53,995 nucleotides of DNA. Origin: Bifidobacterium breve. GTDB taxonomy: Bacteria > Myxococcota_A > UBA796 > SXON01. Position 1 is the stretch's first letter; each line of letters begins with the position of its first letter. The stretch covers positions 1 to 53,995 of the forward strand of contig CALQBK020000009.1 of assembly GCA_943328795.2 (NCBI GenBank). The letters are read 5' to 3'. The notes below the pieces were generated by a model, which had not been told where the DNA came from, did no database searches, and saw only the letters and a list, made by a program, of their open reading frames with translations. This document shows, piece after piece, positions 1 through 53,995 of the stretch. The translations under genes were made by a program, and so were the position numbers.

Positions 1-2
1 CG

Positions 3-188
3 CGGGTGTGGATGGCGCGCCCGCTCACGTCGGCGCGGGTCGTCGACGAGGTGCCGCTTCGGCTCACGCTGCGCGGAGACGTCGACCTGGTCTACATGAT
101 CGACGGCGACTTCCACCGGGCGGGGCGCGAGGTCACCGTCGTCGCTGGTCGCCAAGTCCGGCTTGGCACCCCCCGGGTGGCCGCGTGA
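3..188 (+). CDS. C-terminal end of a possible lipid (diacylglycerol-type) kinase, 5' end outside window
   Basis: The reading frame is open from the left edge and stops at TGA 186-188, so only about the last 60 residues are visible. They read as beta-rich sequence with a VDLVYMIDGD segment followed by short strands ending in VRLGTP. This resembles the C-terminal beta-domain of YegS/BmrU-like diacylglycerol kinases, where a DGD/DGE turn is common. That is a pattern judgement on a short fragment, so the product is tentative. The stop overlaps the GTG start of the next gene (GTGA), so the two are probably co-transcribed. Confidence 0.4.
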   Translation, partial: RVWMARPLTSARVVDEVPLRLTLRGDVDLVYMIDGDFHRAGREVTVVAGRQVRLGTPRVAA

Positions 189-967
189 CCGCGGCGTGGG
201 CCGCGCTGGGGTTGAGCCCCCTCGCGGTCGCCGGGCTGCTGCTCGCGGCGTTCGTCGCAGGGTTCTTCGACGCGATCGCGGGGGGCGGTGGGCTCATCAC
301 GGTCCCGGCGCTGCTCGCGACCCCGCTCCCGGTGCACGTGGTGTTTGGGACGAACAAGGGGCAAGCCGTGTGGGGTTCGGGCGCCGCGCTGGTGAGCTTC
401 TGGCGCGCGGGGTTGGTCGAGCGCGACCGCGCGCTGCCGGGGTTCGTCGCGGGGTTCCTCGGCTCGCTCGTGGGGGCCGAGCTGCTGCTGCGCATGAGCA
501 GTGAAGCGCTGCGCCCCGTCGTGATGGTGTTGCTGGTGACCGTCGCGCTGTTCATGACCTTCCGACCGCCGCTGAACCCGACGCAGCGGGTGTTCACGCC
601 GTCGGTGCGGTGGGCTATCTCCGTCGGCCTCGCGCTCGTGATCGGGGCGTACGACGGCTTCTTCGGGCCCGGCACCGGCACCTTCTTGATCATCGGGCAG
701 GTGCTGCTGCTGGGCGTGTCGATGAAGGCCGGCTCGGCCAACGCCAAGGTCGTGAACTTCGCCTCGAACCTGGCCGCGTTCGGGCTGTTCGCGTGGAAGG
801 GCCAGGTCGCGTGGGCGGTGGCCCTGCCGATGGCCGTAGCGCAGTTCGTCGGGGCCAACCTGGGCGTGCGTGCGGCCATCAAGGGCGGGGACCGGCTGAT
901 CCGCTGGGTGGTCCTCGCCGTGTGCCTCGGGCTGGTCGCGAAGCTCGGCGTGGACGCGTGGGGGTGA
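185..967 (+). CDS. TSUP (TauE/SafE, YfcA-like) family membrane permease
   Basis: This 260-residue multi-spanning membrane protein has the first-repeat signature of the TSUP family: AGFFDAIAGGGGLITVPAL near residues 21-39, then VVFGTNKGQAVWGSG. A matching second half has PGTGTFLI and ANAKVVNFASN. TSUP proteins are inner-membrane anion carriers, often for sulfite, sulfonates or other organosulfur anions; the substrate here cannot be read from sequence. I start at GTG 185 because it overlaps the upstream TGA and the N-terminus then leads straight into the first membrane helix. A longer in-frame extension to base 8 only translates the upstream gene in the wrong frame. The 3' end overlaps the acyltransferase start by GTGA. 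Confidence 0.88.
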   Translation: MTAAWAALGLSPLAVAGLLLAAFVAGFFDAIAGGGGLITVPALLATPLPVHVVFGTNKGQAVWGSGAALVSFWRAGLVERDRALPGFVAGFLGSLVGAELLLRMSSEALRPVVMVLLVTVALFMTFRPPLNPTQRVFTPSVRWAISVGLALVIGAYDGFFGPGTGTFLIIGQVLLLGVSMKAGSANAKVVNFASNLAAFGLFAWKGQVAWAVALPMAVAQFVGANLGVRAAIKGGDRLIRWVVLAVCLGLVAKLGVDAWG

Positions 968-2055
968 CCGAGGGGCAGCACGTCGGCTCCGCGACGGTGC
1001 CGGAGCTCGACGGTCTACGCGCCATCGCGGTTCTCCTCGTCCTGTTCCGGCACGCGGCGCGCGAGTACGCCGACCACGCCGGGGGCGACGCGGGGTGGCT
1101 GCGCCCGGTGTTGAACGGGTGGATGGGCGTCGACCTGTTCTTCGTGCTCTCCGGCTACCTGGTCGGGACGAACGTGCTCCGCGCGCTGGTGGACCGGCGG
1201 GAGGGGCTCCGGCGCTACCTCCTCCGGCGTGTCTTGCGCATCGTGCCCGCGTACTACGCCGTGCTGCTGCTCGTCGCGAGCGGGGTGTTGCCCTTCTTCC
1301 CGCCGCCGGCGAAGGGCCTGGGGCTCTCGCTGGGGTACCACCTGCTGTTCCTACAGGACTACTTGCCCTCGAACATCGTCGTCGCGTTCTGGTCGCTCGG
1401 CGTCGAGGAGAAGTTCTACCTGCTCGTGCCCGCGCTCGCTTGGCTCTTGGCGCGGCTGCCCCCGCGCGTCGCGGTCGGGGTCGCCGCGTGCGCGTCCACG
1501 CTTCCCGCGCTTGGCCGGTGGTGGACGCTCGCGGCCCACCCCGAGATCACCACCTACGCCGCGTGCTTCCCGGCGCTCCGCAGCCCGTTTCACCTCGCGA
1601 CCGACGGCATGGCCGTTGGGCTCGCCGCCGCCCTGGCGGTGCGCGCGGGGTACACCCTCGGCCGAGGCGCCCGCGACGCGCTGTTTGGGCTCGGCGCGCT
1701 CGGGGTCGCGGGCCTCGCCGCCCAGCCGTTCCTGCTCGACACGGTCTCGGTGGTGCGCGTCGTGCCGTTGTTCTGGGTGCTCGCCTGGGCGTTCGGGGCC
1801 ATGGTGTACGCGAGCGTCCAGGGCCCGACCTTCGCGTCCCGGCTGTTGAGCACCCGGCTCGCCCGGACGACGGGGCGGCTCTCGTACGCGCTGTACTTGG
1901 TCCACATGCTGTTCCTTGGCCTCGCGTGGTCCTGGGCGGGCGGCGCGGGCTTCGTCCCGTTCGCGGTGGTGTTCGGCGCGCTCTCGACCGCGGCGGCGCT
2001 GGTGCTCCACCACGGCGTCGAGCGGCCGTTCCTCGCGCTCAGGGAGCGGGTGTAG
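964..2055 (+). CDS. Acyltransferase 3 family (OafA-like) membrane protein
   Basis: The protein has 363 residues and about ten hydrophobic helices. It opens with PELDGLRAIAVLLVLFRHAA, the typical start of acyltransferase 3 proteins with the conserved RH pair, followed by WMGVDLFFVLSGYLVG and later FWSLGVEEKFYLLVP. Family members move acetyl or other acyl groups onto sugars, lipopolysaccharide or exopolysaccharide at the inner membrane. The acceptor here is unknown. GTG 964 was chosen because it overlaps the permease stop. The last 17 bases overlap the end of the convergent HTH gene. Confidence 0.88.
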   Translation: MTEGQHVGSATVPELDGLRAIAVLLVLFRHAAREYADHAGGDAGWLRPVLNGWMGVDLFFVLSGYLVGTNVLRALVDRREGLRRYLLRRVLRIVPAYYAVLLLVASGVLPFFPPPAKGLGLSLGYHLLFLQDYLPSNIVVAFWSLGVEEKFYLLVPALAWLLARLPPRVAVGVAACASTLPALGRWWTLAAHPEITTYAACFPALRSPFHLATDGMAVGLAAALAVRAGYTLGRGARDALFGLGALGVAGLAAQPFLLDTVSVVRVVPLFWVLAWAFGAMVYASVQGPTFASRLLSTRLARTTGRLSYALYLVHMLFLGLAWSWAGGAGFVPFAVVFGALSTAAALVLHHGVERPFLALRERV

Positions 2056-2419
2056 CCGCGGGCCGAGCCGGGTACCGGAGCCCCGCCGTGGCCTCGTCCA
2101 CCAGGCCAAGGCGAACCAGCCGGGACAGCACCGCGCCGCGCGTCCGCCCGAGGTCTGCGGCGATGTCGGCGAGCTCTCGCCCGCCCCCGAAGTCGGCCGC
2201 TAGCCGCTCGTCGGTCGCCGGGTCCCAGGGCTTGCCCCGGTTCTCGGGGCCGGTGCGGGCGGGCTTGAGCATCCGGCCGAGCGCGTGGTGCAGCGCCTCC
2301 CAGGCCTCGCGGGGCAACGCGATCGCGCGGCCGTCGGGCAAGTCGAGCGTAAACGTGGGGGACGACAGGTAGAAGCGGAAGGCGTGGTCGGCGACCGTCC
2401 ACGCGAGGACGTTGGGCAT
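2039..2419 (-). CDS. Small HTH / SANT-like DNA-binding protein
   Basis: This is a 126-residue protein from the ATG at 2419; extending upstream to 2545 adds low-complexity sequence unlike coding DNA. The N-terminal half (FRFYLSSPTFTLDLPDG, EAWEALHHAL) is a small strand/helix unit. The C-terminal half contains GKPWDPATDERLAADF, then ELADIAADLGRTRGAVLSRL and VRLGL. This is the Trp-acidic-helix plus helix-turn-helix pattern of SANT/Myb-like bacterial domains that recognise DNA or tether helicases. It is convergent with the acyltransferase gene and overlaps it by 17 bases. Targets are unknown. Confidence 0.7.
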   Translation of the reverse strand: MPNVLAWTVADHAFRFYLSSPTFTLDLPDGRAIALPREAWEALHHALGRMLKPARTGPENRGKPWDPATDERLAADFGGGRELADIAADLGRTRGAVLSRLVRLGLVDEATAGLRYPARPAATPAP

Positions 2420-2593
2420 TCGGGCTCCGGGGGTGTGCCCGCCGCCAGAGCAAGCGCCGTGCAACGCCTCTCGGATGGCTACGGTCCCGTCGCCACCGCG
2501 CTCGTCGACGGATCCGGCCCCCCGGCCCTGTCGGACGTCCGTCACCCCCTGTCGGACATCCGTCAGACGTCCGTCACCCTGTCAGCCGCGAGG

Positions 2594-3760
2594 TCACGCC
2601 CGGAACGCCGCCTCGAGGTCGGCCACCAGGTCCTCGACGTTCTCGATCCCCACCGAGAGCCGGATGAGGCCGTCCTCGATGCCGATCTCGCGCCGCTTCG
2701 CGGGCTCGATGCTCGCGTGCGTCATCAGCGCAGGCACCTCGATCAGCGACTCGACCCCGCCCAGGCTCTCGGCCAGCGTGAACACCTTCGTGGCGGCGAC
2801 GAACCGGCGCGCACGCTCGAGCGACGACAGGCCGTTGCCGGCCTTGAGCTCGAAGCTGATCATCCCGCCGAAGCCGGACATCTGGCGCTGGGCGACCGCG
2901 TAGTTGGGATGCGACGGCAGCAGCGGGGTGTACACGCGCGCCACGTCCGGGTGCGTCGACAGCCACTGCGCGATCACCTTGCCGGATTGCTGGTGACGGT
3001 CCATGCGGACGCCGAGGGTCTTGAGCCCCCGCAGGACCAGGAAGCAGTCCATCGGCCCAGGGACAGCCCCGGCGGCGTTCTGGAGGAACTTCAGCTTGTC
3101 GTACGTGGCGGTGTCGTTCAGCGCGACCATGCCCATCACCACGTCGCTGTGGCCGTTCAGGTACTTCGTCATGCTGTGCACGACGAAGTCGGCCCCCAGC
3201 GCGAGCGGGCGCTGGAAGTAGGGGGTCGCGAACGTGTTGTCGACGGCTACGAGCGCGCCGACCGCCTTCGCCCGGGCGCAGACCGCGGCGATGTCGCTCA
3301 CCTTGAGCAGCGGGTTGGTCGGCGTCTCGAGCCAGACCAGCCGGGTGCCCTCGGGGATGGCCTTCTCGAGGTCGCAGGTCGAGAAGTCGGCGTAGCTGAA
3401 CGTGACGCCCCAGTGCCGGATGACCTTGTCGAACAGCCGGTAGCTGCCGCCGTACACGTCGTCGCCGCAGACAACGTGGTCCCCGGGGCGCACGATCGTG
3501 CGGACCAGGTTGTCGGTCGCCGCGAGGCCGGACGCGTACACCAGCGCGTGATTGGCGCCTTCGAGCGCTGCCAGGCAGTGCTGAAGCGGCGTGCGCGTGG
3601 GGTTGTCCGACCGGGAGTAGTCGTAGCCCTTGTGGTTGCCGACGCCGTCCTGCGCGTACGTGGACACCTGGTAGATCGGGACCATCACGGCCCCGGTCGC
3701 CGGGTCGGGCGTCTGCCCGGCGTGCACTGCGAGGGTGTCGAACCCGGCCTTGGTGTCCAT
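2594..3760 (-). CDS. Cystathionine gamma-lyase / gamma-synthase family PLP enzyme
   Basis: The 388-residue protein is a fold-type I PLP enzyme of the Cys/Met metabolism family. It shows the YSRSDNPTRTPLQ substrate-binding segment near residue 48, the ALVYASGLAA loop, DNTFATPYFQRP, and the Schiff-base lysine at about residue 199 in SMTKYLNGHSDVVMG. The start is ATG 3760, overlapping the cystathionine beta-synthase stop (TGATG). Pairing with cystathionine beta-synthase suggests reverse transsulfuration, with this enzyme cleaving cystathionine to cysteine, ammonia and 2-oxobutyrate. Gamma-synthase or beta-lyase activity cannot be excluded from sequence alone, because these subfamilies are very similar. 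Confidence 0.9.
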   Translation of the reverse strand: MDTKAGFDTLAVHAGQTPDPATGAVMVPIYQVSTYAQDGVGNHKGYDYSRSDNPTRTPLQHCLAALEGANHALVYASGLAATDNLVRTIVRPGDHVVCGDDVYGGSYRLFDKVIRHWGVTFSYADFSTCDLEKAIPEGTRLVWLETPTNPLLKVSDIAAVCARAKAVGALVAVDNTFATPYFQRPLALGADFVVHSMTKYLNGHSDVVMGMVALNDTATYDKLKFLQNAAGAVPGPMDCFLVLRGLKTLGVRMDRHQQSGKVIAQWLSTHPDVARVYTPLLPSHPNYAVAQRQMSGFGGMISFELKAGNGLSSLERARRFVAATKVFTLAESLGGVESLIEVPALMTHASIEPAKRREIGIEDGLIRLSVGIENVEDLVADLEAAFRA

Positions 3761-5151
3761 CACTGCCCCCGCTGCATCGCGCCGGTCACCTTGGCGATGT
3801 AGTCGATGAGGTCGATGCGCGTGATGATGTCGACGGCCTTTCCGGCCTCGATGATGACCGCCGCCTTCGAGCGCTTGAACAGCTCGGTGAGCACGGTGAT
3901 GTCCGTCGCAGCGTCCACGGTGCAGTAGTTCGACTCGACCATGTCACGCACCGGCGAGTCCGCGCGGGCGCCAGCAAGCGCGCGCTCGAGCAGGCGGCTC
4001 TCGGACAGGAGCCCCAGGACCTTGTCGCCCTCCATGACCGGGACCTGGGAGATCCCGTTGAGCTTCAGCACGCCGATTACCTCGGTGACCTTCTGCTCCG
4101 GGCTCACCGACACGATCGAGCGCGAGCCCTTGTGCTCGATCAGGTCGCCGACGGAGCCGAGCCCCATCTCGGGCTCCAGGTAGCCGTTCTCCCGCATCCA
4201 GTTGTCGTTGAACACCTTCGACAGGTACCGCGCGCCGGAGTCGGGCATGATCACGACGCCGCGCATCCCGGGCTGGCCGTTGAGCTTCCACCACTTCAGC
4301 GCGCCCGCCATCGCGGCGCCGCACGACGAGCCCCCGAAGATGCCCTCCTCGCGCACGAGGCGGCGGGTCATCACGAAGCACTCCTTGTCGTTCACGCGCA
4401 CCACGTCGTCCACGAACGCAAAGTCCATGGTGGAAGGCAAGAAGTCCTCGCCGATCCCCTCGACCTTGTAGTTGTACGGCGTCGTGAGCTGGCCGGTGTG
4501 GAAGTAGTCGAAGTAGAGCGAGCCGACAGGGTCCACGCCGACGACGCGGATCTTCGGGTTCTTCTCCTTGAGGAACTTGGCCGTGCCCGACACCGTGCCC
4601 CCCGTGCCCAGCGCACAGATGAACACGTCGATCTTGTGGTCGAACTGCTCCCAGATCTCCGGGCCCGTGCTCTTGTAGTGGGCGCGCGGGTTCGCGGGGT
4701 TGTGGTACTGGTTCGAGTACGCGGAGTTCGGCGTCTCGGCGACGAGCCGTTTTGCGGTCGAGTAGTACGAGTTCGGGTCCTCCGGCTCGACGTCGGTGGG
4801 GCAGACCACCACGCGCGCGCCATACGCGCGGAGCGCGGCGCGCTTCTCTTCGGACTGCTTGTCCGCCATGACGAAGATGGTCTTGTACCCGCGAACCGCG
4901 GCGACCATCGCCAAGCCGGCGCCGGTGTTGCCGCTCGTGGCCTCGATGATCGTGCCGCCCGGCTTGAGCTTGCCGCTCTTCTCCAGGTCGTCGATGATCT
5001 CCATCGCGATGCGGTCCTTGACCGAGTTCGCGGGGTTCAGGTACTCGATCTTCGCGTACAGGTCCCCAGGCAGGCCAGCCATGATGCGGTTGACGCGAAC
5101 GTTGGGCGTGTCGCCGACACATTCCAGGATGCTGTTGTACAGGGGACGCAT
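3760..5151 (-). CDS. cbs: Cystathionine beta-synthase with C-terminal CBS domain pair
   Basis: The protein has 463 residues. The catalytic fold-type II PLP domain covers roughly residues 1-325, with PLP lysine K45 in NPANSVKDRIA, the substrate loop TSGNTGAG at about 72-79, and a GTGGTVSG phosphate-binding loop. Two CBS motifs follow (about residues 335-460, QKVTEVIGVLKLNGISQVPV and TDITVLTELFKRSKAAVII), the Bateman module that in family members regulates activity, in eukaryotes through S-adenosylmethionine. It condenses serine and homocysteine to cystathionine. It is the first gene of a two-gene operon with the downstream lyase. Length matches full cystathionine beta-synthases lacking the heme domain. 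Confidence 0.92.
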   Translation of the reverse strand: MRPLYNSILECVGDTPNVRVNRIMAGLPGDLYAKIEYLNPANSVKDRIAMEIIDDLEKSGKLKPGGTIIEATSGNTGAGLAMVAAVRGYKTIFVMADKQSEEKRAALRAYGARVVVCPTDVEPEDPNSYYSTAKRLVAETPNSAYSNQYHNPANPRAHYKSTGPEIWEQFDHKIDVFICALGTGGTVSGTAKFLKEKNPKIRVVGVDPVGSLYFDYFHTGQLTTPYNYKVEGIGEDFLPSTMDFAFVDDVVRVNDKECFVMTRRLVREEGIFGGSSCGAAMAGALKWWKLNGQPGMRGVVIMPDSGARYLSKVFNDNWMRENGYLEPEMGLGSVGDLIEHKGSRSIVSVSPEQKVTEVIGVLKLNGISQVPVMEGDKVLGLLSESRLLERALAGARADSPVRDMVESNYCTVDAATDITVLTELFKRSKAAVIIEAGKAVDIITRIDLIDYIAKVTGAMQRGQ

Positions 5152-5248
5152 GGGGAGCCTCGGATTGCGCGGCGTCTACCCCGCGACCGGGGCCCTGGCT
5201 ACCCGGGCCGGACCTGCCCGGGGCCAGCCCAGTCGACGAAGGTCGGTA

Positions 5249-6730
5249 TCAGATCCGGTAACTATCCCCGTGGTAATACACGTACTGCGACAGGGTCAGC
5301 TTGAGATCCATCCCGTCCTTCCTGGCCTCGCGCCAGTAGCCGGGCAGCCCGGCCACCCACCCGGGGCCCTGCGCGCGCACCTGTCGGCCCAGCGTGCGGG
5401 CCAGGTAGTACCCGTTCGCGCGGAAGAACAGCGCCTTGAGCCGCGCTTTCCCGAGGCCGGAGACCTCGTCGGTCACCTGGCCCTGGTAGAACGTCGCGGA
5501 CTCGTCGCGCTCCAGGTAGTTGACGTCTACGCCGGACTCTTTCATCACCTCGAGGTTCCAGAGCGGCGTGAAGAAGAAGAACGCCGCGCGGTCGAGGCCG
5601 GACGTGCGGGCGAACTCCCAGGTGGCCCGGGCCTGCAGCGGGGTCTCGCCGGGCGTGCCGATCAGGAAGTACCCGAGCGTCTTGATCCCGCTCTTCTTCA
5701 CCATGTCGAGCTTGTCGGAGAGCGTGGCCTGGTCGAGCTCCTTGTTCAGCAAGCTGTTCCGCACGAACGGGTCGCCCGACTCGATCCCGAGCCGCAGCTG
5801 CACGCAGCCCGCGGACTTCGCGAGCTCGATCCGGTCGGGCGTCAGGTGGTCGACACGCGAGTAGACCGAGAACGGCAGCTTCGTGTGCAGCCCGAGCTCG
5901 CGGTACGCGGTGCAGAACTCCTCGAGCCAAGACTTGTGCATCAGGAAGTTCTGGTCGTAGAAGTTCATGTACCGCAGGCCCTGGTGCCGGTGACGCTCCC
6001 AGTGCACCGCGCATTCCTCCGCGACCATGCGCGCGGACCGCTTCCGAACGAACGGGCCGGCGGACTCCAGCCGCTTCGCCAACACCGGCGACGAGCAGAA
6101 CGAGCACTGGTACGGGCACCCGCGCACGCCGATGATCGGCACGTAGCCGGCGTGGTAGATCATCCGCTCGTGCTGCTCCCAGAGCCGCCAGTCGTTCGGT
6201 GGCAGGTCGTTCAGCACGGCCCCGCGGGGCAACGGTCCGAGCGCGGTCTCGACCGGCTGGCCCTCCTCCATCCACGCCAGCGAGGGGATCGCGCGGAGCC
6301 GCGCCGGCAGGTCCGACGCCCGCCCCTCGCAGTCCTCGAGCGCGTCCACGAGCGCGTGGAACACGTGCTCGCCTTCGCCAACGACGGCGTAGTCGACCTC
6401 GTCGCGGGCGATCGTGCCCTTGGTGTCGAGCGACGCGTGGTGCCCGCCGAGCACGATGCGGATCGACGGGTCGAACGCGCGGACCGCCCGCGCGATCTTC
6501 AGCACCGACGGCATCCGGGGCGTCACCGTCGAGATCGCGACGACGTGGGGACGTTGCCGCTGGAGCCTGCCGCGCAGGTACCCCTCCCAGTCGTCCCAGA
6601 AGAACGTGAAGTCGCACACCTGGGCCGAGTGCCGCCCGACGTGGTTCACGAACGTGGCGATCCCCGCCGTGCCGAGGTGGTACAGCTCGAGGTCCTTGTC
6701 GATGGTCGGGTTGATAGCGAGGACGCGCAC
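5249..6730 (-). CDS. B12-binding domain radical SAM protein
   Basis: The protein has 493 residues. The N-terminal 170 or so resemble a cobalamin-binding Rossmann domain (RVLAINPTIDKDLELYHLG, then VVAISTVTPRM and IRIVLGGHHASL). The radical SAM core follows, with the [4Fe-4S] motif CPYQCSFC (CX3CX2C) and later LRLGIESGD and GYFLIGTPGET, typical of the Elp3/MiaB-like core. Family members methylate or rearrange lipids, antibiotics or tetrapyrroles; no substrate can be named here. The start is GTG 6730. It is transcribed toward cystathionine beta-synthase with a 97-base gap and stands alone or follows comEC. Confidence 0.88.
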   Translation of the reverse strand: MRVLAINPTIDKDLELYHLGTAGIATFVNHVGRHSAQVCDFTFFWDDWEGYLRGRLQRQRPHVVAISTVTPRMPSVLKIARAVRAFDPSIRIVLGGHHASLDTKGTIARDEVDYAVVGEGEHVFHALVDALEDCEGRASDLPARLRAIPSLAWMEEGQPVETALGPLPRGAVLNDLPPNDWRLWEQHERMIYHAGYVPIIGVRGCPYQCSFCSSPVLAKRLESAGPFVRKRSARMVAEECAVHWERHRHQGLRYMNFYDQNFLMHKSWLEEFCTAYRELGLHTKLPFSVYSRVDHLTPDRIELAKSAGCVQLRLGIESGDPFVRNSLLNKELDQATLSDKLDMVKKSGIKTLGYFLIGTPGETPLQARATWEFARTSGLDRAAFFFFTPLWNLEVMKESGVDVNYLERDESATFYQGQVTDEVSGLGKARLKALFFRANGYYLARTLGRQVRAQGPGWVAGLPGYWREARKDGMDLKLTLSQYVYYHGDSYRI

Positions 6731-6784
6731 GGGAGCAGGGTAGCCGATCCGGCCGGAAAGGTGGCCGGCCGGGTCACGGTTCGA

Positions 6785-9070
6785 CTACGGATCCAGCAGG
6801 ATCTCCGCAAGACGATCGCCCGCGGACGCCCGGGGCGGAGGCGCCGGGCCCGCCGCCACGTCGATCGGTGGACCCCCGGCGTCGGGGAGGTCGACGTGGA
6901 GATCGTGCCCGTCTGTCGAGACGAGCACGGTGCCATCGCGGTCGGTGCGGTACACCTGCCGGCCGCGCAGGTGAGCGAGGGTCTCGGCGTTCGGGTGGTG
7001 AAAGCGGTTCTCCTCTCCGCACGAGATCACCGCAACCGAGGGGTTCACCGCGGTGACGAACGGCCACGAGGAGCTGGTTCGGCTCCCGTGGTGCGGGACC
7101 TTCAGCACGTCGGCGTGCAGCTCGGCGGCGTGGTGGGCGAGCAGCTCGGCCTCGGCCTCCCGCTCGATGTCGCCGGTGAACAGGAAGCGCCGCGCGCCGA
7201 AGTCGAGGCGGACCACGAGGCTCTCGTCGTTGACCGGGTCCCGCGCGGGGCTCGTCCAACCGGCGAGGGGGTGGAGGACCCGCGCCGGGCCCCCGACCTG
7301 GGCGAAGCGCACGACGGGCGCCAGCGCGAGCAGCCGGGCGAACGCGAGCTCGCTCTCGCCGCCCGCGGGCCGTGGGGCGCGGGGCACGTCCAGCTCGTCG
7401 ACGTCGAGCTCTCGCAAGAGTGCCTCCAGCCCGCCGTAGTGGTCGGGGTGGGGGTGGCTGAGCACGACGCGGTCGAGGTGCCGCACGCCTTGCCGGCGCA
7501 GGACGTCGAGCATCGCCGTGGGCGAAGGGCCCGTGTCGATCGCCCAGACGCGGCCGTCGGGGAAGTCGACCAGCGCGGCGTCCCCTTGCCCGATGGCGAG
7601 GAACTGTACGACGAGGCGCCCGTCGGCGGGCGGGTACGGCCACCGCAGCGCCAGGGCGGCGGCCAGGAGCCCCGCGACCACCAGCGGGCGCCGGGGGTTG
7701 AGCGCCGCGAGCGCGAGCAGGACCGCGCCGGTCGCGCTCACAGCGGGGTGCCACGGCTCGACGTCGAGCGGCCGCAGGACCTGGAGCGCCACGTCCGCGG
7801 CGGTGTCCGCTACGGTCAGCACAAGGTCCGACAGGGTCGGCGCCGCCTCGGCGAGCGCGAAGCCCGCCACCGCGCAGGGGGTCGCGCACCCGCCAAGCAG
7901 TGGGCCGACGAGCAGGTTCGTCACGGCCGTCAGCGGCGAGAGCGCCTGGAAGTGCAGCGCCACGACGGGGAGCGTGCCCAGCGTGGCGCCAAGCGTCCCG
8001 CCGAGGCCTGTAGCGAGCGCGCGCACGAGGCGAGGGGCGTCCAGCGGGACCCAGCGCGTCACGCGGGTGGACCACGCCAAGATGCCTGCGACCGCTCCGA
8101 AGGAGAGCTGGAAGCCGAGGTTGTCGACCGCGGTGGGGTCGAGCAGCAGGGTCGCGCAGAGCGCGACGGAGAGGGCTTCCCAGCGCCCCGGGTGCACCCC
8201 CGCCGCCCGGCAGGCCGCGCCGGTCGCGACCATCGCGGTGGCCCGGAGCGCGGAGGGGGGCACCCCGGCCGACCAGGTGAAGACCCCGGCCGCCGCGATC
8301 GCCCCAATCGCGCAGACCCAGCCGCCGCCGCCCCGCCGCCGGATCCACGGAAAGGGCCAAGACACGAGCCGGACCACCCACCAGGCCGCCGCCGCCACCA
8401 ACGCGACCTGCATCCCCGAGACCGCGACGAGGTGCCACGTCCCCGTGCGCTGCAGGAGCCGCTTCTCGTCGGCCGGCACCTCCGCAGGCCGGCCCGCCAT
8501 CGCCGCGAGCAGCCCCCCGTGGACGAGGCGCGACGCCGGGGAACGCCCCGGGTCCGGGCCCTCCACCACGGCGTCCTTCGCGACCAGCACGGCCTCGACG
8601 TGGGCGCGCGCGTGCGCCCACCGGCCCGTCGGCTCCCCCGGCGGCGCGTGGCGGGGGAACCGGTGGCTCGAGCCGCCTGCTACGAAGCTCGTTCCAGGGC
8701 GAGGCGCCGCCCCCGGAAAGCGGACCCGCAGTCTGCCCGCGGCCGCGCTCCAAGGGCCCCCGTCCCGCGCGGTGGCGCTCACCAGCACGTCGGCCTCCGA
8801 CCCGATCGCGGGGCCGACCACCGTGCCGCGCACGCGGTCGGGGAGCCCGGGCAGCGCCGGGTCGATCCGCGCCGCGAACGAGAGCCCGAGGCACACCCCC
8901 GCCGCGAGCAAGGCGGCCGGTGCCGTCCGCCGGGCAGCCAATGCGAGCAGCAGGGCCGCCGCCGCGGCCAACGTGAGCCAGGTCGCTGGGGTCGCGCACA
9001 CCGGGGCTACCCAGACCCCCGCGAGCACGCCCAACGCGACAAAAGGGGTGGGTGACGAACGTCCGCTCAT
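6785..9070 (-). CDS. comEC: ComEC/Rec2 DNA-uptake channel protein
   Basis: The 761-residue inner-membrane protein moves single-stranded DNA into the cytoplasm in natural transformation. Order of parts: short N-terminal hydrophobic helices, a soluble OB-like region near residues 75-130, a long multi-helix competence domain with the conserved LVAVSGMQVALVAA segment, and a C-terminal metallo-beta-lactamase-like domain with SHPHPDHYGG, FTGDIE, KVPHHGSRTSSS and FHHPNAE. It is full length for the family and its metal ligands are intact. ATG 9070 is preferred over a TTG at 9115, because the extension is Arg-rich and overlaps a sigma-54-like promoter. Divergent from the FHA/sigma-54 activator. Confidence 0.9.
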   Translation of the reverse strand: MSGRSSPTPFVALGVLAGVWVAPVCATPATWLTLAAAAALLLALAARRTAPAALLAAGVCLGLSFAARIDPALPGLPDRVRGTVVGPAIGSEADVLVSATARDGGPWSAAAGRLRVRFPGAAPRPGTSFVAGGSSHRFPRHAPPGEPTGRWAHARAHVEAVLVAKDAVVEGPDPGRSPASRLVHGGLLAAMAGRPAEVPADEKRLLQRTGTWHLVAVSGMQVALVAAAAWWVVRLVSWPFPWIRRRGGGGWVCAIGAIAAAGVFTWSAGVPPSALRATAMVATGAACRAAGVHPGRWEALSVALCATLLLDPTAVDNLGFQLSFGAVAGILAWSTRVTRWVPLDAPRLVRALATGLGGTLGATLGTLPVVALHFQALSPLTAVTNLLVGPLLGGCATPCAVAGFALAEAAPTLSDLVLTVADTAADVALQVLRPLDVEPWHPAVSATGAVLLALAALNPRRPLVVAGLLAAALALRWPYPPADGRLVVQFLAIGQGDAALVDFPDGRVWAIDTGPSPTAMLDVLRRQGVRHLDRVVLSHPHPDHYGGLEALLRELDVDELDVPRAPRPAGGESELAFARLLALAPVVRFAQVGGPARVLHPLAGWTSPARDPVNDESLVVRLDFGARRFLFTGDIEREAEAELLAHHAAELHADVLKVPHHGSRTSSSWPFVTAVNPSVAVISCGEENRFHHPNAETLAHLRGRQVYRTDRDGTVLVSTDGHDLHVDLPDAGGPPIDVAAGPAPPPRASAGDRLAEILLDP

Positions 9071-9084
9071 GGCGCGGCCGGTGA

Positions 9085-9099
9085 GCAAGCCGCGTGCCA
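9085..9099 (-). promoter_or_regulatory. Candidate sigma-54 (-24/-12) promoter of comEC
   Basis: Read on the minus strand the sequence is TTGGCACGCGGCTTGCTC, matching the sigma-54 consensus TGGCAC-N5-TTGC at all ten key positions. The -12 element ends at 9085 and the predicted transcription start falls near 9074, only a few bases before the comEC ATG at 9070. The leader would therefore be almost absent, which is unusual. The divergent neighbour encodes a sigma-54 activator. I see no activator-binding site. If comEC actually starts at TTG 9115, this match lies inside the coding sequence and may be chance. Confidence 0.5.
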
Positions 9100-9177
9100 A
9101 GCGGGGCGCACACAAAGTGGCGAGGTGTGCCGGGCGTCGGCATTGGCGCCCCGGGTGCTGTATGCTTGCCGCCCCTC

Positions 9178-10536
9178 ATGTCCGATATCACCAGCACCAT
9201 CTCGGGCGGCGCCGCTCGGCAAATCCACATCCGCCGGGCACGGCTCACGTGCACCGAGGGCGAGAACCTCGCCCAGAGCTGGCTGGTCGACCGCGACGTG
9301 ATCCGCATCGGCGCGCGCCCTGACTGCGACGTCGTGCTGAGCGACTCCACCGTGTCGCGCGTGCACGCGGAGATCGTCCGCGGCCGGGACGGCACCATCT
9401 TGCGGGATCTCGGCAGCACCAACGGCACGTTCGTCGGCCCGGTCCGCGTGCGCGAGGTGTACCTGACCCCGGAGACCCGCTTCCGCGTGGGGAAGACCGA
9501 GATCGCGTTCCGCCCCGACGACGAGGTGATCGACGTCGTGCCGAGCACCGCCAACCGCTTCGAGGGCCTCGTCGGCAACGGGTTGGCGATGCGCGAGGTG
9601 TTCGGTGTCCTCGAGCGCATCGCGCCGACGGACCTGACCGTGCTGGTGACGGGCGAGACGGGTACCGGCAAGGAGCTCGTCAGCCGCGCGTTGCACAAGC
9701 GGTCGAAGCGCGCGAACAAGCCCATCATCGTGTTCGACTGCGGCGCGGCGCCCGAGGGCCTGGTCGAGGCCGAGCTGTTTGGTCACGAGCGCGGCGCGTT
9801 CACCGGCGCGATCGCGTCACGCGAGGGGCTGTTCGAGGCCGCGGACGGCGGCACGTTGTTCATCGACGAGGTCGGCGAGCTGCCGCTCGAGCTGCAGCCG
9901 AAGCTCCTGCGTGCGCTCGAGCAGCGCGAGGTGCGCCGCATCGGGTCGTCGAAGGCGCGCCACGTGGACGTGCGCGTGATCGCGGCCACGAACCGCGACC
10001 TCGCGGGCGAGGTGGAGGCCGGGCGCTTCCGCGAGGACCTGTACTACCGCATCGCCGTCGTCGAGCTGCGCCTGCCGCCGTTGCGGGAGCGCCGGGATGA
10101 CCTCTCGCTGCTCGTCGATCACCTGCTCAAGCGGGCGGACAGCGGCGGACAAGGCGTGCGGGGGCTCGATCCGGACGTCGAGGCGCTGTTCCGCGCCTAC
10201 CACTGGCCCGGGAACGTCCGTGAGCTGAACAACGTGATCGAGCGCGCCGTCCCGTTCTGCGACGGACCGACGATCTCGCTCCGCGCGCTGCCCGACTCGC
10301 TCCGGCGCGCCAAGCCAGCGCCGCCCGGCTCGTCGTTGCCCGTGACCGTCTCCAACCAGATGCCGCTGAAGGACGCGAAGGACCAGATCATCGAGGCGTT
10401 CGAGAAGCAATACCTGGAGGACCTGATCGAGCAGCACGACGGCAACGTGTCGCGCGCGGCCCGAGTGGCGGGGATGGACAGAAAGTCCATTACACGCCTG
10501 TTGAAGAAGCACCAAATCCGTTATCGCGACGTGTAG
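9178..10536 (+). CDS. FHA-domain sigma-54-dependent transcriptional activator
   Basis: This 452-residue bacterial enhancer-binding protein has an N-terminal FHA domain (about residues 35-110; [30 protein letters not shown]) that reads phosphothreonine signals. Next comes a sigma-54 AAA+ domain with Walker A GETGTGKE (159-166), the sigma-54 contact loop GAFTGA (206-211) and Walker [15 protein letters not shown]-terminal Fis-type HTH follows ([20 protein letters not shown]). All catalytic motifs are intact. FHA activators are typical of myxobacteria, where Ser/Thr kinases control them. Start ATG 9178; upstream codons to 9094 are in frame but not needed. The next gene begins 2 bases after its stop. 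Confidence 0.93.
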
Positions 10537-10538
10537 CT

Positions 10539-11237
10539 GTGCTTGATGTGACGACACTGGTGAGCCTCGCGGCCGGGTCCCTGATGACAGGGATCTCCGG
10601 TTGGTTCAGCGTCCGCGCGTTCCAGGACGCCAAGCTGCTCGCGGAGATCGGCTCCACGCCGATGGCGGAGCTCACGGACGGGCTGCACGAAGTGCGCGGC
10701 ACGGTGCACGGCGCGTCGGGCTTCAAGGCCCCGATCTCGCAGCGCGCGTGCCTCGGCTGGCGCCTGTTGGTCGAGCAGCAGCGCCGGTCCACCTGGGAGG
10801 TCGTGTACGACACCCGGGAGATGGTGTCGTTCGGCCTCGGGGACGGCACGGGCGACGTGCAGGTGGACGCTGGGAAGGCCGAGCTCGTGCTCGCCCGGTC
10901 TACACGCGTCGGCAACGGCGTCATCAGCGTGCCGAGCCCGGAGTGGGACGCGCTCAAGGCGCGCCTCGGGGACCCGGCGATCGAGCCCACCACCCCGTTC
11001 TTGCGGTGGAAGGAAGAGACGATTGAGCCCGAGGACGTGATCACCGCGATCGGCAACTTTGCCCGCGAGGGCGAAGCCTGGGTGGTCAGCCCCGAGAACT
11101 TGCTGCTCTCGGACCGCGACGACGCCGAGGTCGTGCGCCAGCAGCGCCGCCGCGGGCAGCGCCACGCGATGTGGGCGCTGGCCGGCGTCGCGGTGCTCAC
11201 CTACGGCGTGTGGTCGCTCGTCGGCGCCAGCACGTAA
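10539..11237 (+). CDS. GIDE-domain (E3-ligase-like family) membrane protein
   Basis: The 232-residue protein has an N-terminal helix (LVSLAAGSLMTGISGWFSV), a soluble middle and a C-terminal membrane helix (MWALAGVAVLTYGVWSLVG). The middle has the GIDE pattern: GSTPMAELTDGLHEVRGTV, then FKAPISQRACLGWRLLVEQ, then FGLGDGTGDVQVDAGKAEL. GIDE domains flank two membrane helices in mitochondrial MUL1/MULAN and occur in bacterial proteins of unknown function; no RING finger is present. The GTG start sits 2 bases after the sigma-54 activator stop, so the two are very likely co-transcribed. The role is unknown. Confidence 0.7.
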   Translation: MLDVTTLVSLAAGSLMTGISGWFSVRAFQDAKLLAEIGSTPMAELTDGLHEVRGTVHGASGFKAPISQRACLGWRLLVEQQRRSTWEVVYDTREMVSFGLGDGTGDVQVDAGKAELVLARSTRVGNGVISVPSPEWDALKARLGDPAIEPTTPFLRWKEETIEPEDVITAIGNFAREGEAWVVSPENLLLSDRDDAEVVRQQRRRGQRHAMWALAGVAVLTYGVWSLVGAST

Positions 11238-11274
11238 GCTTAGGTCCTGCCGCGAAAGTTGTCCGGCGCGCCCT

Positions 11275-12477
11275 TTAGAAGCTCCGCGCGAACAGCCCCT
11301 CGATCGCTGCGCGCCCGCTGTCGGACAGGTACCGCGTGCCCGTCCCGCAGATCGCAGTCGCGTCGAGCACGGGTACGCCCTCCACCCAGTCCTCGCCGTT
11401 CCACCGGAACCACGTGTCCTTGTCCTGGTCGAACACCCACAAGCGCTTGCTCCACATCCGCGCGAGCTCGACGCTCCAGCCGGTGCCGCCCGTGACGGTG
11501 CCATCCTCCTGGATCGCGCCGATCACGTAGACCACCTGCGCGTTGCTGACCTGGTGCCACAGGCTCTGCAGCACGCGCCGGATCTGCGACCCCTCGGCGT
11601 AGTCGCGCCGCAACCGCCGGGACACGTAGGCGAGCGAGACATCGCCGGCCTGCAGCTCTTGCTCGGTGAGCGGGTTCGCGCCGCGGGTGCGGGCCTGGAC
11701 GTGGCCGGTGAACGTGTAGTTCACCTCGCGGGCGCCGTGGCGCTCGGCGGCCTCCCCGAACGCCGCCTCGGCCCCGGCGAGCCCCCCCGAGTACAGGGTG
11801 ACCTCCGCCGCGGACGTCGGCTTTTGGTTCGTAGCGTCCACCGAGCGCGCGGTGAACGTGGCGGCGTCCAGGCGCATCGGCGGCGGCACCACGCCCCCGC
11901 GCAGGCGCCGCGTCAGCAGCATCACGTGCGAGCGCTCGGGCACGAGCTCCAGCACGACATCGCCGACGGTCTCGTCCACGACGGGCGTCCCGGCGCACCA
12001 CACGGCGAGCCCCCGGGTCTTTGCGAGCTCGCTCAGCACGGCGAAGCCGGCCTCGTCGGGCTCCCAGCCGTCGACGACGACGAGCACCGGGCGAAACTCG
12101 ACGACGTCGGCGAGCTGGTCGAGCACCCGTTGCACACGGACGGCGTCGGGCATCACCCCGCGCGTGGCGTGAATGATGCGGTGTCGTTCGATGAATAGCC
12201 GGGCTTCGCCGCGCTCAGCGGGCCGGAGCGGCCGACCGAGCCCGTCGAGCAAGGACTCGTAGCCGTCGCGCACCTGCTCGCTGCTGCCCGTGCCGGCGAT
12301 GTGCAGCACCGCCTCGCCGCGGAGCAGTCGGTCCAGCGCAAATTGGAGGACCAACGCGGTCTTGCCAGAGCCCGCGCTCGCGCGGACTACGCCGACTTCG
12401 CCGGGCCGTAGCCCTCCCCCGAGCGCCTGGAGCAAGGGGCGGAGCGGACCACGGTCGGACAGGTCGGAGAGAGACAT
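11275..12477 (-). CDS. RecA/KaiC-like P-loop ATPase fused to a SLOG (DprA/LOG-like) domain
   Basis: The 400-residue protein has two parts. Residues 1-200 form a KaiC/RadA-like ATPase: ALGGGLRPGEVGVVRASAGSGKTA (split here as the GGGLRPGE lead-in, Walker A at 33-41) and Walker B VLVVVDGW at 131-138. Residues 225-400 look like a SLOG Rossmann domain: LYSGGLAGAEAAFGEAAE (229 on), a middle with QIRRVLQSLWHQVSNAQVVY, then GTVTGGTGWSVELA (GGTGW at 330-334) and WVFDQDKDTWFRW, ending GTGTRYLSDSGRAAIEGLF. SLOG domains bind nucleotide-derived ligands; DprA uses one to load RecA. I infer the domain from motifs. It is divergent from serA. Confidence 0.62.
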   Translation of the reverse strand: MSLSDLSDRGPLRPLLQALGGGLRPGEVGVVRASAGSGKTALVLQFALDRLLRGEAVLHIAGTGSSEQVRDGYESLLDGLGRPLRPAERGEARLFIERHRIIHATRGVMPDAVRVQRVLDQLADVVEFRPVLVVVDGWEPDEAGFAVLSELAKTRGLAVWCAGTPVVDETVGDVVLELVPERSHVMLLTRRLRGGVVPPPMRLDAATFTARSVDATNQKPTSAAEVTLYSGGLAGAEAAFGEAAERHGAREVNYTFTGHVQARTRGANPLTEQELQAGDVSLAYVSRRLRRDYAEGSQIRRVLQSLWHQVSNAQVVYVIGAIQEDGTVTGGTGWSVELARMWSKRLWVFDQDKDTWFRWNGEDWVEGVPVLDATAICGTGTRYLSDSGRAAIEGLFARSF

Positions 12478-12543
12478 GCGGCCTTATATCCGCGGGCCCC
12501 GGCCTGACGAGGAGGTGGCTTATACTCCCCTGCTGGAGACCCC

Positions 12544-13746
12544 ATGCGCATACTCGTCGCCGACAAGCTCGCCCCGTTCGTCCCTGGCCGCCTTCAAGAC
12601 CTCGGAGCCATCGTCACGGTAGACGCGAAGGCCGAGGGCGAGAGCTTGAGCGCGCGGATCATGGAGGTAGACCCGGACATCGTGATCGTGCGATCCACGA
12701 AGGTGGAGGCCGCGCAGGTCGAGGCCGGCGGGTCGCTCGCGCTCGTCATCCGCGCGGGCGCGGGGGTGAACACCATCGACCTCGGAACTTGCTCAAAACG
12801 CGGTGTATACGTCGCGAACTGCCCGGGAAAGAACGCCGCTGCGGTCGCCGAGCTCACCATCGGGCACATGGTCAACCTGGACCGGCGCATCGCGGACAAC
12901 GTCGCGTCGCTGCGCGCGCACCAGTGGGACAAGAAGCGCTTCGGGGTCGCGCGGGGGCTGCGGGGGCGCACGCTCGCGCTCCTGGGGTGTGGCCAGATCG
13001 GCAAAGAGGTGATCCGGCGGGCACAGGCGTTCGACATGAACATCGTCGCGTGGGGGCGGAGCCTCTCGGACGCGGACGCCGCCGCGCTCGGCGTCACGAA
13101 GGCCGCGTCGCCGGAGGCCGCCGTGCGCGATGCCGACGTCGTAAGCGTCCACGTCGCGCTGGCGAAGGAGACCCGCGGACGCATCGGTGAGTCGGTGTTC
13201 GCCGCGATGAAGCCCGGGGCGTACTTCTTGAACACCTCGCGCGCGGAGGTCGTGGACAACGACGCGCTGCTGCGCGCGGTGAACGAAAAGCAGATCCGGT
13301 GCGGGTTGGACGTGTTCCCCGACGAGCCGTCCGCTGGCCAAGCGAGCTACCAACACGCGCTGGCCGACCACCCGAACGTCTACGGCACACACCACGTCGG
13401 GGCGTCGACCGACGAGGCGGAGGAGGCCGTCGGGTACGAGGTGCTGCGCATCGTCCAGGCCTACCGCGACGGGTCCACGATCCCCAACTGCGTGAACCTG
13501 GCGACGCGTACGCCCGCGGACCACCAGCTCGTGGTGCGCCATGCGGACCGGGTTGGCGTGCTAGCGCGCGTGTTCGGCACGCTCCGCGAGGCGGACATCA
13601 ACATCGAGGACATGCAGAACATCGTGTTCTCCGGCGGTCACGCCGCGTGCGCGCGCATCGGCATCGTCGGGTCGCTCACGGCAGACGCCCTGTCGAAGCT
13701 CGAGGCCGACCCCGACATCTTCTCGGTCTCGCAGATCGGGATCTGA
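12544..13746 (+). CDS. serA: D-3-phosphoglycerate dehydrogenase with C-terminal ACT domain
   Basis: The 400-residue protein oxidises 3-phosphoglycerate with NAD in the first step of serine synthesis. It has the substrate-side segment RAGAGVNTIDL, the NAD-binding GCGQIG (148-153), NTSRAEVVDN with the catalytic-region residues, GLDVFPDEPS, and the GTHHVGAST histidine loop. A C-terminal ACT domain follows (about residues 320-400, HADRVGVLARVFGTLREADI), the usual serine-sensing site. A ggag stretch lies 5-8 bases before the ATG, and TTATACT upstream is a possible -10 box. Another 2-hydroxyacid specificity is possible but less likely given the ACT domain. It would supply serine for the beta-synthase at 3.8-5.2 kb. 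Confidence 0.88.
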   Translation: MRILVADKLAPFVPGRLQDLGAIVTVDAKAEGESLSARIMEVDPDIVIVRSTKVEAAQVEAGGSLALVIRAGAGVNTIDLGTCSKRGVYVANCPGKNAAAVAELTIGHMVNLDRRIADNVASLRAHQWDKKRFGVARGLRGRTLALLGCGQIGKEVIRRAQAFDMNIVAWGRSLSDADAAALGVTKAASPEAAVRDADVVSVHVALAKETRGRIGESVFAAMKPGAYFLNTSRAEVVDNDALLRAVNEKQIRCGLDVFPDEPSAGQASYQHALADHPNVYGTHHVGASTDEAEEAVGYEVLRIVQAYRDGSTIPNCVNLATRTPADHQLVVRHADRVGVLARVFGTLREADINIEDMQNIVFSGGHAACARIGIVGSLTADALSKLEADPDIFSVSQIGI

Positions 13747-13760
13747 CCCGGCCGGCTGGG

Positions 13761-14435
13761 CTAGGGCTGCGAGCCGCTCATGCTCTGCGTCTGGTTGCAG
13801 GCGCCGGACGTGCCGGAGATGTCGTAGCCGAGCACCGCGGTGCTGGTCTCGCCCGTCGCGGAGAACGTGCCGTGCAGGTCGAAGCGGCCGACGACGAAGT
13901 CGCCGACATTCACGGTGGTCGGGTCCTGCTCGCACTCCCAGTCGGTGTCGTTCAACGTGCAGCTGGACGCGTAGTCGGACTGGAACCCCGTGTCCCCCTC
14001 CGCCCCGTGCAGCTCCCCGGACCACTCGAACGTCGCCGTCACGTCCGACTCGAGGAACACCTCGACCTGGGAGACCCCGATCTCCGGGTCGCACTGCGCG
14101 TTGTTCACCTCGTTCAGGAAGACGAAGCGAGCGCCGGAGGGGAACAGGATGTTGCTCCCCGTCTCGACCCCGTCGTCACACGCCGGCTGAGTCGGGTGGT
14201 CTGCGTGGTACAGCGAGAGCGCGTCTTCACACTCGGCGGTGCAGGCCTCGGCACCCTCGGCGGTCTCCCAGCACGTGGAGTCGCCGCCGTACGTGGTGTT
14301 CGCCGTCGCGCTGCTGTCGGCCGCGACCGTCGCGATGCACTCGAGCAGCTGCACGCAAGGCTCGGACACGGTCGCCGGGGCGCTCGAGCACGCAAAGAGG
14401 TGGAGGCAAAGGCAAGGCAGCGCGAAGGTGCGCAT
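13761..14435 (-). CDS. Cys-rich lipoprotein of unknown function
   Basis: The 224-residue protein starts with MRTFALPCLCLHLFACSS, a short lipoprotein signal with a plausible lipobox ending FAC. The mature part is acidic and has many cysteines (EPCVQLLECIA, STCWETAEGAEACTAECED, SSCTLNDTDWECEQ). This suggests a disulfide-stabilised extracellular or periplasmic domain, similar in style to other myxobacterial lipoproteins. No family is recognised. Start ATG 14435 is chosen for the signal peptide; the frame is open farther upstream but that stretch is antisense to the next gene. The 3' end is 14 bases from the end of the convergent serA gene. Confidence 0.72.
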   Translation of the reverse strand: MRTFALPCLCLHLFACSSAPATVSEPCVQLLECIATVAADSSATANTTYGGDSTCWETAEGAEACTAECEDALSLYHADHPTQPACDDGVETGSNILFPSGARFVFLNEVNNAQCDPEIGVSQVEVFLESDVTATFEWSGELHGAEGDTGFQSDYASSCTLNDTDWECEQDPTTVNVGDFVVGRFDLHGTFSATGETSTAVLGYDISGTSGACNQTQSMSGSQP

Positions 14436-14481
14436 CAGGGGCTCCCAGTGTTGGAGAGTGAGCCACGGGGTTCGAGCCGTG

Positions 14482-15461
14482 TCAAGCGCCGTCATGTCCC
14501 GGCGCCGGTCCGCCCTCCGCGCAGCCGTCCTCGTCATCGACGCCGTCGTGATCTTCGGGATCCCTCGGACAGCTGTCTTGCCGGTTCGGGATCCCGTCGC
14601 CGTCCGTGTCCCGCGGCCCTGGCGGGGGCTCGAACCCCACCGCGACGATGACGCGCGCGTCCGGGACGCCGACGCCGTGGGCGATCCCGGTGCCCGCGCC
14701 GACACGGACCACGATGTTGTCCCTCCGCGCCCAGCCCCCCGCGAGCCACTCGGCCGCCACCGACCCCGGCGAGAGCGCTGTCTCGGTCAGCGGGAGGAGC
14801 CCGAGCGCCTCGACGCTCACCCCCAGCCCCGGTCGAACCGCGTACGCGTACGCGAGCTTGAGCGTGAGCGCGTTGTCCAGGTGCACGTTCTCGAGGTGTC
14901 GGTCTGGCCCGCCACGCACGCCGACGTTCACGCCCACCCGGCTCTTGCCGAGGTCCTTGTCGAGCACCATGGCGGCGTCCCAGGTCACCTGTTCGGCGCG
15001 GAGCATCGTCGTGAGGCCCGTCGGCAGGCCCACCCCGCCGTCTACCGCGAGGCCGAGCGGCGCAGCCCGCCCGTCGAGCACCACCACGCGGGCATCGCCA
15101 CGAAAATCGCCCCAGCTGGGCCCGGTGTAGTCGCGGGTGTTCACCAGCGCGAAGAACGGCAGGTCGAGGCCGAGCCGGACGCGCCAGAGCTGCACGCTCG
15201 GCATCACGTCCACCTGCAGCACCGCGCTGACGAGCCCGACGTCCTGGCCGTCCTCGAAGCTGTAGTAGAGCGGATCGTCGGTGTAGGACAGCGGGACGCG
15301 GAACGAGAACCCGGGCGCGCCGAGGTGGCTGTCGTCGGTCGCGAGCCAGCGCTCGCTGTCGAGGCTCGGGCGCAGCGACTGCGCGTTGATGACGGGGTCC
15401 TCCGCGCCCGTGGCGCCCGCGAAGGCCTGCTGCACGCCGGCGAGCGCGATCCACCAAGGGA

Positions 15462-15465
<4 letters not shown>
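14482..15465 (-). CDS. Outer-membrane beta-barrel-like protein with thrombospondin type 3 calcium repeat
   Basis: The 327-residue protein has a signal peptide (IALAGVQQAFAGA). About 250 residues of alternating strands follow, typical of an outer-membrane barrel (RVPLSYTDDPLYYSF, LGLDLPFFALVN, LTLKLAYAYAV). A short C-terminal thrombospondin type 3 segment follows (DTDGDGIPNRQDSCP, DHDGVDDEDGC). In many myxobacterial relatives this architecture continues into an OmpA peptidoglycan-binding domain, but here the protein ends about 10 residues later. The GTG start at 15465 overlaps the stop of the HD-GYP gene (GTGA), which suggests co-expression. Confidence 0.72.
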
Positions 15466-17282
<1,817 letters not shown>

Positions 17283-17331
17283 CGGGTATCACACCGGCAG
17301 CGCGTCGCGTCCGCGGGGCGCGGCGGCGTCC

Positions 17332-17574
17332 GTGTCGCGATCGGGCGGACGCAGAGGGGGGCGCTCGGCGATTTACACGACGGCCCTGTTCACCGAGGGC
17401 GGGGCGAGCTTCGCCGCGGGGCCGAACGACCGGCTGCGGTTCGGCAAGGGGGTGTTGCTTGCTGCGGACGTGAAGTGGACGCACGCGTTCGGAGACTGGC
17501 ACACGGAGGTGGAGTTCCAGGCGCCCGTAGTGACCGGCGCCGCGTTGAAGGTGGAGCTCGGCCGAGCATTTTGA
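17332..17574 (+). pseudogene. Fragment resembling the C-terminal end of a beta-barrel or secreted protein
   Basis: An 80-codon frame begins at GTG 17332. The first dozen residues are Arg/Gly-rich and look non-coding. From about residue 13 it reads as sensible beta-rich protein (AIYTTALFTEGGASFAAG, VLLAADVKWTHAFGDWHTEV) and it ends in VELGRAF with a terminal Phe, as outer-membrane barrels do. No signal peptide or ribosome-binding site is seen. It lies between the divergent HD-GYP and aldehyde dehydrogenase genes and is best viewed as a gene remnant or a chance frame. Confidence 0.3.
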
Positions 17575-17659
17575 GCGGGCGGGGGGCCGGCCGGCGCTCA
17601 GACACGCGCGTGCGGACCGGGGCCATGCGTTAAGCCCACCGCCCTTTCCTGGAGCCCTG

Positions 17660-19219
<1,560 letters not shown>

Positions 19220-20515
19220 ATGCCCGTTTTTGCCGCCAAGGGCACCCGGGACTTCCTGCCCGCGCAGATGCGCCGCCGCCTCGCGGTCATCCAGGCGATC
19301 CGGGAGGTCTACGCGAGCTACGGCTTTGAGCCGCTGGACACGCCCGCGATGGAGCGCGTCGAGACGCTGATGGGCAAGTACGGCGAGGAGGGGGACAGGC
19401 TCATCTTCAAGATCCTCGAGCGGGGCGAAGGCGGCCGCGAAGGGAAGGCGGATCTCGCGCTGCGCTACGACCTGACCGTGCCGCTGGCCCGGGTGATCGC
19501 GATGAACCAGGGCATCCCGCTGCCGTTCAAGCGCTACCAGGTCGCGCCCGTGTGGCGCGCGGACCGGCCGCAGAAGGGCCGCTTCCGCGAATTCTACCAG
19601 TGCGACGGGGACATCGTCGGTACCACGTCGCTGCTCGCGGACGCCGAGTGCATCGCGATGGCGCACGACGCGCTGGTGAAGCTCGGGTTCGACGATTTTG
19701 TGATCCACGTGAACCACAGGGCGCTGTTGCGGGCGATCGTCACGGCGGCCGGCGCCGCGGACCAAGAGACCGAGGTGCTGGTCGCGGTCGACAAGCTGGA
19801 CAAGATCGGCGTGGATGGCGTCACCAAGGAGCTGCTGGAGCGTGGCATCCCTGCCGACGCCGTGGAGCGGCTCTGGGCGATCTTGCGGGCGCCGGACGAC
19901 GTCGACGCGGTGCAGGCCGCGCTCGCGGGGTCGGAGCTGGCCCCGACGGCGCTGGCCGACTTGCGGACGCTGTTCGCAAACCTGCAGGCGCTCGGCACCA
20001 CGCGCGTGGTGTTCGACGCCACGCTCGCCCGCGGGCTCGGGTACTACACGGGCGCGGTCTACGAGATCAAGCTCACCAACGGCGGCGTCGGCACGGTCGC
20101 GGCGGGCGGCCGCTACGATGGGCTCATCGGCATGTTCTCCGGCAAGCAGGTGCCCGCGGTGGGCATCTCGCTCGGGCTCGAGCGCATCCTCGTGGTGATG
20201 GAGGAACGGGGGATGACCGCCGGCTCGGCGACGCCTGTCAACGTGCTGGTGACGGTGGGCGCGGAGGAGGGCGCCGAGGAGGCGTCCGCGTCGGTCGCGG
20301 CCCAGCTCCGGCGGGCAGGCGTCCCGACCGAGCTCTGGCTCGGCAAGCGCGGCGACCTCGGCAAGCAGTACCGCTACGCCGAGCAGCGCGGGGTGCCGTT
20401 CGCGGTCGACGTCGTCGCGGGCGACCCCGACTCTGTGCACCTCAAGTCGCTTGGCAGCCCCGGGAAGGAGCTGCTCACCCGCGCGGCGCTGATCGCTCGG
20501 CTGGCGGCGAAGTAG
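19220..20515 (+). CDS. hisS: Histidyl-tRNA synthetase
   Basis: The 431-residue class II synthetase charges tRNA-His. It begins with AAKGTRDFLPAQMRRR, and has class II motif 2 in FRYE-like form (VWRADRPQKGRFREFYQCD), the histidine-specific loop RGLGYYTGAVYEI and motif 3 in GISLGLERILVV. A C-terminal anticodon-binding domain follows from about residue 335 (VNVLVTVGAEEGAEEAS). The ATG follows immediately after the TAA of the aldehyde dehydrogenase gene, so the two are likely translated from one message. Length is normal. The 3' end overlaps the end of a small convergent gene. Confidence 0.95.
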   Translation: MPVFAAKGTRDFLPAQMRRRLAVIQAIREVYASYGFEPLDTPAMERVETLMGKYGEEGDRLIFKILERGEGGREGKADLALRYDLTVPLARVIAMNQGIPLPFKRYQVAPVWRADRPQKGRFREFYQCDGDIVGTTSLLADAECIAMAHDALVKLGFDDFVIHVNHRALLRAIVTAAGAADQETEVLVAVDKLDKIGVDGVTKELLERGIPADAVERLWAILRAPDDVDAVQAALAGSELAPTALADLRTLFANLQALGTTRVVFDATLARGLGYYTGAVYEIKLTNGGVGTVAAGGRYDGLIGMFSGKQVPAVGISLGLERILVVMEERGMTAGSATPVNVLVTVGAEEGAEEASASVAAQLRRAGVPTELWLGKRGDLGKQYRYAEQRGVPFAVDVVAGDPDSVHLKSLGSPGKELLTRAALIARLAAK

Positions 20516-20786
20516 GCGCTTCGGGGACAGATGTTCCAAAACCTCCGTCGGCACTTTTGGTAGATCGGCGTTCCGGGTAGGTCACGCGCTCCACCACGAG
20601 GCGTGTGGCGGTGATCTCTCGAAACTCCCCGAGGGCGTTCTGGTAGTCCCGCGCGGTGAGCAGCGCCCACTCCCCAATGTTCGCCGGAAAACAACGCTGC
20701 GCCGCCGTGTGCCAAGCCGGCTCCGAGCCAACGGTCTCGGTCACCGGGTCTGCCGCCTGGGCCAAGCCGAGGAGAAATAGGAGCAT
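20475..20786 (-). CDS. Small secreted protein, unknown function
   Basis: The 103-residue frame begins MLLFLLGLAQAADP, a short signal peptide with an AQA cleavage site. The mature part (VGSEPAWHTAAQRCF, ARDYQNALGEFREITATRLVVERVTY) reads like real protein, while the last 25 residues are low complexity and antisense to the hisS 3' end. It lies downstream of, and in the same direction as, the MopE-repeat lipoprotein gene, with a 34-base gap. No family is recognised. Confidence 0.5.
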   Translation of the reverse strand: MLLFLLGLAQAADPVTETVGSEPAWHTAAQRCFPANIGEWALLTARDYQNALGEFREITATRLVVERVTYPERRSTKSADGGFGTSVPEAPTSPPAERSAPRG

Positions 20787-20820
20787 ACCAACCCGTTAAC
20801 CCAGGACGTGCGCCGGTGGC

Positions 20821-23187
<2,367 letters not shown>

Positions 23188-23387
23188 GGGCGCTACGGTA
23201 CTACCCCGGCGGCGCGACGTTCAACGGCTCGTGGAGAGGAGGTGGCCGCGCCGGTCACCTCGGGCAGCGTGTCTCTCGCCCTATGTCTCCCGCCCCCGCG
23301 CCTACGCCTGGGTCCCGCCTTCGGCCTTCGTGGCAAAAGCCGGGTGGTACCACCAATTCGAGGTCGGGGCGTTGGCGCGCGTGGCGC

Positions 23388-23837
23388 CTACGCCTCGACG
23401 CGCACCGGCATCCGCACGGAATTGGCGATGAAGCACCCCTTGTGGGCCTGCGCGTGAAGCTCCGCGAGCGTCGCGGCGTCCACCGGCACAGCGAGGGTGA
23501 CGACGGGGTGCAGCACGACCTCGGTGACGCAGAGCACGCCGCGCTCGTCCTTCGCGAGGGTGCCCACCGCGTTGTCCGTGTACCGCTCGACGACCAGGCC
23601 CTTGCGGGCTGCGACCGCGAGGAACGTCAGCATGTGGCAGCTCGAAAGAGCGCCCACCAGCAGCTCCTCGGGGTTGGGCAGCGTGGGGTTGCCCTTGTAC
23701 TCGGGCGCGGCGGAGACCTCGGTCGTCCGGCCGGTGCCCCAGGTCACGACGTGGTCGCGCGAGTAGGTGGCGTAGGTGAACGCTGCGGGGGTGGCGCCGG
23801 GCGCCGGCCAGGTGAGGGACGAGGTGTGAGTCGACAT
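23388..23837 (-). CDS. OsmC-family peroxiredoxin-like protein
   Basis: The 149-residue OsmC/Ohr-fold protein is probably a thiol-dependent reductase of organic hydroperoxides. The two active-site cysteines are present: Cys67 in LVGALSSCHMLTFL and Cys135 in AHKGCFIANSVRMPV. The segment NPEELLVGALSSCH is a family hallmark, and the spacing matches the OsmC branch. Start ATG 23837 is chosen at the natural N-terminus; the upstream frame to 23954 is not conserved-looking. It is transcribed away from the proline-rich lipoprotein, with which it shares an 84-base intergenic region. Confidence 0.88.
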   Translation of the reverse strand: MSTHTSSLTWPAPGATPAAFTYATYSRDHVVTWGTGRTTEVSAAPEYKGNPTLPNPEELLVGALSSCHMLTFLAVAARKGLVVERYTDNAVGTLAKDERGVLCVTEVVLHPVVTLAVPVDAATLAELHAQAHKGCFIANSVRMPVRVEA

Positions 23838-23921
23838 GTGGGGCTCCAACGGACAGAGAGCGTAAACACCGCGAGCACACCTCGCGCGGGCTGGCCCGGA
23901 GCCAGCGGAATAGTCGGCGGC

Positions 23922-24644
23922 ATGCTCCTCACGCTCGCCCTGGCCTGCGCCCACACCGTGCCTGCGCCACCGACGGCCCCCGTCGCAGCGCTGGTGGCTC
24001 CACCGCCGGTCGAGCCTCCGCCGCCTCCGCCCCCTCCCGCGCCTCCCCCGCCTCCCCCCGAGTCCTCGTTGGCCCCGGGATCAGGCTGCAAAGCCGCGAG
24101 CGACCTGCCCCCTTGGTTCTTCCCCGCGACCGGCGTCGGCCTGCCCGGTACCGACATCGTGTTCGTCCCGCCCGCGGGGTTCACGGTCGACCGCGCGCGG
24201 TCCGGGCCCGAGCACGTGGTGCTCGTCAGCGCCGTCGCCGGACACCCGGCGGGCATGGTCGAGCTGTGGATCTTGGACGTCTGTACCAGCTACAACGCGC
24301 CCGCGATCGGCGCGCGCATGGCGAACGAGAGCGTCGGCGCGCTGGCCGGCCCCGCGGCGGTCACCAACGCGGCGTTGAACACCATCAGCATCGGGGACGG
24401 CCTCCTGTTGACCGGTGATGGGAAGGTCGGGGAGCTCACCTTCTCGATGTGGTTCCGCTGGGTCGAGCTGCTCCACAGTACCGACTTCACGGTCGCCGTG
24501 GCGTCGACGTGCGAGCGCCTCGCGCGTGTCCCTGTCTGCGAGGCAGGCGTCGCGAAGATGGTCGACTCTGTGCGCGCGCAGGCCCGCCCGAAACCGCCGC
24601 AGCCCGCTGCCGCCCCGCCCGCTGTCTCGACGCCGAAAAAATAG
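23922..24644 (+). CDS. Proline-rich lipoprotein, unknown function
   Basis: The 240-residue protein has a very short signal MLLTLALAC (lipobox LALAC). A spacer of about 45 residues, mostly Pro, follows (residues 20-48), then a globular domain of about 160 residues (PGTDIVFVPPAGFTVDRA, MVELWILDVCTSYNAP, VGELTFSMWFRWVEL) and a Pro/Ala tail ending STPKK. The proline spacer would push the domain away from the membrane. The domain has two Cys pairs and no recognised family. Confidence 0.75.
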   Translation: MLLTLALACAHTVPAPPTAPVAALVAPPPVEPPPPPPPPAPPPPPPESSLAPGSGCKAASDLPPWFFPATGVGLPGTDIVFVPPAGFTVDRARSGPEHVVLVSAVAGHPAGMVELWILDVCTSYNAPAIGARMANESVGALAGPAAVTNAALNTISIGDGLLLTGDGKVGELTFSMWFRWVELLHSTDFTVAVASTCERLARVPVCEAGVAKMVDSVRAQARPKPPQPAAAPPAVSTPKK

Positions 24645-24701
24645 TCACGTCGCGCCGTCACGCTCCGCCGACATCTCGGTTGTACTGGGTGGAGGTGTTC
24701 A

Positions 24702-25052
24702 ATGCAGTTCTTCCTGAATGGCGGCTTTCCTATGTTCGTGATCTTGGTCTTCGGCCTCGTCGGCGCGGTCAGCGCGGGGCGCTACGCCTGGGCGCCCGGC
24801 CCTGGTCGGCTCCCGTACCTGTTCGCCCTCGCCGGGGTGATCGCGCTCGCTGGCGCTACCGGGTTCGCCACCGACCTGATGACCGTGTGCACCCAGGTGC
24901 CGCAGCACCCGGAGTGGTACGCGGAGAGCGGGCTCGCCCCGATCGTGCTCCAAGGGCTGGGCGAGTCGCTGTCGCCGGTCGTGTTCTCGGGCGGGTTCTT
25001 GCTCGCGCACGCCCTGCTGGTCGCGCTCGGGTTGCGGCGGTTGGCGGGGTAG
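24702..25052 (+). CDS. Small membrane protein, unknown function
   Basis: The 116-residue protein has three or four predicted membrane helices (FPMFVILVFGLVGAVSAG, LPYLFALAGVIALAGATGF, VVFSGGFLLAHALLVAL). A strong ribosome-binding site, tggaggtgttca, precedes ATG 24702. The N-terminus MQFFLNGGFPMFVILVFG resembles the first helix of some MotA/TolQ/ExbB-like proteins, but the protein is too short for that family. It lies 57 bases after the proline-rich lipoprotein and may be in its operon. Confidence 0.72.
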   Translation: MQFFLNGGFPMFVILVFGLVGAVSAGRYAWAPGPGRLPYLFALAGVIALAGATGFATDLMTVCTQVPQHPEWYAESGLAPIVLQGLGESLSPVVFSGGFLLAHALLVALGLRRLAG

Positions 25053-25070
25053 GCGGCGGTCACCCCGCGC

Positions 25071-25152
25071 GGGGCAACCGAGCGCGGGGGATACCCGAGC
25101 ATGGGCGGAGATCGGTTGCGTGGGGCAACCGAGCGCGGGGGATACCCGAGCA
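25071..25152. repeat. Direct repeat pair, 31 bp, 51 bp apart
   Basis: The unit starting ggggcaaccgagcgcgggggat occurs at 25071-25101 and again at 25122-25152, identical over 31 bases. Between them, cggttgc (25113-25119) and gcaaccg (25125-25131) can pair into a small hairpin. The pair lies just upstream of the lipoprotein start at 25164, so it may be regulatory or a small tandem duplication. Confidence 0.8.
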
Positions 25153-25163
25153 AGCTTCCGGTT

Positions 25164-25450
25164 ATGCGCCTCAAAATGCTCTGGCTCGTCCTCGCATGTG
25201 CTGTCGACCCGTCGGGCTCCGACGCGCCGCTCCTCAACCCCGAGGAGCCCGGCCTCTCGCCGCAGGTGCTTGCAGCGGTGCGGACGTTCCCCGAGACCAC
25301 GTTCTACTGGCCGTCCGATGACGGGCAGTGGTGGGGCACCCCGGACGAGGTTCGGTATCTCGGGGTCGTCCTATCGCCCGCAGATGCGGACCACCGGGCG
25401 CACTGCGTCGGTGCCACGTGGGAGATCGCGGTGTCGGTGCTCCAGGCCGC
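25164..25450 (+). pseudogene. 5' part of a lipoprotein gene, truncated at a junction
   Basis: From ATG 25164 the frame gives MRLKMLWLVLACAVDPSG, a good lipoprotein signal (LVLAC), then about 80 residues of normal-looking protein (TFPETTFYWPSDDGQWWGT, DEVRYLGVVLSPADADHR, CVGATWEIAV). After about residue 94 (near base 25445) it turns into Arg/Ser-rich sequence antisense to a glycosyltransferase gene and stops at 25565. The gene appears to have lost its 3' part where it meets the similarly truncated convergent glycosyltransferase. The function of the intact protein is unknown. Confidence 0.6.
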
Positions 25451-26137
25451 AGCCGGGCCGGCGCGAGGCAGCGCACGCCGCACGCTGTCCCAGGCCCGCA
25501 GGAGCTGGACGCCGCCCTTTCGCTCGAACTCCAGGCCTACGAACAGCGCCACCTGCTGGTCGTAGCGCTTCCCGTCCGGCGGCGGTGCGCCCAGGTTCGC
25601 GCCCCCGCCGACGCGGATCACCCGCGTGGGGTCACACCCGTAGTCGTCCACGAGCGAGCGGCGCAGGAATTCGCTGCGAGGGAACAGGAACGCCGCCCGT
25701 TGGAACACCTCGCGCTCGAGCTGGACCCGCCCATCGCGCGCGCGGCCCCGCAGCGGCGCCCAGGGCGGGTAGTGCCGCTCGGACAGCACGTAGGTGTTGT
25801 CCGTGTGCAGCACGTAGGGCCGGGGGCGGGTGCCGGGGGCGAACTGGGTGTGGAGCTGCACGATCCAGTCGAAGCTACCCTCGCGGCGGGTGAGCTCACG
25901 CTCCAGGATCGCGCTGCGGCGCCGAAACGTGAGCGGGTCCAGGTTGTAGCGCTTCCGCCAGGTCGCGCGGTCGGGGTGCACGCGCAGCGCCTTGTGTACG
26001 AGGTCCTCGGCGGCCGAGAACGTCGGCGCCAGCACGTCCACCACGTCGTAGCGTCGCCCGAGCGCAGAGAAGAGCCCCGCGTTCTTGCTCGCGCCGCTGG
26101 CGGCGCCAGCCTCCATGGTCAGCCCGAGGATCCGCAC
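25440..26137 (-). pseudogene. Family 4-type glycosyltransferase, 3' truncated
   Basis: The N-terminal 226 residues are typical of a GT-B glycosyltransferase: MRILGLTMEAGAASGASKNA, HTDNTYVLSERHYP, FLFPRSEFLRRSLVDDYG, VIRVGGGANL and VALFVGLEFERKGGVQLLRAW. The next expected segment, with the donor-binding E-x7-E motif, is missing. The frame instead runs into sequence antisense to a lipoprotein gene and ends at 25304. About 40 percent of the protein is gone, including the catalytic C-terminal half, so the product should be inactive. It begins 2 bases after the end of the TIM-barrel-like lipoprotein gene, so it was the tail of the polysaccharide operon. Confidence 0.7.
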
Positions 26138-26138
26138 G

Positions 26139-27143
26139 TCAGCCGCCGCGCCAGGGCTTGAGCAGCGGGGCGGGGGCGTGGCCGGACACGCGGCGCGACA
26201 GCCCCAACAGCGCGGCCTGCACGTCGGGTCGGTCGAAGTACACGCTGCCGACGCTGCCGTCAGCCCAGCGCTCCTCGCCGTCGTACTCCCAGTTCAAGAA
26301 CATCCCGCAGGTCGGCACGTCGGCCAGGATCGCGCCGTAGCGGGTGATCTCGTCTGCGGACATCGCCCAGAACCCCGCGCGGTAGCCCGCCTTTTGGCTC
26401 GAGCCGTCCCCGCCGTCGGCGATGTTCAGGCCGTTGATGACGCCGAGGTCGAGCTCCGCGGCGCGGGCGCTCTCCCGCTCGGTGTACGCGTGGATCTCGC
26501 CGTCCTGGACCTGGTACTGGTTCACGGCGGCGTCCACGTACTGGTACGTGCCGCGCTTCGGGACCGGCATGCCGGCGGCGCGCTCCCGCACGTAAGTCAT
26601 CAGCCCGGGGAACAGCGCCTTGCTGCAGCGCGCCATCTCCTCGAGATCCGCGGCGTCCGGGTCCCGTCCGTTGAAGTTGTGGATGTCGTCGAGGAGCATG
26701 TGGCCGACGAGGGTGCCGTCGTCGACGAACGCCTGGACGCCCGACCCAACCCAGCCGTCGAGGCTGGCCTTCCACGCGTCGAGGTCGAAGCTGCCGGTGA
26801 GGGTGGTGTAGGCGCCGTGATCGGGCGTCATCCGCAGGGTGATCTTCATGCCGGCGGCGCGGGCGTCGGGCAGCAAGGTCCGAACGGCGTACTCGGGGCT
26901 CGACGCGGCGACCTGGTACACGGTCGCGCCGAGCCGGGCGCGTACGTCCTGCAGCCCCGCCACGTGCGTGTAGCCGTTCAAGCCCCAGAAGCCGTAGAGC
27001 GGGGCGGAGGGGGGTGTAGTCGACGCGGCGACGGGCGGCTGGACGTCACAGGCGGCGGGAGGATGGTGGACGCCGCAGGCCGCGAGCAGGGGGAGCAACG
27101 GGAGGACGGCGCGGTGCGCATACAAGGCGGCGGCCGCGCTCAC
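26139..27143 (-). CDS. Lipoprotein with a possible glycosidase-like (TIM barrel) domain
   Basis: The 334-residue protein has a lipoprotein signal (AVLPLLPLLAACGV), a short Pro/Ser/Thr spacer and then a domain with repeated strand/helix units (LYGFWGLNGYTHVAG, KITLRMTPDHGAYTT, GHMLLDDIHNFNGRDPD, LGVINGLNIADGGDG, CGMFLNWEYDGE). LLDDIHNFNG and FLNWEYDGE look like the acidic strand ends of glycoside-hydrolase-type TIM barrels, but I cannot assign a family. The GTG start overlaps the galE stop (GTGA), placing it in the polysaccharide operon, so action on the polymer outside the cell is a reasonable guess. Confidence 0.68.
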   Translation of the reverse strand: MSAAAALYAHRAVLPLLPLLAACGVHHPPAACDVQPPVAASTTPPSAPLYGFWGLNGYTHVAGLQDVRARLGATVYQVAASSPEYAVRTLLPDARAAGMKITLRMTPDHGAYTTLTGSFDLDAWKASLDGWVGSGVQAFVDDGTLVGHMLLDDIHNFNGRDPDAADLEEMARCSKALFPGLMTYVRERAAGMPVPKRGTYQYVDAAVNQYQVQDGEIHAYTERESARAAELDLGVINGLNIADGGDGSSQKAGYRAGFWAMSADEITRYGAILADVPTCGMFLNWEYDGEERWADGSVGSVYFDRPDVQAALLGLSRRVSGHAPAPLLKPWRGG

Positions 27144-28144
27144 GCGTAGCCCCTGGGGTGCTCCGAGGTCCAGCGCCAGGCGGACGCCACCATGTCGTCG
27201 AGGCTACGCGAGGCCTCGAAGCCGAGCGCTTGGCGGAAGTGCGCCGGGTCGGCGACGGCGACGGGGATGTCGCCCGCGCGGCGGGGGGCGTCCACGTAGG
27301 GGACTCGGCGGCCGGTGACGCGCTCGCAGGCCTTTAGGACCTCGCGCACGCTGTGGGCGCGGCCGGTGCCGACGTTGAACACGCGGTGGCCCGGCGCGTC
27401 GAGCGCGCCGAGCGCGACGACGTGGGCGCGGGAGAGGTCGCTGACGTGGATGTAGTCGCGCAGGCAGGTGCCGTCTTCCGTCGGGTAGTCGGTGCCGAAC
27501 ACCTCGATGTGCGCAGGCGGGTTCGCGACCGCCTGGAGGACGCGGGGGACGAGGCTCGCGGCGTCGCCCGGGGGCTGCCCGATGCGGCCGGAGGCGTGCG
27601 CGCCGACGGGGTTGAAGTAGCGCAGCGACACCGCCGACCACCCGCGGCGCTCGGCCATCCAGCCGAGCATCTGCTCGCCGTGCACCTTCGTGAGGCCGTA
27701 CGGGCTCGTTGGCGCCAGCGGCGCGGTCTCGGGGATCAGGCCCGCCGGCTGTTGTCCGTAGACGGCCGCGCTCGACGAGTAGACGATGCGGCGTACGCCC
27801 GCCGCTTGCATCGACGCCAACAGGGCGGTCATCCCGCCGACGTTGTTGTGGAAGTACCGCTCCGGCGCGTCCATCGACTCCGGAACGAGCTTGGACGCCG
27901 CGAAGTGCAGCACCGCGTCCACGCCGTCCAGCGCTACGCGCATCCGCTCGCTGTCGGCGATGTCCGCCCGAATGACCGTGCACGGGCGGCCGGCCAGCTC
28001 TTCGACCCGGCGACAGGCTTGCAGGTGGCCCGTGCTGAAGTCGTCGACCACCACGACGTCGTGCCCCGCGACCAGCAAGTCCAACGCCACGTGCGCTCCC
28101 AGGTACCCGGCGCCCCCGGTGACGAGGAAGCGGCGAGCCGTCAA
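27140..28144 (-). CDS. galE: UDP-glucose 4-epimerase
   Basis: The 334-residue NAD-dependent short-chain epimerase interconverts UDP-glucose and UDP-galactose, or their N-acetyl forms, supplying sugars for polysaccharide. Motifs: VTGGAGYLGAHVALDL at the N-terminus, VVVDDFSTGH, SSSAAVYG, catalytic Tyr-x3-Lys in SPYGLTK, RYFNPVGAH and DYIHVSDLSRAH. The start is TTG 28144, overlapping the TGA of the wza-like gene (TTGA); no ATG or GTG would keep the conserved N-terminal strand. The frame continues open upstream into other genes' DNA, but that is not part of this protein. Confidence 0.9.
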   Translation of the reverse strand: MTARRFLVTGGAGYLGAHVALDLLVAGHDVVVVDDFSTGHLQACRRVEELAGRPCTVIRADIADSERMRVALDGVDAVLHFAASKLVPESMDAPERYFHNNVGGMTALLASMQAAGVRRIVYSSSAAVYGQQPAGLIPETAPLAPTSPYGLTKVHGEQMLGWMAERRGWSAVSLRYFNPVGAHASGRIGQPPGDAASLVPRVLQAVANPPAHIEVFGTDYPTEDGTCLRDYIHVSDLSRAHVVALGALDAPGHRVFNVGTGRAHSVREVLKACERVTGRRVPYVDAPRRAGDIPVAVADPAHFRQALGFEASRSLDDMVASAWRWTSEHPRGYA

Positions 28145-28946
28145 ACCAACGACTCCCGGACGAACACGCGGTCCCCGACCTGGACCGTGACGTCGGGCGC
28201 CTTGCCGGACAGGATCTTCCGCAGGCTCACCCGGATGCGCTTCTCGCCGCGCAGGATGTACACCCTGCCGAGGTCCGCGGTGGGCAGCGCCCCGCCGGCG
28301 GCCGCGATCGCCTGGGAGATCGTCAGGCCCTCGCGGAACGTGACCTCGCCTGGTTTTGCGACTTGGCCCATCACCGTCACGAGCGTGAGCGGCACGGACA
28401 CGATGTCCCCTGCGACCACCATCACGGCGCCGGGCCCGGTAGCGAGCAGCTGGTCGTAGGGTACGGGCGTGCCGGCGTCGTCTTGGCCGCCGTGCGAGAG
28501 CTTGATCTCCTTCACCCCGTCGCGCGAGAGGCCGCCCGCCTCGCCGATGATCTGCAGCGCGGTGGTGGGCCCGTGCAGGTAGTAGAGGCCGGGCTTCGCG
28601 ACCGCGCCGATGACTTGGACCGGCTGGCTGTGGTAGTTGGCGACTGTCACCGTGATGCTCGGGTTGAGCAGGTAGCCGGGGGTGAGCCGCGTGCGCAGCA
28701 GGTCGCCGGCCTCCGACGGGCTCAAGCCCTTCACGGGTACGGCTCCGACCAGCGGGTAGTCGACCTGGCCGGCGTCGTCGACGGGGAAGACGCCCGAGAG
28801 GGTGGGCTCGCCGAACACCTGGACCTGCAAGCTGTCCCCGGCGCCGATGCGGTACTGCTGGGCGGTGGGGGGCACGGCCGGCGCAGCGTCGTCGCTCGCG
28901 CGGGAGCCGCCACCAGGAGGGCCAAGAGAGCCGCGGCGAGGGGCAT
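28141..28946 (-). pseudogene. Wza-like polysaccharide export protein, frameshift at the signal peptide
   Basis: The mature part (from about 28905) is a clear Wza/KpsD-type exporter: YRIGAGDSLQVQVFGEP, VPVKGLSPSEAGDLLRTRL, two SLBB-type segments (VQVIGAVAKPGLYYLHGP and VTVMGQVAKPGEVTFREG) and a C-terminal VQVGDRVFVRESLV. The natural signal peptide starts at ATG 28946 (PLAAALLALLVAAPARA) but lies in another frame. One extra base, or two missing, around 28890-28930 would join the two parts. The only in-frame start for the mature part is GTG 28875, which would leave a protein without export signal. It may be a true mutation or a base-call error. Confidence 0.75.
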
Positions 28947-28992
28947 CGGGTGGGGTCCTCGGGGGTGGGGGGCGACCGCGGGCGCGGCGGGT

Positions 28993-29958
28993 CTACAGTA
29001 TCGCGTCGAACAGGTCGGCGTACCGGCGCGCCATCGCGGCGGCGTCGAAGCGGTCGAGCGCGACCCGGAGGCCGGCCGCGCCGAGGGCGGGGCCGTGCGC
29101 GGGGTCGAGCACGTGGTCGATCGCGACGGCCAGCGCGGTGGCGTCCCCGGCGGGGACGAGCCGCCCGGTCGCGCTGCTGACGAGCTCGGGCACGCAGCCG
29201 ACGGACGTAGCCGCGACGGGCAGCCCAGCTGCCATCGCCTCCATCACGACGAGGGGGTTGCCCTCCCAGCTCGACGCGAGCACCATCGCGTCGGACGCGG
29301 CGAACAGCGCGGGGACGTCGCGGCGGCTCCCGAGGAAGCGCACGCGAGCCGCGAGCCCGAGGGCGGCGGCCTGGGCTTCGAGCGCGGGTCGGAGGTCGCC
29401 GTCGCCGGCGACGAGGAGCCACGCGTCCGGGCGGACACGGGCGAACGCGTCGAGCAGCAGCGCGTGGTTCTTCTGCGGGTTCAGCCGGCCGACGCTGATC
29501 GCGACACGCGCGTTGGGGGGGACGCCGAGCTCCGCGCGGAGGCGTTCGCGCGCGCCCGGCGGCGGGGCGAACTGCGCGACGGGGATGCCGTTCGGGATGG
29601 TGGCGGCGGGCTCGATGCCGTACAGGTCGCGGATGCTCGTCGCGACGGCGTCGCCGATGGCAACTGGCCGGACGCCGGCCCGGAACGCGACGCGCTGCAG
29701 CGCGCGGCCGCTCGCCTCGATCTCGTGCTCGGCGACGTTGTGGAGGGTGTGGACGACCCGCGGGGGGCGCCGGGACGGGAGCGACGCGGGCCACGCGTAC
29801 TTGAGCGTGTGCAGGTGGGTGTGCACGACGTCGGGGCGCCACGCGCGCAGCAAGCGGGCGAGCCGGGGCACGACCACCGGGTCGAGGCCCGGGCGCTTGC
29901 CGAAGAAGTGCAGCGGGACGCCGGCGGCGCGGAGCTCGCCCTCGAAGGAAACGGCCAA
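28993..29958 (-). pseudogene. Family 4 glycosyltransferase, 5' truncated
   Basis: The frame encodes most of a GT4 protein: DVVHTHLHTLKYAWPA, VVHTLHNVAEHE, TIPNGIPVAQFAPPPG, SVGRLNPQKNHALLLDAFA, VAGDGDLRPALEAQA, and the donor-binding EGNPLVVMEAMAAGLPVAAT. It lacks the usual first 55 or so residues: it begins abruptly with ELRAAGVPLHFFGKRPG, normally mid-domain, right where the upstream sugar transferase is cut. The only possible start is a TTG (29958) inside the junction. The acceptor-binding N-terminal glycine-rich loop is missing, so activity is doubtful. Its stop lies 47 bases before the wza-like gene. Confidence 0.72.
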
Positions 29959-30490
29959 AACGCGTCACCCGCGGGTCGCCCTTCTGCGACCACTGCGGGC
30001 CCGCGGCCTCTGCGTCGGCGCGCATCGTCCGGAGCTTGATGATCTTGAACGGCCGCTCGTTGCGGCCGAGGCGCTCTTGCAGGAAGAACGCGGGGCCGGG
30101 CGACTCGAGCTTCACCACTACCGCGGCCAAGAGCACGACAGGCAGCGAGCCCGCGGCGCCGACCAGCGCGATGACGACGTCTACGAGCCGCTGGACGCCG
30201 CCCGCGAACGCGCTCGTGCCGGCGAACACGGGCCCGAAGATGAGCCACGAGTCCGACAGGTGCAGGATCGGCACCTTCCCGGTCAGGCGCTTGTACATCG
30301 TCGGCATGTCCTCGATCACGACGCCGCGGGCCTTGCACTCGAGCAGCTGTTTTGCCAGCTCGCTCGTCATCGAGCTGCGCAGCGCGACGATGATCAGCTG
30401 CACGCCGTGCTTCTTGACGAGGGCGCTGACCTCCGAGACCGTCCCGAGAATCGCTGGGCCGAACACCGGCGCCGTGATGTCGTCCTCCGC
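29942..30490 (-). pseudogene. Second part of a WbaP-type sugar transferase, after an in-frame stop and cut at its 3' end
   Basis: This continues the gene beginning at 31057 in the same frame after a TAG at 30491-30493. It has the rest of the Rossmann domain (VFGPAILGTVSEVSALVKKH, GVQLIIVALRSSMTSEL) and a membrane helix (RLVDVVIALVGAAGSLPVVLLAA). The start of the catalytic domain follows (QERLGRNERPFKIIKLRTM, GDPRVTRFGRFLR). These enzymes transfer a sugar phosphate to undecaprenyl phosphate to start exopolysaccharide units. The sequence stops making sense after RFGRFLR near 29942, where a glycosyltransferase fragment begins. About the last 120 residues, including catalytic ones, are missing. 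Confidence 0.75.
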
Positions 30491-31057
30491 CTAGTCGCTC
30501 GCCCGTCGGTTCGCGGTGCGCGGGTGGTTCACGAGGCCGACGAGCTGGTAGGTGCCGTCGACGTCTTGGAGCCGAGTGAGCACCCCTGCGACTAGGTGGC
30601 CCGCTTGGCCCGCGCCCACGACCAGGGTCTTCATGCGGAAGCTCGCCCCGGGGCTGATCGAACAGACGAAGGGGCGCCAGGCCGTGAGAAAGATCCCGGC
30701 GAACAACGAGGAGAGCCCCGCGACGCCGCGCCCCCAGAAGCCGTGTGGGAACACGGTGAACACGAGGAGCTCGAACGCGAGCGCGCAGGCCACCGCCGAC
30801 CAGGTCCGGACGGCCTCGTACCGGCTTCGGAAGTCGATGCTCCCGTTGTAGGCATCCGCGAGGTACAACGCCGTGAGGAGGGAGCTCACGAAGAACAGGG
30901 ACGAGCCCGTCGACCGCGTCAGCACGGCCAGGAGGTCGGTGTGGGCGGCGTCCCACCCGAACCGGACCTTGTTGGCCAAGTGGATGGAGACGAGCGCGAT
31001 GATCACGTCGCCAAGCAGGTAGTTGACCTGGCGACGCTGCCAAGGCACAGCGCTCAA
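30491..31057 (-). pseudogene. N-terminal part of a WbaP-type undecaprenyl-phosphate sugar transferase, ended by an in-frame TAG
   Basis: The 188-residue frame starts at TTG 31057, overlapping the upstream GT4 stop (TTGA); GTG 31048 is an alternative. It has four membrane helices (YLLGDVIIALVSIHL, SSLFFVSSLLTALYLADA, AVACALAFELLVFTVF, VAGLSSLFAGIFLTAW). The Rossmann CoA-binding-like domain follows: KTLVVGAGQAGHLVAGVLTR, YQLVGLVNHP. It then hits TAG at 30491-30493 in the middle of the domain, and the protein sense continues in the same frame immediately after (AEDDITAPVFGP). A single base change, for example GAG to TAG, would explain it. Confidence 0.78.
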
Positions 31058-32181
31058 GCGGCCACCGAGGGCCAGCCTTCTTCGCGCGCGAGCTCTGCGT
31101 AGACCGCCGCGGTGCCCTCCAGCATGGCCTGGACGGTGAACTTCGCCTCGTACGCCGCTCTCCCCGCGGCGCCCATCCGCGTGCGCAGCGGCCCGTCCAC
31201 CACCAGGCGCCCGAGCGCGGCCCTCAGCGCGGCCTCGTCGTCCCGGGGCACCAAGAGTCCCGTCACCTCGTGCTCGACGGCCTCTCGCACGCCGCCGACG
31301 TCCGACGCGATCACCGGGAGCCCGGCCCGCATGGCCTCGAGGATCGCGAGCGGGAAGCCCTCTTGCCGCGACACCAGCACGCCGACTTGGGAGTCCGCGA
31401 GCTGCATGTCCACGTCCGAGCGCGCCCCGAGCAGGTCCACGCGGTTCCCGATGCCGAGCTCCGCGACGGTCGCCTCGACCGCCGCCCGGTCTGGCCCGTC
31501 GCCGACGAAGCGCACCCGCCACGGGGCGTCCACCCCGGCGATCGCGGTGAGCAGCAGGCGGTGCTGCTTCGGGTCCGCCATGCGCGCGACCATCGCGACC
31601 ACGGGCACGGCGGCGAAGCCGTGGCGCGCGCGTTCGGGCGTGTCACGGACGCCGTTGTGCACGACGCGGAGCTGCTCCGGCCGGGCGACGTGGTACCGGA
31701 TGGCGATCTCGCGGTCGGCCTCCGAGACGACGATGAACCGCCGCGTGAGCCTGCCCATCGCGGCCTCGAGCGGGATGGCCAGCGCCTTCCGCTTCCAGCG
31801 GATGCCGTCCGAGAACGACCACGCGTGCGCCGTGTGGATCGCGACGACGCCCCGAGACGCCGCGGCGAGCCGCCCCAGCTGCCCGGCCTTGCTGCTGTGG
31901 GTGTGGACCAAGTGGGGGCGCACCTTGCCCACGATCTCGGAGAGCGCGCGCAGCGCCCGCCAGTCCTTGCGAGGGGCCACCTCGCGCTGCAGGTCCGGCA
32001 CCACGTGGACGGTCACCCCCGCGGCGCGTAGCTCCGCGCTCAGGAACGCGTCGTCCCCGACGACGACCTCGAAGTGCACGCGCTCCCGCAGCCCGCAGAC
32101 TAGGTCGCGGACGTGCACCTGCGCGCCGCCCGGCTCACCGCGGGTGATGGCGACGAGCACGCGGAGCTTGAGGGGGGCCAT
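31054..32181 (-). CDS. Family 4 glycosyltransferase
   Basis: The full-length 375-residue GT-B enzyme has an N-terminal acceptor domain (RVLVAITRGEPGGAQVHVRDL, HLVHTHSSKAGQLGRLAA, IVVSEADREIAIRYHV) and a C-terminal donor domain (VVAMVARMADPKQHRLLL, VRFVGDGPDRAAVE, VSRQEGFPLAILEAMRAGLPVIASDVGG) with the conserved E-x7-E. It probably adds a sugar to a lipid-linked exopolysaccharide precursor at the inner membrane. It is the first gene of the leftward polysaccharide operon, and the only intact glycosyltransferase in it. It overlaps the sugar transferase start by TTGA. Confidence 0.88.
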   Translation of the reverse strand: MAPLKLRVLVAITRGEPGGAQVHVRDLVCGLRERVHFEVVVGDDAFLSAELRAAGVTVHVVPDLQREVAPRKDWRALRALSEIVGKVRPHLVHTHSSKAGQLGRLAAASRGVVAIHTAHAWSFSDGIRWKRKALAIPLEAAMGRLTRRFIVVSEADREIAIRYHVARPEQLRVVHNGVRDTPERARHGFAAVPVVAMVARMADPKQHRLLLTAIAGVDAPWRVRFVGDGPDRAAVEATVAELGIGNRVDLLGARSDVDMQLADSQVGVLVSRQEGFPLAILEAMRAGLPVIASDVGGVREAVEHEVTGLLVPRDDEAALRAALGRLVVDGPLRTRMGAAGRAAYEAKFTVQAMLEGTAAVYAELAREEGWPSVAA

Positions 32182-32288
32182 GGCGCGCGGAGTATCGCAC
32201 AGCCGGTGCCCGACCTACACGGGCAGCGCGCGTCCGCGTCGGCGGCGGGCTATGCGCCGCGCACGGCAGCGTCCGCGATCGTGAACGG

Positions 32289-32940
32289 ATGAACCTCGCC
32301 GACCGCGTGAAGGGGTGGCGTGAGGCCGCCCCGCGTTTCCTGGAACGCCAAGCGAAGAGCGCTTCGCAGGTGCGCTTTGGGTGGGACCACCCAAAACGGA
32401 CCTCGTTCGTGTTCGGCTGCCAACGCTCGGGCACGAAGATGCTGATGCGTATCCTCGACAACAGCCCAGAGACCCGGATCTACCACGAGAACCACGCGTC
32501 CGCGTTCCGGGATTTCCAGCTCCGGTCCGACGCCGTCATCCGGGCGCTCGCCGCGTCGAGCCCAGCGCCCGCGCAGGTGTTCAAGCCGATCTGCGACAGC
32601 CAGCGCGCGGACGAGCTCCTGGCGGCGTTTCCCCACGCCCGGGGCTTGTGGACCTACCGGCATTGTGACGATGTGGCCAACTCTGCGTGGCAGAAGTGGG
32701 GTGCCCACCAACGCGAGGTGATCACGGCGGTGGTGACCGGCGATCTCGCGCGGTGGGGGTGGCGGACCGCCCGGGTCGCGCCGCGGGTCGTGGACGACCT
32801 GCGCCGGGTGTGGCGCGCCGACTTGAGCGACCACGAGGGCGCGCTGCTGTTCTGGTACCTGCGGAACTCGTTCTACGGCGAGCTCTCGCTCAACACCCAC
32901 CCGAGGGTGCTGCTCGTCAAGTACGAGCGGTTGGTACAGG
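32289..32940 (+). pseudogene. Sulfotransferase-family protein, 3' truncated
   Basis: From ATG 32289 about 217 residues are readable. They include FVFGCQRSGTKMLMRILDNSP, the PAPS 5'-phosphate-binding loop of sulfotransferases (RSGT for the usual SGT), YHENHASAFRDF, LWTYRHCDDVANSAWQKW and VLLVKYERLVQ. The expected C-terminal third (PAPS 3'-phosphate loop) is absent. At about 32930-32945 the sequence switches, out of frame, to the inside of a glycosyltransferase gene, and the open frame ends in Gly/Arg-rich nonsense at 33062. Such enzymes sulfate polysaccharides or lipids. It is divergent from the glycosyltransferase at 31054. Confidence 0.7.
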
Positions 32941-33666
32941 GTGGTCGCGCCGCTGATGCGGGCGGCGGACGTCGTCGTGGCGGTCTCGCCCGACGTTCGG
33001 GACCAGCTCGTGCGCCACGGCCTCCCCGCGTCACGCTGCGAGGTGGTGTTCAACGGGGTTGACTGCCGTCTGCTGGGCCCGCGTTCGGGCGACGTGCGGG
33101 CCGCTGCCCGTGCCGCGATGGGCGCGGGGCCGGACGACGTGCTCGTCGTCAGCATGGGCCGGCTCACCACGCAGAAGGCGCACCAGCACGTAGTCACCGT
33201 CGCGGGGGCGCTGCGGGCGGAGCCGCGGCTCCGCTACGCGATCGTCGGGGAGGGCGTGCGGGAAGAGGAGCTCAAGCAGCTGGTGGGCGCTGCCGGCCTG
33301 GAGTCGGTCGTGCGCTTGCTCGGGCTCCGGGCGGACGTCGGGGACCTGCTTGGCTCGGCGGACATCTTCCTCCTCTGTTCGGACTGGGAGGGCATGCCGC
33401 TCTCGACGATCGAGGCGATGGCCGCCGGCTTGCCGACGGTGGCGACCCGCACGCAGGGCGCGGATCAGCTGCTCACGGCCGCGTGCGGGATCGTCGTGCC
33501 GGTGGGCGACACCGCGGCGATGGCGGACGCCGTCGCCCGGCTCGCGGCGGACCCTGCGCTGCGGGCGTCGATGGGGGCCGTCGCCCGGGAGCGGGCGCTG
33601 GCGCACTTCTCGCACGACCGGATGGTGCGCGAGCTGTCGGACATCGTGGCGCGGGTGGGGCTGTAG
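32941..33666 (+). pseudogene. Family 4 glycosyltransferase, 5' truncated
   Basis: The 241 readable residues cover the second half of a GT-B enzyme: VVAPLMRAADVVVAVSPDVRD, VVFNGVDCRLLGPR, VVSMGRLTTQKAHQHVVTVA, YAIVGEGVREEELKQL, and the donor-binding DWEGMPLSTIEAMAAGLPTVAT. Roughly the first 130 residues (acceptor domain) are missing because the gene is joined here to a cut sulfotransferase. A GTG at 32941 could start translation, but a half-protein of this kind should not be active. Confidence 0.7.
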
Positions 33667-33718
33667 GGTCACAGGGCAGTTGACCGGTTGGCTCAAACCC
33701 GCCCGGCCCGCGCGGTCT

Positions 33719-33823
33719 CGGTCCCGCCGTCTTCGGCGGGACCGATCCGTGTGCGAATCTGGCGGGTGTACTCACCCGCCGAGATTCGCCGAAGGGCCGC
33801 CGGGAGGGGCGCCTGAGCGCCCC
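33719..33823. terminator. Three consecutive hairpins between convergent genes
   Basis: Three perfect or near-perfect stems lie in a row: 33719-33744 (11-bp stem, tctt loop), 33754-33788 (15-bp stem with one bulge, tact loop) and 33806-33823 (7-bp stem, ctga loop). They lie between the ends of a rightward glycosyltransferase and a leftward glutathione transferase. A bidirectional terminator is the simplest reading. No U-tract follows any stem, so a repeat-type element is also possible. Confidence 0.6.
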
Positions 33824-33831
33824 GACCCAAG

Positions 33832-34458
33832 CTAGGAGGGCGCGGTCGGGACGGTAGCCGCGAAGCTCGGGCGGGACGCGATGCGCGCGAACCACGCGGC
33901 GATGTTCGGCAGGTCGTCGGCGTACCGGTCCGCGCCGGACAACGTGTTGCCGCTCGCGATCACCGGCGCGAGGAGCCAGTCCGCGAAGCTGGGGGCGTCG
34001 CCGCCCAGGTAGGGGGCGCTCCCGAGCGCGGCCTCGATGGGCAGCAACGCGACGCGGGCCTTCGCCGCCGCGGCGTGAATCGCGGCATCGTCGACCGGGA
34101 TGCCGCGGGGAGCGAGCACGAAGCGGGGGATCAGCACGCCGCGCACGGCGTGGGGCGCCACGTAGTCGGAGAACACGCTGACCCACTGGCTGGCCTTGGC
34201 GCGTGCACCGGGGGTGGACGGGCGCAGCGCCGGGCCGTCGAAGGCCTCGTCGATGTACTGCATCACCGCGGCGCTCTCGTAGACCGTGATGCCGTCGTGC
34301 ACCATCGCAGGCATGCGGTGGTACGGGTGCAGCGCGCCGTACTCCGGGGAGCGCAGCGCAGCGGGCTTGAGCTCGTACGCGACGCCCTTCTCGGCGAGCG
34401 CGAGCCGGGCGGCCCAGGTGAAGGTCGAGAACGGGGAGCCATAGAGGTCGAGTCACAT
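33832..34458 (-). pseudogene. Glutathione S-transferase-like protein with TGA directly after its ATG
   Basis: Read from ATG 34458, codon 2 is TGA, followed in frame by about 206 residues of a clear glutathione S-transferase. The N-terminal thioredoxin-like part has LDLYGSPFSTFTWAARLALAEKG, broken here as LYGSPFSTFTWAARLAL and AEKGVAYELK. Then come PYHRMPAMVHDGITVYESAAV and QYIDEAF, and the helical C-terminal half ends PNIAAWFARIASRPSFA. VYESAAV is the usual glutathione gamma-glutamyl contact (E-S). The next in-frame ATG (34314) would remove most of the thioredoxin fold. One base change (TGA to TGG, CGA or GGA) would restore a normal 208-residue protein. Confidence 0.75.
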
Positions 34459-34707
34459 GCGGCGCTGCTATCCGGTCAGTTGCCGGTCCGGGGTGGTGAA
34501 TCCTCCCGTCGTCCACCACCCGCCGATAGAACGAAACTCAGAGACTGAGATTCGTTCTATCGGCGGGTGGCGCGGCCGTACGCTGTTTCCCGACTCGGTC
34601 GCGCGCTTCACCGTGGACGTCGCGGACGAGCGGCCGGAGGTCACGCCTGGGCTGGCGCTCTACCGCAATGTCCAGCTCGTCCCCGGCCTTGAGTTACGCC
34701 GCGCCGG
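34459..34707. other. Intergenic segment with a long palindrome and a possible gene remnant
   Basis: This 249-base stretch holds a 26-bp-stem palindrome (listed separately). After it, on the plus strand from about 34580, are roughly 40 codons of protein-like sequence (RTLFPDSVARFTVDVADERP, GLALYRNVQLVPGLELR) with no start codon of its own. It runs up to the kinase gene. I read it as a gene remnant. No clear kinase promoter was recognised. Confidence 0.35.
34516..34570. repeat. Long palindrome, copy 1 of a dispersed repeat
   Basis: Arms 34516-34541 and 34545-34570 are complementary over 26 bp with one mismatch and an aga loop. The central core aacgaaactcagagactgag is repeated near the right end of the window (53679-53713). 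Such a stem would form a very stable hairpin. REP-type or miniature-element origin is likely; the outer arms carry ccacccgccgatag, partly similar to the hairpin at 33773-33788. Confidence 0.75.
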
Positions 34708-37302
34708 ATGTTTGACCTCCCGCCCCGGATCGGTCGTTGGACCATCGATCGCTTGCTCGGGCAGGGCGGCATGGCGACTGTGCTGCTGGGCATCGACGAC
34801 GACGTCCCCGAGGGCGCGCTCGGCCACGAAGCCGCCATCAAGTGGCTCCACTCGTCCAGCCCGCGGATCCGGGCCCGGTTCGCGCGCGAGATCCGCGTGA
34901 TGAAGGCCATCGACCACCCGTGCATCGCGCGGGTGTTGGAGTGTGGGGAGGCCGAGGGCCGCCCCTGGATGGCGCTGGCGTACGTCGATGGTCCGGACCT
35001 CGCGCAGTACGCCCAGACGCTGCGAAAGCGCCCACCGGCAGAGCGTGTCGCGCGCGTGCGTGACTTCGCGGTGGACCTGTGCGACGCGCTCGGGGCCATC
35101 CACGACGCCGGCCTCGTGCACCGCGACGTGAAGCCCGCCAACGTGCTGCTCGGGCCCGACGGGCACGTGGTCCTCACCGACTTCGGCGTCGTCGCCGAGC
35201 TGGACTCCGAGGACCCGGTCACGCAGTCGGGCACGCTCGTCGGGACCGCCGCGTGGGCTGCGCCCGAGCAGCTCGGCGGGGGTGACGTCGACGCTCGCGC
35301 GGACCAGTACGGCCTCGGCGCGACGCTGTACCTCCTGCTCACGGGCCAACGGCCGATCGACACCAACGAGCCCGCCGAGATCCTCCGGCGGCTCGTCGAC
35401 GGCCGCATCCGCGCGCCCTCCGCGATCGATCCCACGATCCCGGCAGACCTCGAGGCCTTCGTCTTGAGGCTTCTGAACCGCGACCCCGCGGACCGCTTCC
35501 CCGACGTGCACGCGGCCCGGGCCGCCCTGGGGCCTGCCGGGGCCGCTGGTCGCCCGCTGGCCGGTCGGCAGCCCGCCATCGACGCGATCGCCGTGGCGCT
35601 CGACGAAGTTGCAGGCGGGGCGGGCCTGTTGGTGGCCGTCCGGGGCGCGCCGTTGTCCGGGCGTGGGTGGCTGGCCAAGGTCGCGCGCAGCGCCGGCGAG
35701 CGCCGCGGCGTGCTCGTGCTCACCGCGGACGACCCGCGCAGCCTGGAGGCCGCCTGCGGTCGCTTGAACGCCGGCGAGGCCCTCCTGGTGCTGACTGCCG
35801 CACGCGACTGCCCGTGGCGCAGCCCGGACCGCGTGATCCGCCTCGACCCGCTCTCCCTCGCGGACCTGCGCCGCTCGACCCACGCGCTCGCCCCGGACAC
35901 GCCGCAGCTCGCCTTGGCCGCGGACCAGCTGCACCGCTGGAGCGGCGGCAACGCCGGGTTGTTCTTGGCCCTCGTCGAGGGCTGCACCCACAACGGCACG
36001 CTCGTCATCGGGCACACCCCGCCGCCGGTGAACGCGGACCCGTACCTGGAGGGCCTCGACCTCGACGCGCTCACGGTCGCCGGTGCGCTCGCCGCGGTGC
36101 CTGGCACGCTCGACCTCGACCTGCTCGGCCGCATCGCGCAGGTCCCCGCCGAGGACGCGCTGGTCGAGCTCGAGGAGCGCGGGATCGCCGCCCGCTCCGA
36201 CGGCAACCTCTGGCGGCTCTTGCCCGAGGCGCTCCGGGACCCGATCCTCGCGCGGGTGCCGGACGGCGACGCGCTGCTCGACCGCGCGGTCGCGAGCCTG
36301 CCCCCGGACGACACGGACGACGCGGACATCGTCCTGGCCGAGGCGCACACGCTGGACTCGGCCGGGCGCGAGGTCGAGGCCCGCGCGCTCCTCCAGCGCT
36401 CGCCGGAGACCCTCCCACGGCGCCTCCTGCTCGGGCGCTTGTGCTGGCGAACTGGCGACCTGGTCGGGGCCGCGACCGCGTTCGACCGCGTGCTGGCCGA
36501 CGCGCCCGGGGGGCTGCTGCGCGCGCGCGCCGCGATCGGCGCCGGGGCGACCGCATTGCACCGGGGTGACCTGGGGGTCGCGCTCGACCGGTTCACGCAG
36601 GCGGTCACCGAGGCCGGGCTGCCGGGCAGCGCGGGTGTCGCGCGGGGGCACCTCGTGCTGGCTTGCGTGAACCTGGCGGAGGCCCGGGCGTTGGCCGGGA
36701 ATCCCCAGGACGCGCTCCGGGCCGCGCGCCGGGCGCTGGACATCGCGCAGGCCGAGCGGGACCGCGCGCTCGAGTGCCTCGCGACCCGTTGCCTTGGCCG
36801 CGTGCAGCTCGACGTTGGCCACTACGCGGAGGCGACCACCACGCTCGCGGACGCGTCCGCGCTCGCCCGCGCCACCGACATGCGCGAGGAGCGCCTGGTC
36901 GCCCACGTGCTGCGCGCCGAGCTCTCGCTGCGGATGTCCGAGCGCGAGACGGACCCGGCCGCGTGGAAGACGGCCGCCACCGCCGCTCAAGATCGGCTGC
37001 TCCCGCTGCTCGGCGCCGCGGGGATCCCTGTCGACCCCGAGGGCTGGAACGCGCTGGTGCGCGCGGTGTACGCGCGGGTGGTCGCGCGGCTCGGGGACGG
37101 GCGGGCGTTGGCGAAGTGGACCGTGGAGGCGGAGAACCTGCTGCACGGTGTCGGCGTGCCGGGCAAGGTGCGCGTCGAACGCGCGCTCGCCGCGGCGTGG
37201 TCCGAGGGCCCCCACGCGACCCGGGGCGAGGGCGCTCGACGCGCCGCGAAGGTGGACGCGACGTGTCGGGTTTACGGCTTCGCAGGCTTGACACCTTCTT
37301 GA
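34708..37302 (+). CDS. Serine/threonine protein kinase with degenerate ATPase module and TPR-like C-terminus
   Basis: The protein has 864 residues. Residues 8-275 are a PknB-type kinase: glycine loop LLGQGGMATVLLG, catalytic Lys45 in AAIKWL, HRDVKPAN at 138-145, DFG at 158-160, and GTAAWAAPEQL. All catalytic residues are present. Residues 285-540 resemble the AAA/STAND ATPase module of AfsR/MalT-like regulators, but the P-loop position reads RGAPLSGRGWLAK, without the GKS/T needed for nucleotide binding. The rest is helical repeats of TPR type (HTLDSAGREVEARALLQR, ARRALDIAQAERDRALEC). No transmembrane helix is seen. Such kinases could signal to FHA proteins like the sigma-54 activator at 9.2 kb; that link is speculative. 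Confidence 0.87.
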   Translation: MFDLPPRIGRWTIDRLLGQGGMATVLLGIDDDVPEGALGHEAAIKWLHSSSPRIRARFAREIRVMKAIDHPCIARVLECGEAEGRPWMALAYVDGPDLAQYAQTLRKRPPAERVARVRDFAVDLCDALGAIHDAGLVHRDVKPANVLLGPDGHVVLTDFGVVAELDSEDPVTQSGTLVGTAAWAAPEQLGGGDVDARADQYGLGATLYLLLTGQRPIDTNEPAEILRRLVDGRIRAPSAIDPTIPADLEAFVLRLLNRDPADRFPDVHAARAALGPAGAAGRPLAGRQPAIDAIAVALDEVAGGAGLLVAVRGAPLSGRGWLAKVARSAGERRGVLVLTADDPRSLEAACGRLNAGEALLVLTAARDCPWRSPDRVIRLDPLSLADLRRSTHALAPDTPQLALAADQLHRWSGGNAGLFLALVEGCTHNGTLVIGHTPPPVNADPYLEGLDLDALTVAGALAAVPGTLDLDLLGRIAQVPAEDALVELEERGIAARSDGNLWRLLPEALRDPILARVPDGDALLDRAVASLPPDDTDDADIVLAEAHTLDSAGREVEARALLQRSPETLPRRLLLGRLCWRTGDLVGAATAFDRVLADAPGGLLRARAAIGAGATALHRGDLGVALDRFTQAVTEAGLPGSAGVARGHLVLACVNLAEARALAGNPQDALRAARRALDIAQAERDRALECLATRCLGRVQLDVGHYAEATTTLADASALARATDMREERLVAHVLRAELSLRMSERETDPAAWKTAATAAQDRLLPLLGAAGIPVDPEGWNALVRAVYARVVARLGDGRALAKWTVEAENLLHGVGVPGKVRVERALAAAWSEGPHATRGEGARRAAKVDATCRVYGFAGLTPS

Positions 37303-37336
37303 GATTCTTTAGAGGGCGCCCTTCCCAGGTAGCCCC

Positions 37337-38890
37337 ATGACGACCCGCTCCGCCGCTCTCCTCCTGCCCTCGCTCTGTCTCGCGATCGCCTGCTCGAAGA
37401 GCTGGAAGGACAACGGGGAAGATCCCGTCGGCGCGGACGACTCTGGCGACACGCAGCCGGACACCGACACGGACACCGGCGGGCAGGACACCGACACGGG
37501 CACGCCCCCCGCTACCGACGCGGACGGGGACGGCCACGTCACGGACGCCGAGGGCGGTGACGACTGCGACGACAGCGACGACACCGTGTACCCGGGCGCC
37601 CCTGAGCTCTGCGACGGCAAGGACAACGACTGCGACGGCCGGTCCGACGCAGACGCGGACATCGACAACGACGGCATCTCCGACTGCTCCGACTACTGCC
37701 CCGTCTACGCCTCCCCCGGGGCGGCCGGCGACGGCCGCTACGACAACCCCGTCGGCACGCTGCAGGAAGCCGTGGATCTCGCCGGCTCCACCGGCTGCAA
37801 CGAGGCGCGCGCGTTCTACGGGACCTACGTCGAGAACGTGAATTTCGACGGCTGGCCGGTCAACCTCGAGAGCCTCTCCGGCGCCGGCGCGACGATCATC
37901 GACGGCGCGGCCCTCGACAGCGTCGTCACCTTCGAGTCCGGCGAGGCCGACGACTCGCGGCTGTACGACTTCACCATCACCAACGGTGGCGGGTCCGACG
38001 GCCCGGGCATCTCCATCCACGACAGCAGCCCGACCATCGAGGGCAACGTCATCACGGGCAACACCGCGACCGTCGCGAACTACCTCGGCGGCGGCATCCG
38101 GATCTACGACGGCTCGCCGACGATCGTGGACAACACGATCTCGGAGAACGACGCCGGGTACGGGATGGACGAAGAGGGCGCCGATGGCGGCGGCTTGGAC
38201 ATCCGCGGGGGCTCTCCGTACATCGAGGGCAACTTCATCGTGGACAACACCGCGGGCGACGGCGGCGGGCTGTGGCTCGCCTACTCGGACGCCATCATCA
38301 CGCAGAATTGGATCTCCGGGAACGTCGCCGTGGACAACGATCTCGAGGCGGGTGGCCAGGGCGGCGGCATCAACGTGCAGATCGGGGGCACGTTCGAGAC
38401 GTGGGTGATCGCCAACGTGATCTCGGACAACTCTGCGGGCATGTTTGGCGGCGGCATCGTCACCTACGAGGACAACGCGGCGTACGGCGAGGCGCGGGTC
38501 GAGAACAACACGATCGTCTACAACGAGGTCGTGGACACCGACTACGGCGCGGGCATTTGCCAGTACCGCCGCACCAGCCCAACGTTCGTGAACAACGTCA
38601 TCGCGTTCAACCACGGCGTCGGCGCCTACTCTGAAGACGGCATCGACAGCACGTTCACCTACAACCTGGTGTACGGCAACGAGGTCGACTACGACGGGCT
38701 CACCGGCGCGAGCAACACCACCGGCGACCCGCGCTTCACCAACGCTACGGACGACGGTGACTGGACCAACGACGACTTCCACCCCAAGTCGACCTCGCCC
38801 ACCCGTGACGTCGGCGATCCCAGCATCTTGGACGTGGACGGGAGCCGGAGCGACATTGGAGCGTACGGCGGGGTGAATGGGGGGTGGTAA
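37337..38890 (+). CDS. Right-handed beta-helix lipoprotein with a MopE-like Asp/Cys motif
   Basis: The 517-residue protein has a lipoprotein signal (LLLPSLCLAIACSKS), an Asp/Thr linker (DTDTDTGGQDTDTGT) and one MopE-like unit (DADGDGHVTDAEGGDDCDD, CDGKDNDCDGRSD). A parallel beta-helix domain of about 350 residues follows, with repeated GG-I-DGSPTIVDN type coils (GISIHDSSPTIEGNVITGN, GGIRIYDGSPTIVDNTI, GGLDIRGGSPYIEGNFI). It ends RSDIGAYGGVNGGW, the common SDIGAYGG end of such proteins. Beta-helices often bind or cleave polysaccharides. It starts 35 bases after the kinase gene. No sorting tag. Confidence 0.83.
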   Translation: MTTRSAALLLPSLCLAIACSKSWKDNGEDPVGADDSGDTQPDTDTDTGGQDTDTGTPPATDADGDGHVTDAEGGDDCDDSDDTVYPGAPELCDGKDNDCDGRSDADADIDNDGISDCSDYCPVYASPGAAGDGRYDNPVGTLQEAVDLAGSTGCNEARAFYGTYVENVNFDGWPVNLESLSGAGATIIDGAALDSVVTFESGEADDSRLYDFTITNGGGSDGPGISIHDSSPTIEGNVITGNTATVANYLGGGIRIYDGSPTIVDNTISENDAGYGMDEEGADGGGLDIRGGSPYIEGNFIVDNTAGDGGGLWLAYSDAIITQNWISGNVAVDNDLEAGGQGGGINVQIGGTFETWVIANVISDNSAGMFGGGIVTYEDNAAYGEARVENNTIVYNEVVDTDYGAGICQYRRTSPTFVNNVIAFNHGVGAYSEDGIDSTFTYNLVYGNEVDYDGLTGASNTTGDPRFTNATDDGDWTNDDFHPKSTSPTRDVGDPSILDVDGSRSDIGAYGGVNGGW

Positions 38891-39046
38891 CGTTTCGGGC
38901 TCTCGGTGCCTTTCCAGGCGTAGTGGGGCGACGTGGCCCCCGAGGTCGAGCACTTGGGTCTTCTCAGTGATGCTCCAGGCGGCGGCATGCGATCTCTCGC
39001 CCTCGCGGAGCGTCGGGCCGAGTGAGTCGGTGTCCTCGGTCTGCGG

Positions 39047-39418
39047 TCACATGTTGGGTCGCGAGGCGGACTCGCTCGGGTATGCGCTGGTGGACTGCCC
39101 TGCGCCACCGACGCTCAGGAGCTTGGCCGAATGCCAAGGGCTGCCGGGACGGCGCGAGTTCGCGTGCGCGGGCGAGGGGCGGGTGTGGCTTGAGCTAGGG
39201 CCGGAGGCGCAGTCCGCGGGTCGCTGCCGATTGGTCAACAGACCTCGGCCGAGACGCACGCAGTTAGCCCCGAATGCATCCTTTCGGATGCGTGCTGTTA
39301 CGCCGTCGGCTTCGACGGTGGTCCCGGGACGTTGCCCCGCCGGCGAAACGTCGACGAGGGATGGGAGGCTGGGTATTGGTCGCGGTGCACAGCCGAGGAA
39401 AATCAAAAGCATGGACAC
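39047..39418 (-). pseudogene. Decayed partial duplicate of the FG-GAP lipoprotein gene
   Basis: The first 50 residues (MSMLLIFLGCAPRPIPSLPS, then QRPGTTVEADGVTARI) match the N-terminus of the intact gene at 39418-41571 (FLIFLGCAQRPAPSLP, QRPGTTVEADGVTARI). The DNA match covers about 39279-39415 against about 41398-41535, most bases identical. Beyond that the frame is lost, although traces of similarity continue in another frame (PLAFGQAPERRWRRA resembles PCILFAGSQLTERWRA). The copy sits immediately downstream of the 3' end of the intact gene, pointing to an old tandem duplication followed by decay. Confidence 0.7.
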
Positions 39419-41571
39419 TAGCTGCTCCCTTGCTTGACGAGACCCAACGCCGCCAAGTCCGCGATGAGTTGGGCACGAACACCGACAACATCGGCGTCAC
39501 TCGACAGAGATCGACTCATCGGCACGCTCGACGTGAACTCAGCTCCTTCGCGCGCGGTGGCCCGCCTGCGGCCCAGCGCTACGGCAGCGCTCGCCGCGAG
39601 GAAGAGACCTTCGCCGCTCCCGGTGGGGACGGTGGAGCATCCGCCCTTGTTGGAAGAGCAGCCACTGACCGGCGCCGCACCAGAGTCCCCTCCCGAGTCC
39701 GAGACACTGTCGGCGGTGTCGCTATCGGCGTCGCTGTCCGCGTCGGCGTCCGCATCCGAATCGCTGTCGGCTTCGGGGTCGAGGAACGTCGATGCGAGAT
39801 AGATGTGACCCCCTCCGAGCACCGCGTCGTTCCGCCCATCGCGGTCTATGTCGCCCGCGCCGAACGCCGAGCGCGCGCCATAGTCCGCCTGGAGACTCGC
39901 CACGGGGTCGGAGGACAATCCCAATATCCCCCCGAGAAAAACCTCAGCGGGTTCCCCATCCCCGGTCCCGACAACCACGTCATCGAAGCCGTCGGCATTG
40001 ACATCCCCCAGGCCGCCTGCCGCTGCCCCGTAGTAAGATGTTGAAGTGGGCCCATCTCTGACCCAGTCAGGTTCGGAGTTGACCCCCGCCGCCCCCCCCA
40101 AGAAAATGCTCACCTCGCCGGTAAGGTTGGTTGAGCCATCGTCGTCAACCCACCCCGAGATCCCTACGAGCACATCGTCGTAGCCGTCACCGTTTATATC
40201 GCGGACGCCGTGTACCTCCCCAGCCACGCCACGTCGGGCCGTTGCCAGAAGGGTCATCGTGCTGGGCACCACCCCCGCGGCAGAACCATAGAGCACCGCC
40301 GTGTAAGGGGTCTCGGCGCCCACAATCACGTCTCCAAACCCATCGCCGTTCACGTCGCCGGCTGCTCCGACATGGTCCCCGAACAAATCGTCGCTGACTG
40401 GCTCGCTTGCGGTCAGCAACACCGCGGACTCTTCTCTCGGTCCCTCCGCCGAACCGAGAAACACCGACGCGCTTCCAGGCGATCCGCTCCGCGCTGATCC
40501 GACGATGATGTCGGCGTATCCATCGCCGTTCACGTCGCCCGCGCCCGCGGCAGATGCCAGCTGATCCGGGTCGGTCGAGGTGGCGGTTTCGGGGAGCGTC
40601 CACGTCGGCTCATCCACTATTCCGTCGGGCGAACCCGCCCAGACGTACACCTCGCCTGCATATTCCGCGACCGCGATGACATCATCGTACCCGTCCCCGT
40701 TGACGTCCCCGGCGAACCCGATCGCGACCTCGGATGACTGCCCATTGTAGACGCCGGTGAGGTGGGACCCCGCGCCCGTCTCGATCCCATCCGCAGTTCC
40801 ATAGAAGACGTAGCCGTTCCCTCCCGCGCCGTCGTCGGTCGCGACGATGTCGCCGTACCCGTCGCCGTTCACATCTCCGCCGCCCTCCAGGTGCAAGAGG
40901 TCGGAGCCGAGCTCGTAGTCCGGGCGGGAGTAAAGTGGGTCGATGGTCACCGGATAGGCCGCGGCGAAGTCGTCCACCGCCACGCGCAGACCCTCGGCGG
41001 TGGCCTCGAATCCGCACCCTAAGACCACCCCGTTTGCATCCCAGGCGCGAAGCTTCGAGACGGTCCACCCTCGCGCCCCGCCCGTCATCTCGGCACGGCT
41101 GCCATCCGCCGATACGCGCGCTCCGGGCATGCTGATCGCAAGCTCGAGCGCCCCCGCACCCGGCGGACGAATGTGCACGGTCCACCCCTGCTCGAGCCCG
41201 GCCGCGCCGCGGGCGCGCCATCGCTCGGTCAGTTGGGACCCCGCGAACAGGATGCACGGCTCGGCCTCACAGTCCCCCGTGCGCGGCCCGGCGTGCGCAA
41301 AGGGTAGCGACGCGCCGGTGCGCCCGAGCGTCAGCGTTCGCACCCGCAGTTCGCCAGCTATGTCGACTGAGCCGTCTATGGCGAAGTTCGCCCCGAGTTC
41401 ATCATTTCCGATGCGTGCTGTTACCCCGTCGGCTTCGACAGTGGTCCCCGGACGTTGCCCCGTCGGCGAGACCTCGAGGAGGAACGGCAGGCTGGGTGCT
41501 GGTCGCTGTGCACAGCCGAGGAAAATCAAAAACATACTCGGCACGCTTGAGGAGACGGGGATTTGGGCCAT
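39418..41571 (-). CDS. FG-GAP repeat (integrin alpha-like) surface lipoprotein with sorting-tag-like segment
   Basis: The protein has about 717 residues. The N-terminus carries a short lipoprotein signal (SMFLIFLGCAQ); start ATG 41571 is chosen, with ATG 41535 possible. After a beta-rich region come at least six FG-GAP blades (GDVNGDGYGDIVATDDGAG, GDVNGDGYDDVIAVAEYAG, GDVNGDGYADIIVGSARSG, GDVNGDGFGDVIVGAETPY), the Asp-x-Asp-Gly-x-x-Asp calcium motif of beta-propellers. An Asp/Ser linker leads to GCSSNKGGCSTVPTGSGEGL, then FLAASAAVALGRRR, which looks like a MYXO-CTERM sorting tag. Unusually, 47 more residues follow the Arg cluster. It is probably a surface adhesin-like protein. Confidence 0.82.
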   Translation of the reverse strand: MAQIPVSSSVPSMFLIFLGCAQRPAPSLPFLLEVSPTGQRPGTTVEADGVTARIGNDELGANFAIDGSVDIAGELRVRTLTLGRTGASLPFAHAGPRTGDCEAEPCILFAGSQLTERWRARGAAGLEQGWTVHIRPPGAGALELAISMPGARVSADGSRAEMTGGARGWTVSKLRAWDANGVVLGCGFEATAEGLRVAVDDFAAAYPVTIDPLYSRPDYELGSDLLHLEGGGDVNGDGYGDIVATDDGAGGNGYVFYGTADGIETGAGSHLTGVYNGQSSEVAIGFAGDVNGDGYDDVIAVAEYAGEVYVWAGSPDGIVDEPTWTLPETATSTDPDQLASAAGAGDVNGDGYADIIVGSARSGSPGSASVFLGSAEGPREESAVLLTASEPVSDDLFGDHVGAAGDVNGDGFGDVIVGAETPYTAVLYGSAAGVVPSTMTLLATARRGVAGEVHGVRDINGDGYDDVLVGISGWVDDDGSTNLTGEVSIFLGGAAGVNSEPDWVRDGPTSTSYYGAAAGGLGDVNADGFDDVVVGTGDGEPAEVFLGGILGLSSDPVASLQADYGARSAFGAGDIDRDGRNDAVLGGGHIYLASTFLDPEADSDSDADADADSDADSDTADSVSDSGGDSGAAPVSGCSSNKGGCSTVPTGSGEGLFLAASAAVALGRRRATAREGAEFTSSVPMSRSLSSDADVVGVRAQLIADLAALGLVKQGSS

Positions 41572-41769
41572 GGAGGCGAGTATAGACGGACGCCGGCCGA
41601 GCCGCGTCATCGGTGAGGTGCTCCCGCCGGCACCCTCGGGGCCCGCCGCGGCGGGGATGCCCGCGTGCAACCTACCACGGACGGCGCTCGGCGGGCCAGG
41701 CCGACTCCTCGATCTGCAATCGCGAAGGGCATAGAACAGTCGTCCGCTACGGACTGATCTGCCCTGTCG

Positions 41770-42984
41770 CTACCGCGGCGCGACGGGGGACGCTGGCGTC
41801 GTCGGCGGTTGCGTTGTGTCCCCGGGCGGCTGCGTTGCGTCCCCGGGCGGCTGCGTTGCGTCGCCAGGTGGTTGCGTTGCATCCGCGCTCAGTGGTGCCA
41901 GCGGCAGACTGTCCGGCCAGCGCCGCAGGCAGCGCTTCCCGGTCCAGAGCGTCTTCACCGCGTCCTGCGCCGTCTTGCCCGACAGCGCGACTACGGCCCC
42001 GCCGAGGTCGGTGGAGCAGACGAGCGGCGCGTCGAAGGAGACGAGGCGGTTCCCCGTCATGCCGATGCTGACGAAGATCTCGTCCCGAGTCGGCGTCCCA
42101 GGCCCCGGGACGATCACCTCGAGGCCCCCCGTCGGCACGCTGCCGAAGTCACCCGGCTCGAAGGCGGCCTCGACGATGAAGGGCTCGCCGCTCCCGTGCA
42201 GGGTGCCCTTGTAAAGGGTCATGCGTGGCGGATCGGAGAAGCCCCCTCCGCCGCGGTAGGGAAAGTCGAGGCCGAGGGGGGTGCCATCCAGGCCCCCTTT
42301 CTTCTCGATGTACGGGCATTGATCGCCCTGGTCGCTGTCCCCCCCGGCGAGGCCGTCGGCCACGTGCACCCAGGCCCCGTCCCGGAGCGCCCACTCGCCG
42401 CATGGCGTTCCGCCGTTCGCGTCGCCCGTGATGTTTCCGTAGTGCTTTGCGCCGTTGATCTCCGCGACGTACACGTCGGGCTCTCCGTCGGGCGTCTCGA
42501 CCTCGACGGACACGTCATCGTGGATGCCGAAGGCCCGCAGCTCCGTCCCGGCGAACCGGGTGGTCGCGGCCCGCTTCGGGAGGGGCGGCAGCACGCGCGT
42601 GAGGCCCCCCTCCACCAGGGCCACTGCGCGGTCCGCCCCGTACACCACGCCGAGCCGCGTCGCGTCGGCCGACGCCGTGACGTTGACCTCCTTCCCGCAC
42701 GCGCCCGGCAGCAGGCCGATCGTCCGGAGGGGCTCCACCCCGCTCGGCGCCACGCGGAGGAGCGCCAGGGTGCAGCCCGCCGGCAGGTCTTCGACCGAGA
42801 GCGCGGTGAACGCGATCCAGGGCGGCTGCTCGCCCAAGGAGCGGTCGTACGGGTCTTCGGCGGGCGCCACGACGATCGGCGCGGCCGGGGTCTGGAGGGC
42901 GGGGGTCGTCGGCTCGGACGCGGCGGGCTCCGGCTGAGCCGGGGTGGTCGTGGGGAACCAGCAGGCCGCGAGGAGCAGGAGCAT
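41770..42984 (-). CDS. Lipoprotein of unknown function with C-terminal heptapeptide repeats
   Basis: The 404-residue protein starts MLLLLAACWFPTTTPAQPEP (lipobox LLAAC) with a Pro/Ala/Thr spacer. The main domain of about 300 residues is beta-rich (GCTLALLRVAPSGVEPL, VYGADRAVALVEGGLTRVL, PDVYVAEINGAKHYGNI, DEIFVSIGMTGNRLVSF) with several Cys. The C-terminus has DATQPPG repeated about four times, from a 21-bp DNA repeat. It is probably periplasmic or outer-membrane anchored. No family is recognised. Its start lies 11 bases after the end of the upstream barrel-like gene, so they share a transcript. Confidence 0.75.
   Translation of the reverse strand: MLLLLAACWFPTTTPAQPEPAASEPTTPALQTPAAPIVVAPAEDPYDRSLGEQPPWIAFTALSVEDLPAGCTLALLRVAPSGVEPLRTIGLLPGACGKEVNVTASADATRLGVVYGADRAVALVEGGLTRVLPPLPKRAATTRFAGTELRAFGIHDDVSVEVETPDGEPDVYVAEINGAKHYGNITGDANGGTPCGEWALRDGAWVHVADGLAGGDSDQGDQCPYIEKKGGLDGTPLGLDFPYRGGGGFSDPPRMTLYKGTLHGSGEPFIVEAAFEPGDFGSVPTGGLEVIVPGPGTPTRDEIFVSIGMTGNRLVSFDAPLVCSTDLGGAVVALSGKTAQDAVKTLWTGKRCLRRWPDSLPLAPLSADATQPPGDATQPPGDATQPPGDTTQPPTTPASPVAPR
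41807..41890. repeat. Four tandem 21-bp coding repeats
   Basis: Units start at 41807, 41828, 41849 and 41870 with consensus ggctgcgttgcgtccccggg plus c. They encode the heptad DATQPPG on the minus strand. The first two full copies are nearly identical and the last is diverged. Each change in copy number keeps the reading frame. Confidence 0.85.
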
Positions 42985-42995
42985 AGGTGGACTCG

Positions 42996-43685
42996 CTACA
43001 GCGCGACCTGCACACCCACGCTGATGAGCGCTCCCGCCCTCGCTGCGTCGCGGTCCTCGACCAGCTCGGCCCCGGCGAACCCGAACCCGGACACCCGCTC
43101 GTCCCCGACGGTGACGACCGCGCCAGCGCGCGAGTCCCAGCCGCGGCGCTCTTCGCCTTCCGACTCGTCCTCCGCGTCGCCGAGCATCACGCGGCCGCGC
43201 GCGTCGAGCCCGATCCCGACCAGCGGGCTCAGCGCCACGAGCCCCGCGACGGCCCCCTCCACGTCTCCCTCGTCCTCGGCGAGGTCCTTGCCCCCGGTGG
43301 CGTTCACGAGCAACCGCACGGGCCCGAGCTGGCGTGACGCGGCGATCTCCACCTCGGTCTCCGCGTCGACGCCGTCGAACCCGACGTGCGTGTACCGGAC
43401 GGCCGCCCCGAGCCCGATAGGCGCGGTGGCCTCGTCGAGGATCTCGACGCTGGCTTGGCCGCCGAGCAGCGGGCCCTCGGAGCCAAGCTCCCCGCCCGCG
43501 CGCACCTGGAGCGCGACGCGCGAGACGATCGCGACCTCGACCAACGCCTGCGCGCCGAACACGCCGGTCGTGTCCGCCGTCCCAGCGAGCCCGGCCCGCG
43601 CGGTGTGGTCGCCGACGATGGGATCCGACGTGAGCGGCAAGAACGTTGGCTCGGCGGCGAAGGCGAGGGAGGCGAGGAGGAGCAT
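42996..43685 (-). CDS. Secreted beta-barrel-like envelope protein
   Basis: The 229-residue protein has a signal peptide MLLLASLAFAAEP (cleavage after FAA). Alternating amphipathic strands follow throughout (VFGAQALVEVAIVSRVALQV, GLGAAVRYTHVGFDG, RLLVNATGGKDL, GIGLDARGRVMLG, AGALISVGVQVAL). The ending VQVAL, with alternating hydrophobic residues, fits an outer-membrane barrel C-terminus. No domain family is recognised. It is upstream of, and closely spaced with, the 404-residue lipoprotein. Confidence 0.7.
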   Translation of the reverse strand: MLLLASLAFAAEPTFLPLTSDPIVGDHTARAGLAGTADTTGVFGAQALVEVAIVSRVALQVRAGGELGSEGPLLGGQASVEILDEATAPIGLGAAVRYTHVGFDGVDAETEVEIAASRQLGPVRLLVNATGGKDLAEDEGDVEGAVAGLVALSPLVGIGLDARGRVMLGDAEDESEGEERRGWDSRAGAVVTVGDERVSGFGFAGAELVEDRDAARAGALISVGVQVAL

Positions 43686-43726
43686 GCGTCAGAGTAGTGC
43701 GGTGCCGGGCCGTAGTCCACAGACCG

Positions 43727-44356
43727 TCAGCGGCCTTGGAACCCGAGCCAGCGCGCGCCGATGTCGCCGGCGAACGGCTCCCCGGCGGCTCGCTCCTCGA
43801 GCAAGAGTTGGGTGCAAGGGGCGTCGAACGAGTGCCTGCCCGGGGCGCCAGTTGCGAGCTCCTTCCACTCGGCCGCGAGCGCCACGCGCACCCGCCAACT
43901 CGCGGTCGGAGAGAGCCAACTTGGGATCACGCCGAACACGACGAGGACGACCAAGGCGCCCCGGGCGAGGCGCCCCAGCGCGGGGACGACCCGGCGGCGG
44001 AGGGCGTTCGCCGGCGTAGGGGCGCGCCCGGGATCGGTAGCAGGGGCCCCCGGCGCGACCGGCGCGAGGCGGTCGGCCACCAGCGCCCACGCGCAGCCCA
44101 ACACGACGGGAGCGATCATCAACCCCGGGGCGATGCGGCGCAGCTCCGGCTCGTGTTCGGCGGCCAACAACACGAGCACCGCGGGGACGGCCGGCGCGGC
44201 GAGCGCCACGAGACGCAGCGGGCGGCGCAGGAGGAGGGCGGCCGCCACCACGGCCGACCCGGCCAGCACCGGGAGCCAAGGCTCGACCTGGGCTGCATAC
44301 GCGGAGCCGAACGTGGCAGGGGCCCCCGGCGCGGCGTCGTCGGCCAGGCTCTTCAC
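43727..44356 (-). CDS. Second half of a multi-pass membrane protein, downstream of an in-frame TGA
   Basis: The 209-residue frame begins with GTG 44356, immediately after the TGA of the preceding frame and in the same reading frame. It has about four membrane helices (WLPVLAGSAVVAAALLL, LVALAAPAVPAVLVLLAA, GLMIAPVVLGCAWALV, ALVVLVVFGVIPSWL) and a soluble C-terminus (HSFDAPCTQLLLEERAAG). The hydrophilic start KSLADDAAPGAPATFGS continues naturally from the loop at the end of the first half. I therefore think both were one protein of about 515 residues. Separate translation by re-initiation at the adjacent GTG is also possible. Confidence 0.65.
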   Translation of the reverse strand: MKSLADDAAPGAPATFGSAYAAQVEPWLPVLAGSAVVAAALLLRRPLRLVALAAPAVPAVLVLLAAEHEPELRRIAPGLMIAPVVLGCAWALVADRLAPVAPGAPATDPGRAPTPANALRRRVVPALGRLARGALVVLVVFGVIPSWLSPTASWRVRVALAAEWKELATGAPGRHSFDAPCTQLLLEERAAGEPFAGDIGARWLGFQGR

Positions 44357-45274
44357 TCACTGGAGGCTCTCGGGCAGCGAAGTTGGGTCGGACCAGCCCC
44401 AGTTGAACCCGCGTCCGTCGATACAGTTGTGGACCTCCGCGGACCAGTTGGCCGCGTCCTCCCCGTGGGCATGGCGCCAGGTGTCGATCGCGTAGGCGTT
44501 GGTTTGCCCCTCGAGCGTGCCGGCCAAGTCAGCCGGCCACGCCATCCGACCGGCGCGCCAGGACAACAGCAGCAGCGCGACAACCCCCGCGCTCACCGCC
44601 GCCCGCACCGCGCCCCGGTGCACACCGCTCGCCGGGCCCCCGCGCGTCCTGCACCCGAGCGCGCCGATGACGCACAGCGGGAGCGTCGCGAGCATCCACA
44701 CGATGCCGCGTACGTCGACGAGGGGGAGCGCGACGCTCGCGGCGGCCCCGGCCAGCACGAAGCCGGGGGTGCGCTTGACGAGGGCTTGAGCCGCGAGCCC
44801 GGAGGCGAGCAAGGAGGCGCCGATCTGCTCCGCGTAGAAGCTTGGCGTGTGCGTCATCAGGCACAGCGGGCCGACCGCGGCCAGGAGCACGGCGCTGGCG
44901 ATCCCGGCGCTCCGCCCCGCCACGGCTTGCCCCCACAGGTAGCTCCCGACGGCGCCCACCCCAATCCCGACGGTAGCGCCGATCAGGAGCCCGTCCAGCA
45001 TGCCGAGGTGGCGGGCGAGCGGCGCGATCAATGCCGCCACGGAGGTGGCGCGCTGCGGGTTCATCGACGGCACGTGATCCATCGCGGCTTGGACCGCTTG
45101 ACAGTAGGTGCTGAAGTCCGGCCCCCCGAGGGGCGTGCCCTGGAAGTAGAACCGGGCGAACCAATCCGCGGACAGGTAGGACACCGCCGCGCCGAGGCCG
45201 AGCGCGAGCGGGAGGTCAACCACCGCCCGCCACCCGGCGGCCGGGACCCGGGGGAGCGCGAAGCGCGCGACCAC
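44357..45274 (-). CDS. First half of a multi-pass membrane protein (glycosyltransferase-C-like), ended by in-frame TGA
   Basis: About 305 residues with several membrane helices (LPLALGLGAAVSYLSADWF, LIGATVGIGVGAVGSYLWG, GIASAVLLAAVGPLCLM, GIVWMLATLPLCVIGALG) and loops such as GGPDFSTYCQAVQAAMDH. The pattern of a long first loop and many helices recalls polyprenyl-linked mannosyltransferase-like (GT-C) proteins, but no motif proves it. The start is uncertain: GTG 45274 lies within a hydrophobic run, and the frame is open back to the fumarase stop at 45326 with only CTG codons. The TGA at 44357-44359 is followed in frame by GTG and more of the same protein. Confidence 0.62.
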   Translation of the reverse strand: MVARFALPRVPAAGWRAVVDLPLALGLGAAVSYLSADWFARFYFQGTPLGGPDFSTYCQAVQAAMDHVPSMNPQRATSVAALIAPLARHLGMLDGLLIGATVGIGVGAVGSYLWGQAVAGRSAGIASAVLLAAVGPLCLMTHTPSFYAEQIGASLLASGLAAQALVKRTPGFVLAGAAASVALPLVDVRGIVWMLATLPLCVIGALGCRTRGGPASGVHRGAVRAAVSAGVVALLLLSWRAGRMAWPADLAGTLEGQTNAYAIDTWRHAHGEDAANWSAEVHNCIDGRGFNWGWSDPTSLPESLQ

Positions 45275-45325
45275 GGCGAGGGCGAGCAGGGCTGCCGGGG
45301 GCGCGAGCGCGGACGTCAGCAGCCG

Positions 45326-46969
<1,644 letters not shown>

Positions 46970-47001
46970 GTCCCGCGTCTAACATCGCGGCGCGGCGCCG
47001 A

Positions 47002-49011
47002 TCAGAGCGGCAGGTCTTGGATGGCGATGGACGCCGCGATCGAGTCCACGTACATCACGCCGCCGCCCCACTCGCGGAGCCAGCGCACGTAGGGGTCTTC
47101 GCCGTAGATGCCGATGCTGCCGACCGAGTGAACGGGGTCCCCCGGGTTCCCGTCGAACACCTTCCCGCTCACGTGGGCCCAGCTGAGGAACGTTCCGGGG
47201 GGCTCTCCGATCACGCGTGTGCCGTGCAGATCGCGGTCGGGGAGCGCGGCGAGGGTGTCGGGGTCGAAGGCCAGGGCCCCGTAGTACAGGGCCGAGCGGT
47301 CCGAGGCGAGCCAGCCGAGGCGCGGGACGAGGCTGTACTGGGCCTCGATGACCTGCGCCTCCGTGCCGAGCGTCGCGGTGGAGGTCACGCCGGTGTCGAG
47401 GTCCACGTGGGTCGCGGTCGAGTCGGACGTCCGCAACGTCCAAGCCTCGTTTCCCTGCGTCACCACCTCCAAGCGCCCGACCGTGAGCCCCTCCGGCGGG
47501 GCGACGCCCCCGAGCGAGAAGCGGCCGCGCTCGGCGCCGGTCGAGGGGTCGATCTCCACCAGCAGGTTCTCGGTGCCGATCGTGAGCAGCAAGGAGCCGC
47601 GAGCGTCCGAGTGCACGAGGTCGTCGAAGTCCAGGTCGTCGTTGGGCGGGAGCCCGAGCGGGAGGGTCGACTGCAGCGCGAGGGTGTCCGGGTCGTACAG
47701 GTAGAGGTCGCCGCCGATCTGGTCGAGCACGTAGAGCACGCCGTCGCGCCAGGTCGGGCACGCGGGCCAGAGCGGCCCCTCGGCGGCGCGCAGCGCGTCG
47801 CCGGTCGTGAAGTCCACGCGGGCGATGAGCCCCGAGAGCCGCCCGGTCACCCACCCGACGCCGAGCACGTCGGACACCGCGAACGACTCGACGTGCTCGC
47901 CGAGCCGGACGGACGCGGTGCGCTCACCGGTCACCGGGTCGTAGGCCTGGACGTCCGAGGTGCCCTCGCTGTTCAGCCACGCCTCGCCGGTGAGCGCGTC
48001 GACCCCGCCGAACCCGCTGTGCTTGCCTGTTGGGAACGTGCTCGTGACGTGGAGCCGGGCGTCGAGCACGCGGCCGATCCCAATCGAGCGGCCGCCGGTG
48101 CTGTCGTCCCCGATGCGATCGAACACGGTGACCGAGTCGGTGTTGACCACCGCGGACTTGTTCTCCTCGCCGAGGTCCACCGACAGCGGGACCCCGCCGT
48201 GGCACCGCGCGATGCCGACCTCCGTGTCGGACAGCACGAGGTAGTCGCCGGACGAAAGCGGGTACAGGCTCGCCGTGGTGAACGGGGTGACGCACTCGCT
48301 CACCGCCTCCAGGGTCTCGGCGGACAGCACGCGCACCGCGGGCGAGAGGTCGGCCCCCACCACCCCGATCGCGAGCGTGCCGTCGGGCGCCGGCGCGAGC
48401 GCGGTGATCCCCCCCTCGACGCTCGCCTCCAGGGTGACCGCTCCGGTGCCGTCCACCAACGCGAGGATCGTCGACCCGCTCCCCGTGTTGTCGTCCGCGG
48501 CGACGTAGACGCTGGTCCCCGGCCCGCCCGCCAGCTCCTCGATGGTCCAGTCCGTCGGCAACGCCGTCATCGTGCCGTCCTGCGCGATCCTGAGCAGCCC
48601 GTCGTTGCCCGCCATCCACGCGTTCCCGTCGCCGTCGGTGGTCACCACCGGGTAGCCGTACCGGTCCGAAGGGAGCTCGAACACCCCGAGGAGCTCGTGC
48701 TGGTCGATGTCCACCTCCCCGATGACGTCCGAGTACAAGGACGTGACCCACAGCCGCCGGTGGGTGGTGTCCACCGCGACGTCGAACGGGAGCAGCAGGT
48801 TCGGGAACGGCGTCACCGCCAGGCTCACCGACGCGTCGGCGAACAACGGGGGCGCGGTGTCGTCCGGCGCCGTCTCGGAGTCGACGGTGTCGGTCTCCTC
48901 GCTGTCGACCGGGTGCGGCACGTAGGGGTGGGGCACCGGCGGGCCATGCGTGCAGCCGAGCGCCGCGAGGGACGCGGCGAGGAGCGTGCGGCGGGGGAGT
49001 GGGGAGCGCAC
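47002..49011 (-). CDS. Beta-propeller-like lipoprotein
   Basis: The 669-residue protein has a lipoprotein signal with Arg-rich start (RSPLPRRTLLAASLAALGC) and an Asp/Glu/Thr linker (ETDTVDSETAPDDTAPP). Repeated propeller-type blades follow (PFDVAVDTTHRRLWVTSLYS, GYPVVTTDGDGNAWMAGN, GLIARVDFTTGD, GVLYVLDQIGGDLYLYDPDT, NLLVEIDPSTGAERG). The layout resembles WD40/YVTN-like surface propellers that mediate binding. No enzyme motif is seen. The stop lies 32 bases from the fumarase start, so they may be read together. Confidence 0.78.
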   Translation of the reverse strand: MRSPLPRRTLLAASLAALGCTHGPPVPHPYVPHPVDSEETDTVDSETAPDDTAPPLFADASVSLAVTPFPNLLLPFDVAVDTTHRRLWVTSLYSDVIGEVDIDQHELLGVFELPSDRYGYPVVTTDGDGNAWMAGNDGLLRIAQDGTMTALPTDWTIEELAGGPGTSVYVAADDNTGSGSTILALVDGTGAVTLEASVEGGITALAPAPDGTLAIGVVGADLSPAVRVLSAETLEAVSECVTPFTTASLYPLSSGDYLVLSDTEVGIARCHGGVPLSVDLGEENKSAVVNTDSVTVFDRIGDDSTGGRSIGIGRVLDARLHVTSTFPTGKHSGFGGVDALTGEAWLNSEGTSDVQAYDPVTGERTASVRLGEHVESFAVSDVLGVGWVTGRLSGLIARVDFTTGDALRAAEGPLWPACPTWRDGVLYVLDQIGGDLYLYDPDTLALQSTLPLGLPPNDDLDFDDLVHSDARGSLLLTIGTENLLVEIDPSTGAERGRFSLGGVAPPEGLTVGRLEVVTQGNEAWTLRTSDSTATHVDLDTGVTSTATLGTEAQVIEAQYSLVPRLGWLASDRSALYYGALAFDPDTLAALPDRDLHGTRVIGEPPGTFLSWAHVSGKVFDGNPGDPVHSVGSIGIYGEDPYVRWLREWGGGVMYVDSIAASIAIQDLPL

Positions 49012-49249
49012 CGGCGAAGTGTAGCGGGGCGCCGATGCAGACGCTCGGCAAACCTCGCGTCAACACCGGCGGTTGCTTTGCGCCGTTCCAAGGCACGGTC
49101 TGGCGAAGCCGCTGAAGACGTCGGCTCCGCCAGACCCTGCGGGGAACGGCGCGGGAGGGGGCCAGCGAGCGTCCCGCTTCGAGCGATTTCAGGGTTTTGG
49201 AGACGGCTTGTGTGGGCAGCGCCCTGGCTGGCCCGCCGGGCCGAGGCCT
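49012..49249. other. Intergenic region with a compound hairpin
   Basis: No coding sequence is evident between the propeller lipoprotein and the Rossmann gene, both leftward. The main content is a nested palindrome at 49080-49152, listed separately. The remaining bases up to 49249 show no start codon with sensible sequence. Confidence 0.6.
49080..49152. repeat. Nested 73-nt imperfect palindrome
   Basis: An outer perfect 10-bp stem (gcgccgttcc 49080-49089 with ggaacggcgc 49143-49152) encloses an inner 15-bp stem (49097-49111 with 49122-49136, one mismatch) and a 10-base loop. Internal loops of 7 and 6 bases separate them. It could be a terminator for the leftward gene ending at 49250, a structured RNA, or a miniature repeat element. 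No U-tract is visible on either side. Confidence 0.75.
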
Positions 49250-49888
49250 TCACAATCTGCGGCGCGCACCCCAGCGGGCGTCATCCCAGCCGTCCCGGTC
49301 GGGGTCCGGGGCGACGGGCCGGCTCCGGGACCACGTGAACGTGCACGACCCCCGCTCCCGGGCGACGAGCGCCGCGGCGATCCCTCGGCCGTCCAGCAGC
49401 GCGGGGCCTTGCAAGTCGACGTCGCTGTCGTCCGCGCCGATCGCGACCCGGTCGATCGCGACCCGCGCGATGTCCTCGGCCCAGATCCAGTGGCGCGCGG
49501 GGAGCGCCCGCGGGAGCTTGCCCGCGTGACCCTTACGCATCGCCTCGATCACCGGAGAGAGCGAGCGCTCGTGCAGGTCCCAGGCCGGGCTGCACCGGAG
49601 GAGGCGGACGCCGGGGAGCGCGGGTTGGTCGCCGCGGGCGAGCCAGGTGACGGGGCGCCGGGCGCGCCGGGCGAAGGGGCCGACGAGCGCGGGGTCGGCG
49701 TTGGGGATGGCGACGACGACGCGGGCGCCGTCGGGCAAGGCGGGCAGCGGGTCCCTCGCGATGTCGAACCGCACCCACAAGCCGGCGTGCGCGCGGGGCG
49801 TCGGAGAGCCGACGAGCACAGGCCCCGTGCGGGCGGCCACCCGGGCGACCGCGGCGCCGATCACACCGCCTCCGACGACGAAGATCAC
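49250..49888 (-). CDS. NAD(P)-binding Rossmann-fold (NmrA/epimerase-like) protein
   Basis: The 212-residue protein starts at GTG 49888, overlapping the PHP gene stop (GTGA). It opens with IFVVGGGVIGAAVARVAA, a Rossmann dinucleotide loop of G-x-G-x-x-G type slightly different from the classic GGTG of extended dehydrogenases. ARVVVAIPNADPALVGPFA and LRCSPAWDLHERSLSPVIEAM follow, then PARHWIWAEDIARVAI, where the W-x-x-x-x-D-I-A pattern is typical of atypical NmrA-like members. The Tyr-x3-Lys pair is not seen, so it may be a redox sensor or an atypical reductase. Confidence 0.68.
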   Translation of the reverse strand: MIFVVGGGVIGAAVARVAARTGPVLVGSPTPRAHAGLWVRFDIARDPLPALPDGARVVVAIPNADPALVGPFARRARRPVTWLARGDQPALPGVRLLRCSPAWDLHERSLSPVIEAMRKGHAGKLPRALPARHWIWAEDIARVAIDRVAIGADDSDVDLQGPALLDGRGIAAALVARERGSCTFTWSRSRPVAPDPDRDGWDDARWGARRRL

Positions 49889-50712
49889 GCGTTGTCCAGC
49901 GCCGCGATCCACCGGTCCGAGTGCTCGCCGGCGAGCGAGAAGTGGCCGAAGTCGTCGGTCCAGCCGTGCCAGTCGCTGCCGCCGGTCAGCATCAGGCGGT
50001 GCTTCGACGCCAGCCGCTTCAGCCCGTTCTTGGTCGGCTTGTCGGTGCGTGGGCGCACGCCCTCCAGGGCCTGGAGGCCGGCCGCCGCGAAGGTGGCCAC
50101 GTGCCGCTGCGCGGCGTCGAGCGGGGGGTGCGCCCAGGACGTCTGGCCGCCGGCGTCGCGCGCAACCCGGATAGCGTCGGTGAACGGCAGGTCGCAGAGC
50201 GGGACGTTGCGGCTGTCCTTCAGCAGCTCGTAGCACTCCATCCACGTGCGCGGTTGGCCGTCGTCCTTCGGCACCGCCATCAGCGCGTTTGCGAGGTGGT
50301 GGCGCGTGAGCGCACGCTCGCCGGCCAGCGCCTCCGGGGTCGCCCGTTCCGGCAAGCCGAGGCGCTCGCAGGTCCAGTCGAAGCGCTTGGCCCGGAACTG
50401 CGCACGCGAGCGGCAGAACGTAGCGAAGTCCGCGGGCATCTCGCCCGGAAAGTAGACCAGCAGGTGGTACTCCTTGCCGTCGTGCGCGCCGGTCACCTCC
50501 ACCCCGTGCAGGAGCCGGAGCGCGGCCTGGGGGCGCCCCTTCGCGTCGTCCGGCCGCGCGAGGGTGCCGTGGGGCAGCACGGGCGCGAGGTCGTGGTCCG
50601 TGAGCGCCAGGACGTCCAGCCCGCTCGCGAGCGCGCGCGCCAGGACCTGGTCTGCCGGGTACCGACCGTCCGACGCGGTCGAGTGGCAGTGCAGGTCGAG
50701 GCGCAGCGTCAT
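49885..50712 (-). CDS. PHP-domain metal-dependent phosphoesterase
   Basis: The 275-residue PHP protein has metal ligands in order: LDLHCHSTASDG (H8, H10, D15 region), ALTDHDLAPV, LLHGVEVTG and, at the end, LTGGSDWHGW, with TSWAHPPLDA between. These fit the trinuclear metal site of the YciV/TrpH-like branch, which hydrolyses 3',5'-nucleotide bisphosphates or short 5'-phosphorylated RNA. Start ATG 50712 gives the normal N-terminus; the frame upstream to 51123 is antisense to the oxidoreductase gene. It overlaps the Rossmann gene by GTGA and is divergent from the molybdopterin homologue. Confidence 0.85.
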   Translation of the reverse strand: MTLRLDLHCHSTASDGRYPADQVLARALASGLDVLALTDHDLAPVLPHGTLARPDDAKGRPQAALRLLHGVEVTGAHDGKEYHLLVYFPGEMPADFATFCRSRAQFRAKRFDWTCERLGLPERATPEALAGERALTRHHLANALMAVPKDDGQPRTWMECYELLKDSRNVPLCDLPFTDAIRVARDAGGQTSWAHPPLDAAQRHVATFAAAGLQALEGVRPRTDKPTKNGLKRLASKHRLMLTGGSDWHGWTDDFGHFSLAGEHSDRWIAALDNA

Positions 50713-50785
50713 GGCCAACTCGCACGGAACATCGCCAACGGGTAACCGACCCCGCACTTCGGATCGCTGGGGCCGGCTGCCTTTG

Positions 50786-50802
50786 GTAGCGGATCCCGCT
50801 AC
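50786..50802. promoter_or_regulatory. 17-bp perfect inverted repeat before the oxidoreductase gene
   Basis: GTAGCGG-ATC-CCGCTAC lies 10 bases before ATG 50813 in the 100-base divergent region between the PHP and oxidoreductase genes. Size and position fit an operator that would block the rightward gene; a short hairpin at the ribosome-binding site is an alternative. Confidence 0.5.
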
Positions 50803-50812
50803 ACTCCGCCGG

Positions 50813-52813
50813 ATGCCGCCTCTACCTCCGTCCACCCGGGTGACGAGCGAAGCCGTGACCTGGTCGCGGTCCGACGCCCAGTTGCAGATTGGTACCGCTA
50901 CGATCGAGGGCGGGGTCGTCACCCACCTCGAGCCCCTCGCCCCCGGGCCCGACCCGGCGCTGCCGTCGCGGCGTCCGAGGCTGCTTTCCCCGCAAAAGCG
51001 CGTCGGCGACCGGCTCGAGACCGTCACCTGGGATGCCGCTATCCGCGAGATCGGGGACCGTATGCGCGCGCTGAAGGCGCAGGGGAGCGAGACGGCGATG
51101 CTCGCGGGGCCGCGCATGGGCACGGACAGCTACGCGAGCGTGCGCGCCGTGGCGACGCAGTTCGCGATGGGGCCGGCGTGCTTGTACAGCCACCTCGCTG
51201 ACCACGGGGGGCCCTGGATCCGCGCGGCCGAGCTGGTGGTCGGGCACCCGGTCGCCCTCCAGGCGGACGTCGCACGCGCGCACTACGCCGTGGTGTTCGG
51301 CGCGAACCAGTCGGTGGCGGGCTGGGGTCCGCTCCAGGTCGCGCCAGGGCTCGACACCGAGCTCGCGCTGGCGCGGAAGGTGAAGAGCACGAAGCTGATC
51401 GCCGCGAGCGCGGTCAAGACGCTCCTCGCGTCGTCCGCGGACCAGTTCCTGTCGATCCGGCCGGGCACCGAGCTGTGGTTTTTGCTTGGGATGACGCGGC
51501 ACATCCTGGACAACAGCTGGCGCGACGTGCAGTACACGGACGACTGGACGCTCGGGTTGCCGGAGCTCGTCACGGCGCTCGCCCCGTGGACCGTGGACCG
51601 GTGCGCGGACATCTGCGGGGTGCCGGCCGGGGATCTCGGCGGGGTAGCCCTGAAGTTCAGCCGCGCTGCGATGGCCGTGGCGCACCTGGGGTACGCCGGG
51701 CTGCGTGGGCCACACCCGACGCTGGCGGCTTGGGCTTCGCTGGTGCTCCACGCGGTGACGGCGAACTTGCTGCGGCCGGGCGCGATCTACGAGAACCGCG
51801 GGGTCGGGCCGACCCAGGCTCTGCTCACGTCGCTCGGAAGCGACAAGGCGCCGCGCGTCGGCGGCATGCCCATGCTGCTGGCGCAGGCCAGCGCGCACCA
51901 CCTCCCCGACCGCATCCTGACGCCGGGGCACGGGCAGGTCCGTGGGCTGCTCGCGCTGACGGCAGACCCCGCGACCGAGCTCTGTGGGTCACGCGTCGAG
52001 GCTGCGCTGCGCGCGCTCGACCTGCTCGTCGTTGTCGACACCGCGGCGACAGCGACCACTGCGCTCGCGCACTTCGTGCTGCCGACGTTGTGCCCCTTCG
52101 AGCGTGAGGACGTGCGGCTCTTGGACACCGTCGCCCACCCCCGGCGCGAGGCCGCCTACACCCCGGCGTTGGAGGCCGCTCCCGGCGAGGCGCGGTCCAC
52201 TGACCGGATCCTCAAGGACCTCTACGGGACACAACGTCCGGCGTTCAAGAGCGCCTTCGGGCCCCACGTGCGGCTCAAGGCCGGGCTCGTCGTCAGCGGG
52301 GAGACGTCGGCCTGGTTCGACAAGGCGCTCTCCGACACGCCGGCGCGGTCGCTGGCCGCGTTGAAGGAGAAGCCCTGGGATGGCGGCGACGTCGACCGGG
52401 CGACCTGGCGCCTCTCGTTCCCCGACAACCGCTTTCGCCTCCTGCCGGCGCCGATCGCCGACGCACTCGCGCGCCTCGAAGCCCCCCGGCTCGGCCCTGG
52501 CCAGACGCACTGGCTGCAGACCTCGCTCGTCCGCGACAGCCTGCTCTCGCACGTCGACCGCGCTGACGACCTGGACCCCGGCGCCGGCCTCCACCCGGAC
52601 AGCGGGTTTGCCGACGGCGAGCTCGTCACGGTGTCCACGCGCGCTGGCTCGGTGCGCGCCCGGGTCCGCCTCGATGCCGGTGTGCGGCCAGACGCCGTGG
52701 ACCTGCCAGCCGGCTACGCCGTGGCGGTCGCGCGCCTGGTCCCCGACGACGTGCTCGACCCGTTCGTCGGCACCCCCGCCTGGGATGGGCTCGGGTGCTC
52801 GATCACGCGGTAG
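50813..52813 (+). CDS. Molybdopterin oxidoreductase-like protein lacking the N-terminal Fe-S motif
   Basis: The 666-residue protein follows the layout of the DMSO reductase/formate dehydrogenase family: KRVGDRLETVTWDAAIREIGDRM, AMLAGPRMGTDSYASVRAV, YAVVFGANQSVAGWGPL, TKLIAASAVKTLLASSADQF, IRPGTELWFLLGMTRHILDN, LDLLVVVDTAATATTALAHF-type transitions, LPTLCPFEREDV, and a C-terminal DPBB domain (SGFADGELVTVSTRAGSVRA). In normal members a C-x2-C-x3-C...C motif precedes the first segment; here the first 100 residues have no cysteine at all. No Mo-ligand Cys/Sec is obvious either. It could be a structural or regulatory paralogue, or use another partner for electrons. Confidence 0.75.
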   Translation: MPPLPPSTRVTSEAVTWSRSDAQLQIGTATIEGGVVTHLEPLAPGPDPALPSRRPRLLSPQKRVGDRLETVTWDAAIREIGDRMRALKAQGSETAMLAGPRMGTDSYASVRAVATQFAMGPACLYSHLADHGGPWIRAAELVVGHPVALQADVARAHYAVVFGANQSVAGWGPLQVAPGLDTELALARKVKSTKLIAASAVKTLLASSADQFLSIRPGTELWFLLGMTRHILDNSWRDVQYTDDWTLGLPELVTALAPWTVDRCADICGVPAGDLGGVALKFSRAAMAVAHLGYAGLRGPHPTLAAWASLVLHAVTANLLRPGAIYENRGVGPTQALLTSLGSDKAPRVGGMPMLLAQASAHHLPDRILTPGHGQVRGLLALTADPATELCGSRVEAALRALDLLVVVDTAATATTALAHFVLPTLCPFEREDVRLLDTVAHPRREAAYTPALEAAPGEARSTDRILKDLYGTQRPAFKSAFGPHVRLKAGLVVSGETSAWFDKALSDTPARSLAALKEKPWDGGDVDRATWRLSFPDNRFRLLPAPIADALARLEAPRLGPGQTHWLQTSLVRDSLLSHVDRADDLDPGAGLHPDSGFADGELVTVSTRAGSVRARVRLDAGVRPDAVDLPAGYAVAVARLVPDDVLDPFVGTPAWDGLGCSITR

Positions 52814-52823
52814 GCGCCCCGGT

Positions 52824-53618
52824 TCAGCCGAAGCGCACGGCCGAGACCACCGCACCCATCACCGTGTCGCGGAACGCCACGTGGCCGCGGTCCTCTTGCG
52901 CCGCCCCTGCGACGACCATCAGCGGCATCAGGTGCTCCTCGCGCGGGTGGGCCTCGCGGCCGGCCGGCGCGCGCCACCAGCGGTTGAGCAGGTCGGTGCG
53001 CTCGTCGCGGGGCGATTGCACGGCGTCCTCGAGCCACGTGTCGAAGGTGCGCGAGACGGGGAGCGCCTCGGCCTGGTTGAACATGCGCATGTTGTGGAAG
53101 CTCATCCCGCTGCCGAGGATCAACACGCCCTCGTCCCTGAGCGGCGCGAGCGCGCGCCCGATCGCCTGGTGCACGGCGGGGTCGAGCCCAGCTTGGAGCG
53201 AGAGCTGCAGGGTCGGCACGTTCGCGGTGGGGAACGCGACCTTGAGCGGGATGAAGACGCCGTGGTCGAACCCACGGTCGGCCCTGGCCGCTGCGGGGAT
53301 GCCGGCCTTGCCCAGCAAGCCCAGGACGCGGTCGGCAAGGGCAGGGGCGCCCGGGGCGGGCCACTGGAGCGTGTAGGTGTGGGGAGGGAACCCGGAGTAG
53401 TCGTAGTACAGCGCCGGCTTCGGGGCCGACAGCACGGTCGGGAGGTCCTCCTCCCAGTGTCCAGACACGACGAGGAGGGCCTTGGGCGTCTCGGGCAACG
53501 AGGCCGGGATGCTCCGCAAGTAGTCCGCCATGGGCGTCCAGGCGTCCGGCGGGCTCCAGTCCATGAAGAAGCAGGGGCCGCCGCCGTGCGGCAAGTAGAT
53601 CGTAGGGAGCGTAGACAT
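52824..53618 (-). CDS. DODA-type (LigB family) extradiol dioxygenase
   Basis: The 264-residue protein belongs to the class III extradiol dioxygenases related to plant and bacterial 4,5-DOPA dioxygenase (YgiD). Metal-site segments: IYLPHGGGPCFFMDW (His11), LLVVSGHWEEDLP (His53), RGFDHGVFIPLKVAFPTANV and LILGSGMSFHNMRMF; EEHLMPLMVVAGAA near the C-terminus is also typical. It would cleave the ring of a catechol substrate, which is not known here. It is convergent with the oxidoreductase gene, with 10 bases between the stops. Confidence 0.88.
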   Translation of the reverse strand: MSTLPTIYLPHGGGPCFFMDWSPPDAWTPMADYLRSIPASLPETPKALLVVSGHWEEDLPTVLSAPKPALYYDYSGFPPHTYTLQWPAPGAPALADRVLGLLGKAGIPAAARADRGFDHGVFIPLKVAFPTANVPTLQLSLQAGLDPAVHQAIGRALAPLRDEGVLILGSGMSFHNMRMFNQAEALPVSRTFDTWLEDAVQSPRDERTDLLNRWWRAPAGREAHPREEHLMPLMVVAGAAQEDRGHVAFRDTVMGAVVSAVRFG

Positions 53619-53678
53619 CCCCCCATCGTAAACACTTCCCTTTCGTAAGCAATGAACCGAAGCGGGAGACTGGGATGT

Positions 53679-53713
53679 AACGAAACTCAGAGACTGAGCT
53701 GCGTTCTATGCGG
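53679..53713. repeat. Copy 2 of the dispersed palindromic repeat
   Basis: The sequence aacgaaactcagagactgag followed by ctgcgttctatgcgg matches copy 1 (34530-34563) except for three bases and a one-base insertion. The palindrome is less perfect here and the outer arms of copy 1 are not shared. Confidence 0.75.
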
Positions 53714-53860
53714 GGTGCGCCGCGAGGGGAATCGCAGATCCCACGAAAAGGGAGCGTTCAACAGTCTCTTGTTATCAACATGCACAAAGCCACGTTCATG
53801 ATGGGATCGCTGTTTCCCATCGCACGGGCGAACAACCGGCGTTCGTCCGTGGCGCGGGGT

Positions 53861-53875
53861 TGGCACGGCGCTTGC
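53861..53875 (+). promoter_or_regulatory. Strong sigma-54 (-24/-12) promoter directed out of the window
   Basis: TTGGCACGGCGCTTGCTT matches the consensus TGGCAC-N5-TTGC at every key position, with GG at 53862-53863 and GC at 53874-53875 properly spaced. Transcription would start near 53886 and run rightward. An inverted repeat 40-60 bases upstream (53800-53821) is a possible activator site, though closer than usual. The gene it drives lies beyond the right edge. Confidence 0.78.
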
Positions 53876-53995
53876 TTTAGTCCCCCACGACACCGGCGAA
53901 AGCCGACGGTCAAGAGCCGAGAGGCGGGTTCGAAAGAGCCTATCTTTGACGTACTGACTCCTCCAAGCGCAAGCGCACGACCCTCGTGGTCGCAG

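Follow-up and report, generated by a model that had tools for sequence, protein, structure and literature searches.

The translation-associated ATPases eEF3 and ABC-F have the ABC fold and aid the ribosome beside a translocation GTPase. For spdEFG1, an EF-G paralogue, a three-residue KDG insertion in switch I is the defining feature (PMC3150367), and mitochondrial EF-G1 derives from this type (PMC4342817). Known or predicted roles of SLOG proteins are the sensing or processing of nucleotides, also within conflict systems (PMC6459960, PMC7824862), and the LOG phosphoribohydrolases carry a PGGxGTxxE motif with a catalytic Glu (PMC4979012).

The gene analyzed here lies in a stretch of 53,995 nucleotides, called the window throughout. 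It encodes an ATPase of RecA/KaiC fold joined to a SLOG-like domain, and in relatives outside the window's genus the ATPase gene lies directly behind spdEFG1. The likeness to eEF3 and ABC-F is a possible functional analogy only, as ribosome-assisting ATPases; the folds differ (ABC versus RecA) and no homology is claimed. As far as can be told, and assuming that the link is functional, an EF-G partner of RecA/KaiC fold is no described kind of system. We found no description of the ATPase/SLOG/EF-G combination in the open-licence literature, an earlier mention elsewhere being possible, and the available parts of the two EF-G paralogue studies (PMC3150367, PMC4342817) make no mention of the ATPase partner. 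Pfam and NCBIfam contain no curated model specific to either domain family. An earlier note on this DNA had recognized no described system with this architecture, and we likewise know of no description.

Domains of the fusion protein

The gene is a 400-aa open reading frame with an ATG start on the minus strand of the window; the plus strand of the same stretch contains stops. Its features are as follows.

11275-12477, minus strand: ATPase-SLOG fusion, whole gene, 400 aa; open frame with full-length conservation in the order
11833-12477, minus strand: RecA/KaiC-type ATPase domain, N-terminal, residues 1-215; orthologue of the stand-alone ATPase behind spdEFG1 elsewhere
12358-12381, minus strand: Walker A, ASAGSGKT, residues 33-40 (A33-T40); glycines in 106 and Lys in 105 of 106 ATPase domains
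12067-12090, minus strand: Walker B, VLVVVDG, residues 130-137, acid D136; D or E in 105 of 106 domains
11278-11832, minus strand: SLOG-like domain, C-terminal, residues 216-400; from a model, fold and profile matches and stand-alone homologs
11782-11796, minus strand: LYSGG loop, residues 228-232 (YSGG, 229-232); from the alignment of homologs
11467-11490, minus strand: GGTGWSVE, residues 330-337 (GGTGW, 330-334); invariant in 34 of 34 fusions and 37 of 37 SLOG sequences
11425-11436, minus strand: VFDQ strand, residues 348-351; from the alignment of homologs
11332-11346, minus strand: GTGTR, residues 378-382; from the alignment, with G(I/V)GTR in phage relatives

The earlier note, which named no strand, had read the N-terminal half as an ATPase with Walker A and Walker B, and had placed YSGG, GGTGW and VFDQ in a SLOG-like C-terminal half. 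Both Walker motifs are present and near-invariant among the 106 homologous domains, and all three C-terminal motifs are present, their core residues being the same in each of 34 full-length homologs. Conservation is higher in the C-terminal half, as 27 of the 32 invariant columns in the 34 sequences lie after residue 220. A whole-chain AF2 model based on 34 homologs had a pLDDT of 87 and a pTM of 0.58, with each half confident and the joint (residues 212-217) poor. Pfam and NCBIfam scans of the single protein gave KaiC/AAA matches below threshold and nothing useful for the C-terminal half, and neither half passed a cut-off of either database. Judged by the models and fold matches, the reading of the chain as RecA/KaiC-like plus SLOG-like was supported, the SLOG call being remote and passing no curated cut-off.

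A Foldseek search with the whole-chain model matched the N-terminal half to KaiC, RAD51C and RadA, each with a probability of 1.00. The family resembles these proteins in the fold of this half and in having Walker A and Walker B: across the 106 homologous domains the Walker A glycines are found in 106 and its Lys in 105, the Walker B acid (D or E) in 105, and a Trp (W160 in the window protein) in all 106. Unlike in the KaiC, RadA and RAD51C proteins, the column of the catalytic Glu, which in RecA/KaiC follows the strand after Walker A, is unconserved, with E in at most 25 of the 106 domains and Gly in the window protein. The family also differs in passing no Pfam or NCBIfam cut-off (the curated KaiC, RadA and RadB families score 13-25 bits versus cut-offs of 249-408) and in having EF-G as its genomic partner rather than clock or recombination genes. 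Near-invariant Walker A and B motifs combined with an unconserved catalytic Glu suggest an ATP-binding switch in which hydrolysis is weak or externally triggered.

Most of the whole-chain Foldseek list consisted of KaiC double-domain alignments of high rmsd, and the SLOG domain was therefore given a model and a search of its own. The resulting model was confident (pLDDT 92.6, pTM 0.89), and its best PDB match was 3IMK, a putative molybdenum carrier (probability 1.00, E 7.5e-3, TM 0.52/0.60) that we take to be a cpYpsA-type SLOG protein, an outcome that fits the SLOG-like call. PHROG 768, named 'DprA-like', was matched by 37 of 37 SLOG sequences, with an E value of 1.5e-8 for the C-terminal half. 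The Pfam family YAcAr ('YspA, cpYpsA-related SLOG family') gave weak matches to 15 of the 37 members (best E 0.003), and Pfam DprA gave no match at E values up to 1. The window clade appears to share a Rossmann-type fold and glycine-rich loops with the YspA/cpYpsA-related and PHROG 768 proteins, but it is distinct, well conserved, marked by an invariant GGTGWxxE and remote to every curated family. DprA belongs to the same broad SLOG superfamily, whereas the domain studied here lacks a Pfam DprA match and a competence context.

With the LOG phosphoribohydrolases the clade shares the GGxGxxxE spacing of the nucleotide loop and a Glu at the catalytic place. E337 of GGTGWxxE falls at the LOG catalytic-Glu spacing and is invariant in 37 of 37 SLOG sequences. 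Unlike the LOG enzymes, the clade is without the Pro and Thr of the motif, and inspection by eye identified no invariant Arg, the second LOG catalytic residue, in the helix ahead of the loop. LOG-type catalysis, which the fit of E337 had raised, was therefore not adopted. As these other LOG features are missing and two phage relatives have Gln in place of the Glu, ligand binding is favored over LOG-type catalysis.

Linkage of the ATPase to spdEFG1

An all-against-all comparison of 38 loci from the window's order returned, besides the fusion itself and antisense ORFs, a single strongly recurring family, an EF-G of about 700 aa. In 34 of these 38 loci EF-G immediately preceded the fusion gene in the same orientation, and all four exceptions came from the window's genus. 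The fusion set of 54 loci (L059-L112), many of them from the same genomes, had EF-G directly upstream in 48; three of the other six are from the window's genus, and in the remaining three the contig start is too close or falls inside the gene.

The EF-G of locus L021 matched human mitochondrial EF-G1 best among PDB entries (810 bits versus 680 for E. coli EF-G, the next best), a comparison of similarity only. We found the KDG insertion in 75 EF-G copies, while the other readable copies carried one-residue variants (KDD, KDE, KDN or KEG) or, in two cases, a shifted KDG. On this sequence evidence, the EF-G beside the ATPase in relatives is identified as spdEFG1, the mitochondrial type. Spirochaetota and Planctomycetota are the other known holders of spdEFG1.

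The two halves of the fusion differ in their association with EF-G. ATPase-only loci from other Myxococcota were directly behind EF-G in 20 of 20 cases, whereas EF-G was nearby in 0 of 20 SLOG-only loci, and stand-alone SLOG neighbourhoods had no conserved partner. From this difference we conclude that the tie to EF-G belongs to the ATPase, which the SLOG domain joined.

The association extends to other phyla. Among 148 Thermodesulfobacteriota genomes, 39 have a high-scoring spdEFG1 (981 bits or more; G356 is one further genome, with 842 bits). The ATPase was found in precisely these 39 genomes and directly follows spdEFG1 on the same strand in every one of them. Fisher's exact test gave p 1e-36 for this co-occurrence, with the 148 genomes not being independent of one another. 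Where upstream DNA was present, the ATPase was behind EF-G in 10 of 10 loci from Fibrobacterota and 10 of 10 from Acidobacteriota. When each genome is counted once, EF-G is immediately upstream on the same strand in 114 of 114 informative loci outside the window's genus, i.e. 34 from the order, 20 ATPase-only, 39 from Thermodesulfobacteriota, that of genome G264, and the two sets of 10. The gaps between the two genes are often 0-30 bp, with several 4-bp overlaps. Across the phyla compared, the EF-G/ATPase pair has no further sense-strand neighbour family that recurs at comparable frequency.

The ATPase was missing from 62 of 142 spdEFG1-bearing Myxococcota (about 44%), a count that is perhaps somewhat high because the phylum survey scored at most 7 candidates per genome. 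Direct reading of the stretch behind EF-G in 20 of these ATPase-less genomes (L234-L253) revealed no ATPase, with one contig ending within 0.3 kb. These counts indicate that spdEFG1 does not depend on the ATPase.

One genome of the Thermodesulfobacteriota (G409, L200:3887-7577) has a separate SLOG gene immediately ahead of spdEFG1 and the ATPase. This arrangement was not counted as a three-gene operon, since SLOG and spdEFG1 are about 270 bp apart and the gap contains a terminator-like hairpin.

Distribution of the fusion and the locus in the window's genus

The fusion gene was matched in 52 of 58 genomes from the same genus, family and order, mostly at full length and in single copy, down to about 40% identity, and a profile run against 71 genomes from the class agreed with this. 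The gene belongs to the single-copy core of the window's order. The window protein is 83-91% identical to those of genus members and 55-66% identical to those of family members behind EF-G; plasmids yielded no match to the gene. Environmental metagenome bins, with the titles proteobacterium, Deltaproteobacteria, Myxococcales or Myxococcota, are the source of the closest relatives. Five records with close relatives (L063, L064, L065, L091 and L099) are titled 'Klebsiella pneumoniae' and look like mislabelled metagenome bins.

Our survey of the Myxococcota found the fusion, or contig-cut pieces of it, in 49 of 237 genomes and the ATPase half alone in 33, 18 of which have the SLOG half elsewhere. 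ATPase and SLOG are separate genes in other Myxococcota families, and as they are separate elsewhere and fused here, this is a Rosetta Stone case. Profile searches with the ATPase were positive in 39 of 148 Thermodesulfobacteriota, 13 of 149 Acidobacteriota and 34 of 81 Fibrobacterota, with phylum names taken from record titles and taxonomy. Fusions fall in three places of the ATPase tree, for which the fewest changes are 3, and one single origin of the fusion may be compatible with that tree. Within Thermodesulfobacteriota, SLOG occurs in 18 of the 39 genomes with spdEFG1 and the ATPase versus 15 of the 109 others (p 8e-5); it is also present in genomes without spdEFG1.

In the window itself, the fusion gene has the following neighbours.

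6785-9115, minus strand: comEC; a merely positional neighbour outside the module, which 1 of 122 relative loci also has near the gene
10539-11237, plus strand: gene whose product has a Pfam GIDE match (E3 ubiquitin ligase-type domain) that passes the cut-off, with E 4.2e-6
12544-13746, plus strand: serA-like gene (3-phosphoglycerate dehydrogenase type), divergent; a neighbour only within the window's genus

The earlier note had drawn attention to comEC, 2.2 kb away with a sigma-54 activator in between. The positions are as it described, and the GIDE-like gene also lies in between, separating the activator from the fusion gene. When the genes of the window were compared with the 122 relative loci, comEC was near the fusion in only one and the sigma-54 activator in four, so that the suggested link to DNA uptake finds no support in the survey. 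For DNA uptake, this is the outcome that the earlier note had itself named as speaking against its reading. The one locus with comEC belongs to G004, the closest sister genome, whose fusion protein is 91% identical. The ATPase-SLOG/serA pair (11275-13746 in the window; L041:7767-10327 in G004) is inverted as a unit between the two, with the same flanking genes.

The window's own fusion gene is not downstream of spdEFG1. Its genome has spdEFG1 on contig C65, 68% identical to the L021 copy, and the stretch behind that gene (L183:7266-8078) contains short repeated units and no ATPase-like ORF. The members of the window's genus have thus kept both genes, but with the fusion gene no longer at the spdEFG1 locus. 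The window protein is assigned to the spdEFG1-linked ATPase family by orthology.

Proposed role and alternatives

We propose that the fusion protein is probably a translation-elongation accessory factor and a companion of spdEFG1. The N-terminal domain would be an ATP-binding switch, probably oligomeric, that assists, holds or gates translocation together with spdEFG1 or with the ribosome on which spdEFG1 works. The fused SLOG-like domain would bind, and possibly process, a nucleotide-type ligand and pass the ligand state to the ATPase, such that elongation could respond to nucleotide or energy status. The linkage of the genes is observed directly; contact with EF-G or the ribosome, oligomerization, the type of ligand and the way in which translocation is affected are inferred. 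More generally, and more tentatively, many spdEFG1 bacteria may carry a dedicated, co-transcribed ATP-binding companion of RecA/KaiC fold, fused to SLOG in some lineages, which would provide ATP- and nucleotide-responsive control of translocation and constitute a new class of translation factor. If true, elongation, a very well-studied process, would gain a new component in this ATPase, kept as an operon partner in four phyla. It raises the question of why spdEFG1 so often travels with an ATP-binding partner while canonical EF-G does not, and the fused SLOG domain gives a tangible lead to the signal that the ATPase would read.

Two genes may stay together in an operon for the sake of co-expression alone, and gene order by itself cannot prove function. 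The ATPase might accordingly profit from the strong growth-linked expression of spdEFG1 while working elsewhere, e.g. in a RadA-like DNA role or as a metabolic sensor. Its KaiC, RadA and RAD51C fold, the 62 Myxococcota with spdEFG1 and no ATPase, and the separation of the two genes in the window's genus are all consistent with such a passenger. We nevertheless regard this explanation as unlikely, as the pair is kept in four phyla in which no other sense-strand neighbour recurs, and as the ATPase tracks spdEFG1 exactly in 148 genomes rather than the canonical EF-G that all of them have or could use. It is quite unlikely that the SLOG domain works as a LOG-type phosphoribohydrolase on a nucleotide set free near the ribosome and is regulated by the ATPase; the LOG-like spacing of GGTGWxxE and the invariance of E337 argue for such an enzyme, and the absent Pro and Thr, the lack of an identified Arg and the Gln of the phage relatives argue against it.

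Two further readings go back to the earlier note. SLOG proteins as sensors or processors of nucleotides, also in conflict systems (PMC6459960, PMC7824862), and an invariant GGTGWxxE that fits a nucleotide pocket would agree with a translation-independent signalling or stress/defence system, in which the SLOG domain makes or senses ADP-ribose or a nucleotide signal and the ATPase is the effector. This is improbable for a single-copy core gene of a whole order that has no plasmid match, no PADLOC match of substance and no conserved defence neighbours, and whose ATPase half is tied to EF-G; the context is that of translation. A single-chain loader of imported DNA, composed of a RecA engine and a DprA-like domain and linked to comEC, has in its favor that RecA-superfamily and SLOG-type folds occur in one chain and that comEC is close by in the window and in G004. 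We consider it highly improbable, since the recurring partner is EF-G and not comEC, structure and Pfam favor a YspA/cpYpsA-type SLOG over DprA, and the 'DprA-like' label stems from a phage family named by remote similarity.

The two phage relatives of the SLOG domain are located inside giant phage genes (L254:1501-1914 and L255:601-1008). One of these genes is a 13-kb CDS of a crAss-like phage, annotated 'DprA-like' and containing in-frame TAG codons, and the other, of 11.5 kb, encodes the virion RNA polymerase of Klebsiella phage Pylas. In each relative, Gln takes the place of the Glu that is invariant in the bacterial clade.
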